Positions 1 to 64,000 of a DNA stretch of 64,000 nt are shown in pieces. Positions within the stretch are counted from its first letter, which is position 1; each line of letters opens with the position of its first letter. The notes beneath the pieces were generated by a model. That model ran no database searches. It saw only the letters and a list, made by a program, of their open reading frames with translations, and was not told where the DNA came from. This DNA is from Thermogemmata fonticola (GTDB lineage Bacteria > Planctomycetota > Planctomycetia > Gemmatales > Gemmataceae). The stretch is from positions 558,001 through 622,000 of the forward strand of contig NZ_JACEFB010000001.1 of the NCBI RefSeq assembly GCF_013694095.1, written 5' to 3'. The position numbers were made by a program, and so were the translations under genes.

Positions 1-1
1 A

Positions 2-622
2 GTGGCCGCCTCGCAGCGCATCCTGGTCGAGGACCTCCCCGAAGTCATTGCGGACTTCGAGCGGCGCTATCCCCAGGTCCGCTTGTCCTTGGTGGAATGT
101 CTCAGTGGCCAGGTGGCCGAGGCCGTGGACCGCGGCGAGGCTGACTTAGGTCTGAGCACCGAAAGTGCTACCGAGCCATTGCGCTCCCGCCTCGTTTTCA
201 CCCCGGCTTACTCCCTGGATATGCTCCTGGTCACCCCCTTGGACCACCCCTTGGCCCGCCGCTCTCGCATTACCTTGCGGGACTTGCGCGGCTATCCATT
301 GGTGAACGCGGCTTCCGGCTTTCCCCGGCCAGATATGGCTGCCACGTTGGAACGAGCGGGAGTGCTCTTTGCCGCCCCCCAACGCATCCAAGCTGTCAAT
401 ACCCCTGTCATACGCCGCTATGTGGAGATGGGCTTTGGCATCGGTATCGTCGTCGGTCGGCCGGGACGGAAGAAATCCCCCACACTCCATGAACGTTCCC
501 TGAATCGCTATTTCGGCCCAGCCACTGTCCATCTGATCTGGCGCAAAGGCGGCGACCTGCTGCCTCACGTACGCACCTTTGCCCACACGGTACAGACCGT
601 TTTGAATTCCCCGCCGGCTTGA
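2..622 (+). CDS. LysR-type regulator, substrate-binding part (5' truncated)
   Basis: The 206 visible residues match the effector-binding half of LysR-family transcription regulators: an opening equivalent to the start of the periplasmic-binding-like fold, then RGEADLGLST (family pattern of a short Asp-Leu-containing strand), HPLARR and a late MGFGIGIVVG loop. The N-terminal winged helix-turn-helix is absent because the gene runs off the left edge; the GTG at position 2 is only the first in-frame start and is unlikely to be the real one. The overall pattern resembles CysB/Cbl-like members, but the effector cannot be named. The target genes are unknown; the next gene is a sulfatase on the same strand, which would suit a sulfur-related regulator, but that is inference only. 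Confidence 0.8.
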   Translation: MAASQRILVEDLPEVIADFERRYPQVRLSLVECLSGQVAEAVDRGEADLGLSTESATEPLRSRLVFTPAYSLDMLLVTPLDHPLARRSRITLRDLRGYPLVNAASGFPRPDMAATLERAGVLFAAPQRIQAVNTPVIRRYVEMGFGIGIVVGRPGRKKSPTLHERSLNRYFGPATVHLIWRKGGDLLPHVRTFAHTVQTVLNSPPA

Positions 623-711
623 TCCTCCTCAGGGGACGTCGTAGCTAGGAATGAGGCCTGAAAGACGCATCGCTCAAGGGAGTATGCCCTCGCCCGGCGT
701 GATCCGCGCCG

Positions 712-739
712 TTGACATCCCTCCGAGTCCGGGTAAACT
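712..739 (+). promoter_or_regulatory. Candidate sigma-70 promoter of the sulfatase gene
   Basis: TTGACA (712-717) and TAAACT (734-739) are separated by 16 bases and lie about 60 bases before the sulfatase start. The -35 box is perfect and the -10 box matches 4 of 6. No mapped transcript supports it. Confidence 0.45.
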
Positions 740-797
740 GAGGCGCGCCCAGCGCCCTAAGCTGTTGTTTCGCTTTCCACCTCCGGGGGAATGAGTC

Positions 798-2399
798 ATG
801 AACTACCGCCAGGTTGTCGGTGCGGGACTTTTACTTCTGACCGTGATGGGAACAGGCTCGCTCCGAGCTGCTGAAGCGGACCCGCCAACCCCTCAGGCTT
901 CCTCCCAACCTCAGGCTTCCCTCGTTGAGCGGCCCAACATCCTCTTCATCTTCAGTGATGACCATGCGTATCAGGCGATCAGTTGCTACGGCGATCCTCG
1001 ACGGCTCATCGACACGCCGAACATCGACCGCTTGGCCCGCGAAGGGGTCCGTTTCGACCGCTGCTTAGTGCCCAATTCCATTTGCGGTCCGAGCCGGGCG
1101 ACGGTGCTGACGGGCAAATACTCCCATCTCCATGGCTTTTACAACAACACCAACAGCCGCTTCGATGGCAGCCAAGTGACTTTCCCCAAGCTGTTGCAAA
1201 AGGCCGGCTATCAGACCGCCCTCATCGGCAAGTGGCACTTGGTCAGCGACCCGACGGGTTTCGACCACTGGCACATTCTGCCCGGCCAGGGGTTGTATTA
1301 CAATCCGCCGATGATCCGCAACGGTCAGCGCGTGCAGCAGAGCGGCTACGTCACAGATGTGATCACCGACTTGAGCCTCGAATGGCTAGAAAAGCGGGAC
1401 AAATCCCGGCCCTTTCTGCTGATGGTCCATCACAAGGCGCCGCACCGGGAGTGGTCGCCGGCTTTACGCCACTTGGGGCACGACCAGGACCGGCAGTATC
1501 CCGAACCGCCGACGCTCTTTGACGATTATTCCGGCCACGGCCAAGCGATCCGAGACCAGGACATGACTTTAGCACGCACTTTCACCGATTTGGACGCCAA
1601 GCTCAAGCCCCCGCCGAACCTGACGCCGGAGCAGCGCCGTCTCTGGGATGCCTACTACGAACCGCGGAACAAAGCCTTTCTGGAAAAAAAGCTAACCGGA
1701 AAGGAGTTAATCCGTTGGCGATACAACCGTTACATGCATGATTATTTGGGTTGTGTGAAAGGTGTGGATGAATCTGTGGGACGTTTGTTGAAATATCTCG
1801 ATGACCATAATCTGGCACAAAAGACGATCGTCGTTTACTCCTCGGATCAGGGATTCTACCTGGGGGAGCATGGCTGGTTCGACAAGCGCTTCATTTTGGA
1901 AGAATCGCTGCGGACGCCGCTATTGATCCGCTGGCCCGGTGTGGCCAAAGCGGGGCATGCGGACAAGCACCTGACCAGCCTGCTAGACCTGGCCCCGACC
2001 TTCCTGGAAGCGGCGGGGCTGCCGGCGGACCCCCAAATGCAAGGGCGCAGCCTCGTGCCTCTGCTCCGCGGACAGGCAGTCGCCGATTGGCGCAAGAGTT
2101 TTTATTACCACTATTTCGAGTATCCCGTGCCGCACCGTGTTCGGCCTCACTATGGGGTGGTCACCGAACGCTACAAGCTGGTCCACTTCTACAAGCCGGA
2201 TGTCGATGAATGGGAACTGCTCGATCGCGAAAAGGACCCGCTGGAAACCCGGAACTTCTACGACGATCCGGCTTATGCCGAGGTGGTGCGGGAATTGAAA
2301 GCGGAGCTGCAACGCTTGCGCCGCGAGCTGAAAGAACCCGACGAGCTGCCCAAGGAGGCTTACGGCGCCCTCTACTTCCCGCCGAAGAAGAAGAAGTGA
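798..2399 (+). CDS. Secreted formylglycine-dependent sulfatase
   Basis: This 533-residue protein has an N-terminal signal peptide (hydrophobic stretch about 8-22, ending near LRAAEA) and the type I sulfatase fold. The metal-binding SDDH sequence is at about 53-56 and the C-x-P-S-R signature is CGPSR with Cys96, the residue converted to formylglycine; ATVLTGKYSHLHG follows as in the family. Later Asp/His metal-site elements are SSDQGFYLGEHGWFDK. Family members remove sulfate esters from polysaccharides, and planctomycetes carry many copies. It would act outside the cytoplasm and needs a formylglycine-generating enzyme (not in this window). The substrate cannot be read from the sequence. A candidate promoter precedes it; the C-terminus ends in a lysine-rich tail. 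Confidence 0.93.
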   Translation: MNYRQVVGAGLLLLTVMGTGSLRAAEADPPTPQASSQPQASLVERPNILFIFSDDHAYQAISCYGDPRRLIDTPNIDRLAREGVRFDRCLVPNSICGPSRATVLTGKYSHLHGFYNNTNSRFDGSQVTFPKLLQKAGYQTALIGKWHLVSDPTGFDHWHILPGQGLYYNPPMIRNGQRVQQSGYVTDVITDLSLEWLEKRDKSRPFLLMVHHKAPHREWSPALRHLGHDQDRQYPEPPTLFDDYSGHGQAIRDQDMTLARTFTDLDAKLKPPPNLTPEQRRLWDAYYEPRNKAFLEKKLTGKELIRWRYNRYMHDYLGCVKGVDESVGRLLKYLDDHNLAQKTIVVYSSDQGFYLGEHGWFDKRFILEESLRTPLLIRWPGVAKAGHADKHLTSLLDLAPTFLEAAGLPADPQMQGRSLVPLLRGQAVADWRKSFYYHYFEYPVPHRVRPHYGVVTERYKLVHFYKPDVDEWELLDREKDPLETRNFYDDPAYAEVVRELKAELQRLRRELKEPDELPKEAYGALYFPPKKKK

Positions 2400-2414
2400 C
2401 ACGGATATGTCTTT

Positions 2415-2440
2415 GCCGCGTGGGTCTACCGCGGCGGCTT
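2415..2440 (+). terminator. Weak hairpin after the sulfatase gene
   Basis: GCCGCG (2415-2420) and CGCGGC (2430-2435) can pair around a 9-base loop about 15 bases after the stop codon. Only a short CTTT follows, so termination here is uncertain. Confidence 0.3.
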
Positions 2441-2496
2441 TCGTATGCCCCTGGGGATTACTCTCGGAATAGCTCGCGGAAGCGCGTTGGGGTACC

Positions 2497-4881
2497 TCAC
2501 GGGGCACCCCCATCACCGAGCCAGCGGACCAAGGCCTGGACTTGCTGCTGCACCGGTTCGCTGAGGAAGGCCTCGCTGATGCGGCGTTTCTCCTCGTCGC
2601 TGATGTACCAACTCAGGGCGGCTTCGGTATCCAGTTCCAACACGAAGCGCCGCCAGTAGGGGGAGCGCGTGGTCGGGTCGAGGGGGAAGAGTTGCTGGGC
2701 GACAGCGAGGAGTTCGTTGTTGCGGTGATAGCCGACGTTGCCGCGGGCGCGGAGCACAGCACGGAGGGGAGCGCTCAAAGCAGCGAGTGTGTCGGCAATC
2801 AGGCCGGCCGCTTCCGGTTGCGCCGGGGCTTCACGTCCAAGGTCGAGACCGCGATGCTGGAGAGGAAAGGCGCGGATTTCCACCAAGGCCACGCCGCCGC
2901 AGTGACGCAGCACCGCCTCGCGGTTTGCGACGAGCCACATCACCGCCAGGTCCACACCGTAGTTGTCGAAGTAGCCCGCATCGACAACATGCCGGGGGGG
3001 AAGGGTCGGGAGGCTCACGGCGGGAGAAATGACCGGAAAGGTGGCATTGAGCCGGGCGGCCGTGCCCACCTCCAGGCGGCTCATCGCCAGAGGGAACAGT
3101 TTGAAGCATTCCAAGCCGGAACGGGACAGCGGCTGCTCTTCGAGCGGAGGTCCGTTGTGGCCGTTTGGGCCGAGTCTTCCTCCGGCGACGGCGAGTTGCC
3201 GCAAGTCCAAATTGCTGATGAGCAGGCGGCGGGAGTCCTCGACCAGCATGGGCGCCAAGATAAGCGAAGGGCGGCGGCCTTGGGATTCCAGCGGGTAAAG
3301 ATCGGCAAAGGTGCGCTGGAGGGGGGAGAGCCGTCGGTCTTGCTGCCGTAAGTGTTCCAGTTCCCTCCGCCGCTGCCCAGGAGGACCGAAGCCGCGGGCG
3401 CGGGCATTGAGCATCCATTTTTCCTCCAAGGCCCGGCCGCGATCCCAGGCCACGCTTCGCCAGGGGGGAATGAAAAGATGGCTGCTGAAGTCCCGCAACA
3501 CGGCCGTCTGGAACGTCGGCAGCAAGGATTGCTCGGCGAGAATGCCAGAATAGAGGCCTAAGCCGAGGCGGCGATCCGCTGCCGTGGGTTGGGGTTGTCC
3601 GCGGTCCGGCCAATCGTCTTCCCAATCGGCCGCCACCAGGGCCGCAGCCAACATGCCGCCGCTAGCGCCGGTGAAGAGCCGCACATGTTCGCGAAAATCG
3701 ACCCGGTCCCCGCCCGGCATCGCCTCCCGCAGTCCCTCCAGGACCCGCGCCGTCCAGACCGCAGCCCGCACTCCTCCGCCGCTGGCCGCGATGATCACGA
3801 TCTTCGGCTTGCTACCAGTACCATGGCGCGCCTGCCACCGCCGCCGCATCTCCGCCAAAATCGCCTCATCCTCCAGCAACGGCTGCGGCAAAAGCTCCCG
3901 CCCCTGCTCCACCCAGCCGTCTTGTAAATCTTCCAATTTCACCCGATGGGCCGGTAAATAATAATCCTCCAGGCCGGGAATCTGGAGCTTATATTCCACT
4001 TCCGGGAAGATCGTGGCGGAGTTCCACACAAAGAGTAACACGAGAATCACAACCAACGTCAGTGTCCCCAGATGGATGTGGAAGGACCAATAGCCATAAA
4101 GCAAAGACAAGAGGATAAAAACCAAGCAGACGAGGAGGACGGGACTGGTGATGACTTGACCAGGGTGCGATTCATGGACCAAAACGAGGGCGGCCAGCGC
4201 CAACATGAGCAAGAGGCAGCCGACCAGGACCAGATACACGGTGGTGGCGTGCAGGGTGACATCTTGGGGAGGAATGCGGCCCCGGACCACGCCGCCCAAG
4301 CGACGGAAGAGCGCCGAGCGCGCAATGGTGTTGCGCAAGCCCAGCCGTTCATCCAAAACGAAGAGCAGCCAGCCCAGGCCGAGGGTAGCAGCATAGCCGA
4401 GTATCCCCCAGAGCAAATAGTGGCGCGAGGCCAGATGGTCCCGCAGGGTTGGCCCGTTGCGTTCGCTTCCGCCGAGAGTGAAAGCCGCCAGTTTGCCGCC
4501 GAGGAGCAGCCCCAAAAGCAGCGGCAGCGCCCAGATCAAGTAGGCCCCTACGGCGCGGATAGCCGGATCGGCACTGGGGAACAGCGTCGGCCAGCCGGGA
4601 CGAGCCACCCAGCGCAGCGCCCGCAGCGGCCGGTCCAACAAATACCACACAAACAGCACCACGCCGAAGAGCATGCCCACCGCCGCCCCGCTGCCGAACT
4701 GCACCAGTACGTCCTCGCTCCAAAAGAGCCGCTCCACCCCCAGCTCCGCCCCCAGCACGCCCCAGGCGGCCAACAGGATCACCAGAATCTGCAAAGGGAA
4801 GATGGCATAGTTGAACAGCCAGGCGAATTGATCCTCCGCCCAGTAGAGCACCGCCAGGACAGCACGGCAGAACCCACGCAT
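2497..4881 (-). CDS. Multi-pass membrane protein with C-terminal patatin-like lipase domain
   Basis: A protein of about 794 residues. The first ~290 residues hold several hydrophobic segments (around 25-45, 65-82, 110-130, 155-177, 213-235, 246-263, 272-287). A patatin-like acyl hydrolase domain follows: an oxyanion-hole type SGGGVRAA (about 367-374), the nucleophile elbow GASGG with Ser407, and a distal VDAGYFDNYG that supplies the catalytic Asp of the Ser-Asp dyad (D-G/A-G motif). This predicts a membrane-tethered lipase or acyl hydrolase acting on lipids; the physiological substrate is unknown. The ATG at 4881 is preferred over the TTG at 4887 because GGGAG sits about 7 bases upstream. It is divergent from the following repeat protein. 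Confidence 0.82.
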   Translation of the reverse strand: MRGFCRAVLAVLYWAEDQFAWLFNYAIFPLQILVILLAAWGVLGAELGVERLFWSEDVLVQFGSGAAVGMLFGVVLFVWYLLDRPLRALRWVARPGWPTLFPSADPAIRAVGAYLIWALPLLLGLLLGGKLAAFTLGGSERNGPTLRDHLASRHYLLWGILGYAATLGLGWLLFVLDERLGLRNTIARSALFRRLGGVVRGRIPPQDVTLHATTVYLVLVGCLLLMLALAALVLVHESHPGQVITSPVLLVCLVFILLSLLYGYWSFHIHLGTLTLVVILVLLFVWNSATIFPEVEYKLQIPGLEDYYLPAHRVKLEDLQDGWVEQGRELLPQPLLEDEAILAEMRRRWQARHGTGSKPKIVIIAASGGGVRAAVWTARVLEGLREAMPGGDRVDFREHVRLFTGASGGMLAAALVAADWEDDWPDRGQPQPTAADRRLGLGLYSGILAEQSLLPTFQTAVLRDFSSHLFIPPWRSVAWDRGRALEEKWMLNARARGFGPPGQRRRELEHLRQQDRRLSPLQRTFADLYPLESQGRRPSLILAPMLVEDSRRLLISNLDLRQLAVAGGRLGPNGHNGPPLEEQPLSRSGLECFKLFPLAMSRLEVGTAARLNATFPVISPAVSLPTLPPRHVVDAGYFDNYGVDLAVMWLVANREAVLRHCGGVALVEIRAFPLQHRGLDLGREAPAQPEAAGLIADTLAALSAPLRAVLRARGNVGYHRNNELLAVAQQLFPLDPTTRSPYWRRFVLELDTEAALSWYISDEEKRRISEAFLSEPVQQQVQALVRWLGDGGAP

Positions 4882-4887
4882 CTGCAA

Positions 4888-5396
4888 CTCTCCCGTGGGA
4901 GCAAGGACCGGCCAGCGCCATCATACGGCAGCCCCGCCCCGCTTGCCTACCTGACCTTCTCGGTGTCACCATCACCCCCCGATCACTGCACCGCTTGGCG
5001 AGCCAGAGCCACAGGACGATGCCGAGACATGGCCGGGGAGGACGGAAGAATCGCCTCGGTTGGTGAATCGTGGGAACCGGCTTGCGGACTCATTTCCGAA
5101 AGGCGAGATTCTGCGGAGAACCTCCGGCTAACAAACCGCCGGACGTCAACGCATTTGTGTGCTAGGCTGTTAGTGATCCCCGTTCGTAGTCGTCTTGTGT
5201 TCGCCCGCCTTGCTGAGGATGGCACCCATCGCCCTGGGAACCAACATGAGGAGTTGGCCTCCGTGCCTCCGCTTACTGGCCGCGGGCCTGGACATGAGTG
5301 CGGAGCGGGGAGGCGAGTCCCAACGGTTCGGCAACTGGGGGACGTATCGGAGAACTTTCACGAAGACATTCCACGCGGAAAACGAGGGGAAAAATC
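4888..5396. other. Divergent intergenic region without a gene
   Basis: This stretch separates the divergently transcribed patatin-like gene and the five-repeat protein gene and presumably holds both promoters. I see no convincing promoter boxes or structured RNA. Open frames crossing it lack ribosome-binding sites and family resemblance. Confidence 0.5.
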
Positions 5397-6485
5397 ATGC
5401 TGAGACGCTGGTATAGCTACATGCTAATGCTAGTCGGTGCCGCATTCGTGGGGGGAACCTGGTCCACAGCCCAGCAGCCAATTCCACCGAGCAGCGACAC
5501 CAAGGTCCCGCCAAAGCTTCTCCCTGGCGGTGATCCCAAATCTCCTCCCCAAGGCCAGGATCTCAAATTTCTCCATGGCCATGATCTCAAAGTCCGGCCT
5601 GGCGGCGAGAAGGATTTCACTGAGAAAACACCCCGGATCGGCGTGGAGTTGTACCACGATGTTGCCCGCCAAGTCGTGCTGGCCATCAGCGAGAAAGGCT
5701 GGATCGCGGCGGTTCCCGCCCCCTCCCTCGGAAGCAATCCCCAGTGCCAATGGCTCACCGCCCATGATCTCCACGCCCGTAAGGCCGACGAGAAAGACTT
5801 TACCCCCAAGACCCGCAAGTACGGCGTGGAAGTGTTCCATGACCTGGCCCTGCGGCAGTTGCTTTACATCTGCGAATCCGGCTCGGTAGCTTTGGCCCCA
5901 CTCCCCGCAGGACTGGTCACGGATCGCGGACCGAAATTTTTGCACGGCTTCTCCCTGGCTGTCCGCCGACCGGAACAGAACGACTTCGCCAACGCCCCCC
6001 GTTTCGGAGTTGAAATTTTCCGGGATGAAAACACACCCGACGGCCTCGTCTGCATCGTCGGGGAAAGCGGCAGCATCGCCACCGTTCCTTCTCCCAGCAT
6101 GCCAGCGGCAGCTCCCTCGGATCAAGTCAAAAATCCGCAAACCCTCTACGGCCTGATCCTGCGCGTACGCACAGCCCAGGAGAAAACTTTTAGCGACACC
6201 ACACGCCGCTTCAGTGTCGAAGTGTATGCCGACCCGAACACCGCCTCTGGGCACCTCTTATACATCAGCCAAACGGGCGCTCTTGCCGCCGCCGTCCAGA
6301 AGAAGGTCGATGACAGCAAACGCGGCGTTACCTGGCTGGGCGGTATGGCTTTGCGTGCCCGCCGGGCAGGAGAACGGAGTTTCGACAAGGCCACGCAGTA
6401 CAACATCGAAGTGTTCCGGGACAACCGCAGCGGCAACTTGCTCTACATCTGCGAGACCGGCTCCATCGCGGTGGTGAGCCAGTGA
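5397..6485 (+). CDS. Secreted protein of five ~50-residue repeats
   Basis: A 362-residue protein with an N-terminal signal peptide (hydrophobic MLMLVGAAFVGGTW, then AQQ). The start at 5397 is chosen because GAGGGG lies about 6 bases upstream; an in-frame extension to 5298 lacks both. The mature part has five repeats starting near residues 59, 122, 188, 249 and 312. Their shared pattern is: aromatic or Leu at the start, Leu-x-x-Arg, Glu/Asp-x-x-Phe, then VE[VIL][FY]-x-D, a hydrophobic Leu-Leu-Tyr-Ile type strand, and [ES]-x-G-[SAW]-[IVL]-A. The short beta-strand pattern and five-fold repetition would suit a five-bladed beta-propeller or a related all-beta fold, but this is inference. I do not recognise a named family. 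Confidence 0.8.
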   Translation: MLRRWYSYMLMLVGAAFVGGTWSTAQQPIPPSSDTKVPPKLLPGGDPKSPPQGQDLKFLHGHDLKVRPGGEKDFTEKTPRIGVELYHDVARQVVLAISEKGWIAAVPAPSLGSNPQCQWLTAHDLHARKADEKDFTPKTRKYGVEVFHDLALRQLLYICESGSVALAPLPAGLVTDRGPKFLHGFSLAVRRPEQNDFANAPRFGVEIFRDENTPDGLVCIVGESGSIATVPSPSMPAAAPSDQVKNPQTLYGLILRVRTAQEKTFSDTTRRFSVEVYADPNTASGHLLYISQTGALAAAVQKKVDDSKRGVTWLGGMALRARRAGERSFDKATQYNIEVFRDNRSGNLLYICETGSIAVVSQ

Positions 6486-6725
6486 TCGCCTCATCGTCCT
6501 CCTTTTCCCCGCACCGTATTCGCCCTCTTCAAACGTTCGTGCACGGGACCCTTGTGCGAGGGGACGGCTTCCCCTTTCGCCATTCGCTGGCCTATCGACC
6601 GGGAAAATCCGCCGGCTAGAATGCCCAAAGGTTGTCCCCGTCGCGGGAACGGCTTCGCACTCAGCACCGGGCTTCCCGCGGACTCCGGGACATTCCCAGC
6701 GGCGGCATCCGTGGGAGGGCAGGCC

Positions 6726-8108
6726 ATGATCGGCAGGCGGTCCATGTCCTTAGCTGGGGCCGGCACGGGATTGGCTCTTGTGCTGGGGCTGTCTTTACCG
6801 GCGGCGGGCCAGCCGGCGGCAAGCGCGGAGTCCCCCTTCCTCCGGCATGGGAAGCTGCGGATTGCGGCCAGCGGCACCCATTTGGAACACGCCGACGGCA
6901 CCCCCTTCTTCTTCCTCGCCGACACGGTCTGGTGCGGACCGGCCCTGAGCACCGCGGAGGATTGGCGTACCTACCTGAATGATCGCAAAAAGAAGGGCTT
7001 CACGGCCATCCAGTTCAACGCGATTTGTCCCTGGCGCACGGCACCGACGGATCGCGAAGGGCGGACGGCCTACCGTCTCGAAGGGAAGCGGCTGATTCCC
7101 AATGAGGCCTACTTCCGGCAGTTGGACGAGCGGATCGAAGCGATCCATCAAGCGGGGCTGCTCGCGGTGCCGGTGCTGGTCTGGGCGCACAAAAAAGGGG
7201 ACGCTGGGTTCGACCTGAGCGAAGAGCAGGTCATCGAGTTGGCGCGCTTTCAGGTCCAGCGTTACGAGAAGTACCCTTGTCTGTTCATCCTGGCGGGGGA
7301 TGCCCGCTATACGGGCAAGGAAGCGGAGCGCTGGCGGCGGATCGGCCGGGCGGTTTTCGCCTCCCGCAAGGACTTGCTAGTCACAACCCACCCCACCGGC
7401 ATGAATTTTCCCTGGAAAGACTGGGAAGGGGAAACCTGGCTCAACATCTGGGCTTACCAGAGCGGCCACGGCGATGACAGCAGGACGTGGGCGTGGTTGC
7501 ATTCCGGCCCGCCGGCTCAATTCGGCCAGCGCTGGGCAGGGATCAAGCGGCCGATCATCAATCTGGAGCCGCCCTACGAAGGGCACAACGGCTACCAGAG
7601 CCGCAAGCCGCATTCCGCGGAGAATGTCCGCCGGGCCGCCTATTGGAGCCTCCTGGTCGCTCCGCCGGCAGGACTGACCTATGGCGCCCACGGCTTGTGG
7701 AGTTGGCAAACGGAAAGCGGCCAGGAACCCCGCGACCACCAGGGCACCGGCATCGCCAAAACCTGGAAGGAAGCCCTGGAGTTCCCCGGCGCTACGCAGA
7801 TGGGCTATCTGCGCCGCTTCTTGGAATCGCTCCCCTGGACGGAGCTGCGCCCTGCCCCGGACTTCGTTCAACAGCAGAGTGCCGAGAAGGACCCCAGCAC
7901 CTTCGTGGCTTGCGCCCGGACCGCGGATGGCCGAGTTACGGTCGTCTATTTCCCCCCGCGCGCCCAAGCCCAGGTGCGCCTCCATGTCAGCGACCCCAAA
8001 CAGGTCCGCTGGTATAACCCCCGCGAGGGGACGTGGCGGGACAACAGCCCCCGCGGTTTGCTCGTGCCTCCGGATGAGCAGGACTGGTTATTGGTGGTGC
8101 AAGCATGA
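6726..8108 (+). CDS. Secreted apiosidase-like (DUF4038-type) glycoside hydrolase
   Basis: The 460-residue product starts at the ATG at 6726, behind GGGAGGG and in front of a signal peptide ([20 protein letters not shown]). Residues about 40-400 look like the DUF4038/apiosidase-like TIM barrel: [20 protein letters not shown] at the entry, [12 protein letters not shown], and a [14 protein letters not shown] segment with an acidic residue in the expected active-site region. A C-terminal segment with [11 protein letters not shown] and a WYNPREG-type motif resembles the small C-terminal domain often attached to this barrel (collagen-binding-like DUF). The family hydrolyses plant or microbial polysaccharide side chains; the exact linkage cannot be assigned. 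Its stop codon overlaps the purE start by four bases (ATGA), so the two are probably translationally coupled despite unrelated functions. Confidence 0.78.
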
Positions 8109-8719
8109 CGGATGTCCTTCCTACCTCCCAACCCGCGACGCCGCGCGTGGGGCTTATCATGGGGTCCCGTTCCGATTGGGCCACCATGCAGCACGCTTAT
8201 GCCGTGCTCCAGGAGTTCGGCATACCGGTCGAGGTCCGGGTTGTCTCCGCCCACCGCACGCCTGACTTGCTCATGGAATACAGCGCCACAGCGGAAGAGC
8301 GCGGCCTGGAGGTGATCATCGCCGGGGCCGGGGGAGCAGCCCATCTGCCCGGTATGTGCGCCGCCAAAACCACAATCCCCGTCCTCGGCGTGCCGATCGA
8401 ATCCTCCATCCTGCGCGGCGTGGATTCTCTCTTGTCCATCGTCCAGATGCCGGCGGGCGTTCCCGTGGGCACCCTGGCCATCGGCAAGGCCGGCGCCATC
8501 AACGCTGCCTTGCTCGCGGTCGCCATTCTGGCCCGGCACGACCCCGTACTCCGCCAAAAATGGCACCTCTACCGCCAACGGCAAACCCAGCAGGTCCTTG
8601 ACCACCCCGACCCCCGCCTGCCGACCCCCGATGCTTCGGAGTCCCCGGCGAAGCAGGCCGGCGAGCTGCCGCCCTCCCCCATTCCCCCCATCCCGAACAG
8701 CGGAGCCAGGGATACCTGA
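8105..8719 (+). CDS. purE: N5-carboxyaminoimidazole ribonucleotide mutase (PurE)
   Basis: A 204-residue protein with the class I PurE pattern: [10 protein letters not shown] near the N-terminus (phosphate-binding Ser/Asp), VSAHRTPD with the catalytic His, then [14 protein letters not shown] and GVPI. It converts N5-CAIR to CAIR in de novo purine synthesis in the cytoplasm. The core ends at about residue 160; the remaining ~40 residues form a Pro/Ser-rich tail that most PurE proteins lack. PurK, its usual partner, is not in the window. Translation probably starts by coupling to the preceding glycoside hydrolase gene. Confidence 0.95.
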
Positions 8720-8915
8720 TCGGGCCGTGTGGGGCACAAATCCCCGGAGACCGAGCAAACTCGCCGCCTCGCTACCCTACGGTTAGCCGACTTACCCTGC
8801 TTCGTGCTGCCTATGAATTAACTCAACCATAACTCGACCCGTGTTTCGGCTCACAAGACCCGATCCCTGAACAATGCGATCAAGGGAACACGGGGAAACT
8901 CGGAGGAAGCCGCCC

Positions 8916-9491
8916 ATGCCCGCACCCCAGGTTGGCCAGACCGTGGAGAATCTGGAACTGTTTACGCCCGCGGGGGAAGTTATCCGCCTGGAGGATTTGC
9001 TCGACCGCGAGTACCTGCTGCTGATTTTTCTGCGGCATTTGACGTGAACGGCGTGCAATGCCCACCTCGGCGAGGTGGACCGGCATGTCGAAGACTTTGC
9101 GGCACGGGGGTGTTCCGTGGCGGTGGTCAGTCAGTCCCAACCGGCGGAGTTGGCCCGTTATCAGCCGGCCCAGCGGTGGAAGGTCCGTGTTCTGGCGGAC
9201 CCGCAACGCCGACTCTATCATGCCTTGGGATTGGAACGCACCCGCCCCTGGATTTTCCTGTGGCCGCCGGTGGTCCTGGGTTATCTCTGGAGTCTTTTGC
9301 GCGGCTACCGGCCCCGCCTGCCCCGACCCGGTGAAGATGTCCTGCAACTCGGCGGGGACTTCCTCCTGGATCGCCAACGCACCTTGCTTTACGCCTACCG
9401 TTCTGCCCACCCGACGGACCGGCCCAGCGCGGCGGCTCTGCTCGCTGCCCTCGACGCCCTTCGCCAAGCCAAAACCACGGGAAGCTGCTAG
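8916..9491 (+). CDS. AhpC/TSA-like redoxin with probable active-site selenocysteine (in-frame TGA)
   Basis: Reading from the ATG at 8916, preceded by GGAGGA eight bases upstream, gives a 191-residue thioredoxin-fold protein of the peroxiredoxin-like AhpC/TSA type. The frame is interrupted once, at residue 44, by TGA (9045-9047), then stays open to the TAG at 9489-9491. The TGA sits exactly where this family has its redox cysteine: family pattern F-x-R-H-x-x-C-x-x-C, here FLRHLT-(TGA)-TAC-N, which gives a U-x-x-C motif. A hairpin fitting the bacterial SECIS model begins 10 bases after the TGA. I therefore read TGA as selenocysteine, not as a pseudogene; both sides of the TGA keep normal coding character. 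A gene caller would report only the fragment from the GTG at 9075. The SelA/SelB/SelD machinery is not in the window, so its presence in the genome must be checked. Confidence 0.75.
9048..9086 (+). promoter_or_regulatory. Putative bacterial SECIS hairpin
   Basis: Immediately after the in-frame TGA, CACCTC (9063-9068) pairs with GAGGTG (9072-9077) around the loop GGC, and ATGCC (9058-9062) pairs with GGCAT (9082-9086), leaving a 3'-side bulge GACC. The apical loop starts 22 bases after the TGA and its first two bases are G, which fits the published bacterial SECIS consensus (loop about 16-37 bases downstream with a G in its first two positions). Confidence 0.6.
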
Positions 9492-9763
9492 GCACTTCCC
9501 CCTTCACCTGCCTCGGTCCGGCCCGTCTGCTTCTTTCCCTCGACCACGGCATTCCATCCCCTGGACCACGGCATCCATCGGCCTGGCCAATAGGGCATCT
9601 GCGTTTTACCAATGGCCACTGCCTTGCTCTCGCTCAGGAAACGCCTAGCAATGATGATACCAGCGACTCTCTGGAGGACAGCACCACGGGAACATGGCGC
9701 TGCCCTCCGGCCTCAGAACGGTACCGCGGGGCTTCCCTGCCTCTCCCTCATCTGGAGACTGCC

Positions 9764-11263
9764 ATGATGCACAGGACACCCACGCTTACCCTGGCTTGTT
9801 TGAGCCTGATCCCCCTCCTCGCGGCCCACTCTCGTGTGTGGAGTCAAGAGAAGGACACCTACTACCAGCATCCCGATGAGACGGCCATGACGCCGTTCCG
9901 GGATCAGGTGCCGATCGTCTTCGTCACCCAGAATCAGCCGGAATGGAAAGCCCTGCCGCAATTCTGGAACGAAGCCACGGAAGAAGCAGTCGACCCGCTC
10001 AGCGGCGAGAAGGTGCAACGGCGTGTGGTCAAGATCAAGGTGCCGCTTGGTCTGACCCAGGCCCCCCCAGTGCCGGCGGAAAACCCGATGACCGTGCAGA
10101 AATGGATTCTCGGCAAAAAGCTCTACTATGACCCGATCCTGTCTACGGACAACTCGGTGTCTTGTGCCAGTTGCCATGATCCGTCCAAAGGGTTCGCCGA
10201 TGCGCGGAAGACCTCGGTCGGAATCAACGGACAATTGGGGCCGATCAATGCCCCGACCGTGTTCAATGCGGCGTACAACAAGCTGCAATTCTGGGACGGG
10301 CGAGCCGCCTCGCTGGAAGATCAGGCCCAGGGACCGGTGGGGAACCCGTTGGAAATGTTCGCGGGCAAGGCGGACCCTTGGGACGAAGCAGTCGCCCGGC
10401 TGCGCGCCAACCCGGAGTACGTCCGCATGTTCAAGGCGGTCTTCGGTACCCTGCCGACGCGGGATGCCGCCGCCAAGGCCATTGCCACCTATGAGCGGAC
10501 CGTGCTCCTCGGCAATTCGCTCCATGATCGAGCGGAGGCACGGATGCGGCAGCGGGTTATCGAGGAGGAAAGCGGCAAATTCGAGCTGACCGCCGCGGAT
10601 TACGCCGCCGCGCTCAAAGAGGAGTTCGCCCGCAAGGGGCCGGCCCTCAAGGACCTGGGACTGGACCCGGATAAGGACGCTGGCCGCATCGGCGAGATCG
10701 CCCAGCGCCTGCTCCATGGCCGCAATCTTTTCTTCAACAAGGCCCGCTGCGCGAACTGCCACAGTGGCGAGACTTTCTCCGACGGGGAGTTCCACAACCT
10801 GGGGGTCGGCGCGGATAGCCAGGGGAACCTGCCGCCGAGCGAGGCCGGCCGCTTTGCCCGCTTGCTCCTCGGTCACAAAAACCCCCAGCTTTATGGGGCA
10901 TTCAAGACGCCGGGGCTGCGCGGCCTGCTCCACACCGCCCCCTACATGCACACCGGCACCGAAAAGACCCTGGAAGAGGTCATCGACTTCTACGATCGTG
11001 GCGGCAACGTCAATCCTTTCTTGAGCGAAAAGATGCGGGACACCGCCGCCGAGTTGGCCTATCTGAAGGCTCGCGCCGCCGGAGCTGCCGTTGATCCGCA
11101 GGTCAAAACCTTCGGCCCGGCCCGTCGGCCTGTCATCCCGCTCCAGCTCCGCCTCACCCCCCAGGAAAAGGCGGACCTGGTCCTGTTCCTGAAAGCCCTC
11201 AACGGCGATCCCCTCGACCCGCTCATCGCCGACCCGAATCGCTTTCCCCAGGTGAAGTGGTAG
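9764..11263 (+). CDS. Di-haem cytochrome c peroxidase / MauG-family protein
   Basis: A 499-residue exported protein with a signal peptide (LACLSLIPLLAAHSRVWSQ). It carries two c-type haem motifs, CASCH (N-terminal haem, near residue 129) and CANCH (C-terminal haem, near residue 328). The surrounding family blocks are present: NAPTVFNAAYN, FWDGRAASLEDQA with the GP-x-NP loop that follows, and the distal GLRGLLHTAPYMHTG. Family members reduce hydrogen peroxide with electrons from small cytochromes, or act as MauG-like oxidases, in the periplasm. About 100 residues precede the first haem and the C-terminal half is longer than in the classical ~340-residue enzymes, as is common in planctomycete paralogs. 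ATG 9764 has TGGAGA about seven bases upstream. Confidence 0.88.
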   Translation: MMHRTPTLTLACLSLIPLLAAHSRVWSQEKDTYYQHPDETAMTPFRDQVPIVFVTQNQPEWKALPQFWNEATEEAVDPLSGEKVQRRVVKIKVPLGLTQAPPVPAENPMTVQKWILGKKLYYDPILSTDNSVSCASCHDPSKGFADARKTSVGINGQLGPINAPTVFNAAYNKLQFWDGRAASLEDQAQGPVGNPLEMFAGKADPWDEAVARLRANPEYVRMFKAVFGTLPTRDAAAKAIATYERTVLLGNSLHDRAEARMRQRVIEEESGKFELTAADYAAALKEEFARKGPALKDLGLDPDKDAGRIGEIAQRLLHGRNLFFNKARCANCHSGETFSDGEFHNLGVGADSQGNLPPSEAGRFARLLLGHKNPQLYGAFKTPGLRGLLHTAPYMHTGTEKTLEEVIDFYDRGGNVNPFLSEKMRDTAAELAYLKARAAGAAVDPQVKTFGPARRPVIPLQLRLTPQEKADLVLFLKALNGDPLDPLIADPNRFPQVKW

Positions 11264-11430
11264 AGCCGGGCTGCCGCTACGTTCTGAACCCAGCGCAATG
11301 CCTCACTCCGCGGGGGAAGCCCAGCGCGTCTTTGCCCAGAGCGCTTCCCCCCACTTTTCGTGGAACGACTCTTACCACTTCGTCCAACAAAGTCTCATCG
11401 AGCAAGTCTCAGGGAGCGGCGCCTTCCCCC

Positions 11431-11652
11431 TCACGCCGCGATGCGCAGGGGGCCGATCACTGCCGTCTCCGCTCCGTTCTCCGCCAGCAGGCTTTGCAAC
11501 TCCCGCCGGGCTTGACGCAAAATCATACCCACCGCCGAATCCGCCCCAACGCGTGCGATCATCAGCGTGAGATACTCCACGGCCCACCGCACCTCGTTCG
11601 CATCCACTTCGGGTATCTCCGGCAAGAGCACCGCGGGATTGGAAAGGATCAT
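11431..11652 (-). CDS. Small hypothetical protein
   Basis: A 73-residue frame starting at ATG 11652, preceded on the minus strand by GGGAGG at a spacing of about eight. The product is mostly helical in character (VRWAVEYLTLMIARVG, LRQARRELQSLLAENG) without signal peptide, cysteines or a motif I know. The ribosome-binding site and isolated position between co-directional plus-strand genes support it modestly. Convergent with the cytochrome c peroxidase gene. No function can be offered. Confidence 0.5.
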   Translation of the reverse strand: MILSNPAVLLPEIPEVDANEVRWAVEYLTLMIARVGADSAVGMILRQARRELQSLLAENGAETAVIGPLRIAA

Positions 11653-12160
11653 GACTTGAACCTCCCTGTTCCAGGATTGGCTAATTGGGACCTTCGGGAA
11701 TGGGCCAGGTACGATCATGCCGTATCCGCGGATGGGAATCAAGTCAAAAAATGGAGGGTGAGGGAAAAAAAGGTGAAGGGGGACTGGCGGCAGGTCGGAA
11801 AATCTTCCGAATGAAAGCTTGCTCCGCCGCTGCTGACTCTGAACCGGCGGGAACCTTCCCTCTCGACCCCCCGATCCTCTGCCCAGCCGCGAGAGTTAAT
11901 GCCTTCATCTGCTGATGTCTTTGGCGGGGAGGGTTGATTTCCCCCCTTCGGTTCCCCCGTCTAGGAGTTGTATGAGTGTTGATTTCCCCCCTTGGTTCGT
12001 CTTGTATGATAGGATGCAAGCGTAGAGCGGGGGAGGACGGGGGATACCGGTCGGTCACGGAACCAGAAGGCGGCTGGACGGATAGCCCTAGCCCCTTCCC
12101 CCAAATGGCGAGACAGGGTCTGGAACACCGGCGGCGGTCCGGGGAGGAGCGGAAGCGACC
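11653..12160. other. Intergenic region upstream of the MoxR cluster
   Basis: No gene is supported here. The stretch contains two near-copies of GTTGATTTCCCCCCTT (11933-11948 and 11978-11993), 45 bases apart, about 170-230 bases before the MoxR gene. They could be regulator sites for the cluster, though no binding protein is indicated. Confidence 0.4.
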
Positions 12161-13174
12161 ATGAGCACGATGGACAAAGTCGATTTGGAGCGAGTCGAGA
12201 AGCTGCGCGCGGCCCATGCCCGCCTAAAGCAGGAGATCGGCAAGATCATCATCGGGCAGCATCAGGTGTTGGATCAATTGCTCATGGCGATCTTCTGCCG
12301 CAGCCATGCTCTGCTGATGGGCGTGCCCGGATTGGCCAAGACCCTGATGGTGTCCACCCTGGCCCAGGCCCTGGACCTGACTTTCAAGCGCATCCAGTTC
12401 ACGCCGGACCTCATGCCCTCGGACATCACCGGTTCCGAAGTGATCCAGGACGATCCGGTCACGCGGGAGCGGATGTTCAAGTTCATGCCGGGGCCGATCT
12501 TCGCCCACATCGTGCTAGCGGACGAAATCAACCGGACGCCGCCCAAGACGCAGGCCGCCCTGTTGGAAGCGATGCAAGAGCGGAAGGTGAGCATCGGCGG
12601 CGTCGACCACCCCATGAAAAATCCCTTCTTCGTCCTGGCTACCCAGAACCCGATCGAACAGGAGGGAACCTACCCCCTGCCGGAAGCTCAGCTCGACCGC
12701 TTCCTCTTCCTCATCAAAGTGGACTACCCCAGCGACGAGGAAGAGGAGCAAATCATGCGGATGCAGACCTCGGATGTGACGGTGAAGATCGAGCCGGTGC
12801 TGACAGGGGAGGACATTTTGGAGTTGCAGCATTTGGTGCGGCGGGTGCCGGTGTCGGACAAGGTGTATGCCTTCGCCCGCCGGATCACGCGTTTGAGCCG
12901 TCCGGGCACGCCGGAGGCGGCGGACTTCGCCAATCAGTGGCTGACCTGGGGGGCCGGCCCGCGAGCCAGCATGAACCTGATTCTGGCAGCCAAAGCCCAT
13001 GCTCTGCTCCGCGGCAGCAATCACGTCTCCGGCGATGACGTGGTGGCCGTCGCCCCGCCGATCCTGCGCCATCGCCTGATCCTCAACTTCGCCGCCCAAA
13101 GCGAAGGGATCACCGTGGAGCAGATCATCCGCGATCTGGTCAAGCAAGCCGCCCGGACGATGGCCGCCGCCTGA
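12161..13174 (+). CDS. MoxR-family AAA+ ATPase
   Basis: A 337-residue AAA+ protein with the MoxR form of Walker A, GVPGLAKT (54-61), Walker B with sensor region IVLADEINR (117-125), and the family's FTPDLMPSDITG and ATQNPIEQEGTYPLPEAQLDRF blocks. MoxR ATPases act as chaperone-like remodelling enzymes together with vWA-domain partners. Here it heads a co-directional cluster with a DUF58 protein and two membrane vWA proteins, the usual arrangement. Cytoplasmic. Upstream GGAGGAG-rich sequence supports the ATG at 12161. Confidence 0.93.
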   Translation: MSTMDKVDLERVEKLRAAHARLKQEIGKIIIGQHQVLDQLLMAIFCRSHALLMGVPGLAKTLMVSTLAQALDLTFKRIQFTPDLMPSDITGSEVIQDDPVTRERMFKFMPGPIFAHIVLADEINRTPPKTQAALLEAMQERKVSIGGVDHPMKNPFFVLATQNPIEQEGTYPLPEAQLDRFLFLIKVDYPSDEEEEQIMRMQTSDVTVKIEPVLTGEDILELQHLVRRVPVSDKVYAFARRITRLSRPGTPEAADFANQWLTWGAGPRASMNLILAAKAHALLRGSNHVSGDDVVAVAPPILRHRLILNFAAQSEGITVEQIIRDLVKQAARTMAAA

Positions 13175-13286
13175 CGCCTCGCTGGCACGACGCCATCCGT
13201 TGCCCCGCGTCCCCCAGACCTCAGACTTCAGTAACCCGTGAGTTTCCCTGCACCCCGATGTCCCTCGTGAGTTTTTCCCCACTCGG

Positions 13287-14183
13287 ATGCCCATGATTAG
13301 CCAAAGCTATTTGCAAGCGGATATTCTCGCCCGTGCGGAAGCCCTGGGCTTGAAAGCGCGGCGGATCGTCGAAGGCCTCCGCGTCGGCGACCACAAAAGC
13401 CCGTACAAGGGCTTCTCCGTCGAATTCGTCCAGCACCGGGAATACGTCCCCGGCGACGACATCCGCCACATCGACTGGAAAAGCTACGCCCGCAGCGACC
13501 GCTACACCATCAAGCAGTACGAACAGGAGACGAACTTCATCGCTCATCTGCTGTTGGACGCTTCCAACTCGATGCGCTACGGTTTCGGACTGACCAACAA
13601 GTTGGAGTACGCCAAGCTGTTGGCCGCCTCCCTAAGCTACTTGATTCTGCGGCAGCGGGACTCGGTCAGTCTGCGTGTGTTCAACACGGAGGTAGAAGCG
13701 GAGCTGCCGCCGAGCAGCCAGTTTGGACACCTCAACAGCATCACGCGAACGTTGGAGGAGATTCAGCCGCGGGAGGGCACCAGCATCGGGCCGCTGTTGG
13801 ACCGCCTGGCCGATCAAGTCAGCCGCCGCGGCATCGTCATCCTCATCTCCGATTGCCTGGAAGAGTCGCTCGAACCGATCCTCTCCGGCTTGCGCCATCT
13901 CCGCTTCCGCGGGCATGAGGTGATCCTCTTCCACATTCTGCACCACGATGAAGTGGAGTTTCCCCTCTACGGCAACCTCCGCTTCATCGCCCTGGAAGGA
14001 ACGGAGGAGTTGCTCACCCGCCCGCATTTGATCCGCCCGGCTTACCTGCGAATCGTGCAGCAGTATTTGCAGGACATTCGCAAAGGATGTGACGGCAGCG
14101 GGGTCGATTACGTGCAGATGTTCACCCATCGTTCCCTGGGCAATGCTTTGGCGGAGTACCTGGTCCGGCGCTTGAAAAAGTGA
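13287..14183 (+). CDS. DUF58 domain protein with degenerate vWA fold
   Basis: A 298-residue protein whose central block YVPGDDIRHIDWK (about 53-65) is the DUF58 hallmark. Downstream, LLLDASNSM (about 88-96) gives a DxSxS MIDAS-type metal site, and VILISDCLE a later strand of the vWA fold. DUF58 proteins are encoded next to MoxR ATPases and are thought to be their partners or substrates. It has no N-terminal transmembrane pair, unlike many DUF58 proteins of ~400 residues, so this one appears cytoplasmic. Two nearby ATGs (13287 and 13293) are both possible. Confidence 0.9.
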   Translation: MPMISQSYLQADILARAEALGLKARRIVEGLRVGDHKSPYKGFSVEFVQHREYVPGDDIRHIDWKSYARSDRYTIKQYEQETNFIAHLLLDASNSMRYGFGLTNKLEYAKLLAASLSYLILRQRDSVSLRVFNTEVEAELPPSSQFGHLNSITRTLEEIQPREGTSIGPLLDRLADQVSRRGIVILISDCLEESLEPILSGLRHLRFRGHEVILFHILHHDEVEFPLYGNLRFIALEGTEELLTRPHLIRPAYLRIVQQYLQDIRKGCDGSGVDYVQMFTHRSLGNALAEYLVRRLKK

Positions 14184-14228
14184 CAGCAGGAGGAAAAGCG
14201 AGCCGCGGGAGTCGGGAGACGGAAGGAG

Positions 14229-14888
14229 ATGCGGAACGGACGGGGCCAGCGCATGGAGAACAAACCACAGCCTGGAGAAGGAGCACCGCCTGGAGAAAGA
14301 CCGCCGGAGGATGGCCGCCCGCCCCACGGAGTCAAGCCGATGAGCGAGGCGGCGGAGAGAGGAGGGATGCCCACGGAACCCACCCCCGCCCCACGAGGAA
14401 CAGGGGCCGGCGAAGCGACTGCCCCAAAAGCGAGGGCGAATCGGGGAGGGCGGCGGTGGCGCGGCGGGCGCCTGGCCCTGCTGCTGGGGGCTGTCTTCGC
14501 CGGTATTCTCGCTGCTGCGACTTACACCGGCGCGCTGTGGCACTACTTCCCCCGCCATGACCTCGACCGCTGGCAAGGACGCTGGCGGATCGCCATCGAG
14601 GAACGGGCCACGCCCAATGCCATCCGGGTGGCCGGCCAGCGCTGGGAATACGAGGGGCAAGAGGGAGTGCGGGCGTACCGCCTGGAATTGGACGCCACGG
14701 CGGAACCGAAGCGGCTGTCCTTGGAACTCCTGGATACCCGCGGCCTGCAAGGCCCCACGCCCCGCCTCCACGGCCTGTATGCCTTTGAAGGACGGAACCG
14801 GGTTCGCGTCGTCCTGCTGCCGCAGTCCGAGCCGCTGCCGCTGCGATGGGAGGAGGCCGACCACGTGTTGACCCTGCTGCGGGAGTGA
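14229..14888 (+). CDS. Single-pass membrane protein with TIGR03067-like domain
   Basis: A 219-residue protein: a Pro/Gly/charged N-terminal region of about 75 residues, one transmembrane segment (LALLLGAVFAGILAAATYTGALW), then an extracytoplasmic domain of about 110 residues starting WQGRWRI. That domain has the feel of the TIGR03067 family (a beta-rich domain beginning LQGTW and common in planctomycetes), including a GQRWEYEG strand and a final LTLLRE. The function of the family is unknown. It sits between DUF58 and the first vWA membrane protein with short spacing, so it probably belongs to the same operon. ATG 14229 has GGGAGA about nine bases upstream. Confidence 0.65.
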   Translation: MRNGRGQRMENKPQPGEGAPPGERPPEDGRPPHGVKPMSEAAERGGMPTEPTPAPRGTGAGEATAPKARANRGGRRWRGGRLALLLGAVFAGILAAATYTGALWHYFPRHDLDRWQGRWRIAIEERATPNAIRVAGQRWEYEGQEGVRAYRLELDATAEPKRLSLELLDTRGLQGPTPRLHGLYAFEGRNRVRVVLLPQSEPLPLRWEEADHVLTLLRE

Positions 14889-15024
14889 AACCCATGTTCG
14901 CCCGAACTGCTCGATCCGGGGATGAGATGCCGATTGGCTGCTCCCTCGGAGCGCGGGTCTTTCCAGGAAGCGAGGGGACAGGCGTAGAATCGAGTCAGAC
15001 AGGAAAAGGGGAGTTGACGCCGCG

Positions 15025-17238
15025 ATGCAATTTGCTGCTCCGATGATGCTGGCGGGCGCCGCCGCAATCAGCATTCCGATTGTGCTGCACCTGTTCTACC
15101 GGGCGCGCTACAAGCCGCTGCCCTGGGCGCCGATGCACTTTCTGCGCCAAGCGATCGAGCAGACCAGCCGCCGCCTGCGCTTCCAGGAATGGCTGCTGTT
15201 GCTCCTGCGCTGCCTGGCTATTGTGCTGCTGGCCCTGGCGCTGGCTCGGCCCGGTTGGAGCGGCTCGTCGATGAGCAGCCGGGGCCAGGCCGTGGACGCC
15301 GTCTTCCTCGTCGATGTCTCCTACAGCATGGGGGCGATGGATGGCGAAGTCCGCCGCTTGGACCGAGCCAAGGAAGCGGCTCAAGCCGTGCTGGACACGT
15401 TGCCGCCGCTTTCCTCCATCCAGGTGGTGACGTTCGCCGATCGGGCCTGGTGGGTTGGCCCGCAACAGCGGTACAACTGGGATCAAGCCCGTCAGCTTTT
15501 GCAAGGATTAGAACCGACGGCTTTAAGCACCGATCTTCTCCCCGGCCTGGAAGCGGCTCTGGAGGCGGCTCAAAGCGGCACGGCGGCAGCCAAGGAGTTC
15601 TACATCTTCACGGACTTGCAACGCCTCGGCTGGGAACGGCAGGCGGAAGCCTTGCGCAGCAAAATGGAAGAACTCCGGCAGCTCGGCTCCGTCGTGGTGG
15701 TCCATTGTGCCCATCCTCAGCGGCGCCCCGCCAATGTTACCGTCGAAAGCGTGCAATGGGTCGGGACGATTCCTCACACGCGTACCCGCGTCCCCTTTAC
15801 GCTCCTGCTGCGCAACAGCGGCCAGGTGCCGGTGCGCGGCCTGCGTGTCGCCCTGGAGATCGACGACCGGTCCGTGGAAAAAGACGCCGTGCAACTCGAT
15901 CAGATCGAACCCGGCCAGACTTACCCGGTGACGCTGACCGGCGGGCTGGAAGAAGCCGGGGTGCGCCTGATCCAAGCCCGGATCCAAGGCGATGACCTAC
16001 CCGGCGACAACCTCCATCTGACGACCCTGCTCGTGCGGGACAAGGTCCGCGTGCTCCTGGTGGATGGCACGCCCAATCCCGACGATCCCCTGCAAGCGGG
16101 GGACCACTTCGTGCGGACCGCTCTCAATCCCACGGGCAACCCGGATTACTTCATCGAGACGGAATCGGTGGGGGCGGTTGAGGCCGGGCCGCGCCACCTG
16201 GACGGCAAGGATGCGGTCTATCTGCTCAATGCCCCGCTGCGCTCGCCGGAGAACCCGGTGCGCGGCCTGAGTCCGGAATTTCTGGACGAATTGGCCCGTT
16301 TCGTCCAGCGCGGCGGGGGCTTGATCATCGCGGCGGGGGACCATGTCGACCCGAAGCAGTACACCGAGGTGCTGGGACCGTCAGGCCGGGACCTGCTCCC
16401 TCTGCCGCTCAAGGGATACCACCTTACGTCGGAGAAGAAGCCGTATCGTTTGTCCGCTCCGTCCGTGGCCGCGGATTCCTTCCTGGCGGACTTCCGCAAG
16501 CCGGGTTACGCCGAAGCTCTGGAACGCCTCGCCCTCTTCCGCATGCTCGCGGTCGAGGAACCGGGACCAGGCCGGGTATTGATCCGTGACACCGACGGCC
16601 GCCCCTATCTGCTCCAGCGCCGCCTCGGCGCAGGCGAAGTCCTCCTCATCACCAGCTCCCTGGACGAGCGCTGGTGCAACTTCTCTGCGGACCCCGGTTC
16701 CTTCCACGTTCCCTTGGCCATGCTAACGATCAAACACCTGACCGGTCTCAAACAACCGGGCGGCGTGCTCACGGCGGGGGAAACTTTGACCTGGGTCCTG
16801 CCTCCGACTGTCCAAACGGAAGCGTGGGACCTCCTCCTGCCGCCCCGGCCCGGACAGCATGAGACGGAACGCGTCACTGTGCCGCTGCAAAAGGACGCCA
16901 ACGGCCAGCGCTTCCTGAGTTGGAATGATACCTTCCAAGCGGGGGTGTACCGCTTCGTACCTCGCGGGCTATCCGCGGATACCACGACGGAGATGACCGC
17001 AACTTTTGCCGTCAATCCGGACCTGCGGGAAGCCACGTCCCTGGTCTTGGCCAGTGCGGAGGAGATCAGCCAATGGCTGGGCTTTTCCCCGGCCATCATT
17101 CCGGCGGGATCAGATACGGCAGCGGCTGTGACCCAACTGCGCATCCGCGGCGAATGGACGGAATACTTCCTCGTGGGACTGTTGCTGCTGTTGGTGGCGG
17201 AGTCGGCTTGGGCGTGGCTGTGCGGGCGGGCCTGGTGA
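15025..17238 (+). CDS. BatA-type membrane protein with vWA domain
   Basis: A 737-residue protein. Residues 1-85 match the N-terminal Aerotolerance-regulator module (short hydrophobic helix, FYRARYKPLPWAPMHFL, then a second membrane helix LLRCLAIVLLALALARP). The vWA domain follows with a MIDAS DVSYS at about 107-111 and VVTFADRAW. A large extracytoplasmic region (about 250-700) includes a ThuA/GATase-like segment (RVLLVDGTP, and LARFVQRGGGLIIAAGDHV). A last hydrophobic helix (YFLVGLLLLLVAESAWAW) ends the protein. In this cluster it would be the membrane partner remodelled by MoxR. Molecular function in planctomycetes is undetermined. Confidence 0.88.
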   Translation: MQFAAPMMLAGAAAISIPIVLHLFYRARYKPLPWAPMHFLRQAIEQTSRRLRFQEWLLLLLRCLAIVLLALALARPGWSGSSMSSRGQAVDAVFLVDVSYSMGAMDGEVRRLDRAKEAAQAVLDTLPPLSSIQVVTFADRAWWVGPQQRYNWDQARQLLQGLEPTALSTDLLPGLEAALEAAQSGTAAAKEFYIFTDLQRLGWERQAEALRSKMEELRQLGSVVVVHCAHPQRRPANVTVESVQWVGTIPHTRTRVPFTLLLRNSGQVPVRGLRVALEIDDRSVEKDAVQLDQIEPGQTYPVTLTGGLEEAGVRLIQARIQGDDLPGDNLHLTTLLVRDKVRVLLVDGTPNPDDPLQAGDHFVRTALNPTGNPDYFIETESVGAVEAGPRHLDGKDAVYLLNAPLRSPENPVRGLSPEFLDELARFVQRGGGLIIAAGDHVDPKQYTEVLGPSGRDLLPLPLKGYHLTSEKKPYRLSAPSVAADSFLADFRKPGYAEALERLALFRMLAVEEPGPGRVLIRDTDGRPYLLQRRLGAGEVLLITSSLDERWCNFSADPGSFHVPLAMLTIKHLTGLKQPGGVLTAGETLTWVLPPTVQTEAWDLLLPPRPGQHETERVTVPLQKDANGQRFLSWNDTFQAGVYRFVPRGLSADTTTEMTATFAVNPDLREATSLVLASAEEISQWLGFSPAIIPAGSDTAAAVTQLRIRGEWTEYFLVGLLLLLVAESAWAWLCGRAW

Positions 17239-17412
17239 GAAGTCTCCTCCCGGTTCGCCCAACCCCAGCTTGACGAACTCCTGGTTTGCGAACTTCCGGC
17301 TTGCCGAACGAGACGAGGAGACAGACGAACGGGACAGATAACAGGCCAATAACGAAAACGACGGGTATCCTCTGCGGAAAATACCGGAGGCGAGTGGAAC
17401 GAGAAGGCATCC

Positions 17413-20010
17413 ATGAACGCTTTATGGCTGATAGTGCCGTTGTGGGCGGAGATGCAACGCCGGGGCTGGTTTCCCCTGTGGCTGGCGATTCTGCTGGGTT
17501 TGGCGGCGGCGGCGGCGGTGATTCGGCTCTATCTGCGGGAATCGGAGCGCCTCGGCGTCTTCCCCCGCTTGCTCCTCGCTTCGCTCCGCATCATACTCGT
17601 GCTGCTGGTGGCCTTTTTGCTGCTGCGTCCGGCGTGGGTCCACCGGGATGAACGGAGCCGACAGCGGCCTATTGCCGTGCTCATCGACGTGTCCCAAAGC
17701 ATGGCCCAACGGGATGCCCGCCCCAACAGCGACGACCAGTGGCGGCTGGCCCTGGCATGGGGTTTGACCGATCCCCGCGCGCCGTTCCCGCCCAGCGGCT
17801 TCCCCGATACCAGCTTGCGCGCACGCCTGCCGGATCGCCCCAGCCGCCTGCAACTGGTCCAAGCCGTGCTCACCCATCCCCAACTCAACTTACTCGCTCG
17901 CTTGGCTCAGAAGGGACCCCTGGAAGTGTACACCTTCGGCCGGCAGCGCTACTCCCGCAGCACCACGCAGTGGGAGTGGCTGAAGGAACTGCAAGCGGAG
18001 GAAACCGGCACCGCGTTGGCCGACGCCGCTTTAGAGCTGCTCCAGCGGGATGAGCTGGACCTGCCCGCAGCCATTGTGATCCTCAGCGACGGTCGCGATA
18101 ACGCCAGCCGGAGCAACTTCGAGGAGCTGGCGCGGCAGTGCGTCCGCCGCCGGGTGCCCTTGCACATCTACGGCGTGGGCGTGTCCAGTGTCAGCCAAGT
18201 GCAAGCGGCTTTCGGGCCGGCCCACCCCGGCGATGCGGTCAGTCCTGAAGCCCAGGCCGCCGCCGGCCTCGATGTGCCCAACACTCTGTTCGTGGACGAC
18301 ATCGCCGCCATTCCGGTGCGTTACACCGTCTTCGGCGTGCCGGAGGGCCAGGTGGACCTGGTGCTGCACTACGGTGAGCGGGAAGTCGCCCGCAAAAGTC
18401 AGGCCATCCGCTTGACCCCCGAAGAACAGCAGAAAGGCAAAACCTTCGCCGACTTGCTCCGCTTCGTGCCGACCAAGGAGGATGCCGCCGCCAGCAAGCA
18501 GGAGTACACGCTCACCATTACGCTCAGCGCCGGGGATGCCGCTGCGCCGCTCAAGCTGACCACCACGCTGCGCCGCCCGGCCCAGGTGGTCAACCGCCAG
18601 CTCAAGGTCCTGGCGATCGATTACCGCTCCCGCTACGACTTCCAGTACTTGCAGCGCTGGCTGCTGCGCGACCGGCGAGTGCAAGCCCGCTTCTACCTCA
18701 TCGACGGCGATAAGGCAGCCATGCGTTCCGGTCCGCCGTGGCTCCCAGAATTGACCCGCGAGATCAACGGCACCCTCAGCCTTGATGCCGACGAGTTCCG
18801 CACGCTGCTCTTTGACTTCGACCTGCTCATTCTCGGCGATGTGCCTCGGAACTTTTTCACCCGGCAGCAGGCGGAGCTGATCAAGCAGTTTGTGGTGGAA
18901 GGCGGGGGGTTGATCCACATCGCGGGGCGCTGGCATGCCCCGGCCGGTTGGGCCGAACCTGGCGCGGCGGACCCCAAGGCCCGGCACCCCTTGGCGGAGA
19001 TTTTACCGGTGGAGTTGGAGCCGGTCCGCTTCCCGCTGGAAGACCCCGGTGCGCCCCGCCCCTTCGTCCCGGTGCCGGCGCCCGCCGCTGCCCGCGCCCC
19101 GCTGCTGACCCTCGTCGATGACCCCGAACGCAACGCTGCCCTTTGGGGCGAACTGGGCAAGCCTCCCCGCGAGGATGATCAGCAGCTCAAGCCGATGTTC
19201 TGGTACTACCCCGTGCGCCGGGTCAAACCCGCGGCGGAAGTCTTCCTGGTTCACCCCACGGACCGCACTCCCCCCCCGGACAATAAACCCATGCCCTTGC
19301 TCGTCGGCCACTACTACGGCAAGGGGTATGTCCTCTACGTCGGCTTCTGCGACACCTGGCGCTGGCGCTACAACACGCGGGACAAATACTTCGGCCGCTT
19401 CTGGACTCAAGCGGTCTACACCGCCGGCATTCCACGGATCGCGGGAACCCGCCGCACGCAACTGACCCCGGCTGCCACGCAACCAGTGCTCGGCCAAACC
19501 GGCGAAGTTTATGCCCGCATCTACTCGGACCGCTACGAGCCGTTCACCGCCGCGGAGGTTAGCGCCACCCTGATCCACCACGATGGCGACCCGAATGATC
19601 CGCAGGCCCGCCGCAGCATCACCTTCCGCAAAGTCCCCGGTGTCGAAGGGGAATATGTGGCTACCCTGCCCTACGACCGGATCGGCCGCTTCGAGCTGCG
19701 CCTGGACCCGCTCAACGGCCAACCCGCCAGCTTGCCTTACACCGTGATCTACCCGGAAAACCACGAACTGGCTCCTGGACCTATGGCGGAAGCCGCCCTG
19801 CGCCGCCTGGCCTACGCCTCCCGCGAGGGCGCCGAGGAGGGGTTCTACCGCGAAGAGCACCTGGCCGCCCTGCCCGATGCCGTGCAAACTCAACTGGCCC
19901 CCCTCTCCCGTCGTCAGGAACTGCTCCTCTGGAACCGCTGGATGCTCCTGGCCATCATCGCCCTGTTAACCGCCGAGTGGGTCCTGCGCCGCTTCCAGGG
20001 ATTGAGTTAG
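17413..20010 (+). CDS. Large membrane vWA/GATase-like protein
   Basis: An 865-residue protein with two N-terminal membrane helices (about 20-38 and 57-80), a vWA domain with MIDAS DVSQS (about 92-96) and VILSDGRDN, then extracytoplasmic regions. A class I glutamine-amidotransferase-like segment (LKVLAIDYRSRYD; later LIKQFVVEGGGLIHIAGRW) resembles that of the preceding protein but has no evident catalytic Cys triad. A final membrane helix is LLAIIALLTAEWVL. It and the upstream vWA protein look like paralogs with the same domain order. GAGAAGG six bases upstream supports ATG 17413. Confidence 0.85.
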   Translation: MNALWLIVPLWAEMQRRGWFPLWLAILLGLAAAAAVIRLYLRESERLGVFPRLLLASLRIILVLLVAFLLLRPAWVHRDERSRQRPIAVLIDVSQSMAQRDARPNSDDQWRLALAWGLTDPRAPFPPSGFPDTSLRARLPDRPSRLQLVQAVLTHPQLNLLARLAQKGPLEVYTFGRQRYSRSTTQWEWLKELQAEETGTALADAALELLQRDELDLPAAIVILSDGRDNASRSNFEELARQCVRRRVPLHIYGVGVSSVSQVQAAFGPAHPGDAVSPEAQAAAGLDVPNTLFVDDIAAIPVRYTVFGVPEGQVDLVLHYGEREVARKSQAIRLTPEEQQKGKTFADLLRFVPTKEDAAASKQEYTLTITLSAGDAAAPLKLTTTLRRPAQVVNRQLKVLAIDYRSRYDFQYLQRWLLRDRRVQARFYLIDGDKAAMRSGPPWLPELTREINGTLSLDADEFRTLLFDFDLLILGDVPRNFFTRQQAELIKQFVVEGGGLIHIAGRWHAPAGWAEPGAADPKARHPLAEILPVELEPVRFPLEDPGAPRPFVPVPAPAAARAPLLTLVDDPERNAALWGELGKPPREDDQQLKPMFWYYPVRRVKPAAEVFLVHPTDRTPPPDNKPMPLLVGHYYGKGYVLYVGFCDTWRWRYNTRDKYFGRFWTQAVYTAGIPRIAGTRRTQLTPAATQPVLGQTGEVYARIYSDRYEPFTAAEVSATLIHHDGDPNDPQARRSITFRKVPGVEGEYVATLPYDRIGRFELRLDPLNGQPASLPYTVIYPENHELAPGPMAEAALRRLAYASREGAEEGFYREEHLAALPDAVQTQLAPLSRRQELLLWNRWMLLAIIALLTAEWVLRRFQGLS

Positions 20011-20135
20011 CCCCAGGTGGGCGACCCCGTTGGGGTCCTGGTTGAGACGATGGAGGCCGGATCGCTGGCTTACCCGGAGTGACAAGACAAGACCCTAACC
20101 TGGATGAAGAGAGAGAAGGCAGCGTGATAGGGACC

Positions 20136-22328
20136 ATGCACACGATTCTGCGACAACTACGCCGCTGGCGCTCGCGGGAACGGTTACTGCGGCTGGCCTG
20201 GGGACTAGGACGCACCCTGGCGGTGCTCCTGGCGGTGCTCGCGGGGGCATGCCTGATCGACTGGTTCATCGATCGTTACTCCGGTTCGCAAACCTGGCGG
20301 GATTGGCGCAATTCGAGCTGGCTGCTCTGGCCTGCCGATCCGCTCGACACGGGGGAAACCCCCTTCTGGCTGGTCCGCCTGCCCTTGACCGCCGGCCAAG
20401 TGGCCCTCGCCGCCTGGCTGCTTTACCACTGGGTCTATCGCCCCGTGCGGCAGACACCCCCGATCGACGACCTGGCATTCCAAGCCGAGCAGGCCTTCCC
20501 CGCCTTCGAGCACCGCTTGGTCACCGCGGTGCAACTGAACCGCCGCGGAGCGAAAACCCAGGGTATGTCCCGCGCCTTGATCGCCCAGGTCACCGAGGAG
20601 GCGGAAGCCTTGGCCCAGCGCTACGACTTCCTCAGCCTGCTGGATACCAGCCGCTGGCAAAAAGCCCTGGCTTGGCTCCTCCCCGTGCTGATGGGCTGGG
20701 GGCTGTTCGTCGCGATCAATCCCAGCTTGGCCGCCGTGCTGGTGCTGCGCCAGGCCCTGCTGCCTGTGGACATTCCCCGCCGCATCCACCTGGAGAACCT
20801 CACGCCGGAACTCTGGCCGGTCGGCGCCGATGTCACGGTGCGTGTGCGCGTCACGGGCCGCTTCCGGGAGGACCTGGTCGGCGTGCTACGCCTGGTTCCC
20901 GATGGCCAGCCCGAAGAGTTTTACGAGTTGCATTGGGCCAGAACTTTGGACGACGGCAGCGCCGAGTTTGAGACCCGCCTGCCGCCGATGTCCCAGGATT
21001 TCTCCTTCCTGGCACGCCTGGGGGATGGTCGGATGCGGGAGCCGGGCCGGGTCCGTTTCGAGCCGCCGCCGCAATTGGCCCCGGACGATCCCTCCTCCCC
21101 GCCGTTGATCGGCGAGATCGAACTGCCCGCTTGGCTGGGCCGGCGCCCGGATGGTTCCCCCTACCTCCGCCGCAACGACGGTTGGAGCCGAGGCGAAATC
21201 GTCGATGCCCTGCCCCAATCCCGCCTGCGAATCACCGCCCGCTTCAACAAGCCGGTGGCGCAAGCCTACCTGGTCCCCATCCTCCGCGGTGAAGGACTCC
21301 GCGAGCACCCCCTCGTCCCGCTTCCCCCTCTGGTGCTCGCCGAGGACCGCCGCTCCGCCTTCTGGACCCTGCCGGCTCAGCCGCGCCTCATCGCCTACCG
21401 CCTCGACCTGACCGATGACTACGGCTTCACCAATCCCCTGCCCATCCGCCGCAATATCCGCCTCTGGGAAGATCGGCCTCCGGTGGTCGAATGGAAACCT
21501 GAATCGACCCGCGATCCGAATCGCGCCTCCGCGGACTGGGCGCCCGGTGTCAACCCCAAGGACTTCGAATGGGACATGCCCTTGGCCCCCAACGGCCGAA
21601 TCCAGGTCATCTACGTGGCGCGCTCCGACGCTGGCATCGGCCGAGCCAACATCGCCTACCGCGTGGTGCCGCGGGGTATCCCCGCCGACGCTTACCCCGA
21701 AGAGATACGCCGCATCCAGCACCCCCGCGATGATCCCCAAGGATTGGTCTTCCAACGCTTGCCCCTGCGCCCCTTCACCGGCAACCCCCAAGAGCTGCAA
21801 TTGGGAGAATTCATCCTCGACTTGGGCAAGTTTGAGAAGTCCGGCAAGTTCGGCGAAGTCGAATTGTACCACCTGCCTGCCAGCGATCCCTGGGAGGAAC
21901 CGTCGGGATTGGTCGCCGGAGGATGTAAAAACTTCGAGATCGCCGGGCTGCAAAAACGGCTCCCCGATGGCTCCTGGGCGAAACTGGAAGTCGGCGATAC
22001 GGTTGAATTGTATGTGGAGGTGTACGACCGCCTCACGCCCCTGGCCTGGTCCGCAACCCGCCGGGGAATTTTTCCTCTGCCCCAATTGGCTGCTATGGAC
22101 CGCGAGACCCTCCTGAGCTTGCCCCGCACGGCCCAAGGCGATCTGGACCTCTCCCGCTTGCCGCCCCGACCCGCGGGCTACCCGCGCGAAGCCAAACGCA
22201 AATTCGTCGTCACCGAAGCCGACGCCGAAATCGCCTTCCGCCTGCGGGATGAAGGACGCCAACGCCTCCGCGAAAAACTCCAGCAAATTGCCGAAGACCA
22301 AACCCGGGTGTTTCAACCGAAAAGGTGA
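20136..22328 (+). CDS. Large DUF4175-like membrane protein of the MoxR cluster
   Basis: About 730 residues. N-terminal membrane helices lie near TLAVLLAVLAGACLIDWF, LTAGQVALAAWLLYHW and LAWLLPVLMGWGLFVAI. A long extracytoplasmic part follows with IHLENLTPELWPVGADVTVRVRV (an Ig-like strand pattern) and a C-terminal charged helix. The layout of amphipathic N-terminal helix, three membrane segments and a large beta-rich exterior resembles the DUF4175-type proteins found beside MoxR/DUF58 genes, but I cannot confirm the family. The ATG at 20136 is preferred because the recognisable sequence starts there; a GTG at 20079 would add 19 residues. Co-directional with the vWA genes. Confidence 0.7.
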   Translation: MHTILRQLRRWRSRERLLRLAWGLGRTLAVLLAVLAGACLIDWFIDRYSGSQTWRDWRNSSWLLWPADPLDTGETPFWLVRLPLTAGQVALAAWLLYHWVYRPVRQTPPIDDLAFQAEQAFPAFEHRLVTAVQLNRRGAKTQGMSRALIAQVTEEAEALAQRYDFLSLLDTSRWQKALAWLLPVLMGWGLFVAINPSLAAVLVLRQALLPVDIPRRIHLENLTPELWPVGADVTVRVRVTGRFREDLVGVLRLVPDGQPEEFYELHWARTLDDGSAEFETRLPPMSQDFSFLARLGDGRMREPGRVRFEPPPQLAPDDPSSPPLIGEIELPAWLGRRPDGSPYLRRNDGWSRGEIVDALPQSRLRITARFNKPVAQAYLVPILRGEGLREHPLVPLPPLVLAEDRRSAFWTLPAQPRLIAYRLDLTDDYGFTNPLPIRRNIRLWEDRPPVVEWKPESTRDPNRASADWAPGVNPKDFEWDMPLAPNGRIQVIYVARSDAGIGRANIAYRVVPRGIPADAYPEEIRRIQHPRDDPQGLVFQRLPLRPFTGNPQELQLGEFILDLGKFEKSGKFGEVELYHLPASDPWEEPSGLVAGGCKNFEIAGLQKRLPDGSWAKLEVGDTVELYVEVYDRLTPLAWSATRRGIFPLPQLAAMDRETLLSLPRTAQGDLDLSRLPPRPAGYPREAKRKFVVTEADAEIAFRLRDEGRQRLREKLQQIAEDQTRVFQPKR

Positions 22329-22810
22329 TTGCCTGACCCCTTGGTTTCAACCCACCATGATGGAGACCCCTACCCCCGGATGATGCCCCACCCCCGCTGT
22401 GTTATCACCCAAAATGCATAATGAGGCTTCTTAAGGTAAAATCCGAACCCGCGGAGCAAACGCGCCCCCTACGTGCTACGTCCAATACTGTAAGGAGAAG
22501 TGTAAGGAGAACTGCCCTCCCCCGCCCGCACGAGCCGCCGCCGTCATCCCGCGGGGGAACGGAGCTGAGGAAGAAGCGGATTCGAGCAGCAACGCGAAAA
22601 CCAGGGAGGAAATAAGGAACAAAGAGCGAACCGAATGGAAGCGCGGAGCCTTCGCCAATGGGCACGCCGGAGTTGGAAGCCGAATAAGCAATCCAAGTAG
22701 GAATTTTTCGTTCACATTTGGGTTGCAAAACAGAGGATTCTCGAAGATACTGGGATAAGATACATTGAAGGATTTGACACTTACGGGGGAGTCCCTCCAG
22801 GAGACTGACG
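22329..22810. other. Intergenic region before the Gln-rich protein
   Basis: No gene is supported. It holds a short tandem duplication of TGTAAGGAGAA (22489-22510) and AT-richer sequence just before the next gene, which suggests a separate promoter for that gene, but no clear -35/-10 pair. Confidence 0.4.
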
Positions 22811-25800
22811 ATGAGCGCGATACGCCGCCGTGTTTGGGCCGGTGTCCTGATGCTCGGCAGCTTGACCTCGCTAGTATTGGCCCAGGAACCGGACCCGGTG
22901 CAGCAGCGGGAGCAACAGAAGCGGATCCAGGGCCGCGTGGCAGAGGTGGCCCGGCGCGCCAGCTCCACCCTCGATGCCATGACCTACCAGCGGCTCTCGC
23001 CGTCCCTGGAGCGGAAAATGCTCGAAGAGGTCGCCCGCGGCTTGCGCGAACTCAGCCAGGAGCAGATCGAGCAAGTCCTGCGGCACCTGGAAGAGGCAGT
23101 GGCGGCCCAGCAAGCCGGAAATGCCCAAGCCCAAACCCAAGCCCAGCAGCAAGCTTACGCCAAACAGCGCGAGATCATCTCCCAGTTGCGCAGCATGCTC
23201 ATCAAGCTGGACATTATTCGCAATCTGGATGAAGCCGCCGCTCGCCTGGACGCCGCCGCGGAAAAACAATTGGCCCTCAATGCCGAGACCCTGACCGCCG
23301 CCCGCCTCCCCCGCCGCGGCATCCGCCGCTTCGGAGATGATCGCTTGGAATTGGCCAACGAACAGCAGGACCTCCGCACCGAAATCGCCGCCCTCTTCCA
23401 GCAGATCGAGAACCTGATTCCGCACCTGACTCCGCAGCAAAAAGACCGCTTGGAACAGGCCGAGTATGCCGTCCGTTCCCGCCGTCTGCTCCAGGAGTTG
23501 CAAGGCACCATCACCCTGCTCCGCGAGGGGCAATGGGAACTGGCCACAGACCGTCAGCGCCGCCATGCCAAGGAACTCAAGGACCTGGCCCACGCCCTGC
23601 GCACTCCACCGGCGGACCCTGTCGCCGCCCTCAAACAGGCCCAGGAGAAACTTCAGCGCGCCATCGACGCCCAGAAGAAAGTCCAGGAGCAGACCCGCGA
23701 ACCGGCCAACCCCGAACAGCTCGAACAGGCTCGCCGTCAGGGACTGGACCCCAACCTCCTGCGTGGACAGGAGCTGGCCAATCAGCAGGCCAAGGCCGAA
23801 TTCGCCGCTCGCGATGCCCGCAAAGCTGCCGAAGATGCGGCCCGCGAAGTCGCCGACATGCTCAAACCGGTCGAAAATCAGCAGTGGAAGGCGGAGGACG
23901 CCCTGCGCCAGGGCAAGCTCGATGAGGCCCAGCCGCCCCAACAGCAAGCCCTCGACAAACTCCAGCAGGCCAAGGAAGAGATCGACCGCCGCATCGCCGC
24001 CGCCGAACGGGCTAAGGTCGATCCCCGCGCTGCCGTGGAACAGGCGGCCCAACGCCTCGACAAACTCATCCAGCAGCAGAAGGACGCCCACGCCGCCACC
24101 CAACGCGCGGAAAAAAACCCCGACCGCCTGCCTCTCGCCCAAGCTTTGCAAAAGGAAACGAATCAAAACGCCCAGCAGCTCCAGCAGACCCCCTTGCCCC
24201 CGAATCCCGCCTTCCAGCAGGCCCTCCAGCAGGCCGCCGAGGCCATGCAACAGGCCCAGAATAAACTCGACGCCCAGGACGCCCGCCAGGCCCAGCCCGA
24301 TCAGCAGCGCGCCCTCCAGGCCCTGGAACGTGCCAAGCAAGCCCTCGAACACCAACTCCAGGCCATCGACCAGCGCCGCGAAGACATCGCCCGTCTGGAA
24401 GAGTTGAAAAACCAGCTTGAAGAACTTGCCAAAAACGAACGCGACATCGCCGACAAAGCCCAAAAGGCCGAACAGCCCGAACAGAACCGCGACTTAGCCC
24501 AAAAACAGGAACAGCTCCAGCCGCCCACCGGCAAGGCTCAGGAGCAACTCCAGCAGATGGCCCAGCGCCAGCAGCCGGCCGATCCCCTCGCCCCGCAACC
24601 GCTACAAAAGGCTGCCGAGGCCGTCCAGCAAGCCCAGCAAAACCAACAGCAGGCCCGCGACAACCTGCAGAAGAACCAGCCCCAGCAGGCCGCCCAGCAA
24701 GCCCAGCAGGCCGCCGACAAACTCCAGCAAGCCGCCCGCGAGGTCCAGGAACAACTCAACCAGAAGCGCGGCGAAGAAGCCAACGACCAGGCCGCCCTCC
24801 AACCCCAACGCGTGGACCCCAACAACGCCGCCCAGCAACTCCAGCAGGCCATCGAACAAGCCCAACGCGCCGCCGAACAGGCCCAGAAGGCCAACATGGC
24901 TCAACAACAGGCCAACAACGCCCAGCAACAAGCCCAACCCCAGCAGGGCCAACCCAATAACCCGCAGCAGGCCAACAACAACCCTCAACAACAGGGTCAA
25001 CCTCAGCAGGGCCAACCCAACCTCGCCGAACTCCAAAAGCAGTTGGCCCGCGACGCCCAGCAACAGCAGCTTCCCGAAGCTGCCCAAGCCGCCGATAAGG
25101 CCGCCCAAGCCCTCGAACAAGGCGACCTTCCCAAAGCCATCGAGAATCAGCAGAAAGCCCTCGATGAGCTGAACAAAGCCGCCCAACAACAGGCCAACAA
25201 CGGCCAACAACCGGGCCAGCAACAAGCCAACAACGGCCAACAGCAACAACCCGGACAGCAACAAGGCAACATGGGCCAACAACCGGGCCAGCAACAAGCC
25301 AACAACGGCCAACAGCAACAACCCGGACAACAACAAGGCAACATGGGCCAACAACCGGGCCAACAACAAGCCAACAACGGCCAACAGCAACAACCCGGAC
25401 AACAACAAGGCAACATGGGCCAACAACAAGCCAACAACGGCCAACAGCAACAACCCGGACAACAACAAGGCAACATGGGCCAACAACCCGGCCAACAGCC
25501 CGGAGCGGCTCAGCTCGCCCAGCGGCAGCAACAACTGCTCGATGCGGCACGGGCGCTCCAGCAGTCCCAGCAGGCGAACAACGCCGCCCAGGCCGCCTTG
25601 CAGCAAGCCCAGGCCAACACCCCAATGTCCGTGCAGAACCAATTGCAGCAGGCCCAGCAACAGCTCCAGCAGGCCGCCCAGCAACTCCAGCAGGGTCAGC
25701 CGGGTCAGGCCGGCCAGAATCAGCAGCAGGCCGCCCAGCAACTCCAGCAGGCCCTGCAAGCTCTGCAAGCGGCCCAGCAGCAGGCCCAGGCCAACGCTGG

Positions 25801-26218
25801 CCAGCAACCGGGACAACAGCAGGCCAACAACGGCCAGCAACCCGGTCAGCAACCCGGCCAACAGCAGGCCAACAACGGCCAGCAACCCGGTCAGCAAGGA
25901 AACATGGGCCAACAGCCCGGCCAGCAACCCGGTCAGCAGCAGGCTAACAACCCCAGCCAGCAGCAAGGCCCCGGACGGCCCATGAATCAAACGATTAGTG
26001 AAGGGGACCAAAACGGTGACGACAAGCTCAACAAGGCCGGTTCCAGCGGCAATTTGGCCACCGGCGACGGCTCCTTCATCCAACTGCGCAGTAAGGAACG
26101 GGAACGGGTCCAGCAAGGCGCCGACGCCCGCCTGCCCGCCGAGTTCCGTGAACTGATCAAACTCTTCAACATGAACATCAAAAATGCCAAGCCCGCCCCC
26201 GCCGGCGCTGGCAAGTGA
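22811..26218 (+). CDS. Exported Gln-rich coiled-coil protein with tandem repeats
   Basis: A 1135-residue protein with a signal peptide (VWAGVLMLGSLTSLVLAQ). Residues about 30-790 are almost entirely alpha-helical coiled coil rich in Gln, Ala, Glu and Lys. Residues about 798-889 consist of a 24-residue repeat with core GQQPGQQQANNGQQQQPGQQ: three full copies and one of 20 residues, encoded by near-identical 72-base DNA units (25202-25477). A second Gln-rich coiled stretch follows, then further QQPGQQQANN repeats and a more ordinary 60-residue C-terminus (LPAEFRELIKLFNMNIKNAK). No catalytic domain is visible. The position behind the vWA cluster suggests a structural or scaffolding role outside the cytoplasm; this is inference. 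Confidence 0.85.
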   Translation: MSAIRRRVWAGVLMLGSLTSLVLAQEPDPVQQREQQKRIQGRVAEVARRASSTLDAMTYQRLSPSLERKMLEEVARGLRELSQEQIEQVLRHLEEAVAAQQAGNAQAQTQAQQQAYAKQREIISQLRSMLIKLDIIRNLDEAAARLDAAAEKQLALNAETLTAARLPRRGIRRFGDDRLELANEQQDLRTEIAALFQQIENLIPHLTPQQKDRLEQAEYAVRSRRLLQELQGTITLLREGQWELATDRQRRHAKELKDLAHALRTPPADPVAALKQAQEKLQRAIDAQKKVQEQTREPANPEQLEQARRQGLDPNLLRGQELANQQAKAEFAARDARKAAEDAAREVADMLKPVENQQWKAEDALRQGKLDEAQPPQQQALDKLQQAKEEIDRRIAAAERAKVDPRAAVEQAAQRLDKLIQQQKDAHAATQRAEKNPDRLPLAQALQKETNQNAQQLQQTPLPPNPAFQQALQQAAEAMQQAQNKLDAQDARQAQPDQQRALQALERAKQALEHQLQAIDQRREDIARLEELKNQLEELAKNERDIADKAQKAEQPEQNRDLAQKQEQLQPPTGKAQEQLQQMAQRQQPADPLAPQPLQKAAEAVQQAQQNQQQARDNLQKNQPQQAAQQAQQAADKLQQAAREVQEQLNQKRGEEANDQAALQPQRVDPNNAAQQLQQAIEQAQRAAEQAQKANMAQQQANNAQQQAQPQQGQPNNPQQANNNPQQQGQPQQGQPNLAELQKQLARDAQQQQLPEAAQAADKAAQALEQGDLPKAIENQQKALDELNKAAQQQANNGQQPGQQQANNGQQQQPGQQQGNMGQQPGQQQANNGQQQQPGQQQGNMGQQPGQQQANNGQQQQPGQQQGNMGQQQANNGQQQQPGQQQGNMGQQPGQQPGAAQLAQRQQQLLDAARALQQSQQANNAAQAALQQAQANTPMSVQNQLQQAQQQLQQAAQQLQQGQPGQAGQNQQQAAQQLQQALQALQAAQQQAQANAGQQPGQQQANNGQQPGQQPGQQQANNGQQPGQQGNMGQQPGQQPGQQQANNPSQQQGPGRPMNQTISEGDQNGDDKLNKAGSSGNLATGDGSFIQLRSKERERVQQGADARLPAEFRELIKLFNMNIKNAKPAPAGAGK
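25202..25477 (+). repeat. 72-base in-frame tandem repeat inside the Gln-rich gene
   Basis: Three 72-base units (25202-25273, 25274-25345, 25346-25417) and a 60-base unit (25418-25477) encode the GQQPGQQQANNGQQ-type repeat. The units are nearly identical at DNA level, so copy number is likely to vary between strains. Confidence 0.85.
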
Positions 26219-26290
26219 TCGTCACTGTGGCGAGTGCCGGGGAGCATTTTCCCTTCCTACTGACACGGGAACGTGCTGAGGATGCGACGC

Positions 26291-27337
26291 ATGAAACGAT
26301 GGGTTTCCTTCCTGGCCGCCGCTCTCTTCCCCGCCTGCCTCGCGGGTGCGGGACTGATGGCATTACCCGCCCAGGAACCGCCGGAGGCCGACAAGCCCCC
26401 GCCCGCCCCCTTCGATGACCGGGTCACCATCGACCCCGAAGTGCAAGCCGCCATCGACAAAGCCCTACGCTTCCTCGCCCGCGTCCAGCTCTCCGACGGC
26501 TCCTGGGGCAATACCGCCATGACCGGCTTTGCCCTCCTCGCCTTCATGGCCAATGGCCACCTCCCCAACCAAGGCGAACATGGCAAAGTCGTCTCCGCCG
26601 GCGTCCGCCACCTCATCACTCAAACCCGCGAGGATGGCTACCTCATCAATGCTCGCGGCGGCAACATGTACTGCCACGGCATCGCCGCTCTGGCTTTGAC
26701 CCAGGTCGTCAGTATGACTGGCGATGAAGACGTCCGCAAAGTCACCAAAAAAGCCATCGACCTGATCCTCAAAACCCAAAACTACGAAGGCGGCTGGCGC
26801 TACGATCCCTCCCCCACCGGCGCGGACATCTCCGTGACCATCATGCAGGTCATGGCCCTGCGCGGCGCCAAAGACATCGGCCTGCACGTCCCCGATAAAG
26901 TCCTGGAAAACTCCATCAAATACATCAACCGCTGCCGCGATGCCCGCACGGGCGGCTACCGCTACATGCCCTACTCCGCCGGCGCCGGCTTCGCCCGCAC
27001 CGCCGCCGGCATCTGCGTCCTGCAACTCTGCGGCAAATACGACGCCGAGGAAATCCAGCAAGGCGTCCGCTTCCTCGAACGTGTCGGCGATGACCGCGCC
27101 CACTTCTGGTACGGCCACTACTATGCCGCCCACGCCCTCAACCAGGTCGGCGGCGAAGTCTGGGAACGCTACTACAAACGCATGCGCGACTTCCTCCTCG
27201 CCCCCGGCTACCAACGCCCCACCGGCGAATGGTACGACCCCCGCCGCGAACCCCAATACGGCCCCGTCTATCAAACCTCCATCGCCGTCCTCATCCTGAG
27301 CATCCCCGCTCACTACCTGCCCATCTACCAAAAGTGA
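26291..27337 (+). CDS. Exported prenyltransferase/squalene-cyclase-like alpha/alpha toroid protein
   Basis: About 348 residues with a signal peptide (WVSFLAAALFPACLAGAGLMALPAQ). The rest shows repeated QxxDGSWG-like blocks typical of the alpha/alpha-barrel shared by protein prenyltransferase beta subunits and terpene cyclases: LSDGSWGN, NYEGGWRYDP, ARTGGYRYMP, with intervening GIAALALTQ helices. No DxDD cyclase motif or zinc-binding set is evident, so it is probably not a terpene cyclase. ATG 26291 is chosen because GAGGA lies eight bases upstream; ATG 26282 is an alternative. It lies 72 bases after the Gln-rich gene and may share its transcript. The substrate is unknown; planctomycetes have many such proteins. 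Confidence 0.75.
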   Translation: MKRWVSFLAAALFPACLAGAGLMALPAQEPPEADKPPPAPFDDRVTIDPEVQAAIDKALRFLARVQLSDGSWGNTAMTGFALLAFMANGHLPNQGEHGKVVSAGVRHLITQTREDGYLINARGGNMYCHGIAALALTQVVSMTGDEDVRKVTKKAIDLILKTQNYEGGWRYDPSPTGADISVTIMQVMALRGAKDIGLHVPDKVLENSIKYINRCRDARTGGYRYMPYSAGAGFARTAAGICVLQLCGKYDAEEIQQGVRFLERVGDDRAHFWYGHYYAAHALNQVGGEVWERYYKRMRDFLLAPGYQRPTGEWYDPRREPQYGPVYQTSIAVLILSIPAHYLPIYQK

Positions 27338-27689
27338 TCCCCGCCCTGGAACCGGAACCGCTCCCCACGCCCCACTCCCCTCGCCCCTTCGCCGAACGGC
27401 AGGTCTTCCCTGTTCCCACATGCTCAGCGATCCCGACGCCACAACGGGAAGGTTCGCCTGCTCCATGAACCTGGGCAAGCCGGTCCCTGCCAGGCCCGGC
27501 GCCGGCTCACCCCTACTCTTGGACCGCTTGATGTCAGTGATTGGACAGCCTGGTGTCAATCACTGGACAGCCTGAGATCAGGAGATCGTCCCCCAGCGAA
27601 AATCACCAGGGGCAGCAGACCGAGACGGAACCGGGCTATGCCGCTCCTCATTATGTCAGTGGGAAGTCGCTAGCGTTGAAGGCGTGCGA
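27338..27689. other. Intergenic region with a tandem/inverted repeat
   Basis: No gene is supported between the two convergent coding regions. It holds the repeat at 27532-27575, described separately, and a further TGTCAGTG at 27655. Confidence 0.45.
27532..27575. repeat. 22-base tandem repeat containing a perfect inverted repeat
   Basis: Two adjacent 22-base copies (27532-27553 and 27554-27575) share TGTCA, TGGACAGCCTG and most bases between. Within them CAGTGATTG (27535-27543) and CAATCACTG (27557-27565) are perfect inverted partners. This could be a terminator between convergent genes or a remnant transposon end. No transposase is nearby and no T-run follows. Confidence 0.6.
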
Positions 27690-28961
27690 TTACGGAATGG
27701 CCAGGATGGTCAGGTTGGGAGGGGTGGTCCAGCCGCTGGGCAGCAGGTCTACCCCCACGCCGCCGTGCAACTTCGACCCCGCTCCCACTGTCACCCCGCT
27801 GCCACCCCAATCGTTCAACACCCGATCAGTCCCATCCCCCAACAAGGCGATCAGCAAGTTGAAGATCGCATTGCGAATGAACAACGCATCGTCCCCACTG
27901 CCCATCTCCAACCGCGTCTGATCCGCAAAGTTCACACTCGGACCGCTGCCCGAACCGGTGCCAAAGCGGACGAGGTCATTCCCTGTCCCCAAGCGGATCA
28001 GGGCGTTGATCTCGCCATCCGGGCCATCGACGCTCAGCGTGGCCGGGTCGGAGCTGTTGGCGGCGGCGGCGACCAAGAGGCGATCATTCCCCACCCCCAA
28101 ATCGATGTTGAGCTTGTTGAGCACCTGCGTTTGGCCGGTGAAGGTGAGCAGGTCATTCCCCGCACCCCCCACTACCGTCAAACCGCCGAACCAAGTGCGC
28201 CCAATCAAGCCTCCAAATCTGTTATTGCCGGAGAAGCTGGCCCGATCGTTCCCACTGCCCAAATCGGCGGAAAAAGAGTCTGATCTGCAGCTATTCACCA
28301 GGAGGGTGTCATTCCCCGCCCCCAACGAGGTGGAGATAGGACCGCCCACACAGTCATTGAGATACACGGTGTCATTCCCATCCCCGGTGGAAAGGGTGCC
28401 ACCCGAAAGGGCGGTTTTGTACACAGAGACCAAGTCGTCCCCACTGTCGGAATCCAGGGAGAAGGAATTGACAAAATTGATATTCGGAGAGGTGGACGAG
28501 GACCCCAAGAGGAGGAAGGAGTCGTTGCCGCTGCCCAAATTAACCCCAAAGTTGCCGAAGGAATGATCGCCAATGGCGCTGACCCGCACGGCGTCGTGGC
28601 CGCCCCCCATGGTGATCGAAATGTCCCGAATCCCTCCCGAGGCGTTGAAGGTGATCTGGGTGTAGGTCGGGGTAACACTGACCCCCGGGGTCGAGGACAG
28701 ATCATAATGGAGCACGGTGGTGCCTTGGGCAATGATTTTGACTTGGCCGGATTCGCGGACGATGTCCACCTGATTGTCCAAGTCATCGCCGGTGATGACG
28801 AGGTTGACAGTACCCGCGAAATTGCTCTGTGTGGCGAAGACGCTGACGATGCCGGCGGGAACTTCACGCTCTTCGAGGCGTTCGAGGGTCAGACGGCGTT
28901 CCACGGCCTTGGCGGGGGCGGAAGTCCGACGGCGGCGTGAGAAGGTCTTGGCCGAGAACAT
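27690..28961 (-). CDS. Exported RTX-like repeat protein with planctomycete N-terminal motif
   Basis: A 423-residue protein. The N-terminus is basic and holds RLTLERLEEREVPAG, a variant of the LEPR-x-LL-like extracytoplasmic signal found at the start of many large planctomycete surface proteins. The remainder has at least seven nonapeptide-like blocks of the RTX/haemolysin type with the core G-x-G-[ND]-D: GDGNDTVYL, GAGNDTLLV, GSGNDRASF, GAGNDLLTF, GVGNDRLLV, GTGNDLVRF, GSGDDALFI. Such repeats bind calcium in a parallel beta-roll. Spacing between blocks (about 20-30 residues) is larger than in compact RTX arrays. Likely a surface or exported calcium-binding protein; no enzymatic domain is seen. 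A candidate promoter lies about 85 bases upstream. Confidence 0.75.
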   Translation of the reverse strand: MFSAKTFSRRRRTSAPAKAVERRLTLERLEEREVPAGIVSVFATQSNFAGTVNLVITGDDLDNQVDIVRESGQVKIIAQGTTVLHYDLSSTPGVSVTPTYTQITFNASGGIRDISITMGGGHDAVRVSAIGDHSFGNFGVNLGSGNDSFLLLGSSSTSPNINFVNSFSLDSDSGDDLVSVYKTALSGGTLSTGDGNDTVYLNDCVGGPISTSLGAGNDTLLVNSCRSDSFSADLGSGNDRASFSGNNRFGGLIGRTWFGGLTVVGGAGNDLLTFTGQTQVLNKLNIDLGVGNDRLLVAAAANSSDPATLSVDGPDGEINALIRLGTGNDLVRFGTGSGSGPSVNFADQTRLEMGSGDDALFIRNAIFNLLIALLGDGTDRVLNDWGGSGVTVGAGSKLHGGVGVDLLPSGWTTPPNLTILAIP

Positions 28962-29316
28962 TGCAGCAACTCCGGGTTAGAGTGAAGGTTGTGCCGACCG
29001 GTCAGGTGAACCACCCACCCGCCCCCCGGCACGGGAACGATGAAAGTATAACTCAGGATTTGTCGAATTCAAATGAGGATCTGTTCCAGAGGGGTAATTC
29101 GGCGATCAAACGGTCCGGTACAATCGATCTGAGTGATATTGAGGATTCTCAAGGAAGGTGCACGGGAAGGTGCAAAAGGGGAGGAACGACGGCATGAGAC
29201 CTCGGTCCCTGTCCGCGTGGGGCTGGGGCGGAGAGTGGTGCGGTCAAGCCGTGGGGCTAGATTCTGCCGGAGAGATGGGTTTTGCCGGAGATCAGGGGAG
29301 CGGAGGGGGAGGCGCG
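28962..29316. other. Intergenic region holding the RTX-like gene's promoter
   Basis: Apart from the candidate minus-strand promoter at 29045-29072, I see nothing else to annotate in this stretch between two minus-strand genes. Confidence 0.45.
29045..29072 (-). promoter_or_regulatory. Candidate promoter of the RTX-like gene
   Basis: On the minus strand TTGAAT (29072-29067) and TATACT (29050-29045) are 16 bases apart. The -10 box matches 5 of 6 and the -35 box 4 of 6. Confidence 0.45.
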
Positions 29317-30531
29317 TTACTCTTGAATCGTCCGTTGGGGTTTGAAGGTGCCGTTTTCGATGCGGCTGATGGTGAGCACGCGGAGGGTGGTGTCGCCGTT
29401 TTCATCGAAGCTCCAGCGTCCGAGGGCGCCCTTGTCGAAGTCTTTGGTGGCAAGGACGGCTTGGCGGACCGCTTCGCGGTCGGGCTGGCCGACTTTCTGG
29501 ATCGCCTCCAGGACGACTTTGGCGCATTCGTAGCCGTAGATGGCGTAGGCTTCGGGCATTTTGTGGTAGCGGGCCTGGTAGCGCTTGACGAACTCGGCGA
29601 CGGTGCCTCCTTGTTCCAGGGCAAAGGCGGGGTCGTAGCCTCCCATGGTGGCGTAGCAGGGGATGGTGCGGAAGGTGTCGGCACCGGCGGCATCGATGAA
29701 GGCTTTCTCGTAGCAGCCGTCGGGGACCATGAGGGGGACGCGCAAGCCTTCGCCGAGCATGTCGATGGCGATTTGCGGGGCGCCGCTTTGGCTGGTGCCG
29801 CCGAAGTAGAGCATGTCCGGTTTGAGTTCGACGATGCCCCGGATCACGGCCTTGAAGTTTTTCTGCGTAGCGACGATGCTGTCATGCCCCAGGACGCGGA
29901 TGCCCAGTTCCTGGCATTTTTGCTTGAAGATGGTGGCGATGCCGGCGCCGTAGAGTTCCTTGTCGTCGAGGATGTAGACCGATTTGACCTTGAGGACTTC
30001 ATGGGCAAAAAGGGCGCTCAAGGGACCCTGGACGAAGTCGTTGGGGCAGACGCGGCAGAAGTTGAGCTTGCCGCTGGGGCGGTAGATGTTGGGTTCGTCC
30101 TTTTGGTTATTGGGGACGCGCGTGGTCAGACCGGGCCAGGTGGCGGAGGGGGAGATTTGCACCAGTCCGGCTTCGTTGAGGATAGGCTGGGAGACCATCG
30201 AGGCGCCGGAGTTGTACGGCCCGATGTAGGCGAGAACTTGGGGATCGCCGGCGGCTTCGCGGGCATTATCCGCTTCCTTGGCGGCGTCCCATTGCCCCTG
30301 GGCGGCGGTGGCGTCGTCGAGGTCCTTGTAGTCGATGGGCAAACCGGCGACCTGGCCGTTGTAATCCTCGATCGCCAGGCGGATGCCGTTGACGATGGTG
30401 TCCGTTTGCCCTTGGGCTGAGCCAGTCCGCGGCAGACTGGAAACGATGCGGATGACACGCTGGCCGCGACACCCACTGGCAAGCCACAGAAATCCGCCTC
30501 CCGCTAACGTCAGAAAGGTCCGGCGATTCAC
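29317..30531 (-). CDS. Branched-chain amino-acid type ABC transporter, substrate-binding lipoprotein
   Basis: A protein of about 404 residues of the LivJ/leucine-binding type. GTG 30531 is chosen because GAGGG lies seven bases upstream and it starts directly at NRRTFLTLAGGGFLWLASGC: a twin-Arg-like start, a hydrophobic stretch and a lipobox ending in Cys, so it is probably a lipoprotein. The mature part has the type I periplasmic fold: RIVSSLPRTGSAQGQ, IRLAIEDYNGQ, VLAYIGPYNSGASM (where the ligand amino and carboxyl groups are bound), LVQISPSATWPGLT and later GYECAKVVLEAI. It is divergent from livHMGF, which encode the rest of the transporter. Ligand identity (Leu/Ile/Val, other amino acid, urea or amide) cannot be decided from sequence alone. 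Confidence 0.88.
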   Translation of the reverse strand: MNRRTFLTLAGGGFLWLASGCRGQRVIRIVSSLPRTGSAQGQTDTIVNGIRLAIEDYNGQVAGLPIDYKDLDDATAAQGQWDAAKEADNAREAAGDPQVLAYIGPYNSGASMVSQPILNEAGLVQISPSATWPGLTTRVPNNQKDEPNIYRPSGKLNFCRVCPNDFVQGPLSALFAHEVLKVKSVYILDDKELYGAGIATIFKQKCQELGIRVLGHDSIVATQKNFKAVIRGIVELKPDMLYFGGTSQSGAPQIAIDMLGEGLRVPLMVPDGCYEKAFIDAAGADTFRTIPCYATMGGYDPAFALEQGGTVAEFVKRYQARYHKMPEAYAIYGYECAKVVLEAIQKVGQPDREAVRQAVLATKDFDKGALGRWSFDENGDTTLRVLTISRIENGTFKPQRTIQE

Positions 30532-31042
30532 GATGATGCCCTCGCAGGTTCGGGTCGGCATTCTCCGGAGTCCTTCGGTCCCGGCTGGCTTCTACCTACG
30601 GTTATTCCTCTCTTCATCTTACGACTTTCCAACGGAAAAGGAACAGGACTCTGCGGGCCGTCCTTGAAGGGGCCGGGCCAGATCAGCCTGGATCATGCCA
30701 GGAAGCGGAATGCGTTGCCGGGGAGGGCCGCAGGCGCTGCGCTCCCGGCGTCCGGGGATGCTGGAGGCAGCGAGTCGGCGGCGGCGGACCTGGCCCTTTT
30801 CCTCCGCTGCACTCTGGGATGCGGGCGGGGGAGTTCCTATCTTTAGTTTCTGAAAGCGTTGTGAAAATCCGAAAGCGTTAATAACAGGTAGGAAGGCAGG
30901 GGGAATAGAGCTTAATAACAGGTAGGAAGGCGGCGGCCCTCGGAAACAGGACGGCGACGACGGAACGAAGACGCGGAGTTTCGCGGCGGAACCGGCGGGC
31001 ACTCTCCCCCCGCTGGTCGACTTAGATGGAGGACAAGGCACG
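30532..31042. other. Divergent liv intergenic region with direct repeats
   Basis: This region lies between the binding-protein gene (minus) and livH (plus). It carries GAAAGCGTT twice (30852-30860, 30871-30879) and the 20-base TTAATAACAGGTAGGAAGGC twice (30878-30897, 30912-30931, 34 bases apart). No gene is supported. The repeats are plausible operator sites for the transporter. Confidence 0.55.
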
Positions 31043-31993
31043 ATGGCGGAACTGTTCGCCTCGAGCGAACCGGCGGTAGGCTTTCTCCAGTTCCTGATGC
31101 TGGGGCTGGTGATCGGCTCGCTCTACGCCTTGATCGCCTTGGGCTACACGATGGTTTACGGCATCATCGAGTTGATCAATTTTGCCCACGGGGACCTGTT
31201 CATGCTGGGTTCTTTCGTGGCGCTGGGGGTGGCGATCTGGCCGATGGGAGTCACCAGTGCGGATGCTCCGACGGGAGCGATCATGGCCACGGTGGCGCTG
31301 ATGCTCCTGGTCACACCGGTCTTTTGCGCCCTGCTCAACGTCACGGTGGACCGCGTGGTCTATCGCCCGTTGCGGCAGTCGCCGAAGCTGACGGTCATCG
31401 TCTCGGCTATTGGGGTGAGCTTCATTTTCATGAACATCGGTTTGCTCTGGCGGGGGGCGACGCCGGTGAAGTTCCCGGACTTGATCGGGGATACGAACCT
31501 GCTGGAAGGGACCGGCCTGCGCTTCACCTGGGAGGACCTGCTGGTCGTGGCGGTGACCGTGCCGACGATGATTGCCCTGACGCTGTTTGTGCGCTACACG
31601 ACGCTGGGCAAGGCGATGCGGGCGACAGCCCAGAACCCGGTGGCCGCCCAGTTGATGGGGATCAATGTGAACCAGGTCATCGCGGTGACCTTCGCCCTGG
31701 GAGGAGCGCTAGCGGGGGTGGCTTCAGTGATCTACGGCCTTTACATCAAGGCGGTCGATTACCAGATGGGGTTCCAGAACGGCTTGTATGCCTTCACGGC
31801 AGCGGTGCTGGGTGGCGTGGGGAACATTCCGGGGGCGGTCTTGGGCGGGTTGCTCATCGGCGTGGTGGGGGAGTTGTCCAAAGCCTATTTGGGAGCTAAG
31901 TGGAGCGAGGCGGTCATTTTCGGCATCCTCATTGTCATCTTGCTGTTCCGCCCCACCGGCTTGCTGGGCGCGCGCACGCGGGAGAAGGTATGA
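31043..31993 (+). CDS. livH: Branched-chain amino-acid type ABC permease (LivH)
   Basis: A 316-residue integral membrane protein with about eight hydrophobic segments. The family block ALGYTMVYGIIELINFAHGDLFMLGSF is near the N-terminus and the cytoplasmic coupling region TTLGKAMRATAQNPVAAQLMGIN is near the middle; the late GGVGNIPGAVLGG motif is also present. It forms the transmembrane channel with LivM. Its stop codon overlaps the livM start by four bases (ATGA). GGAGGA about 11 bases before the ATG. Confidence 0.93.
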   Translation: MAELFASSEPAVGFLQFLMLGLVIGSLYALIALGYTMVYGIIELINFAHGDLFMLGSFVALGVAIWPMGVTSADAPTGAIMATVALMLLVTPVFCALLNVTVDRVVYRPLRQSPKLTVIVSAIGVSFIFMNIGLLWRGATPVKFPDLIGDTNLLEGTGLRFTWEDLLVVAVTVPTMIALTLFVRYTTLGKAMRATAQNPVAAQLMGINVNQVIAVTFALGGALAGVASVIYGLYIKAVDYQMGFQNGLYAFTAAVLGGVGNIPGAVLGGLLIGVVGELSKAYLGAKWSEAVIFGILIVILLFRPTGLLGARTREKV

Positions 31994-33147
31994 AACTGCT
32001 GCGACATTGGGTGCTGATCCTCTTTGGACTGTTGGCAGTCTATCCTTGGCTGCCGGTGTCGAGCGCCAATCGGGGCGAACAGTTTACCATCCTGTTCATT
32101 TATGCGATCCTGGCCCAGGGGCTGAATGTGGTGCTGGGCCTGACCGGCTTGTTGCATTTGGGCATCGCCGCCTTCTTCGGCATCGGGGCGTACACCGTCG
32201 GCATCTTGACGGTGGGGTTTTTTCCCTTCCAGCAGTCGTTTCTGGTGGCGGCGGCGGCGGCGGTGCTCATGGCGGCCCTGGTCGGCGTGCTGACCACCGC
32301 GCCGATCCTGCGCCTACGGGGGGACTATTTGGCCCTCGTCACCCTCGGCTTGGGGCTGATCGTTCTCTACGCCATCCGCAATCTCGACCCGATTACGGAA
32401 GGGACGAAAGGGATCAGCCCGATCGACGCGGGACCGGTGCCGGGCTGGAGCGGGAAAAACTTGCACTCCTGGCGGCTCAAGAGCGATTGGGGCCTGCACT
32501 GGTACAACTACCCGTACTTCTATTACCTCTGCCTGCTGCTGTTGGGCGGCGTGCTGCTTCTGGTGCGGAACCTGGAGCATTCGCGGCTGGGGCGGGCGTG
32601 GGTCGCCTTGCGGGAAGATGAGCTGGCGGCCACCTGCATGGGTCTGAATCCGGCCCGGCTGAAACTGGCGGCGATCGCCGTCGGCGCGGGATTGGGCGGC
32701 TTGGCCGGCGCCCTTTACGCCATGGCCCTGCGCACCACCGGCAACCCCCAGACCTATGACTTCACCCTCTCTATGCTCATGATCTGCTGCGTCATTCTCG
32801 GCGGCATGGGGAACCGCAACGGCGTGCTGTTGGGCACCTTCCTGCTCATCGGTTTTGACCGCATTTTGACCGGCATCCTGGATAATCAGATCCAAGCCCT
32901 GGTGGGCAGCGCCTCGCCGTATCTCAAGCTCAGCGGCTGGCGGCTGATCATCTTCGGCCTGGTCCTGATCCTGATGATGCGCTTCCGGCCGGAAGGGTTG
33001 CTCCCTGCCAAGCGGATTCAGGTGGAGCTGCACCCGGAGATCGGGGAGGCGCTGGGCCAGGCGGCGGCGGAAGCGGAAGTGGCGCAAAAGGACAGCAGCG
33101 TGCCAGTGTCACCAGCCCCGCTTCGACCGCCGGGACCCGCCTCCTGA
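31990..33147 (+). CDS. livM: Branched-chain amino-acid type ABC permease (LivM)
   Basis: A 385-residue membrane protein starting at the ATG overlapping the livH stop. Family features are GLTGLLHLGIAAFFGIGAYT, LRLRGDYLALVTLGLGLI and the coupling-helix region SRLGRAWVALREDELAATCMGLN; the later GGMGNRNGVLLG corresponds to the livH GG-x-GN block. A loop of about 50 residues with WSGKNLHSW separates the middle helices. The C-terminal tail is Ala/Pro-rich and cytoplasmic. Partner of LivH. Confidence 0.93.
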   Translation: MKLLRHWVLILFGLLAVYPWLPVSSANRGEQFTILFIYAILAQGLNVVLGLTGLLHLGIAAFFGIGAYTVGILTVGFFPFQQSFLVAAAAAVLMAALVGVLTTAPILRLRGDYLALVTLGLGLIVLYAIRNLDPITEGTKGISPIDAGPVPGWSGKNLHSWRLKSDWGLHWYNYPYFYYLCLLLLGGVLLLVRNLEHSRLGRAWVALREDELAATCMGLNPARLKLAAIAVGAGLGGLAGALYAMALRTTGNPQTYDFTLSMLMICCVILGGMGNRNGVLLGTFLLIGFDRILTGILDNQIQALVGSASPYLKLSGWRLIIFGLVLILMMRFRPEGLLPAKRIQVELHPEIGEALGQAAAEAEVAQKDSSVPVSPAPLRPPGPAS

Positions 33148-33201
33148 GCGGTCCGGGTGGAGGTGGGCGTCCGCAGTCACTGGCAGGACCCCGGCCTCTG
33201 T

Positions 33202-33362
33202 GGGAAAGCGGATGTGACCCCAACGGGAAAGCGGATGTGACCCCAGCGGGAAAGCGGATGCGGCCCCAACGGGAAAGCGGATGCGGCCCCAACGGGAAAG
33301 CGGATGCAACCCCAACGGGAAAGCGGATGCAACCCCAACGGGAAAGCGGATGCGGCCTTGGA
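33202..33362. repeat. Seven-copy 23-base tandem repeat between livM and livG
   Basis: Units begin at 33202, 33225, 33248, 33271, 33294, 33317 and 33340, each GGGAAAGCGGATG, three variable bases, then CCCCAAC (last copy diverged). The unit is not a multiple of three and lies outside both genes, so it is not a coding repeat. There are no unique spacers, so it is not a CRISPR array. Confidence 0.9.
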
Positions 33363-33375
33363 GGAATCCACGCTC

Positions 33376-34416
33376 ATGCCTTTGCTCAAAATCGAACGCC
33401 TGACTTTACGCTTCGGCGGCTTGACGGCGGTCTCCCAACTGGACCTGGAAGTCCCCGCGGGGCAGATTTTCTCGCTCATCGGTCCCAACGGGGCGGGCAA
33501 GACAACTGTCTTCAACGCCATCACCGGCATTTACGAACCGAGCGAAGGACGCATCTTTTTTGCAGATCAACCGCTCGACCCCCCCGTTTCCCGCCGGGCG
33601 ATTTTGCTGTCCCTGCTGGTCGGTGTGTGCACTGGCCTTCTGCTCGCTCTTTTGGGCAGCAACATCGAGAACCTCTGGCAAGTGGTGATCCGGGAGAATA
33701 TGCCCACGCAGCGTGATGCTCCCTTTCCCTGGGGCCAAGCCGCGGCGGACGCCTGGCAGTATCTGCGGGAGCGGCAGGAGCGGGTGGGGGTGATCTTCGC
33801 CTTGGGGTTGGTTCTGGGCGGGGCTGGCATGTTCGTGAGCTGGCGGCGGGCCCAACGCGCCCCGGATGCCATCGCTCATCGCGGCATCGCCCGCACCTTC
33901 CAGAACATCCGCCTCTTCCAGGGCATGACCGTGCTGGAAAACGTCCTCGTCGGCCTGAGCCGCTCGCTGACGGTCCATCCCCTGCTGGCCGCTTTGGGCC
34001 TCAAGCGCCACCGCCAGGAGGAACGCCAGGCCCTCCAGCAAGCCGCCGAACTCCTCGCCTTCGTCGGACTGATCGGCCGACAGAACGAACTGGCCCGCAA
34101 CCTCCCCTATGGCGATCAACGCCGCCTGGAAATCGCCCGTGCCCTGGCCACCCAGCCCCGCCTGCTGCTGCTCGATGAACCCGCCGCCGGTATGAACCCC
34201 AACGAAACCGCGGAACTCATGGAACTCATCCGCCGCATCCGCGATCGCGGCATCACCGTCCTGCTCATCGAGCATCACATGCAACTGGTTATGAACATTT
34301 CCGACCGCATCGCTGTGCTGGATCATGGCGTCAAAATTGCCGAAGGGACGCCGGCGGAAGTCGCGCACGATCCCAAGGTCATCGAAGCCTATTTGGGCAA
34401 GGAGGAGGTGTCATGA
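33376..34416 (+). CDS. livG: LivG-type ABC ATPase with inserted two-helix membrane segment
   Basis: Starting at ATG 33376 (GGAGGA upstream) the product has about 346 residues, against about 255 for normal LivG. Walker A is GPNGAGKT (36-43), the Q-loop is RTFQN (about 173-177), the signature region is LPYGDQRRLEIARAL, Walker B is LLLLDEPAAGMNP, and the switch His lies in LLIEHHM. Between GRIFF (about 62) and HRGIARTFQN (about 168) there is an insert of some 95 residues with two strongly hydrophobic stretches (about 75-94 and 137-155). The family normally has only about 15 residues there. The ATPase motifs are intact, so it should still power LivHM transport. It overlaps livF by four bases. An upstream frame extension to 33304 would run into the tandem repeat and is rejected. 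Confidence 0.9.
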   Translation: MPLLKIERLTLRFGGLTAVSQLDLEVPAGQIFSLIGPNGAGKTTVFNAITGIYEPSEGRIFFADQPLDPPVSRRAILLSLLVGVCTGLLLALLGSNIENLWQVVIRENMPTQRDAPFPWGQAAADAWQYLRERQERVGVIFALGLVLGGAGMFVSWRRAQRAPDAIAHRGIARTFQNIRLFQGMTVLENVLVGLSRSLTVHPLLAALGLKRHRQEERQALQQAAELLAFVGLIGRQNELARNLPYGDQRRLEIARALATQPRLLLLDEPAAGMNPNETAELMELIRRIRDRGITVLLIEHHMQLVMNISDRIAVLDHGVKIAEGTPAEVAHDPKVIEAYLGKEEVS

Positions 34417-35195
34417 CTGCTGGGCACTCGGCCGCCCCGTTCCCTGCGTCGGCACCGGCGGCTTCCTCCGCCGCCACTGCCCCCTTGCTCCAGGTCGAGG
34501 ACCTCGAAGCTGGCTATGGCCCCATCAACGTCCTCCACCGCTTGCACCTGACCGTCTATCCCGGCGAGATCGTGGCCATCATCGGTGCCAACGGCGCTGG
34601 TAAAACGACCACGCTCATGACGATCTCCGGCATTGTCAAGGCCCGCACAGGACGCATCCTCTTCCAGGGGCGCGACCTCGTGGCCGAGAAAATCCCCGCC
34701 CATGACATCGTCCGTCTCGGACTAGCTCACGCCCCGGAAGGCCGCAAAATCTTCCCCCGTCTCACCGTCCGCGAGAACCTTGACCTCGGCGCCTTCACCC
34801 GCCGCGATCCCCAAGGCGTCGCCGAGGACCTGGAGAAAGTCTTCACCCTTTTCCCGATTCTCCGCCAGCGCCAGCACCAGCTCGGCGGCCTCCTCTCCGG
34901 CGGCGAACAGCAAATGCTGGCCATCGCCCGCGCCCTGATGGCCCGGCCCCGCCTGCTGTTGCTCGATGAACCCTCCCTGGGACTGGCCCCGCAGGTCGTC
35001 GTCCAAATCTTCCAGGTCATCCGCGAGCTGAACCGCCAGGGCGTCTCCGTGCTCCTCGTCGAACAGAATGCCCGCATGGCCCTCAAACATGCCCACCGCG
35101 GCTACGTCCTGGAAACCGGCCGAGTTACGCTCACCGGCACCGGCGAGGAACTCCTCCACGACCCCCGTGTCCGCGCTGCCTACCTTGGCGAATGA
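34413..35195 (+). CDS. livF: LivF-type ABC ATPase
   Basis: A 260-residue ATPase with Walker A GANGAGKT, Q-loop region GLAHAPEGRKIFPRLTV typical of LivF, signature LSGGEQQ, Walker B LLLLDEPSLGLAP and switch region LLVEQN. It dimerises with LivG. About 25 Ala/Pro-rich residues precede the core. AGGAGGT directly upstream of ATG 34413, overlapping the end of livG, indicates coupled translation. Confidence 0.95.
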   Translation: MTAGHSAAPFPASAPAASSAATAPLLQVEDLEAGYGPINVLHRLHLTVYPGEIVAIIGANGAGKTTTLMTISGIVKARTGRILFQGRDLVAEKIPAHDIVRLGLAHAPEGRKIFPRLTVRENLDLGAFTRRDPQGVAEDLEKVFTLFPILRQRQHQLGGLLSGGEQQMLAIARALMARPRLLLLDEPSLGLAPQVVVQIFQVIRELNRQGVSVLLVEQNARMALKHAHRGYVLETGRVTLTGTGEELLHDPRVRAAYLGE

Positions 35196-35472
35196 CCCCG
35201 CAGGGACTCCGCACTGTCATCGCAAGCGGCACGTGTTCCGCTCCGCCATCGCCTTCCGCCGTGGCGCGGGATGCTCTTCGCGCACTGCCGCTCCGCGGCG
35301 AAGCGCTTCCCCGCTTGCTCTCCGCACGCCGGCTGTGTATCCTGTTCCCCACAGCGGCAAACGCTCGGACGGGAGGCAGCCTCGGGAAGGAAGGTGTTTT
35401 CTCGGAGGACACTGGCGGCCCGCTGCTTCGGCTTGGCCTCCGGTCTATCGCTGACTCAGGGAGATCGACGCG

Positions 35473-35940
35473 ATGCCCAGCACACCGGAACAACGCCTGC
35501 AAGAGCTGCATCTGATCCTGCCGCCGGCGCCCAAGCCCGTGGCGGTGTACAAGACGGCCCTGCGGTGGGGGAACCTGCTGTTCGTTTCCGGCCACGGACC
35601 CCTCAAGCCGGACAAAACCATGATCACCGGCCGCGTCGGTCAAGACCTGACGTTGGAGCAAGGCAAGGAAGCCGCCCGGCAGACCGGGTTAGCCATCCTG
35701 GCCACCGTCCGCGAAGCCCTCGGTTCGCTCAACAAAGTCAAGCGCCTGATCAAGACCTTCGGCATGGTGAACTGCACGGCGGACTTCCGGGATCAGCCCC
35801 AGGTGATCAACGGCTTTTCCGAGCTGATGCGGGACGTGTTCGGAGAAGATGCCGGTGTGGGCACCCGCAGCGCCGTCGGCCACAACGCCCTCCCCGGCAA
35901 CATCGCCGTCGAAATCGAATGCATCTTCGAGGTGGAGTGA
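35473..35940 (+). CDS. RidA/YjgF family protein
   Basis: A 155-residue protein of the RidA/YjgF/YER057c/UK114 superfamily, with LLFVSGHGPLKPD, LTLEQGKEAARQTGLAILATVREALGSLNKVKRLIKTFGMVN and the final IAVEIECIFEV strand. Canonical RidA deaminates reactive enamine/imine intermediates such as 2-aminoacrylate. The canonical catalytic Arg sits in an R-[STVA]-[TCA]-[VIA] context; here RSAVGHNALPGN gives an Arg-Ser-Ala-Val version, consistent with activity or with the YjgH-like subfamily. It follows the liv operon by about 280 bases with its own AGGGAG site. Confidence 0.85.
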   Translation: MPSTPEQRLQELHLILPPAPKPVAVYKTALRWGNLLFVSGHGPLKPDKTMITGRVGQDLTLEQGKEAARQTGLAILATVREALGSLNKVKRLIKTFGMVNCTADFRDQPQVINGFSELMRDVFGEDAGVGTRSAVGHNALPGNIAVEIECIFEVE

Positions 35941-36047
35941 TTTTTTCCCCCGACCGCTTTCCCGCGACTTCCCCTCCTCTTTCCGTTGCACCGCCTTGAT
36001 CGGTGACTGCATTCTGTCAGCAATTGCGCTCCCCCCGCTGAGCTTCA

Positions 36048-37154
36048 TCACAGCGTGGGTTTGAGGGGTTTGCTGCTTTTTGTGGCATCATTGAACCAAT
36101 CGTAGCTTGGATATTCGATGGGGCGGCGGGGATCGTCGGGGCTGTCAATCAGCATGGCGCGCAGGTGCCGCATGGTGTCGTCTTGGCGGGCAGCGATGGC
36201 CTGCGTCCGCCGTTGCAGCTCGCTCTTCAGCTCTTCCCCTTCCACGATGCGGGGTGGGGTGGCCTGACCCCGGTAGCGGTCGGCTCGGTCCGCGTACAGC
36301 GTCATCCTGTCGATCGTGATCTGGACGCTGCCGCCGCCTTGGGGCTTGCAACCGCCGAACTTGTGCCGCAGAGGTCCAGTGAGGGTAACCGGCTCTTGCG
36401 CGTCCGGTCCCAACGCCGCCGTGCTCAACGTGACGGTGACATTTTCCTCCAGCACCAGGCAGTAGAGCAGCAGGTCGAGTTCCTCCTCCCGAAGGTTCTC
36501 GAAATGGACCTGGAAGGTGAAACGCGTGCCAGGCGGCAAGGGGCGCACGGTGCGTGTTTGCGTGATCCTGGAGGGTGCTGGCACTAATTTTTGGGCACCG
36601 ACGTGGTGGTGGTAAAACTTTCGCCGCCACTCGTCGGGATAAAAAGGCTTGTGGCTATCCGGCCGAGGCTGACCGACGACAACCGTGAACGGCCCGATTT
36701 CCTTGACCTTATTGTCTTGAAGCACGCCATCCGTGAAGCGGACCAAACCGGCGAAGACCTGACCGCGATTATGATAGCCGAACATCCTCGCGGCGATGTC
36801 CAAGCGCCACTCGGTGCCACTGCCTGTGGCCGCGTTGTTGAGAGTGTGTCCTGGGTCCGCCCGGCCATTGGGGAAGGGAATGGCGGCGTTGCCGATCAAC
36901 TCCGCCAGGGAACGGATCAGTCCCTTGAGCGACGTGCCGGGAATGAACGGCTGATTGGTCAAACCACTACGGATGAATCGGCCCGGCTCTTTGCTGCTGC
37001 CGATGAGGAACGGCGTGAGCGCTTCCAGGGTGCAATCGAGCCGGCCGGATAGCCCCTGCCAGCGGTGGCGATACGCGGGTTTCTCATGAGTCAATTTCTC
37101 CTTCGATACAGGCACCCAGCGGTAGGGATTCCAGAAGTCTTCGCCTTGGGGCAT
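36048..37154 (-). CDS. Type III-D CRISPR Cas7-like RAMP (terminal gene of the operon)
   Basis: A 368-residue RAMP-superfamily protein resembling the TIGR03986-type family found in type III CRISPR loci. It has the RAMP block IPGTSLKGLIRSL (about 70-82) and ARMFGYH later, where other RAMPs have LFGS. The loop in front of the RAMP block (SSKEPGRFIRSGL) has no Asp at the position where Cas7/Csm3 subunits carry the catalytic Asp, so it is probably a non-cleaving backbone or terminal subunit. ATG 37154 (GGGAG seven bases upstream) is preferred over TTG 37169. It overlaps csx19 by 64 bases in another frame and is the last gene of the minus-strand operon. Confidence 0.82.
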   Translation of the reverse strand: MPQGEDFWNPYRWVPVSKEKLTHEKPAYRHRWQGLSGRLDCTLEALTPFLIGSSKEPGRFIRSGLTNQPFIPGTSLKGLIRSLAELIGNAAIPFPNGRADPGHTLNNAATGSGTEWRLDIAARMFGYHNRGQVFAGLVRFTDGVLQDNKVKEIGPFTVVVGQPRPDSHKPFYPDEWRRKFYHHHVGAQKLVPAPSRITQTRTVRPLPPGTRFTFQVHFENLREEELDLLLYCLVLEENVTVTLSTAALGPDAQEPVTLTGPLRHKFGGCKPQGGGSVQITIDRMTLYADRADRYRGQATPPRIVEGEELKSELQRRTQAIAARQDDTMRHLRAMLIDSPDDPRRPIEYPSYDWFNDATKSSKPLKPTL

Positions 37155-37747
37155 GGCTGGCTCTCCCAACGGGTCTTGAGGTCGCAGAAGCGGAGGAAGT
37201 GCACTTCACCGCGACGGTCTTTCCAGAGTTCCACCTGCATCTGGACGATCACTCGGCCTTGTGCCGGCGTTTGGGCCTGCACCGGGTAGCGGAGGCGGTG
37301 GGGGATACGCAGGTCGATCCATTCTCCCGGTGTGTGCCTTGTCATCTGGCCCCAGAGAGGGTATGCCGTCTTCTCCGACCTCAGGTTTGCGAGTTCCTCG
37401 CGCAGCGGCAGCCACTCTAAGGACGGACACGCCCAACTGCCGAGGAAGACGACCCGGCAGCACCGTTCGCCCAACGCGGGCAGCACGCGCCATTTCAGCT
37501 CGCCGGACGGAGAAAAGAGGCGGCCCTCGGTCACGCGAGGAAGCACCTCCGCCAACGGTTCATCACGGGGATCGCGCCCGGCGCCATTCCAGTGGATATT
37601 TCCCTGGAAGCCGGGCCAATGGTCCAGGGCCCAGCCGTCGAAGGCCTCCAACCAGCAGTAGACTTTCTCGCCGGAAGGAAACGCCAGCTCTTGCAGCAGT
37701 TGCAGCAAGTCCGTCGGGGTCAGATCACCGGCTCGCAGTGTGCTCAT
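37091..37747 (-). CDS. csx19: Type III-D CRISPR-associated protein Csx19
   Basis: A 218-residue protein with no RAMP block. Position and character (a Trp-rich N-terminal half with CWLEAFDGWALDHWPGFQG and RLFSPSGELKWRVLP, then WGQMTRHTPGEWIDLRIPHRLRYP) fit the Csx19/TIGR03984 family specific to type III-D loci, where Csx19 is a structural subunit of the effector. The assignment rests on context plus these patterns, not a profile search. ATG 37747 starts 17 bases after the preceding RAMP gene; the 3' end overlaps the next RAMP gene. Confidence 0.72.
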   Translation of the reverse strand: MSTLRAGDLTPTDLLQLLQELAFPSGEKVYCWLEAFDGWALDHWPGFQGNIHWNGAGRDPRDEPLAEVLPRVTEGRLFSPSGELKWRVLPALGERCCRVVFLGSWACPSLEWLPLREELANLRSEKTAYPLWGQMTRHTPGEWIDLRIPHRLRYPVQAQTPAQGRVIVQMQVELWKDRRGEVHFLRFCDLKTRWESQPCPKAKTSGIPTAGCLYRRRN

Positions 37748-37764
37748 GGCGTGTCACCTGTTTG

Positions 37765-38718
37765 TCACCTGCTGGGCACTCCCAGGGGCTGATGCCATTG
37801 GAGGAAGGCTTCCAGACTTCCCGCCAGGGGTTGGAGCACGGAGGACCAGTTCGGCGAAAGATCATATTCGTGCCGCAGTCCGCGGGGCTGGCCGTTGGAG
37901 AGGGGAATCGGCTCTGACGGCGACCAGGAGAACAGGCGGTAGTCCCGGCGTTCTTCCTCGGTAGCCAGCTCGGCTAGGCCGACGACTGCCGTTTGCGGCC
38001 GGATGTAGCTGAGGACGTAACGCGTCACCTCGCCTCGGACTCGCCCCAGTCCCCGGCTTCGCCCCGATCCGAGGGTGATCATCTCGTCCTGGAGGTCTTG
38101 CAGGAGGAAGTTGACCGCCGCCAGTTGCCACAGCTCGAAATTGGTGACCCGGATGGTGGTTTCAAAGACGCCCCCTTCGACGACCACCAATTCAAACAGG
38201 ACGCCTCTGACTGTGCCGCCGGTGAAGCGGTCGATGCCGACGCCGTTACGCTGGCCCGGCTTGGGTTGGTGCTCCGGCAGCGGATAGGCATCCCCGATGC
38301 TGAACCGGCCCGCGAAGCGCAGCGAGCCGAACAAGCGGCATGCCGCACACGACTCGTAATAGGCCGTCGCCGAGGTGTCGGGCCGCCCATTCCCGGCTTC
38401 GCGGAAGCCGCAGCCGAAACTCCTCTGCTCCTCAGCGACAGGAACATTGAATTGTTCCCGCTTTTTGGGGTCGGGGTCGTAATACGGCAGGCAGACGCTG
38501 CCGGGCCGCAGAGTCCGGGCGATCCGCTCGAAGTGGCTCCGCAGCACCCCTTTCAACGACGAACCGGGAAAGTAAAAAACGCGCTTGCCGTCGCGCAGGG
38601 TCTCCACCGGCACCATGTCCGGACCGCTGAGCGTGGCGTAACCGCTCTTGATCAGGATCGGATCGATTGGAGTCAGCCGGAGAGTGACATCAGCCTGACA
38701 CAGCCATTTGCGTAGCAT
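37765..38718 (-). CDS. Type III-D CRISPR Cas7-like RAMP (Csx7/Csm3 type)
   Basis: A 317-residue RAMP of the Csm3/Csx7 group: FPGSSLKGVLRSHFERI (about 50-66), CAACRLFGS (about 125-133), a DRFTGGT loop and the Gly-rich LGSGRSRGLGRV near the C-terminus. In front of the RAMP block, SGYATLSGPDMVP contains an Asp in the region of the Csm3 catalytic Asp, so target-RNA cleavage by this subunit is possible. The Cys-x-x-Cys probably contributes to a structural metal site (an upstream CGFREAG Cys also lies in the region). It starts four bases before the end of the neighbouring RAMP gene region, behind GAGGGGGAA. Confidence 0.85.
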   Translation of the reverse strand: MLRKWLCQADVTLRLTPIDPILIKSGYATLSGPDMVPVETLRDGKRVFYFPGSSLKGVLRSHFERIARTLRPGSVCLPYYDPDPKKREQFNVPVAEEQRSFGCGFREAGNGRPDTSATAYYESCAACRLFGSLRFAGRFSIGDAYPLPEHQPKPGQRNGVGIDRFTGGTVRGVLFELVVVEGGVFETTIRVTNFELWQLAAVNFLLQDLQDEMITLGSGRSRGLGRVRGEVTRYVLSYIRPQTAVVGLAELATEEERRDYRLFSWSPSEPIPLSNGQPRGLRHEYDLSPNWSSVLQPLAGSLEAFLQWHQPLGVPSR

Positions 38719-38721
38719 CGC

Positions 38722-39570
38722 TCAGTTCCCCCTCGTGCTGGTTTGTAGGTGGTTTTCAATCCTCCTCTGGAAGTACGTCTGCCAGTCGCCCCGGTCGTTG
38801 AGTTTGTCCTCCGGTCGGGGGCGGGTCAGGTAGCGCAGCCGCTCCTGGGGGTTGTCGAGGTCCACGCCGCGGAGGGTGATGTTTTCCAGGTGGAAGCGGC
38901 CCAATCCCCGGCTGGTGAAGCCGCCGAGGCTGCTGCCGGAAGCCCACTCGAAGAGGGCGGCGCCCAAGAGGGCCTCGTCGGCAGGCGTCGGATTGTCCAG
39001 GTCGAAGACGATCTCAAAGCGAGTGCCGGCGGCCACGGTTTCGTAGTCGTACTTCAAAACGTCGGCGGCGGTGTGACTGTCCCGGTCCAGTACCACGCCA
39101 TCCCGCACGCGCACGACCGCGGCCCCTGGATTGACGAGTGTCCCATCGCTACAGCGCAAGCGGGCGGCTTGCACCGGCGAGCCGAAAAGCTGGCACACAT
39201 CGCAGGTGTTTTTCCGAATCCAGGCCAGCCGCTCCTCAATCCCCGCTTCCAAGGCTTGCCGATAACTCTCGCGCTGGCGGCTGTACCAGCGCACATCACT
39301 GGCACACCCCACGCCGCTGGCTTCGACGTTGAGCAGGCAGGCCCGCAGATTCAAGGCCGGAGCCAACGCCTCGCAAGTGCTGCGGAGCTTCCCTTTGATC
39401 GACGAGCCGGGAAGCATCGGCTGGCCCGCGGCATCGAGGAGCACGCCTAAGTCGGACGTTTGCCCCTCCCGCCCCGTCCCGATCCGCCAGCCCGTATCGA
39501 AGACGAGGTGCCCGCGGACCTGGAGCCTCGAACGCAACCGAAATTGTTGAGCCATCGTGGACGTTGCCAT
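38722..39570 (-). CDS. Type III-D CRISPR Cas7-like RAMP (Csm3 type)
   Basis: A 282-residue Csm3-like backbone subunit. It shows VFDTGWRIGTGREGQTSDLGVL with an Asp at the expected catalytic position, then LPGSSIKGKLRSTCEAL, NTCDVCQLFGSP, a DRDSHTA loop and the C-terminal LGGFTSRGLGRF. ATG 39570 has GGGAG seven bases upstream and lies right after the stop of the preceding gene, so an N-terminal extension to 39636 is rejected. Cas7 subunits polymerise along crRNA and cut target RNA at 6-base steps. Confidence 0.87.
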   Translation of the reverse strand: MATSTMAQQFRLRSRLQVRGHLVFDTGWRIGTGREGQTSDLGVLLDAAGQPMLPGSSIKGKLRSTCEALAPALNLRACLLNVEASGVGCASDVRWYSRQRESYRQALEAGIEERLAWIRKNTCDVCQLFGSPVQAARLRCSDGTLVNPGAAVVRVRDGVVLDRDSHTAADVLKYDYETVAAGTRFEIVFDLDNPTPADEALLGAALFEWASGSSLGGFTSRGLGRFHLENITLRGVDLDNPQERLRYLTRPRPEDKLNDRGDWQTYFQRRIENHLQTSTRGN

Positions 39571-39571
39571 G

Positions 39572-40141
39572 TCAGTCTCCCTTGTCACTCTTTTCGGACT
39601 GGGTTCGCCTGGCCATCTCGTAGAGGTAATGGGCACAAAATCGTTGGAAGAAGACGGGGTAGTGCTCTGATTCCCATTGGCGGAGCCAGCGCTCGCGTTC
39701 TTCGCGCTTCTGCTTCCGCGCTTCCTGTTGCTCCTTGGTCAGCTTCGCTCCGGGAGGTTGTTTTTCCTCCTGAAGTTCGGCAGGCAGGGCCTGATCCCGC
39801 GCCTGAGTCAGCGACCAGGGAACCCTCGGTTGCTTGCCGTCACACAGCCCTTTGATCAAATCCCAAAAGGCGATTTCCGCTTCCAGCTCGGACCGCCGTT
39901 CCTCCTTCGTGGTGGTCTCCAGCTTGGCCTCGGCTTTCTTGCGCTGATGTTCGGCGAACGCAGCCACTTGGCGTGGCTCATTCATCGCAATTTGACGCAA
40001 GCCGGAGATCTGGGAACGGGCGATGGGCCAGTCGTCGGAACTTCTGTACGATTCCTCCCCGTGCTGGCGCAGATACTGCTCGACTGCTACCTTTGCCTGC
40101 TGGCCCAGTTCCGTATCCGCAGCGATGTCGATCTCAAGCAT
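39572..40141 (-). CDS. Second Cas11-like small subunit (diverged, with charged insert)
   Basis: A 189-residue helical protein starting at ATG 40141, eight bases inside the end of the preceding cas11-like gene. It has no RAMP block. Two segments align by eye with the neighbouring Cas11-like protein: ARSQISGLRQIAMNE (41-55) against VSSQIRNLQQIAVSA, and CAHYLYEMARR (169-179) against VGAYLYVKAQR. Between them it is about 45 residues longer, with a Lys/Glu/Arg/Gln-rich region (about 75-155). I infer a duplicated and expanded small subunit. A wholly different helical accessory protein is the alternative. The longer frame to 40249 lies within the neighbouring gene and is not used. Confidence 0.6.
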   Translation of the reverse strand: MLEIDIAADTELGQQAKVAVEQYLRQHGEESYRSSDDWPIARSQISGLRQIAMNEPRQVAAFAEHQRKKAEAKLETTTKEERRSELEAEIAFWDLIKGLCDGKQPRVPWSLTQARDQALPAELQEEKQPPGAKLTKEQQEARKQKREERERWLRQWESEHYPVFFQRFCAHYLYEMARRTQSEKSDKGD

Positions 40142-40568
40142 GGCTTGGCTCCATCTCTCTCTGGGCTTTGACGTACAGGTAGGCTCCGACAACTGCCCGG
40201 ACCCAGCCGCGGGCCAAATGCAGCCGCAAGAGCAAGCGCTGCCCCTCATCCTGGGTCATATCATTGGCCGCCCGGCGCAAGGCCTCCAACTGCTTGAGAA
40301 CCTCATCGCCGACCTGCCGCCATTCCTTGTAAGCTCCGGCATTGCGTCCCATCTGGTTTTTGACGAAATCCTCGATATCCGCGAAGCGCGTGGCGGAGAC
40401 TGCGATCTGCTGGAGGTTCCGAATCTGAGAACTGACGCGCCCACCTTTGTCGGACCTGAACGTGTCATACATCCGTTCGCCGAGTCGGATCGCCGCCTGG
40501 TGCTGGCGGTCTGTATCCAGGAAGCTATCTGCTTTTTGGATGAGTTCCGGTGTCAGTTGTGGGTTCAT
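40134..40568 (-). CDS. cas11: Type III-D small subunit Cas11 (Csm2-like)
   Basis: A 144-residue all-helical protein of the length and character of Csm2/Cas11: RVSSQIRNLQQIAVSATRFADIEDFV in the first half and RLHLARGWVRAVVGAYLYVKAQRE near the end. Small subunits form the inner filament of type III effectors that contacts the target strand. It lies directly after csx10, the position of cas11 in type III-D loci. ATG 40568 is preceded by AGGAG at seven bases. No search was run; the call is from operon position, size and helical pattern. Confidence 0.75.
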   Translation of the reverse strand: MNPQLTPELIQKADSFLDTDRQHQAAIRLGERMYDTFRSDKGGRVSSQIRNLQQIAVSATRFADIEDFVKNQMGRNAGAYKEWRQVGDEVLKQLEALRRAANDMTQDEGQRLLLRLHLARGWVRAVVGAYLYVKAQREMEPSHA

Positions 40569-40598
40569 GGCGAAGCTCCTAACCGTGCAGGACTCGAA

Positions 40599-41834
40599 TC
40601 ATGGCGTCACTACTGATAGTTGTGGCGAGAAGCGGCGGTGGAAGTCATCGCAGATGAGGACCTGGCCGAAGCCTTCGTTGCGGCGGGCACCGAGGCCGTC
40701 GGCTTCCAGCTCGCGGAGTTTTGCGTGCAGTTCGGCCTGGCCGCTTTTGTCCCCCTCATAGAGATACACGTAGACCGAGCCGCGCGTGACCAGCCATTCA
40801 TCCTGCCGGGGCAAGCCGTGGGCGACATTCCAGCCGCGCAGCCGATCGTGGCTTGTCACAGCGGTCACGCACCACAGCCGGCCCCCCGCGAATTCCTTCC
40901 CCGGCAGGTCGAATACCCGCAGCGTGGGATTCGGCGGCGGCAACGGCGGCAGCCAGGGCACCATCCCCGCGGGATCGAGCGTGTAGCGCAACAGGGCATC
41001 GACCAGAATCGCACCCGTGGGCAGGGACAGAGAGAAGAGGAAGTACCGCTCCTCCGCCGCGAGCTGGGGGGCTGAATGTCGAAGCATCTCCCGACTCCAG
41101 GCGGACCAATCCACGGCTGCGGCAGGCACCTCCTCGCCGATCGTCACTCGCACCCGGCCATAGCCCCGCGTGCGTGCATGGCCGATGCGCAGAATCTGCT
41201 CCTGATCTCGGAGCAACTCCTGCAATGCCGGGAGGACATCGTCCGCCGCTGCGATCCAGCCGTGGAGCCGGGATGCTTCACCCGCCGGAGGAGCTTGCGG
41301 TTCCAGGACCGGCAGGTTGAACAGGACCTTTTCCGCTGCTGTGTGCGTGAGCCGATCGATGCCGACGTGGACCGCCACGGTCCGCCGCCAGAGTCCCTTT
41401 GGCTCGGTCGGTTCCCCGTTGCTCTTGAGCTGCCAGAAGCCGCTGAAGGCTTTCAGGTCCTGGCCGCATACTCGGCAGCGTTCCGGCTCGGCGGACGTTT
41501 GGCCCAACCGCGAACGCAACAGTGGCACAAGCTGATCGACGACGCCGTGCTTGCCATCCTCCCGGAATCCAGGCACGCGTTTGCAGGAGAAAGCGGTCCG
41601 CGGAATGACGCGCACCGCCGGGTCAAGCGGTCCAAAGCGGCAGGCGTGTTCATCGAGGAACAGCCGCCTAAAGCTCGCATCGGGAGCGCCATGCCGTTGC
41701 AGCCACGCCTGGGCGAAAGCACCCCGCAACAGCGTCCCGGTGATCGACTGCGCCCCTTCGGAACGCTGAGACTGCCGCTCGCGGCGGATGACCAGCGGCG
41801 ATGCCAACTCGGCTTCCACGCGATAACGCTTCAC
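40599..41834 (-). CDS. csx10: Type III-D CRISPR RAMP Csx10 (Cas5-like)
   Basis: A 411-residue RAMP fitting Csx10, the type III-D counterpart of Csm4/Cas5 that binds the crRNA 5' tag and contacts Cas10. It opens with RYRVEAELASPLVI, has the RAMP block ITGTLLRGAFAQAWL (about 31-45), a Cys pair CRVCGQ, a DRLTHTA loop shared with the Cas7 genes of this operon, the RIGHARTRGYGRVRV Gly-rich loop, and a C-terminal region ending EADGLGARRNEGFGQV. GTG 41834 has GGAGGG seven bases upstream. Order cas10-cas7-csx10-cas11 is typical of type III-D. Confidence 0.85.
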   Translation of the reverse strand: MKRYRVEAELASPLVIRRERQSQRSEGAQSITGTLLRGAFAQAWLQRHGAPDASFRRLFLDEHACRFGPLDPAVRVIPRTAFSCKRVPGFREDGKHGVVDQLVPLLRSRLGQTSAEPERCRVCGQDLKAFSGFWQLKSNGEPTEPKGLWRRTVAVHVGIDRLTHTAAEKVLFNLPVLEPQAPPAGEASRLHGWIAAADDVLPALQELLRDQEQILRIGHARTRGYGRVRVTIGEEVPAAAVDWSAWSREMLRHSAPQLAAEERYFLFSLSLPTGAILVDALLRYTLDPAGMVPWLPPLPPPNPTLRVFDLPGKEFAGGRLWCVTAVTSHDRLRGWNVAHGLPRQDEWLVTRGSVYVYLYEGDKSGQAELHAKLRELEADGLGARRNEGFGQVLICDDFHRRFSPQLSVVTP

Positions 41835-41836
41835 GC

Positions 41837-42607
41837 CTAACCCTCCCCCCGAAAGTCTTTCAGAAACGCGAACCAGTCCTCGCCCAGGTCTTCAAAGCTC
41901 TTGAGCGCCTGCCCCAGAGGAAAAGAGGACTGGTCATTCCAGCGGACTGTGTTGTTCTCGATTTCGATGCGGCAACGGCCAAAGCCCGCGCTTTTATCGC
42001 CGCCCAGACGATCGAGGCTGAGCAGGCCGGCCAGCAGCAGGGAATACTCGAAGGGGAAGCTGTCGCCGTCCTGGGTCAAGCTCCCCGCGGGATGGCGTGC
42101 CTGCAGGCGGCTGTGCAACCGGGTCGCTCGGCCTTGAACTACCTCGGTGACAAACAGGGTCTGTTCGCGGGCGGTTCCCGTGAGCCGATCGATGGCAGTG
42201 CGGCTGTGGGTGCGGGTGGTTCCCCGGCGGTCGCCCGGCGCCGGCAGGGCATCCTCGACAAACAGGCACTCCCCTTGGAACCGGCTGCCGAAGAGGCGGT
42301 CGATCAAAAGCCGCGACTGAGCCAGCGGGCGAAAAGCCTCCAGCAAGGCGGGGTCCGTTTCCGCACCCACGACGTGCGGCGAGACCACTTCCCCGCCCAG
42401 CAGCGCCGCCAGCCGCTCGCACTGATGCCGCAATACCCCCTTGATCTGGGAACCCGGGACGAAGGGGACCCGTTCCCCCCGCGCTCCCCATGCCCGCTGC
42501 CGCAACAGCCGATCCACTTGGACCGTTCCCCGGCCGCTGCCCACATGCCAGTCCGATTCCCAGGTGATCGTGAACGTCACGTCCAATCGTTGGGGCTGCC
42601 GATTCAT
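41837..42607 (-). CDS. Type III-D CRISPR Cas7-like RAMP (first Csm3-type gene)
   Basis: A 256-residue Csm3-like subunit. WHVGSGRGTVQVDRLL carries an Asp at the catalytic position of Csm3, followed by VPGSQIKGVLRHQCERL, LLIDRLFGSRF, a TAIDRLTGTA loop and the C-terminal LGGDKSAGFGRC. The ATG at 42607 overlaps the cas10 stop (ATGA), and GGGGAGGA lies just upstream. This is the expected second gene of a type III-D operon. Confidence 0.87.
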   Translation of the reverse strand: MNRQPQRLDVTFTITWESDWHVGSGRGTVQVDRLLRQRAWGARGERVPFVPGSQIKGVLRHQCERLAALLGGEVVSPHVVGAETDPALLEAFRPLAQSRLLIDRLFGSRFQGECLFVEDALPAPGDRRGTTRTHSRTAIDRLTGTAREQTLFVTEVVQGRATRLHSRLQARHPAGSLTQDGDSFPFEYSLLLAGLLSLDRLGGDKSAGFGRCRIEIENNTVRWNDQSSFPLGQALKSFEDLGEDWFAFLKDFRGEG

Positions 42608-44256
42608 GCGTCCTCCCCAGCACACCAGTTTGACCGGTTTGTGTCACTGAACAGGTCATGGGCTTCCACCAGGTCCGCCAGCGCGGTCGGCGACCTCTGC
42701 CCATTCTTCAGCCACGGATAGGAGAACAAATCGATCGGTTGGCGAACCGTGCGGAGCGCCTCCCACAGGCCGCGGCGTTCGTGGTGGCTGTTGTCCTCAC
42801 GCAGCCGGCCGAACAGCTCCCGACAACGGGTTTGGGCCAAAAACCAGCGGGGTTCCAGCGCCGCCTCGAACAGATCGTGCAGCTTGCTTCGGGGAATCCT
42901 TGCCTGCTGGAGTCGCAAGGCCGCCTGCCGCAGTTGTTCCAGATGATCCCGCCGATACGGCCGCAGGGTCCGCGGATGATCGCTGTCTGTCCGGTAATCC
43001 TCTTGACGAATGAGCGACAAATCCTGGCTAACAGAGCCGGCCAATTGGTGGAAGTCGATGTAACTCGGCGCCCAGTAGTCCGTTCTCTGCGGGTCTACAC
43101 TGCCGCCGCGTTTGGCACTCTGGAGCAGCTCTTCCGCCAGGTCCCGAAGCAAGTAGAAGGGGTAGTTCGCCGGTCCGAGGGCCACGCCGCAGGAGATTGT
43201 CAAGCCGCGGTCGGCCAGTCCCCGCTCCGCGAAGAACCTTCGGGCGGCCTCCGGCAACTGCGCTTGCCGTTCGCGCGTGAGACGCTCGAAGGCGGCGGTG
43301 GCGTTCAGAGCAAAGTCCAGGGCACGCTCCGCGGGCAGCAACACGAGCAGGTCATCCCCACCCAAAAGGAGGATGTCCGCCGGCAAAGGCCGAGGGTGGT
43401 CCCCGGTTTGGAGTGCGTTTCGGACCTCTCGAATCTCCAGCTCGCACACCACGCTCAAGGCTTCGTAGCAGGCATCCCGCACGCTGCTATCGACCAACTC
43501 GCTGAAGGCCTGGCACACCTCAGGACTATTCAACTCCTGCACGAGCCGGCCCATCGCATTGCCGTCGGCATAGATCAGGCCGATATAACCTCGCCGCTGA
43601 GCGTAGTCCCCGATGTCCACGGTCGTGCTCGGGCGCAGATCGTCGGCACTCTCGTAAAACTGCCCTTGAGAACCGAGGGATTCATCGAGGAATGCCATCC
43701 ACCCGGACCAGAGGATGCCGCGGCGCGCTCGCCGGCTTTCATTGCGTTTGCATTGACTGGCCTGGGACAGGAGCAGTTGTTCCCCACTCCAGCGGTACAC
43801 ACCCACCGCCGGCAAGTGCGAGGTCGATTGACACTCCAGCACCAGGGGAAACGTGGGGATCGATAGCCGGCACGAACCCCAATTCCGCAGGAGATGCAGG
43901 TGTTCGTAGGCCATCCGCACGGCGGTACGATAATCCGCGGTCTCTGGCCATTCCGCCACCCCGGCCAAGGGCCACATCTCGCCCCCCGTCTCCTGCCGGT
44001 AGTAAGCCGCGAGGCGATCGAGCGCTTCCTGGACATGAGCACGATCCGGCGCTTCCACGATAAACTGCCCGGTGCCGCCGTTGGCGAAGACGGTCTGAAT
44101 CCGCAGATGCGGGGCTTGCTCCAGAATCTCCGCCGTGTCAAACCGGTTCAGCCGGTCCAGCAGGGCGCTCGCCCCGCGGACCTCAGCCAGCGCATCGGTG
44201 CCGAAGACAAACGACTTGATCCCCGGCGTATCGATCACCACCAAAAAGCGTGCCAT
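42604..44256 (-). CDS. cas10: Cas10 of a type III-D CRISPR effector (GGDD intact, no HD domain)
   Basis: A 550-residue Cas10, short for the family (usually 700-1000). It begins directly with the first palm-like domain (FLVVIDTPGIKSFVFG) and has no N-terminal HD nuclease domain or HD motif. The second palm domain has the metal-binding YADGNAMG (Asp231) and GGDD (299-302), so synthesis of cyclic oligoadenylates from ATP is predicted. A helical C-terminal domain follows. The lack of HD means this complex should not cut DNA with Cas10; RNA cleavage would rest on the Cas7 subunits. It is the first gene of the minus-strand operon, about 330 bases from a candidate promoter. Confidence 0.93.
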   Translation of the reverse strand: MARFLVVIDTPGIKSFVFGTDALAEVRGASALLDRLNRFDTAEILEQAPHLRIQTVFANGGTGQFIVEAPDRAHVQEALDRLAAYYRQETGGEMWPLAGVAEWPETADYRTAVRMAYEHLHLLRNWGSCRLSIPTFPLVLECQSTSHLPAVGVYRWSGEQLLLSQASQCKRNESRRARRGILWSGWMAFLDESLGSQGQFYESADDLRPSTTVDIGDYAQRRGYIGLIYADGNAMGRLVQELNSPEVCQAFSELVDSSVRDACYEALSVVCELEIREVRNALQTGDHPRPLPADILLLGGDDLLVLLPAERALDFALNATAAFERLTRERQAQLPEAARRFFAERGLADRGLTISCGVALGPANYPFYLLRDLAEELLQSAKRGGSVDPQRTDYWAPSYIDFHQLAGSVSQDLSLIRQEDYRTDSDHPRTLRPYRRDHLEQLRQAALRLQQARIPRSKLHDLFEAALEPRWFLAQTRCRELFGRLREDNSHHERRGLWEALRTVRQPIDLFSYPWLKNGQRSPTALADLVEAHDLFSDTNRSNWCAGEDA

Positions 44257-44933
44257 GATGGACCTAACCTCAGTGCCTCTACGATTTTTTCCCGCAGTTT
44301 TCCGCTCTTTTCCTTCCGGCGCCTTGGGGTTATGCGACAGAATGGTCTGCCTTTGTTGTCTCCCCTGAGAACGGCCTCAACTTTACTACGCCCCACCAGG
44401 GCAGTCAATGACGTAGTTGTCGTTCTCATCCCCCGCTTGCCTCGATAGCCCAGGATAATGGGATTTGGGGCGGCACAATCGCCTTTTCCCTAGACACGCC
44501 TGGCATAGACCCCTTGCGAGGGGATGCGCCCCCTCCTCAGCCACCGCCGCTGGGATTGGGACGAACCCTGCATCTAAGTGTTACTTAATACACTATTGAC
44601 AACTTCTGTCAAAATTATGGAATGGCCGGAAAATGAAGGGTTTCATCTGCCGTACAGGCGGAAGCCATCCGTGAGGCGTGTGTGGAATAGGGAGCAGAAT
44701 GGAGGATATGGGATGGGAAGATGTGAACAAGTGATTCCCAACAGCGGCAACGTCAAAAAAGCGGAGCAAGTTGTAAAAAAACCCCGTGGCGACCCGCGCG
44801 AGTGCTCCCCCGTCGCACGCCGCGTGCCGCCTGGGTGGTTTCTGCTCCCTTCCCTGGCTTGTGTCTGCGGCCCACGGGGGTGAATGCCGCCTGATGATTT
44901 GGCTATAGCCCCGCCTTTCTCCTCAGCGGCCAT
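44257..44933. other. Gene-free region upstream of cas10
   Basis: No gene is convincing in this 677-base stretch; in particular there is no CRISPR array or repeated 30-37-base element. It holds the palindromic promoter-like element at 44585-44612. A plus-strand open frame at 44578-44883 has no family resemblance. Confidence 0.55.
44585..44612 (-). promoter_or_regulatory. Candidate promoter/operator of the CRISPR operon
   Basis: TTGACA and its reverse complement TGTCAA form a 17-base palindrome (44596-44612). On the minus strand TTGACA (44612-44607) is followed after 16 bases by TATTAA (44590-44585), which points toward cas10. The palindrome would place an operator over the -35 box, but no regulator is known. 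Confidence 0.4.
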
Positions 44934-45155
44934 TCAGATGATGCCGCCGTGGACCCGCTCTGGCGTCAGGTGGCTGGGCTGATCATTGAACCAGAAGCGG
45001 CGCCATTCTCCTTCGATCTGCCGCAGGTCCTCCGATTGATGCAACAGTTGCTGCATGCGGGTGTTGGGATCACTGGAATACTGATTGAGGATGCATCCTG
45101 TGGGCAGTGTCAAGGTCACGACAGCGCCGAGGATGAACAAAAGCTTGCGGACCAT
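44934..45155 (-). CDS. Small lipoprotein
   Basis: A 73-residue protein with a lipoprotein signal: VRKLLFILGAVVTLTLPTGC, lipobox LPTGC with the lipid-attached Cys at about residue 21. The mature part is short, polar and helical (MQQLLHQSEDLRQIEGEWRRFWF), ending in a His/Gly stretch. I do not recognise a family; similar tiny lipoproteins are common in planctomycetes. It is likely membrane-anchored on the outer face of a membrane. Confidence 0.75.
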   Translation of the reverse strand: MVRKLLFILGAVVTLTLPTGCILNQYSSDPNTRMQQLLHQSEDLRQIEGEWRRFWFNDQPSHLTPERVHGGII

Positions 45156-45552
45156 ATCCCCTCCGTGCGTCGGCTCCGGCCCACGGCCGCTTTTAGCACG
45201 CCGGGCGGGAGACGGCGGTTTCCCCCGCCACCGCCGCCCCCGGCGCCCGTTCTCTGTCCTTCTTTATCGGCAGGCCGGTGGTGACTCTTAAACCGATTTT
45301 GCGGAAAAAACCGCGGGGCCGAGCCGCGGCGAACCAGGAGTCGGGCAGGGGCTGAGGGCCACGGAGGAATGGCCCCATGCAAGCGGGCGGGAACGGCAGG
45401 AAAGACGCAAGCTGGGGAACGGAGGAAAGACGGCAGCGTGAGGATTCGTCCGGGAATAACGAGCATCGGGGCAGCCAAGCCGATGGGCGGAAGGTTGCAT
45501 CCTCGGCGGAAAAGCGAAGGGGGTACGCTGCGGTGAAGGGAGTCGAAGGCGG

Positions 45553-45963
45553 TCAAGTGGCGGAGCCGCCGACGGCGAGCGCTTCGGCATCCTCCGCAGT
45601 CTCGCTAGAGGGGGCGGCGGCAGCGTTACGCGGGGCGCGCGTCCGCCGGGGAGCGGGCCGGCCTTCGCGGCGCACCCGTTCCTCCATCTCCTTGCCCGCC
45701 TGGAACACCACGACGCAGCGGGGACCCACCTCGACCTTTTCGTTGGTGCGAGGATTGCGGGCGATGCGCGGCTTGCGTTGCTTGACCTCAAAGATGCCAA
45801 ACTTGCGCAGTTCGATCCGCCCCTCTTGCACCAAGGCGTCGATGATGGAATCCAAGGTCCACTGCACGATCTCTTTGACCGCCTGCTGGCTCAGTTTGTC
45901 CTTGACCAGCCTCTGGCGATTGGCCCGCTCGCAAATCAACCGCACAATGTCTTTCTTGGTCAC
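45553..45963 (-). CDS. HU/IHF-family DNA-binding protein with Ala/Pro tail
   Basis: GTG 45963 gives 136 residues beginning TKKDIVRLICERAN, the normal HU/IHF start, so the in-frame ATG-like extension to 46014 is not favoured. The core has the helix-turn-helix dimer region and the beta-arm RIARNPRTNEKVEVGPR, where Arg-Asn-Pro intercalates in DNA. FGIFEVKQRKPR is conserved. After about residue 100 there is a basic then Ala/Pro/Glu-rich tail (APRRTRAPRNAAAAPSSE) not present in E. coli HU but seen in some high-GC bacteria. It bends and compacts DNA. Confidence 0.88.
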   Translation of the reverse strand: MTKKDIVRLICERANRQRLVKDKLSQQAVKEIVQWTLDSIIDALVQEGRIELRKFGIFEVKQRKPRIARNPRTNEKVEVGPRCVVVFQAGKEMEERVRREGRPAPRRTRAPRNAAAAPSSETAEDAEALAVGGSAT

Positions 45964-46014
45964 GAGTGTCGTCCTCGTGGGTTGGTGCCCTTCATCGGGG
46001 CCGATTCCGCTCAC

Positions 46015-46662
46015 AACACAATTTCAGTCTAAGTGAACTGGAGAAGGGAGTCAAGAAAATAAAGCATCCTTTCCGGGCGGCATCCTTTGCCCCGCTGTCG
46101 CTTTTGGCGTCAAGCGCCCCGACGCGGACCGCCGCCCGATTTTGAGCAGACTCCGCGGACGGGGAAAAACCGCCGGGTCTGTCCGCCGACCACGGCGTGG
46201 ATCAAAAGCCCTTTCCCACGCTAGCCGCCCCCCGCGGGTCATGCTGAGGATCATCCCTGGTGCCACACTTGGGTCCACAAGTGGTTCTGCCCTCTCACAC
46301 CTTGCTAATCGCAGCCTGTCACCCACAAAATGCCAGAGCGACATCGACCTGGTAATTGCAGAATATCGACGTGTGGCGAAGTGCTGACGCAAAAGAGTTG
46401 CGCAACGCGAAATTCAGCAGCGCAGCAATTGACAGAGGTCGTGGAGGAGTTATAATTCGGTAAGTTCAACGGGTTCCCGGTGCATCTCCCTCCCCTCGCT
46501 GGGGACATTGAGACTGAACAAAACCAGGAAACCGAGACTTATATGGTCTCACACGCTCGTTACAAGCATGGTCCCTAAGTGCTCGCTCGATGGAGCGATG
46601 TATTTCGGGTTATTATTGTTGTGGCTGTCTTGATTCTGTCATCTTTGTGGGAGGATCACGTC
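46015..46662. other. Intergenic region with a strong promoter
   Basis: Between the HU gene (minus) and the DUF1559 gene (plus) I see only the near-consensus plus-strand promoter at 46429-46456 and no gene. The leader from that promoter to the DUF1559 start is about 200 bases and could hold regulatory RNA, but I find no recognisable riboswitch. Confidence 0.5.
46429..46456 (+). promoter_or_regulatory. Near-consensus sigma-70 promoter of the DUF1559 gene
   Basis: TTGACA (46429-46434) and TATAAT (46451-46456) are both perfect matches with a 16-base spacer, about 200 bases before the coding start. This is the best promoter in the window. Confidence 0.75.
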
Positions 46663-47601
46663 ATGTTCTGTCGCACAAGCCAACGGCTGCGGGGGTTCAC
46701 TCTCATTGAGTTGTTGGTGGTGATCGCTATTATCGCCATTCTGATTGGTTTGTTGCTGCCAGCCGTGCAGAAGGTGCGGGATGCTGCCGCCCGGATCAGT
46801 TGCCAGAACAACATGAAGCAATTGGTCCTGGCGGTACACAATCTCAATGACAATCACAGTACACTGCCGCCGATGTCGGCTCCGTGTGCGGACTATAGGG
46901 TTTCTGGCTGCTTTACACCGGACAATTCTTCGATGGGTCGGCACATTTACACCGCCTTCCATTTTCTGCTGCCGTACATCGAGCAAACAGCCATCTACAA
47001 CAGTTTGAATCTGAACGCTTACGCTGGCGGACCGTACAACCGGGTGATCAAGCTCTTCATTTGTCCCGCGGATTCGAGCAACAGTGGGGGCATGTGCATG
47101 ACCCAGTACGGCGGGGCGAATAATTGGGCAGCTAGCAACTATGCGGCGAACAACTACGTCTTCGGTGATCCACCCAATGGGCGCACCTATCCGTTGGGCA
47201 AGCGGGAGATGGCCGCGAGCGTTCCCGATGGGCTGAGCAACACCATCTTTTTGGCGGAGATTTACGCCACCTGCGGCACCGGAGGTTCCTTGGCTCCCAA
47301 TGGCCTTGTTTGGGGGAGCTTGTGGGCCGATGCCAATAGCATCTGGCGGCCCGGTTACAACCTAGGGCGGTACAAAGCAGGTAATGATGTCACCAATTAT
47401 CCCCCCTCGCCCATGTTCCAAGTGCAACCGCAGTACCTGATCAACTGCACTCCGTGGACTGTCCAAGGCATACACACGAGCGGCATCATGGTGGCCTTGG
47501 GGGATGGCAGCGTCCGTTTCCTGTCCGGCTCGATCTCTCCCACGACTTGGGCCAGGGCCAACGATCCTCGCGACCGCGTCCCCTTGGGGAATGATTGGTA
47601 A
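46663..47601 (+). CDS. DUF1559 protein with prepilin-type N-terminus
   Basis: ATG 46663 (GGGAGGA seven bases upstream) gives 312 residues. The N-terminus [25 protein letters not shown] is a type IV prepilin/pseudopilin signal: a prepilin peptidase would cut before Phe and methylate it, with Glu at +5. The rest is the planctomycete DUF1559 domain: [17 protein letters not shown], the FLLPYIEQ segment, [19 protein letters not shown], and the terminal [22 protein letters not shown] (a His-Pro-Gly-Gly-like position). DUF1559 proteins are hugely expanded in planctomycetes; they probably assemble into pilus-like or surface fibres. The next gene, a small lipoprotein, is the usual companion. Confidence 0.92.
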
Positions 47602-47685
47602 GCGACGCTGTCGCAGGGGAAGGACCCCAGGAGGAGATGGCTTACCGCGAAGGATGACACCGCTGGTCCAGGGGAGTACACGTCT

Positions 47686-48135
47686 ATGCGAGATCTTCAT
47701 CGGATCTCCAGGCCGCTGGCGGGGGCAGGGGTGTTACTTGTGCTAGGCAGCCTGATCGGTTGCCGGTCCGGGGAAAGCCAACCGCCGTTTCCTGAGCTGG
47801 CCACGGTCAAGGGGGTGGTGCAGCGGGGGAACACTCCCGTCAAGGGGGGTGGATTGCAGTTTCTTCCCCACAACGCAGGTGAGCAGAGCAACGCCTTCGT
47901 CATCACCGGTACCGTGGCCGAGGACGGCAGCTTCACCTTGAGCACGATCCGCACCACGGACCGCAGTGGAGAGAAAAAGACCGGCGCACCACCGGGACAG
48001 TACCGTGTCATTTACATGCCCGCCGTTACGGACCAAACCCAGGCCACCCCAGACCGCGCTGGACCGATCGAGCTGCCCAAGCCAGTCACCATCCAGCCCG
48101 GTGACAACAACCTGACCCTGCAACTGCCACAGTGA
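47686..48135 (+). CDS. Small lipoprotein with transthyretin-like beta domain, DUF1559 companion
   Basis: A 149-residue lipoprotein: hydrophobic PLAGAGVLLVLGSLIGC with lipobox ending in Cys near residue 26. The mature part has the pattern of carboxypeptidase-regulatory/transthyretin-like domains: VKGVVQRGNTPVKGGGLQFLP, TGTVAEDGSFTLSTI, GAPPGQYRVIYM, then a final beta strand NLTLQLP. This is the small protein frequently encoded just after DUF1559 genes in planctomycetes. GGGGAG about ten bases upstream. It probably sits on a membrane next to the pilin-like product. Confidence 0.78.
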   Translation: MRDLHRISRPLAGAGVLLVLGSLIGCRSGESQPPFPELATVKGVVQRGNTPVKGGGLQFLPHNAGEQSNAFVITGTVAEDGSFTLSTIRTTDRSGEKKTGAPPGQYRVIYMPAVTDQTQATPDRAGPIELPKPVTIQPGDNNLTLQLPQ

Positions 48136-48164
48136 GCGGCACGGCACGTTCCCGGCCGTTTATT

Positions 48165-48193
48165 CCGCATCTCCACCCGTGGAGAGGATGCCC
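48165..48193. terminator. Possible bidirectional hairpin between convergent genes
   Basis: TCTCCA (48170-48175) and TGGAGA (48180-48185) pair around CCCG, between the convergent small lipoprotein gene and the next minus-strand gene. No T-run follows on either strand, so termination is uncertain. Confidence 0.3.
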
Positions 48194-48233
48194 CTGACAC
48201 CGCACGATGCGACCTTCACTGGGACCGGGTGAC

Positions 48234-49463
48234 TCACTCCCCGCGCAGGCGGAGGATGAGGAGGGCCGAAAGCAGAAGCAGCAGCAGGACCGTTTCGGGC
48301 GAGGTGACGCACCGGAGGAAGCGGCCCAGGAGGCGGGTCCACCGTCGGCGGCGCTGCCGCGCCTGGCGCTCCGCCTGCAACTGCTCCCGGAGCTGCTGAT
48401 ACAACCCCGCCAGATACTGCTCCCCCCGCCGCCAATCCAGCAGAAAACGGAGACGCTGTTCCGGCTCCAGCTCCCGCAGGATCGGCACCGCCTGTTCCTG
48501 GCGCAAAAGAGCGGCCGCTTGAGCGCCGTTCGCCGTTCCTGCCAGCGGCCAGAGGTCTGGCAGATGGTGCAGGCTGTCCCGCAAGCGGCGATGGACTGCA
48601 TGGAAACGCAAAAGTGACAGGGGATTGTCCAGCAAGGGGGCGTTGGCCAGGATTTCCCCGACTTCTTCCCAAGCGCGGTGGAGGCGGCGGAGCTGGACCA
48701 GGCGGCGGGAGAGCGCCCGGCGACGCTGCCGCTCGGCGAATGGCCCAGCTTCCCTGGACAGCGGTAAAGCCGGCGACGGCGGCGGAAGGGGGGCCAGGGG
48801 ATAGGTCGGAGTCGGCAACGGCGGCGGAACCGGGGCGACCGGATGAGGCGGGGTCGGCAACGGCGGCGGGGTGGGCAGTCCGCCTGTGCTCTCCGCGGAC
48901 AGCGGCATGTCCTGACGACCCGGTGTCGCTGGAGCAGTTCCGGCTGGGCCTTCTGCCACCGGAAGGGGAGACGGGAAGGACTCCGCAGCGGCGCGCGCGG
49001 GATGCGAAGCCAGGGACGCTGGCTCAGCGGAGGGGACCGGCCCGGCTTCCGACGGGGGGAAGGGCGCCGCCGAGGAAGACGCGGACTCTGGGACCTCCAA
49101 GGGGGTGTCCGCCACCGCTTCGGGCTGCCCAGACTCCGCTTCGCTCCCCGAAGGGAATGCCGGTTTTTCCACGGATGCCGGTTGCGCCGGCGTGACGTTT
49201 CTCGATCGTTGCGTCAGTTCCAGGAACGCCTGAGCCAGCCGGTTCATCCCTTCCGTGACCAATTCAGGATACTTCAACTGGTAGGGGCGCAGCCAATTCA
49301 GGCGTTGCAGGACGCGGGCTTCGATCTCGCCGGGTTCGAGAGGGACTGAAGCGGCTGGTGAAGTTTTGGGGGGCAAGCCGAGCAGTTCGCCAGCGGGCGG
49401 AGGCCACGGTCCCTCCGGTTCCAATTGCAGCCATTGCCGTAGCAAGCGGTAATCGGGAGTCAT
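48234..49463 (-). CDS. Hypothetical Pro-rich protein with C-terminal membrane anchor
   Basis: A 409-residue protein that I do not recognise. The first ~90 residues are a small helical segment (DYRLLRQWLQLEP, VLQRLNWLRPYQLKYPELVTEGM). Residues about 90-230 are low-complexity Pro/Ala/Glu-rich with PTPPHPVAPVPPPLPTPTYP-like runs. Residues 235-385 are basic and helical (RRALSRRLVQLRRLHRAWEEVGEILAN, QRLRFLLDWRRGEQY). It ends in one membrane helix (TVLLLLLLSALLILRL), so it is tail-anchored. GGGGGGA nine bases upstream of ATG 49463. Divergent from the next gene. Confidence 0.7.
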   Translation of the reverse strand: MTPDYRLLRQWLQLEPEGPWPPPAGELLGLPPKTSPAASVPLEPGEIEARVLQRLNWLRPYQLKYPELVTEGMNRLAQAFLELTQRSRNVTPAQPASVEKPAFPSGSEAESGQPEAVADTPLEVPESASSSAAPFPPSEAGPVPSAEPASLASHPARAAAESFPSPLPVAEGPAGTAPATPGRQDMPLSAESTGGLPTPPPLPTPPHPVAPVPPPLPTPTYPLAPLPPPSPALPLSREAGPFAERQRRRALSRRLVQLRRLHRAWEEVGEILANAPLLDNPLSLLRFHAVHRRLRDSLHHLPDLWPLAGTANGAQAAALLRQEQAVPILRELEPEQRLRFLLDWRRGEQYLAGLYQQLREQLQAERQARQRRRRWTRLLGRFLRCVTSPETVLLLLLLSALLILRLRGE

Positions 49464-49612
49464 GCCGGGCGGGTCCCCCCTTGCGTTGGCATTGTAGCCG
49501 GTTGTGCCACGGGCGGGATTTTTCGGCGCAAGTTGGGCGCCCCTGGACGTTCCCTGGTCGGACCCCGATGGCTAATAGCAAGGATCGGACCTTCCCACGG
49601 AGCAACTCGGCC

Positions 49613-50353
49613 ATGACTCGGCCCGCCTCGCACGATGGCCCGCCTGCCCTGACGGACCTGATGGTCCGCTTCCTCGCTCAACGCTCAGACGCCGCCAGCG
49701 CGGCAGTCGAGCTGAACGGCTGGGAGGTGGAGCCATACGAATTGGCCACGGGGTATCGCATCGATCCGCGCGCTGCCTGGCAGGCTGCCACCTGCCTGTT
49801 GCCCGCTGCCCCGGACCTCGCCCCGCCGCCGGAATGGCCCGCCCTGGTTCAGCTTCCCGTCGCGCTCTGGGCCATCCCCTGTGCCTGGGGCCTGTTCCCG
49901 CAGCGCTTGCAGCAGCTTCCCCCGTTGCTGGCCGCCGCTCCGCTCCAGCGCTTGCTTCCCGCCTCGGAGCCGCCCGCCTTGCCCGGCTTCGCCGCCCTGC
50001 GTCGCTGGATCGCCCAGCACGCCGCCCCGGCCCCGTTGCCCGCCGCCTGCGCCCGCCTCCTCCACGATTGGACCGCCGCGGAGCAACTCCTGCCGCCGGG
50101 AGAAGGGAACGAACTCGCCGCCCTCCACTGGCTCCGCGGCCAGCACCAGCGCGCCCTCGAACTCTGGGACCAGATCCCGGAACGGCCCCACATCCTCTTC
50201 AACCGCGGCATGGCCCGCCTCTTCTTCGACCAGCCCCGCGAGGCCCTGCCGTTCCTACGCCAGGCCGCCGCCCTTTGGGGGCCGGACCACCCCTGGCAGC
50301 CCCTCGCCCAGCTCTACGCCGCCGTCGCGCAGCTCCGCCTCGCCGCCGCCTGA
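49613..50353 (+). CDS. Hypothetical TPR-like protein
   Basis: ATG 49613 gives about 246 residues (an upstream ATG at 49568 is an alternative; the frame is open to 49358 through the divergent gene). The N-terminal half is unknown. The C-terminal half has helical pairs with TPR-like spacing: LAALHWLRGQHQRALELWDQIPERPHILFNRGMARLFFDQPREALPFLRQAAALWG. Such repeats mediate protein contacts. No signal peptide. The gene lies immediately divergent from the Pro-rich membrane protein, with which it might work, though nothing shows it. Confidence 0.65.
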   Translation: MTRPASHDGPPALTDLMVRFLAQRSDAASAAVELNGWEVEPYELATGYRIDPRAAWQAATCLLPAAPDLAPPPEWPALVQLPVALWAIPCAWGLFPQRLQQLPPLLAAAPLQRLLPASEPPALPGFAALRRWIAQHAAPAPLPAACARLLHDWTAAEQLLPPGEGNELAALHWLRGQHQRALELWDQIPERPHILFNRGMARLFFDQPREALPFLRQAAALWGPDHPWQPLAQLYAAVAQLRLAAA

Positions 50354-50461
50354 TCCCGCGCCCTTCCCGCTTCCCCCCGCAGAGCCTATCTTCTCCTCCA
50401 AGCCGCCTTCCGCGGCGGCCCCACCTGTTTCCGCTTCACCCAACCCTCGGAGACGCCCGCG

Positions 50462-51169
50462 ATGTCACGCCTCCTCCTCTGCGCTGCCCTGACGCTCCCC
50501 TGCACCCTGCCGACCCTCTCCCGCACCGCCCAAGCGGAACCGCCCCCCGGCTTCGTCCCCCTCTTCAACGGCAAAGACCTCACCGGCTGGCAAGGCCATG
50601 TCACCATGGCTGAACGCGAAAAAATCACCGACCCCAAACAACTCCAGGACCTCATCAAAAAACGCACCGACACCGCCTTCCAGCATTGGACCGTCAAAGA
50701 CGGCGTCATCTATTGCGACGGCCAGGGCAACGCCAGCCTGCAAACCACCAAAGACTTCGGCAACTTTGAACTCCTCATCGACTGGAAAATCACCCCCAAA
50801 GGCGATAGCGGTATCTATCTCCGCGGCCAGCCCCAGGTCCAAATCTGGGACTCAGACAACCTCCCGGACAACCTCCAGGCCGATCGCGGCAAAGGCTCCG
50901 GCGGTCTCTGGAACAATCCCCCCGGCGACCCCGCCAAACAGCCCCGCACCAAAGCCGATAAACCCGTCGGCGAATGGAACACCTTCCACATCACCGTCAT
51001 CGGCGACCAGGTCACCGTCAAACTCAACGGCCAAACCGTCGTCGACAAAGGCAAACTCTATAACTACTGGTTCAAAAACAAACCCGTCCCGGACAAGGGA
51101 CCCATCGAACTCCAAATCCACGGCACGCCCCTCTGGTTCCGTAACATCTACATCAAGGAGCTGCCCTGA
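50462..51169 (+). CDS. Secreted DUF1080 (3-keto-disaccharide hydrolase type) protein
   Basis: A 235-residue protein with a signal peptide (LLLCAALTLPCTLPTLSRTAQA) and the DUF1080/3-keto-disaccharide hydrolase fold (concanavalin-like beta sandwich): GFVPLFNGKDLTGWQG at the start, WTVKDGVIYCDGQGNASLQTTKDFGNFELLIDWKI, then GDSGIYLRGQPQVQIWDS, and GPIELQIHGTPLWFRNIYIKEL at the end. The family is abundant in planctomycetes; some members cleave 3-keto glycosides. It is followed by an aldolase gene on the same strand, with about 145 bases between. Confidence 0.9.
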   Translation: MSRLLLCAALTLPCTLPTLSRTAQAEPPPGFVPLFNGKDLTGWQGHVTMAEREKITDPKQLQDLIKKRTDTAFQHWTVKDGVIYCDGQGNASLQTTKDFGNFELLIDWKITPKGDSGIYLRGQPQVQIWDSDNLPDNLQADRGKGSGGLWNNPPGDPAKQPRTKADKPVGEWNTFHITVIGDQVTVKLNGQTVVDKGKLYNYWFKNKPVPDKGPIELQIHGTPLWFRNIYIKELP

Positions 51170-51313
51170 CCCTCAAGGCCTCCCCCCGCCGCCAAGCCCC
51201 CGCCGTTTCCCCCGCGCCGCTGACACCCCGCCGCCACTCTGTCCGAACACCGCCCGCCCCCTAAGATATCCCCTCTGAAACCACTGATCCTGCAACCTTC
51301 GCGAGGACCGAAA

Positions 51314-52405
51314 ATGGCGGCGCTCTCCATCACCCGACTCTACGGCCTGGGCCTGACCCCCGGCAAACTCCGTGGCCTCCAACGCATCAGCAACCCCAAC
51401 GGCACCCTCACCATGGTCGCCACCGACCAAAACTCCTCCATGATCAAAATGATGAAGGAGGCCCTCAAACGCGAACCCACCTACGACGAAATCGTCGATG
51501 CCAAGGTCATGCTCTCCCGCGCCTTGGCACCCCACTGCTCCGGCATCCTCGTCGATGCCTACTACGGCTACGCCTCCACCATGGCCGCCTTTGCCATCCC
51601 CCCTTCCACCGGCATCCTCATCCGCGTCGAAAAATCCGGCGCCCCGAAAAATGCCGCCGGCGCCCCCTGTGGCGAAATCGAACCCGGCTGGAGTGCCGCC
51701 AAAATCAAACGCTGCGGCGCCGATGCCGTCAAACTCCTCGCCCAATTCGAACCCGGTGAATTCGACTCCGCCGAGAAAAACTTCGCCCTCGTCCGCCACA
51801 TCCACGACCAGTGCCAGGAGCTGGACATCCTCTTCCTCCTCGAACCGATCCACTTCCCCTACAAAGTCGCCGGACAGGAGGAATCCAAAGAAGCCGTCCT
51901 CGCCCGCAAAGCCCGCACCGTCATCGACACCGCCCGCTACCTCAGCCGCTACTGCGACATCTACAAAGCCGAGTTCCCCGGCACCCTCGGCTACGAATCC
52001 GACGCCCAACTCCGGGACAACCTCAAACGCCTCAATGACGCCTGCGAGCGTCCCTGGGTCCTCCTCTCCGCCGGCGTCGACTACGACCAGTACAAAAAGC
52101 AGGTGGAAATGGCCATCGCCGCTGGCGCCAGCGGCGTCCTCGGCGGCCGCGCCTTCTGGAAAGAGTTCTTCACCTTCCCCACCCCCGCCGAACGCCAAAA
52201 ATTCGTCGAAACCGAATGCGTCCGCCGCCTCCGCGAAATCCACGCCATCGTCCAAACCGGCACCCCCTGGTTCCGCCGCTACGGCCTGACCCTGGAAGAC
52301 CTCCACTCCATCCGCGCCACCGAAGGCTGGCACGCCCGCTACGCCGACGGCCTCGCCTCCCCCAGCCGCTCCGCCACCGCCCCCGACCCCCACGCCGTCT
52401 ACTAA
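51314..52405 (+). CDS. LacD/DeoC-type class I aldolase (tagatose-bisphosphate aldolase-like)
   Basis: A 363-residue TIM-barrel aldolase of the LacD family. Evident blocks are MVATDQNSSMIKMM (opening strand), VLVDAYYGYASTMAAF-like substrate loop, GADAVKLLAQF, the FLLEPIHFPY strand, DIYKAEFPG with the probable Schiff-base Lys, and LSAGVDYDQYKKQVEMAIAAGASGVLGGRAFWKE at the phosphate-binding end. LacD-type enzymes split tagatose-1,6-bisphosphate or related sugars into glyceraldehyde phosphate and dihydroxyacetone phosphate; the actual sugar is not deducible. It contains a longer N-terminal region than streptococcal LacD (about 325 residues). GAGGA eight bases before ATG 51314. Confidence 0.85.
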   Translation: MAALSITRLYGLGLTPGKLRGLQRISNPNGTLTMVATDQNSSMIKMMKEALKREPTYDEIVDAKVMLSRALAPHCSGILVDAYYGYASTMAAFAIPPSTGILIRVEKSGAPKNAAGAPCGEIEPGWSAAKIKRCGADAVKLLAQFEPGEFDSAEKNFALVRHIHDQCQELDILFLLEPIHFPYKVAGQEESKEAVLARKARTVIDTARYLSRYCDIYKAEFPGTLGYESDAQLRDNLKRLNDACERPWVLLSAGVDYDQYKKQVEMAIAAGASGVLGGRAFWKEFFTFPTPAERQKFVETECVRRLREIHAIVQTGTPWFRRYGLTLEDLHSIRATEGWHARYADGLASPSRSATAPDPHAVY

Positions 52406-52812
52406 CCCCCCGCTCCCCTCGCCCCTCTCCCTCTCCCCCTTCGCCCCACCGCTCGCCGCCCACCACCCACCGCTTCCCCCATTCGCTTTCCCCCCCATTC
52501 GCCCTTCGCCATTCGCCGCTTCCCCCATTCGCCATTCGCCATTCGCCATTCGCTATTCGCTGTTTTCCACCGCTCGCTGCTCGCCGCTCGCCGTCCCCAC
52601 CATTCGCCATTCGCTATTCGCCATTCGCTGTTTTCCCACCATTCGCCATTCGCCATTCGCTATTCGCTGTTTTCCACCGCTCGCTGCTCGCCGCTCGCCG
52701 CTCGCCCAAAAATTTTTTCCCTTCCCATTTGACTTTTTCCATTTCATGGTTCATAAGTACAGTAGAAGGCCAGTAAACAAGAGTTCACACTAACCCAGCG
52801 GAGGACCTGGAC
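52406..52812. other. Intergenic region with simple-sequence repeats and a candidate promoter
   Basis: There is no gene. About 52490-52705 is a mosaic of CCATTCGC, TATTCGC and GCTCGCCG units, described separately. AT-richer sequence follows, with a weak promoter candidate TTGACT (52729-52734) and CATAAG (52752-52757) 17 bases apart, for the next gene. Confidence 0.6.
52490..52705. repeat. Degenerate CCATTCGC/GCTCGCCG repeat array with a 43-base duplication
   Basis: The array is built from 7-8-base units ([CT]ATTCGC and GCTCGC[CT]G). An identical 43-base block occurs at 52551-52593 and 52658-52700, 107 bases apart, so it expanded recently. Open frames across it (for example repeated Asn-Gly-Glu-Trp on the minus strand) are artefacts. 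Confidence 0.85.
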
Positions 52813-54662
52813 ATGACCGCCACCGCGGAACACAATCCGTCCAGCCCACCGCGCGGACCCCTCTGGGACGGCCACTTCACCCCTGAAGAGCGTGCCTGGG
52901 TCCGCCGCGCCGCCTACCTCCGCGCCCACGCCCACGACTGGAAAGCCATCGCCGAACAACTCCAAGTGTCCGAAGATGTCCTTCTCGATCGCATCGAAAT
53001 GTATCACCACTTCTTCCGTAAGGAAGTCCGTTATTACGAACGTGAGAACATACGTCATGCCTGCCGTGAAGCCTGCATGATCTTGCGCCAGCTTTTACGC
53101 ACCAACAAACCGACGCAGATGGCCAAGGCCGCCGACCTGATCGTCCGCCTGGAGATGAACCGCTACCGTCATCGGCCCCGGCCTTGCCGCTGTGCCGCCT
53201 GCTGCCGGGCCAGCCGTGCCGCCTCGGCTCCCGCTTCGGGGTCCCGCTCCGCTTCCCGTGCCGCCGCCGCCCCGCCGCCGCGCAAAGCTCCGCCGCCCCC
53301 AGTCCCCCGGGACAAACCCCCGACCCCACGCAAAAAACGCATCGCCGATCCCGTCCTCCAGTGCTTCCCGAACACGGCCCGCGGTCGCATCGCCCGCAGC
53401 CTCTACCTCCAGGCCCACACCATGACCTACGACCAGATGGCCGCCAAATGGGAGGACATGTTCCGCCGCGAATGCTTCAAGCGCCGCATCCCCATCCCCG
53501 GCGTCGAGTTTGAGGAATACTGGCTCAAAGAGGGGTACGACGGGGACGATGCCATCGGGTGGGACAAAAACGATCCGGTCTTTCAAGTCTATCTCCAGCT
53601 TCGCCGTCAGGGAGTGGTCGATTATCATACGATTCGGCATAAGATTGCTGAGATTTGCGGAGCCGATGCTGCAAACGTCTATGACTTGCGAGAGAAATGC
53701 AGAATGTTGCTGAACACGAACTGGGGCCAGGGTGTGGGTCGCGGCCCGCGTCCGGCCAACGGTTCCGCCGATGGAATGAGTGCTAATGGATCGGATTTGA
53801 CAAACGGCGTCTCTCCCGCTTCCTCCGGGGCAGCGGGGGGAGCCAACGGCGGCCAGACGGTGACAGCGAATGGTCATGAGGAAGCAAAAACCGGCCAAAA
53901 TCCAGGCAATTCTGCGAGTGCGAGCACTTCGAGCCGTCCTTCCACGGCCTCGGCTTCTTCCGCCGCTGGTTCCCCGCCTGCGCCGCCGAAGGTGAGCTTG
54001 GAGGAGTTTGTCCGTCATTATCCAAAAGATACTTATCTTGATTTGACACCGGATGACGGGAATGGGTCGGCAGGTGCTCCGCCGCATGGGACGGCTTCGC
54101 CGAATACCGAGACCGAGGAAAAACCGGGGACTGTCAAGTTCGGTCCTGAAGGGGAGACGGCGGAGGAGCGGGACGAGGACGAGCTGGACAATGGCGACTG
54201 GAACGAGGAGGACGGCGAGGGCGGCGATTGGGACGAAGGCTACGGCGAGGATGACGAGGAGGGGCCGGGCGGTCCGGGGAGTGGGGGTGGTCCAGGCGGT
54301 TCCCCGCGGGGTGGTCGGGGCGGTCCCCGTGGCGGTCGGGGCGGTCCGGGTGCGAGGGGTGGCGGCGGTTCTTCTCGCAGTGACAGCGGCCCGTCCAAAG
54401 GTGGTCAAAAATTCGATCCGTCGCAGTATTTCCGCTTCGGCATCCTGGACATCGGCCCACGGAATGAGGGCGGCGGTGAGGTGTGGGCTGGGAAGGATTT
54501 GCTCCGCCTTTGCGTGGAACAGTCGGACATTTTCGCGGCGGTGGAAGGGATGGAGGCGGCTTTGGCAGTTCCTCTTGCCACGGTCGGGGAAATTGGTTCC
54601 AATGGTGCGCTCCGGGAGTTGTGCACGCCGGAGGATTGGGGAAGCGAGACGCGATGGGATAG
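52813..54662 (+). CDS. Hypothetical acidic/Gly-rich protein with no stop in its frame
   Basis: ATG 52813 has GGAGGA seven bases upstream. The first ~120 residues are a compact helical domain (HFTPEERAWVRRAAYLRAHAHDWKAIAEQLQVSEDVLLDRIEM, HTH-like). A basic Ala/Pro linker follows, a second domain (PVLQCFPNTARGRIARSLYLQAHTMTYDQMAAKWEDMF), then a low-complexity part and an acidic, then Gly/Arg-rich region (about 450-520). I do not recognise a family. Its frame has no stop until 60915, well past two other genes. A TAG in the -1 frame at 54660-54662 lies just before the next gene's ATG (54668), so I place the natural end there. That requires a -1 shift, most simply at the G-run 54638-54641. Confidence 0.65.
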
Positions 54663-54667
54663 CGGCC

Positions 54668-57600
54668 ATGATGGCGCCCCCGCCGAGGGTCGAAGCGCAG
54701 GACGACGCGGTCGCCGGACCGCCGTTGCGGCTGGTAGTCCGTTCGCCGTCGGGCCGCATGCTGACCTACGAGGTCGGCGGGAGCGAGTTCCTGCTGGGTT
54801 CGGCGGAGGGGTGCGACCTGCGGGTGCCGGCGTTGGACCTGCCGCCGGTGGCAGCGCAGATTCTCCGCCGTTCGGACGGGGCATATCTACGGCGGCTCAA
54901 TCCGTCGGCGCGGCTGTGGCTCAATGGCCGCCCTTTGGCCGCTCAGGAGCTGCACCCGCTGCAACCGGGGGACCGCCTGCTGGTGGGGGACGTGGCGATC
55001 GACGTGGTGTTCCCCGCCGCCGTGGTCGCTCCGCGCTTCATCCCCTGGAACGAGCCGGAGCAGAACAGCCCGACACCCGCTTCGGACAACTCGTTGACAG
55101 CGAATGGCACAGGAGTGTCACCGGAGGAAGCGGCTTCCCCCGTCCGCGTTCCGACCGAGGAGGAATTGATCCGGCGGGCACGGGAGCTGGACCGACAGGC
55201 GGAGGAACTCGAAGCGGACCGGGTGCTGTGGTACCAGCGGCGGGAGCAGATCCAGAAGGAACTGGAGGAGCAGCGTCGGCTCATCGGGCTGCTCGGGGTG
55301 CACAAGGGGGACCTGGATCAGCGCGAACGGGAACTGAACCGACAGCGGGAGATTTTGACACAGGAACGTCAGCGGCTGGAGGCGCAGCGGCAGTACCAGG
55401 AGCAGCTCTGGCAGCAGCGGCAGCGGGAACTCGACGAACGGGAGCAGCGCTGGCAGCAGGAGTGGGCGGAACGGATCGCCACGCTGGAAAGCCTGCGGCA
55501 GGAGCGGGAGCGGCTGCGGATCGCCTTCGAGGAATGGGAGCGGCTGCGGCGGCGCTATACCGAGGAACAGCAGGCGTGGGAGCAGGAACGGGAGGCGGCC
55601 CAGGCGGAACTGACGGCGGAACGTCAGCGGTTGCAGGACTGGGAGGAACGCCTGCGGCAGCGCGCCGCCGACCTGGACCGGATGCAGCAGGCCTGGGAAC
55701 AGCAGCAGCGGGACTGGGAGCGGACACGGCAACAGTTTCACGAGGACCTGCTTCTGCTGGAGCGGCGGGCCGCCGCGGTCGAACAGCGCGAAGCGAAAGT
55801 ACAGCACCAGCAGACGGAACTGACACTCTGGCGTCAGCAGTTGCGGCAGGAAGCCGAGGAATGGGCGGAAACAGTCCGCCTGGCCGCCGAGGAACAGCAG
55901 CGCCTTCAGCAGGAATCGGAACGCCTCCAACGCTGGCACCAGGAACTGGAACAGCGGACGGCCGCGCTGGCCCAACTCCAGGAGCAACTGGAAGCCCAAC
56001 AGGCGGCCCTGACGGCGGAACGCTTGCAGATCGAAGAGTCCCGGCGGCAACTGGAACGGGAGGCAGCCCAACTGGTCGCCCTGCAAGCTCGGCAAGCGGA
56101 ACTGTCAGCCCAGTGGCAGCAGCGCTGGGAGGAACTGGAACGGCAGCGGCAGGAATTGGCTCAGCTCCAGGCGTCCACGACCCAGCAGAAGCAGCAGATG
56201 GCGGAGCAGGACGCCCTGCTGGCAGCGGCGTGGCAGGAAGTCGACCGGCAGCGGCAGGAGCTGCAAGCCCAAGCGGAGCAGTTACGTCAGCGTCAAGCGG
56301 AGCTGGACAGCCGCTCCGCCGAGATCGCCGAGCAAGCCGGGGCGTTGAAGGGTCGGCTGCTCCAGGCCCTGGCCCTGCACGAGCGGCTGGAGATGGACCG
56401 TCAGACCCTGCGGGAACGGGAAGCCGCCCTGGCCGCCGCCGAACAAAGCCGCCTCGCCCTTCAGGAACAACTCCGCCGCCGGGCCGAGGAACTCCACCGC
56501 CGCTCCCAGGAACTCGACGAGCTGGCCCAGAAACTGACAGCGGAACGCCAGCAACTGGCCCAGCAGCAGGAGGAACTGCATCGCCTCCAGCAGGAGCAGC
56601 AGCAGCACTGGGCGCTGCGGGAGCAGGAATGGAGCGAGCGGGAGCAGCTCTGGCAGAAGCAGCAGCGCGAGTGGGAACAACGGGAGCAGAGCTTGCAGCA
56701 GCGCTTCGCCCGCCTGCGGGAAGCGGGAGCCAATTTGGCGGCAGCCCGCAAGAACTTCGCCCGGAATCGCGCAGCCTGGGAAGCCGAACGCCAGCAGACC
56801 CTCGCCCAGATCGAAGAGCAGCGGCAGCAGCTCCTCCAGCTTCAGGAGCATCTCTCCCACGAGTGGACCGGCTTACAACAGCAGGCACCGGAGATCGCCC
56901 GGCAGATGCTCTCGGCCCAGGAGCAATTGGAGCAGGCCCGCGAAGTTGTCCGGCAGCATCTGGGCAGCTTCCACAGCTTCGCAGCGCAGCACCGGCAGGA
57001 CCTGGAAGCCCTGCGGACGGCCCTGCGCCTGGAAGCGGAACGGCTCCAGCGGCAGGAGCAGGAATTGCAGCAGGCCCGCGCCGAACACCGCCTGGCAGTG
57101 ACAGCCTTCCGCCAGCAACTGCTGGACTGGCAGGCGCAGATCGCGGAGATGAAGCGGCTGCTGAGCGGCGATGCCTCCCGCCTGGAAGCCCAGGAAGCCC
57201 AGGTGCGCCGCGCCGCCGAGGAACTGGACGCGGCCACCCGCCAGCTCGCCGAGCAGCAGGAACAGTTGCGGCAGGAACGCCAGGCGGTCGCCCAGAAACG
57301 CGCCGAACTCGAACGCCACCTGAACGATATGCGGGAATGGTACCGCCACAAACTGCGGGAACTGGCGGCCAACTCCCGGCCCAACTCGGCGGCAGCCTTC
57401 TCGGAGACGGACAGACTTCGCATTCTCCCGGCGGAAACATCCCCTTCTTCCTCCAGTGTCATCAGCCCGTCACCATCGCTGCTTCCCACCGAGGAGGTCG
57501 AACCGGGCGATCGCCAACTCGGCGAGCTGCTCTTGCAGCACCAACTGGTGGACCCGGAAACGATCCGCATGCTTTGGGATCAGGCGGCCCGGCAGCGGCG

Positions 57601-58516
57601 GACCTTGCGGCAAGTCTTGCTCCAAAGCGGCGTGCTGACGCTTTATCAGCTTGCTCTGATCGAAGCCGGCCAGTTGGACGGCCTGATCCTGGGACGCTTC
57701 CGCGTGCTGGATCGATTGCGGACCACACCGCGGGAAACTCTCTATCGGGTCTGCGACCCCCAGGTGCCGGAACCGGGCGGGAATGTCTTCCTCCTGCGGC
57801 ATCTGTCGGAAGCCGAGATGGAGGATGCGGTGCATCCCGACGAGTTCCGCCAGCGCTTCACGGCTGTCCAGGCGTTGCAGCATCCCCATGTGGCGGCGGT
57901 CCGGGAAGTACTGGAAATTCAGGGCCGGCCCGCGGCGCTGCTGGATTGGCCCACGGGCTTGTTCTCCCCGGATTGGCCGGCTTCGGCGGGCGACCCCGGC
58001 TGCTGGCTCCGCCTGCTCACCCAAGCTGCCAGCGGACTGACAGCCGCCCATCAGCATGGTCTGGTTCATGGCCATCTCACTGCCGACTCGCTTCTGCTGA
58101 CTCCCGATGGAGTCGTGAAAATCGTCGGCTTGGGCGAACCCCCCTGGCTCTGGCCGGGACCCACCCCTTCGGTGGAACCTTCTCCCTCGGCCGATCTGCG
58201 GGCCTTGGGACAGATCGCCGCCACGTGGACGCTCTGGTACCAGTCGCCGTCCAGCAAGCGGCAACGGCCTCGGACATTCCCCGAAGAGTTGCTCCAGGTT
58301 TTACGTCGCCTGGAAGCCGACCCCATGCCTCCGATGGCCGACATGCCTCCGGCTCACGTGCCCTACGCCAGCGCCGCCGAGCTGCTCGCCGACCTGCACC
58401 GCCTCGCCTCCCGCTTCCCCTGTTCCGAAGAAGTCTGGCACAAGCTGGTCCAATTCATCGCCGAGCAATCCCAGCCCGCCGGTGTCCACCAGGGACAATG
58501 GCGGCTCTCCGCCTGA
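54668..58516 (+). CDS. FHA domain, long coiled coil and C-terminal pseudokinase
   Basis: About 1282 residues in a different frame from the preceding gene. Residues about 15-115 are an FHA-like phosphopeptide-binding domain (RLVVRSPSGRMLTYEVGGSEFLLGSAEGCDLRVP, and LWLNGRPL). Residues about 164-900 are one continuous Glu/Gln/Arg-rich coiled coil. Residues about 950-1010 resemble a GspE/MshE-N-type module (LGELLLQHQLVDPETIRML, then LRQVLLQSGVLT). A protein-kinase-like C-lobe follows, but the HRD motif is HGH (about 1134-1136) and the DFG is replaced by GLG in VVKIVGLGEP, so it should not catalyse phosphotransfer. There is no membrane helix. Its position after an unrecognised gene and before DUF4139 gives no clear pathway; it could be a scaffold reading phospho-Thr marks. 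Confidence 0.82.
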   Translation: MMAPPPRVEAQDDAVAGPPLRLVVRSPSGRMLTYEVGGSEFLLGSAEGCDLRVPALDLPPVAAQILRRSDGAYLRRLNPSARLWLNGRPLAAQELHPLQPGDRLLVGDVAIDVVFPAAVVAPRFIPWNEPEQNSPTPASDNSLTANGTGVSPEEAASPVRVPTEEELIRRARELDRQAEELEADRVLWYQRREQIQKELEEQRRLIGLLGVHKGDLDQRERELNRQREILTQERQRLEAQRQYQEQLWQQRQRELDEREQRWQQEWAERIATLESLRQERERLRIAFEEWERLRRRYTEEQQAWEQEREAAQAELTAERQRLQDWEERLRQRAADLDRMQQAWEQQQRDWERTRQQFHEDLLLLERRAAAVEQREAKVQHQQTELTLWRQQLRQEAEEWAETVRLAAEEQQRLQQESERLQRWHQELEQRTAALAQLQEQLEAQQAALTAERLQIEESRRQLEREAAQLVALQARQAELSAQWQQRWEELERQRQELAQLQASTTQQKQQMAEQDALLAAAWQEVDRQRQELQAQAEQLRQRQAELDSRSAEIAEQAGALKGRLLQALALHERLEMDRQTLREREAALAAAEQSRLALQEQLRRRAEELHRRSQELDELAQKLTAERQQLAQQQEELHRLQQEQQQHWALREQEWSEREQLWQKQQREWEQREQSLQQRFARLREAGANLAAARKNFARNRAAWEAERQQTLAQIEEQRQQLLQLQEHLSHEWTGLQQQAPEIARQMLSAQEQLEQAREVVRQHLGSFHSFAAQHRQDLEALRTALRLEAERLQRQEQELQQARAEHRLAVTAFRQQLLDWQAQIAEMKRLLSGDASRLEAQEAQVRRAAEELDAATRQLAEQQEQLRQERQAVAQKRAELERHLNDMREWYRHKLRELAANSRPNSAAAFSETDRLRILPAETSPSSSSVISPSPSLLPTEEVEPGDRQLGELLLQHQLVDPETIRMLWDQAARQRRTLRQVLLQSGVLTLYQLALIEAGQLDGLILGRFRVLDRLRTTPRETLYRVCDPQVPEPGGNVFLLRHLSEAEMEDAVHPDEFRQRFTAVQALQHPHVAAVREVLEIQGRPAALLDWPTGLFSPDWPASAGDPGCWLRLLTQAASGLTAAHQHGLVHGHLTADSLLLTPDGVVKIVGLGEPPWLWPGPTPSVEPSPSADLRALGQIAATWTLWYQSPSSKRQRPRTFPEELLQVLRRLEADPMPPMADMPPAHVPYASAAELLADLHRLASRFPCSEEVWHKLVQFIAEQSQPAGVHQGQWRLSA

Positions 58517-58707
58517 CACCATCCGAGCGATCTTGTTCAATTGTACACAATGAGCCAGGCATAATTCCAGCGCGGTGGGGCAAACTTTCTCCCTGCCTGT
58601 TTCGTCGGAATAGCGACGGCACCAGCCATCGCTGGTGTTCGGATACAGCGTCTACCGGATCGCCGTATTCACTACTGGACCCTGGAACCTTTTGTGGAGA
58701 CCGCCTC

Positions 58708-60915
58708 ATGACACGCTGGAAGAAGTGGGCTTTAGCCGCGGGGATTGCCGCCGTGGGGATCGCCTCCGGCGCGGGACTCGACCGCCTCACCGCCACTACC
58801 GCCGCGGCCCCGGCTGCCGCCCAGGACCTCAAACCCGCCGTCCATCTCCCCATCACCCGCGTCGTCCTCTTCAACAGCGGCGTCGGCTACTTCGCCCGCT
58901 CCGGCGAAGTCACCGATGATGCCCGCGTCGACCTCACCTTCCGCGAAGAGGACATCAACGACCTGCTCAAAAGCATGACCCTGGAAGACTTCGGCAACGG
59001 CCGCATCGACGCAGTCAGCTACGACTCCCGCGAGCCGATCGCCCGCACCCTGGCCAGTTTTGCCATCAATCTCAACGGCAACCCCACCTTTTCCGGGATT
59101 TTGACCCAGATGCGGGGCGAGCGGGTGGAAGTGACGCTCACGCCGACGGCGGTCAATCAGCCGGGCAAGCTCAACGGGGTGATTGTCGGGGTGGAGAAGC
59201 AGAAGGCTCCGGCGGGCAACACGACGATTGACGTGGAGGTGCTCAATCTCTGGTGCGCGGAGGGGCTGCGCTCGGTGAAACTGACGGAGATTCAGCAGTT
59301 GAAGTTTCTCAATCCCGTGATTGAGAGCGAGTTCCGTCGGGCGTTGGAGGTGTTGTCACTGTCGCATGACACGCAGAAGAAGGCGGTGTCGTTGTATTTT
59401 TCCGGTCAGGGGAAGCGGAAGGTGCAAGTGGGTTATGTGGTGGAGGCTCCCATTTGGAAGACCAGTTATCGGTTGATTTTGGATAAGGATGATAAGGAGG
59501 CTCCTTATCTTCAAGGTTGGGCCTTAGTGGAGAATCCCACGGATGACGATTGGGAGAATGTTCGTATGGTGTTGGTATCGGGGCGTCCGATATCTTTCAA
59601 GATGGATTTGTACAATCCTCTGTATGTCGATCGTCCGACGGAGCGTTTGGAGCTGTTCACCTCGCTGCGTCCGGTGACCTACCGCGGGGGATTCCGGCAG
59701 CAGGATGGTCAAGTCGCTCAGGGAGCTAACCGCGACAAGGAAATGGACTTCGGACTTCAGGGAGGCGGATTCGGCGGTGGAGCGGGTGCACCTCGTGCGG
59801 CAGCTCCTGCACCTCCGGGGATGCCTGCGGCGGATCGTGCTCTGAAGAACGCGGTGGAGGCTAAGCGGGATGAACGATTTGCTCGCGAAGTGGGCGACGA
59901 GCTGGGCCGCCGTTTGGCCACGGGCGCGGTCGGCAGTGCCGCCACGGCTGCCAATCTCGGCGACTACTACCAGTACATCATCCAGCACCCGGTGACACTC
60001 GCCCGTCAAAAGAGCGGCATGTTCCCCATCGTCACCAAACACATCCAGGGACAACGCGTCTCCATCTACAACCAAAATGTGCAAAAAACACACCCCCTCC
60101 GTGGTCTGAAATTCAAGAATACCAGCGAGGCGTATCTCAATCAAGGACCGATCACGGTCTTTGAAGGGAGCACCTATGCCGGTGACACACGGATTCTGGA
60201 TGTCAACAAGAATGAAGAACGCCTCTTGTCCTATGCGATTGATCTGGGGATGGAGGTGGATCCGCAGGTGGGTCCTGGTACACAACAGATCACCAGTGTG
60301 CGGGCGGTCAAGGGGATCATCACCACCACGACGAAGTTCACGGAGGAGAAGCGCTACCGGATCATCAACCGGAGCGAGCAGGACCGGGTGCTATTGATCG
60401 AGCATCCGAACCGGAGCAATCAGCAGTTCCGGCTGGTGGAGACGGACAAACCGGTGGAGGAGACGCCGGAGTTCTACCGCTTCCAGACCTCGCTCAAGAG
60501 CGGCGAGACGAAGACCTTCACGGTCAAGGAAGAGCGGGATGTCCGCACGACGGTGCAGTTGTCGAATTCGAGCGATGATCAGATCCGCTATTTCATCAGT
60601 CTGTCGCAGTCGAGTCCGGCCCTGAAGCAGAAGCTGCACGAGGCGTTGACGCTCAAGGGTCAGTGGGATGCGGTGCGGCGGGAGTTGCAGCAGGTGGTGG
60701 CGGACTTGCAGCGACTCAATGCGGACCAGGATCGGATTCGCAAGAACCTGCGGGAGACGCCGCCGGAGGCGGAGGTGTACAAGACGTACTTGAAGAAGCT
60801 CAACGATCAGGAGAAGGAGATCGACGGTTTGACGGCGAAGCAGAAGGAGTTGATGGCGAAGGAGTTTGCGGCACGCAAGCGTTACGAGGACTACCTGGCC
60901 AACCTCTCCGACTGA
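58708..60915 (+). CDS. DUF4139-type exported protein
   Basis: About 735 residues starting at ATG 58708 with GGAG nine bases upstream. The N-terminus has a signal or membrane segment (KWALAAGIAAVGIASGAGL). The body fits the DUF4139 pattern: ITRVVLFNSGVGYFARSGEV, LTFREEDINDLLKSMTLEDFG, a central VSLYFSGQGKRKVQVGYVVEAPIWKTSYRLIL, LQGWALVENPTDDDWENVRMVLVSGRPISF, and a C-terminal beta region. It ends in a charged coiled coil (about 640-730). The function is unknown. It happens to be in the same frame as the 52813 gene with no stop between. A strong hairpin terminator follows. Confidence 0.85.
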   Translation: MTRWKKWALAAGIAAVGIASGAGLDRLTATTAAAPAAAQDLKPAVHLPITRVVLFNSGVGYFARSGEVTDDARVDLTFREEDINDLLKSMTLEDFGNGRIDAVSYDSREPIARTLASFAINLNGNPTFSGILTQMRGERVEVTLTPTAVNQPGKLNGVIVGVEKQKAPAGNTTIDVEVLNLWCAEGLRSVKLTEIQQLKFLNPVIESEFRRALEVLSLSHDTQKKAVSLYFSGQGKRKVQVGYVVEAPIWKTSYRLILDKDDKEAPYLQGWALVENPTDDDWENVRMVLVSGRPISFKMDLYNPLYVDRPTERLELFTSLRPVTYRGGFRQQDGQVAQGANRDKEMDFGLQGGGFGGGAGAPRAAAPAPPGMPAADRALKNAVEAKRDERFAREVGDELGRRLATGAVGSAATAANLGDYYQYIIQHPVTLARQKSGMFPIVTKHIQGQRVSIYNQNVQKTHPLRGLKFKNTSEAYLNQGPITVFEGSTYAGDTRILDVNKNEERLLSYAIDLGMEVDPQVGPGTQQITSVRAVKGIITTTTKFTEEKRYRIINRSEQDRVLLIEHPNRSNQQFRLVETDKPVEETPEFYRFQTSLKSGETKTFTVKEERDVRTTVQLSNSSDDQIRYFISLSQSSPALKQKLHEALTLKGQWDAVRRELQQVVADLQRLNADQDRIRKNLRETPPEAEVYKTYLKKLNDQEKEIDGLTAKQKELMAKEFAARKRYEDYLANLSD

Positions 60916-60974
60916 CACTCCGGCTCGCTGATGGCCGTGTCGGATAGCATCCTGACAGCAGCGGCTGTCCTCGG

Positions 60975-61010
60975 AGCGACCCGGAAAAACCGGGTCGCTT
61001 CGCATTTGCA
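60975..61010 (+). terminator. Strong intrinsic terminator after the DUF4139 gene
   Basis: AGCGACCCGG (60975-60984) and CCGGGTCGCT (60990-60999) form a perfect 10-base stem with an AAAAA loop about 60 bases after the stop codon, followed by TCGCATTTG. The stem is very stable; the T-tract is weak. Confidence 0.8.
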
Positions 61011-61164
61011 AGTCCGGATTGCTTCGCTTTTTTGCGCGCGGTGGGGGAAACGAGAATTGGTGATTCAGCCGGTCTTGCCCTCGTTTTTTGCGTCATGGTA
61101 GACTGAGTCCTCTCCTTATCGATGAAGCGGAAAAGTCGCAAGCGGAGGGAAAGCGAGGGAGCGC

Positions 61165-62541
61165 ATGTGGGCGTGGTGGAACCGTCAGGTGTTGCAACCG
61201 TTGGCGGCTTGGAAGAACGGCAGCCGACACTTGCGATATTTGAAAGAACTGGAGCGGCGGCAGTGGGATTCTCCGGAGGTGATAGCGGCTCGCCAGTGGT
61301 CCGCGGTGCAGAAGCAATTGCACTTCGCCTATGAGCACGTTCCCTACTACCGGCGGAGGTGGCGGGAGTTGGGGATTCATCCGTCGGACATTCGGCAGCC
61401 GGGGGATTTGCAGCAGTTGCCGGTGCTGACGAAAGCGGAGATTCGGCGTCACGGGGCGGAATTGTGCGCGGAGGGAAGGGACCGACAGCGGTGGCGGATC
61501 AAGCGCACTTCGGGTTCGACAGGCGTGCCGCTGACGATCTGGATTGATGAGGAAGCGGTGCAATGGAAGACGGCGTGCACGCTGCGGAGTGATCAGTGGA
61601 GCGGGTGGCGGCTGGGGGAGCGGGTGGCCAAGGTGTGGGGCAATCCGGAGTACCGGCAGCAAGGGTGGCGAGGGTGGCTGCGCAACTCTCTGCTGGAGCG
61701 GGCCTACTACCTGGACACTCTGGGCATGGACCGGCAACGGATGCGGGAGTTCATCCGTCAGTTGCATCGCAAGCCGCCGGGATTGCTCTTCGGGCATGCC
61801 CATTCCCTGTATTTGCTGGCGGACATGATGCGCCGGGAAGGGTGGTACGGCGTGCGCCCCAATGGCATCATCGCCACAGCGATGATTCTGCACCGCTGGC
61901 AACGGCGTGTCATCGAGGAAGTCTTTGGCGTGGCGGTGACCGACCGCTATGGCTGCGAGGAAGTCAGCCTGATTGCTTGCGAGTGTGAGGAACACCGGGG
62001 GCTGCACCTGAATGCGGATAGCGTGTACACGGAAGTTGTGGACCTCCGCCCGACGGGCCAGGATGGAGAAGCCGCGGGCCGGCTCCTCGTGACCGATTTG
62101 TGCAATCGGGCCATGCCTTTGATCCGGTACCAGATCGGCGATGTGGTGGTTCCTAGCAGCCGCCGCTGTCCTTGCGGGCGGGGTTTACCCTTGATCGAAC
62201 GAGTGGAAGGGCGGGAGGCGGACTACGTGGTGACACCCCAGGGACAATTGATTTCGGGCATTTCGCTTACAGAGAACTTCGCCCTGCACATTCCCGGTGC
62301 CGCTCAGGTCCAGATCATTCAGGAAAGTCTGCATGCACTGCGCATCCGTTTGGTCCCTGATGCGGAGTTCGGAGGGCCGAGCCGACAGAAGATCGCCGCC
62401 TTGGTGGAGAAGTTATTCGGGCCGCAGGTGCAGCATGAGGTGGAACTGGTCGAGCAGATTCCCCAGGAAGCCAGCGGGAAGTATCGTTTCTGCATCTCAC
62501 GGGTGTGGGGGGAGTTGGCGGCGGAGGCACCCGCGGCGTGA
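61165..62541 (+). CDS. CapK/PaaK-like adenylate-forming enzyme
   Basis: A 458-residue protein of the phenylacetate-CoA ligase/CapK branch of the ANL superfamily. The AMP-binding P-loop is RTSGSTGVPL, then DRYGCEEVSLIACEC (the A5-like Y-G-x-x-E motif), GRLLVTDLCNRAMPLIRYQIGDVV (A7/A8) and the C-terminal EQIPQEASGKYRFCISRV with the catalytic Lys of GKYR. CapK-type enzymes in polysaccharide loci activate and transfer carboxylic acids. It is followed by a glycosyltransferase, so a role in surface polysaccharide modification is plausible. ATG 61165 with GAGGG upstream. Confidence 0.87.
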   Translation: MWAWWNRQVLQPLAAWKNGSRHLRYLKELERRQWDSPEVIAARQWSAVQKQLHFAYEHVPYYRRRWRELGIHPSDIRQPGDLQQLPVLTKAEIRRHGAELCAEGRDRQRWRIKRTSGSTGVPLTIWIDEEAVQWKTACTLRSDQWSGWRLGERVAKVWGNPEYRQQGWRGWLRNSLLERAYYLDTLGMDRQRMREFIRQLHRKPPGLLFGHAHSLYLLADMMRREGWYGVRPNGIIATAMILHRWQRRVIEEVFGVAVTDRYGCEEVSLIACECEEHRGLHLNADSVYTEVVDLRPTGQDGEAAGRLLVTDLCNRAMPLIRYQIGDVVVPSSRRCPCGRGLPLIERVEGREADYVVTPQGQLISGISLTENFALHIPGAAQVQIIQESLHALRIRLVPDAEFGGPSRQKIAALVEKLFGPQVQHEVELVEQIPQEASGKYRFCISRVWGELAAEAPAA

Positions 62542-62594
62542 AGCCGGCGGCGGAATGAATCGGAAGGTCCAAGGCGGGAGAAAGCGAGGCGGTC

Positions 62595-63539
62595 ATGCCG
62601 CAGTGCCATCCCCTGGTATCCGTCGTCATGGCCACGCGGAATTACGGCCAGTATCTGGCGGAAGCGGTGGAGTCGGTGCGGGCACAGACCTATCCCCATT
62701 GGGAGCTGTGGATCATCGATGATGGTTCCACGGATGAGACGTTTGCGGTGGCGGAGCGCTGGCGGGAGGATGCTCGCATTCACTACGTTTATGCGGAACG
62801 GTTGGGACAAGCACGAGCCAAGAACCTGGGGATTCGCCTGAGCCGGGGCCAATGGGTGGCATTTTTGGATGCCGATGACCGCTGGGAAGCGGACAAGCTG
62901 CGCCGCCAATTGGCCTTGGCAGCGGAATATCCCCAGGCCGGTGTGATCTACAGCCGCCGTCGGCTGATGGATGCGCAGGGGCGGGAAATTGCATCGCCTT
63001 CTGCGGAACGCGAGTTGCCGTCGGGGTGGATTCTGGAAGAGTTGGTGGTGCAGAATTGGGTCTGCTTCTCTTCGGCGATGGTGCGCCGCGAGGTTCTGTC
63101 CCACGTGGGGATGTTCGATGAGCGGCTGGAGTTAGCGATTGACTACGATCTGTGGCTGCGGGTGGGGATGCATTATGCGTTTTATGCGGTGCCGGAAGCG
63201 TTGGTGTGGTATCGGACGGGCCATGCCAATTTGTCGCGTCGGGTGGTGGAACGAGGGGAAACAGCATTAGCGATTCTGAGCCGGGCGGTGGAGCAATACG
63301 GTTTGGGAGAGAAGGTTTCAGCGCGGTCGTTGCAGGAAGCAGCGGCTTCGACCTGCCGGACGCTGGGATACGTTTTGCGGCAAAGCTCGGCGCGGGAAGC
63401 GGCGCGGTGGTACTGGCGGGCCTGGCAGCAGGGGGGCCATTGGTGGCTCACCTGCCGGGGACTGCTTGCCTGTCTGCATCAAGCTCTGCGGCGGGGGATT
63501 CAGAAGGCTTTCCACTCGCTGACATCGATGCGACAGTGA
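62595..63539 (+). CDS. Family 2 glycosyltransferase
   Basis: A 314-residue GT2 enzyme. The GT-A nucleotide-binding start is HPLVSVVMATRNYGQYLAEAVESVRAQ, then WIIDDGSTDETFAV, ARAKNLGIRLSRGQWVAFLDADDRWE with the DAD metal motif, and later FDERLELAIDYDLWLRV (acceptor-side acidic residues). It transfers a sugar from a nucleotide donor, donor and acceptor unknown. The C-terminal 80 residues are basic and helical, without membrane helices. It starts about 50 bases after the CapK-like gene and probably forms an operon with it. Its 3' end overlaps the convergent next gene by 40 bases. Confidence 0.92.
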   Translation: MPQCHPLVSVVMATRNYGQYLAEAVESVRAQTYPHWELWIIDDGSTDETFAVAERWREDARIHYVYAERLGQARAKNLGIRLSRGQWVAFLDADDRWEADKLRRQLALAAEYPQAGVIYSRRRLMDAQGREIASPSAERELPSGWILEELVVQNWVCFSSAMVRREVLSHVGMFDERLELAIDYDLWLRVGMHYAFYAVPEALVWYRTGHANLSRRVVERGETALAILSRAVEQYGLGEKVSARSLQEAAASTCRTLGYVLRQSSAREAARWYWRAWQQGGHWWLTCRGLLACLHQALRRGIQKAFHSLTSMRQ

Positions 63540-64000
63540 GGCGAAGTTTCGCACTGTTCCAGCCAGTGCTGGTAGGCCAGCGCGGCTTGCGTCCCCGCCT
63601 GTGGCAAGGATTCCCAGGGGAAAAAAGCCCATTCGCGGTAGAGCACCCACTCATCCTCCAGATCGGCTAGAAGCAGTCCTTCCAGGGGTATGGTTTGAAG
63701 GGTGAGGTCGCGGAGGGCAGCGCCGGTCGATCCGCCGGGGCAAGCGACCAGGAGCAGCTCCGTCATCGCCTCGGAGGCGGAAAGTCCGGGCGGCGGCTCG
63801 GCGGCGTGGAACATCCTGCGCAGGGCCTCCTGGATGTCTGCGGACGAGGGATAATGCTGCCGCAGGACGTGGAAGAAATCGATCTGTTGCAAGCAAGGGG
63901 GCAGCAAGCCCGCCAGGGTGTGCACCAGGCGCTGCCAGCAGTGGTGCCGCCCGCGCTCTTCGAGCAGCAGCGAAAGCAGCGGGCCTTCGGACGATTCCTG
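63500..64000 (-). CDS. Hypothetical protein, truncated at the right edge
   Basis: The minus-strand frame is open from the right edge to the stop at 63500; at least 166 residues are visible and the true start lies beyond 64000 (the GTG at 63925 is only an internal candidate). Visible sequence includes GPLLSLLLEERGRHHCWQRLVHTLAG, LQQIDFFHVLRQHYPSS and a C-terminal WVLYREWAFFPWESLPQAGTQAALAYQHW. I do not recognise a family. It is convergent with the glycosyltransferase gene. Confidence 0.6.
   Translation of the reverse strand, partial: QESSEGPLLSLLLEERGRHHCWQRLVHTLAGLLPPCLQQIDFFHVLRQHYPSSADIQEALRRMFHAAEPPPGLSASEAMTELLLVACPGGSTGAALRDLTLQTIPLEGLLLADLEDEWVLYREWAFFPWESLPQAGTQAALAYQHWLEQCETSPHCRIDVSEWKAF

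Follow-up and report, generated by a model that had tools for sequence, protein, structure and literature searches.

Evidence for a SelL-related, peroxiredoxin-like selenoprotein with a UxxC active site in the planctomycete Thermogemmata fonticola

Background

Peroxiredoxin-like (Prx-like) selenoproteins with a UxxC motif, where U is selenocysteine (Sec), were described from marine metagenomes as Prx-like 1, with the domain of Pfam entry PF00578 (PMC2398784), and UxxC proteins designated 'Prx-like thiol:disulfide oxidoreductase' are counted among the high-confidence selenoprotein predictions in a 2026 review (PMC13188914). The bacterial SECIS element (bSECIS) that accompanies such genes is constrained, according to the same review, to a loop of 3–9 nt with G in the first two positions, a stem of 4–16 bp, a spacing of 16–37 nt and a minimum free energy of at most -7.5 (PMC13188914). 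Animal SelL has a pair of Sec residues spaced two apart (PMC3316567) and is the source of the name of NCBI family NF040769, the "SelL-related redox protein". Two planctomycetes, G. obscuriglobus and I. pallida, have previously been reported to possess Sec machinery (PMC4807772).

The present analysis concerns a 64,000-nt stretch of the Thermogemmata fonticola genome (contig NZ_JACEFB010000001.1, positions 558,001–622,000), hereafter the window, in which an earlier note had proposed a probable undetected AhpC/TSA-like selenoprotein. UxxC Prx-like selenoproteins are already known, as is the NCBI family; the redoxin described here adds another member.

Results and discussion

Sequence and structural affinities of the redoxin

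The protein matches NF040769 over its whole length (residues 9–178) with 167 bits against a curated cut-off of 120, and both TGA-containing and other members exceed this cut-off in our phylum sample. It shows no family-level difference and represents a Sec member of the family. Unlike animal SelL proper, which is defined by UxxU with two Sec residues, it has a single TGA and a U-T-A-C motif, that is, one Sec and one Cys. The bacterial Prx-like UxxC selenoproteins share with it the Prx-like domain, the UxxC motif and a bacterial SECIS, but they were described from marine metagenomes and other bacteria, and the likeness drawn here is one of these general features.

The AhpC/TSA-like description given in the earlier note holds with a qualification. 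The scores for PF13911 (61.9 bits) and PF00578 (53.6 bits) lie above the respective Pfam gathering scores of 27 and 26, and the AlphaFold model (mean pLDDT 96.3) is a confident Prx/thioredoxin (Trx) fold with a helix at 45–56 directly after residue 44. Its best PDB matches in fold comparison are Bcp/PrxQ-type peroxiredoxins and human prostamide/prostaglandin F synthase. Nevertheless, the protein is not a classical AhpC or peroxiredoxin: although it has the fold and the PF00578 match in common with Bcp/PrxQ, AhpE and AhpC, their peroxidatic motif Pxxx(T/S)xxC is replaced by RHLTUTAC, with Sec for T/S and Arg for Pro. A PDB search with the single sequence returned no match, whereas a profile search did, and there, in the alignment with 2cx3, residue 44 falls on the Ser of the typical Prx motif, while the peroxidatic Cys is matched by Cys47. 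The only PDB sequence match over nearly the whole profile (8–167, E 5e-11) is prostamide/prostaglandin F synthase (PRXL2B; 9us9, 9usa), which has the same fold (TM 0.71/0.83) and whose two mutated Cys are likewise residues 44 and 47. It differs in being a human Cys enzyme that acts on a prostaglandin endoperoxide, and is only 16% identical.

The reading frame and the selenocysteine machinery

The redoxin gene occupies 8916–9491 of the forward strand, running from ATG 8916 to TAG 9489–9491 and specifying 191 amino acids plus the stop. Its sole interruption is TGA 9045–9047, codon 44, which forms the first position of the C-x-x-C-type motif U-T-A-C, and 147 sense codons separate it from the TAG; the codon of Cys47, the presumed resolving residue, is at 9054–9056. 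A ribosome-binding site, GGAGGA, lies at 8902–8907, eight bases upstream of the ATG. A standard ORF finder calls only 9075–9491, a 138-residue product with a GTG start. On all these points the earlier note had read the locus correctly.

A search of the genome for selA, selB, selD and tRNA-Sec, which had been proposed as a check, recovered all four. The selA (533 bits), selB (396 bits) and selD (291 bits) genes each score above their curated cut-offs, selD being free of internal stops, and tRNA-Sec scores 74.9 bits against a cut-off of 47, with a tca anticodon according to ARAGORN. The presence of the machinery is not accounted for by the classic Sec client, formate dehydrogenase, since the best gene of that type in the genome lacks a TGA and does not reach the cut-off of its family.

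Conservation of the Sec position

To assess the conservation of the TGA codon we used 59 genomes sampled from the organism's own genome, family, order and class. A TGA-containing homologue is present in 25 of these, the relatives spanning some two dozen genera. Each of the 25 has exactly one in-frame TGA, always in the U44 column with xxC after it, and none contains a further stop. Eight further TGA homologues in the wider phylum conform to RHxxU..C, and an alignment of 28 redoxin sequences shows no variation at R40, H41, residue 44 or C47. In all five aligned homologues lacking the TGA the U44 column is occupied by Cys, and their genomes have neither selB nor tRNA-Sec over threshold. Position 44 is hence either the putative Sec-TGA or Cys, just as had been anticipated for the homologues. 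The machinery accompanies the Sec form in 22 of 25 genomes, as against one of nine with only a non-TGA form, four of these nine being judged from the match table and not by alignment (Fisher p = 7e-5, a value that ignores phylogeny and treats related genomes as independent).

The three exceptions (G003, G031 and G035) have the TGA form with no selB above the cut-off and no convincing tRNA-Sec; two of the three genomes are only 75% and 83% complete, and G031 is 92% complete. The G031 locus (L026) has an intact TGA-form frame and a weak SECIS-like hairpin, and possible explanations for this case are an incomplete assembly or a recent loss of the Sec machinery.

In comparisons with four other genera, dN/dS ranges from 0.22 to 0.34 downstream of the TGA and, where computable, from 0.25 to 0.65 upstream of it; as dS is high and near saturation these values are rough, yet clearly below one. 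By these substitution rates, the sequence after the TGA is maintained as protein by purifying selection.

The SECIS-like hairpin

A putative bacterial SECIS stem-loop spans 9049–9090 of the forward strand. Its upper stem (9062–9068 paired with 9072–9078) encloses the loop GGC at 9069–9071, and a lower stem (9049–9056 paired with 9083–9090) is predicted from this one sequence only. The hairpin CCACCTC-GGC-GAGGTGG at 9062–9078 has 7 bp, a 3-nt loop whose first two bases are G, a spacing of 21 nt from the TGA to that loop, and a free energy of -10.0 kcal/mol, all of which fall within the bSECIS limits given above; the hairpin and the two G residues that had been noted in its loop were thus recovered. 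By itself this hairpin is suggestive and no proof, since 6.1% of the 1,498 TGAs on both strands of the window pass a strict bSECIS filter and 2.3% are followed by a hairpin as strong. The fold of the 60-nt segment is likewise unexceptional against dinucleotide shuffles (z -1.6), and a plain Rfam scan of the 64-kb window gave no match, a result that is uninformative about SECIS. Four further ORFs of the window (21106, 45282, 49680 and 25512) can also be read across a TGA and have a hairpin that reaches or approaches the bSECIS threshold, but their translations are of low complexity or resemble frame shadows. The frame across TGA 25512, on the minus strand, encodes a long Cys/Trp/Pro repeat and is probably the shadow of a repetitive stretch.

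It is the comparison between genomes that is conclusive. Over 24 genomes with an HLxxV-type segment, 154 of 168 upper-stem pairs are kept, as against a mean of 114 under synonymous recoding (sd 4.2, maximum 126 in 500), and 91.7% of the cells are paired as against 36–52% when the partner strand is slid. Three of the seven pairs have changed on both sides, giving 16 compensatory cells, a degree of covariation reached by none of 500 shuffles. Thirteen genomes have C-G as the closing pair and five have G-C. This hairpin is not kept at this position in the TGA homologues L029, L036 and L037, so that the SECIS evidence is not uniform. Several of the more distant TGA homologues (L036, L037, L051, L052, L065 and L071) lack the HLGEV-type hairpin, and some of them show a different stem that overlaps this site or lies a few bases downstream, which suggests that the position of the SECIS has shifted in evolution. 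In the Sec forms, the SECIS stem (9062–9078) codes for a conserved protein segment, H-L-G/V-E/Q-V, which is missing from the Cys forms; the RNA structure may therefore have shaped the protein sequence at this point.

Alternative readings of the TGA

The interrupted frame is in itself what would be expected of a decayed gene, broken in two by a nonsense mutation at codon 44. Against this, 25 genomes share the column of the TGA, even at identities as low as about 30–45% and with no other in-frame stop, the sequences on both sides of it are under purifying selection, and the hairpin covaries. These observations effectively exclude decay, which the earlier note had already considered the less likely course. 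A sequencing or assembly error, with TGC or TGT read as TGA, would have had to recur independently in the congeneric assembly G001 and in 23 more genomes, and is just as exceedingly improbable.

The UGA might alternatively be a regulated or partial stop, or be read by a near-cognate tRNA that inserts Cys or Trp, with the downstream ORF from GTG 9075 as the product. This possibility draws on the existence of that separate ORF with its own start, but we consider it very unlikely: codons 1–43 are conserved and, in the predicted structure, supply the initial strands of the fold, a product begun at 9075 would have no active site, and Cys takes the place of the TGA mainly in genomes that lack the Sec machinery. 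By contrast, relatives keep the same UGA at the same place and the genome has the full machinery, and the codon is therefore almost certainly read as Sec. We put the probability that 8916–9491 encodes a full-length selenoprotein, with UGA specifying Sec at the active site, at about 0.96, a reading predicted from sequence comparison and modelling. The proposal of the earlier note is hence strongly supported by the machinery, the shared TGA column in 25 of 25 homologues, the exchange with Cys, selection and the covarying hairpin.

Proposed mechanism

Under the selenoprotein reading, translation would start at ATG 8916, and a SelB-GTP-Sec-tRNA complex recruited by the SECIS hairpin would insert Sec at UGA 9045–9047, as homology, conservation and structure prediction suggest. 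The product is predicted to be a Prx/Trx-fold oxidoreductase in which a helix begins at the active site, U44-T-A-C47. From motif and fold we infer that Sec serves as the nucleophile and Cys47 as the resolving residue: the Sec selenolate would attack a peroxide or disulfide substrate, Cys47 would resolve it as a selenenylsulfide, and a reductant of the thioredoxin type would presumably recycle the enzyme.

Genomic context

The next gene downstream, at 9764–11263 on the same strand, encodes a 499-residue protein of the di-haem cytochrome c peroxidase/MauG family (PF03150, 179.7 bits) and is a candidate functional partner; the genome has no other PF03150 gene. In seven genomes belonging to six genera, the present one included, a Sec redoxin gene is followed on the same strand by a PF03150 gene (loci L009, L010, L011, L012, L018, L021 and L026), and no such gene was found beside the five Cys-form redoxins. 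The association is frequent and not obligatory, since some genomes that lack the Sec redoxin also have close relatives of the peroxidase. The upstream neighbour of the redoxin gene is purE, which was not found beside the redoxin at the other loci examined. The conserved pairing suggests that the redoxin and the peroxidase might share a role in peroxide or redox defence. More tentatively, and with some doubt on our part, the two might form a two-gene redox module in which the selenoprotein cooperates with the haem enzyme, for example by maintaining it or by sharing peroxide substrates. We found no report of such a partnership in the literature searched.

Conclusions

A Sec-utilising bacterial lineage hereby gains a well-supported selenoprotein, and the reading is corrected for a gene which routine ORF prediction would split or truncate. 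The Sec form of this redoxin family is widespread among related genomes, and its conserved pairing with a di-haem peroxidase provides a testable lead on the role of these uncharacterised redoxins.
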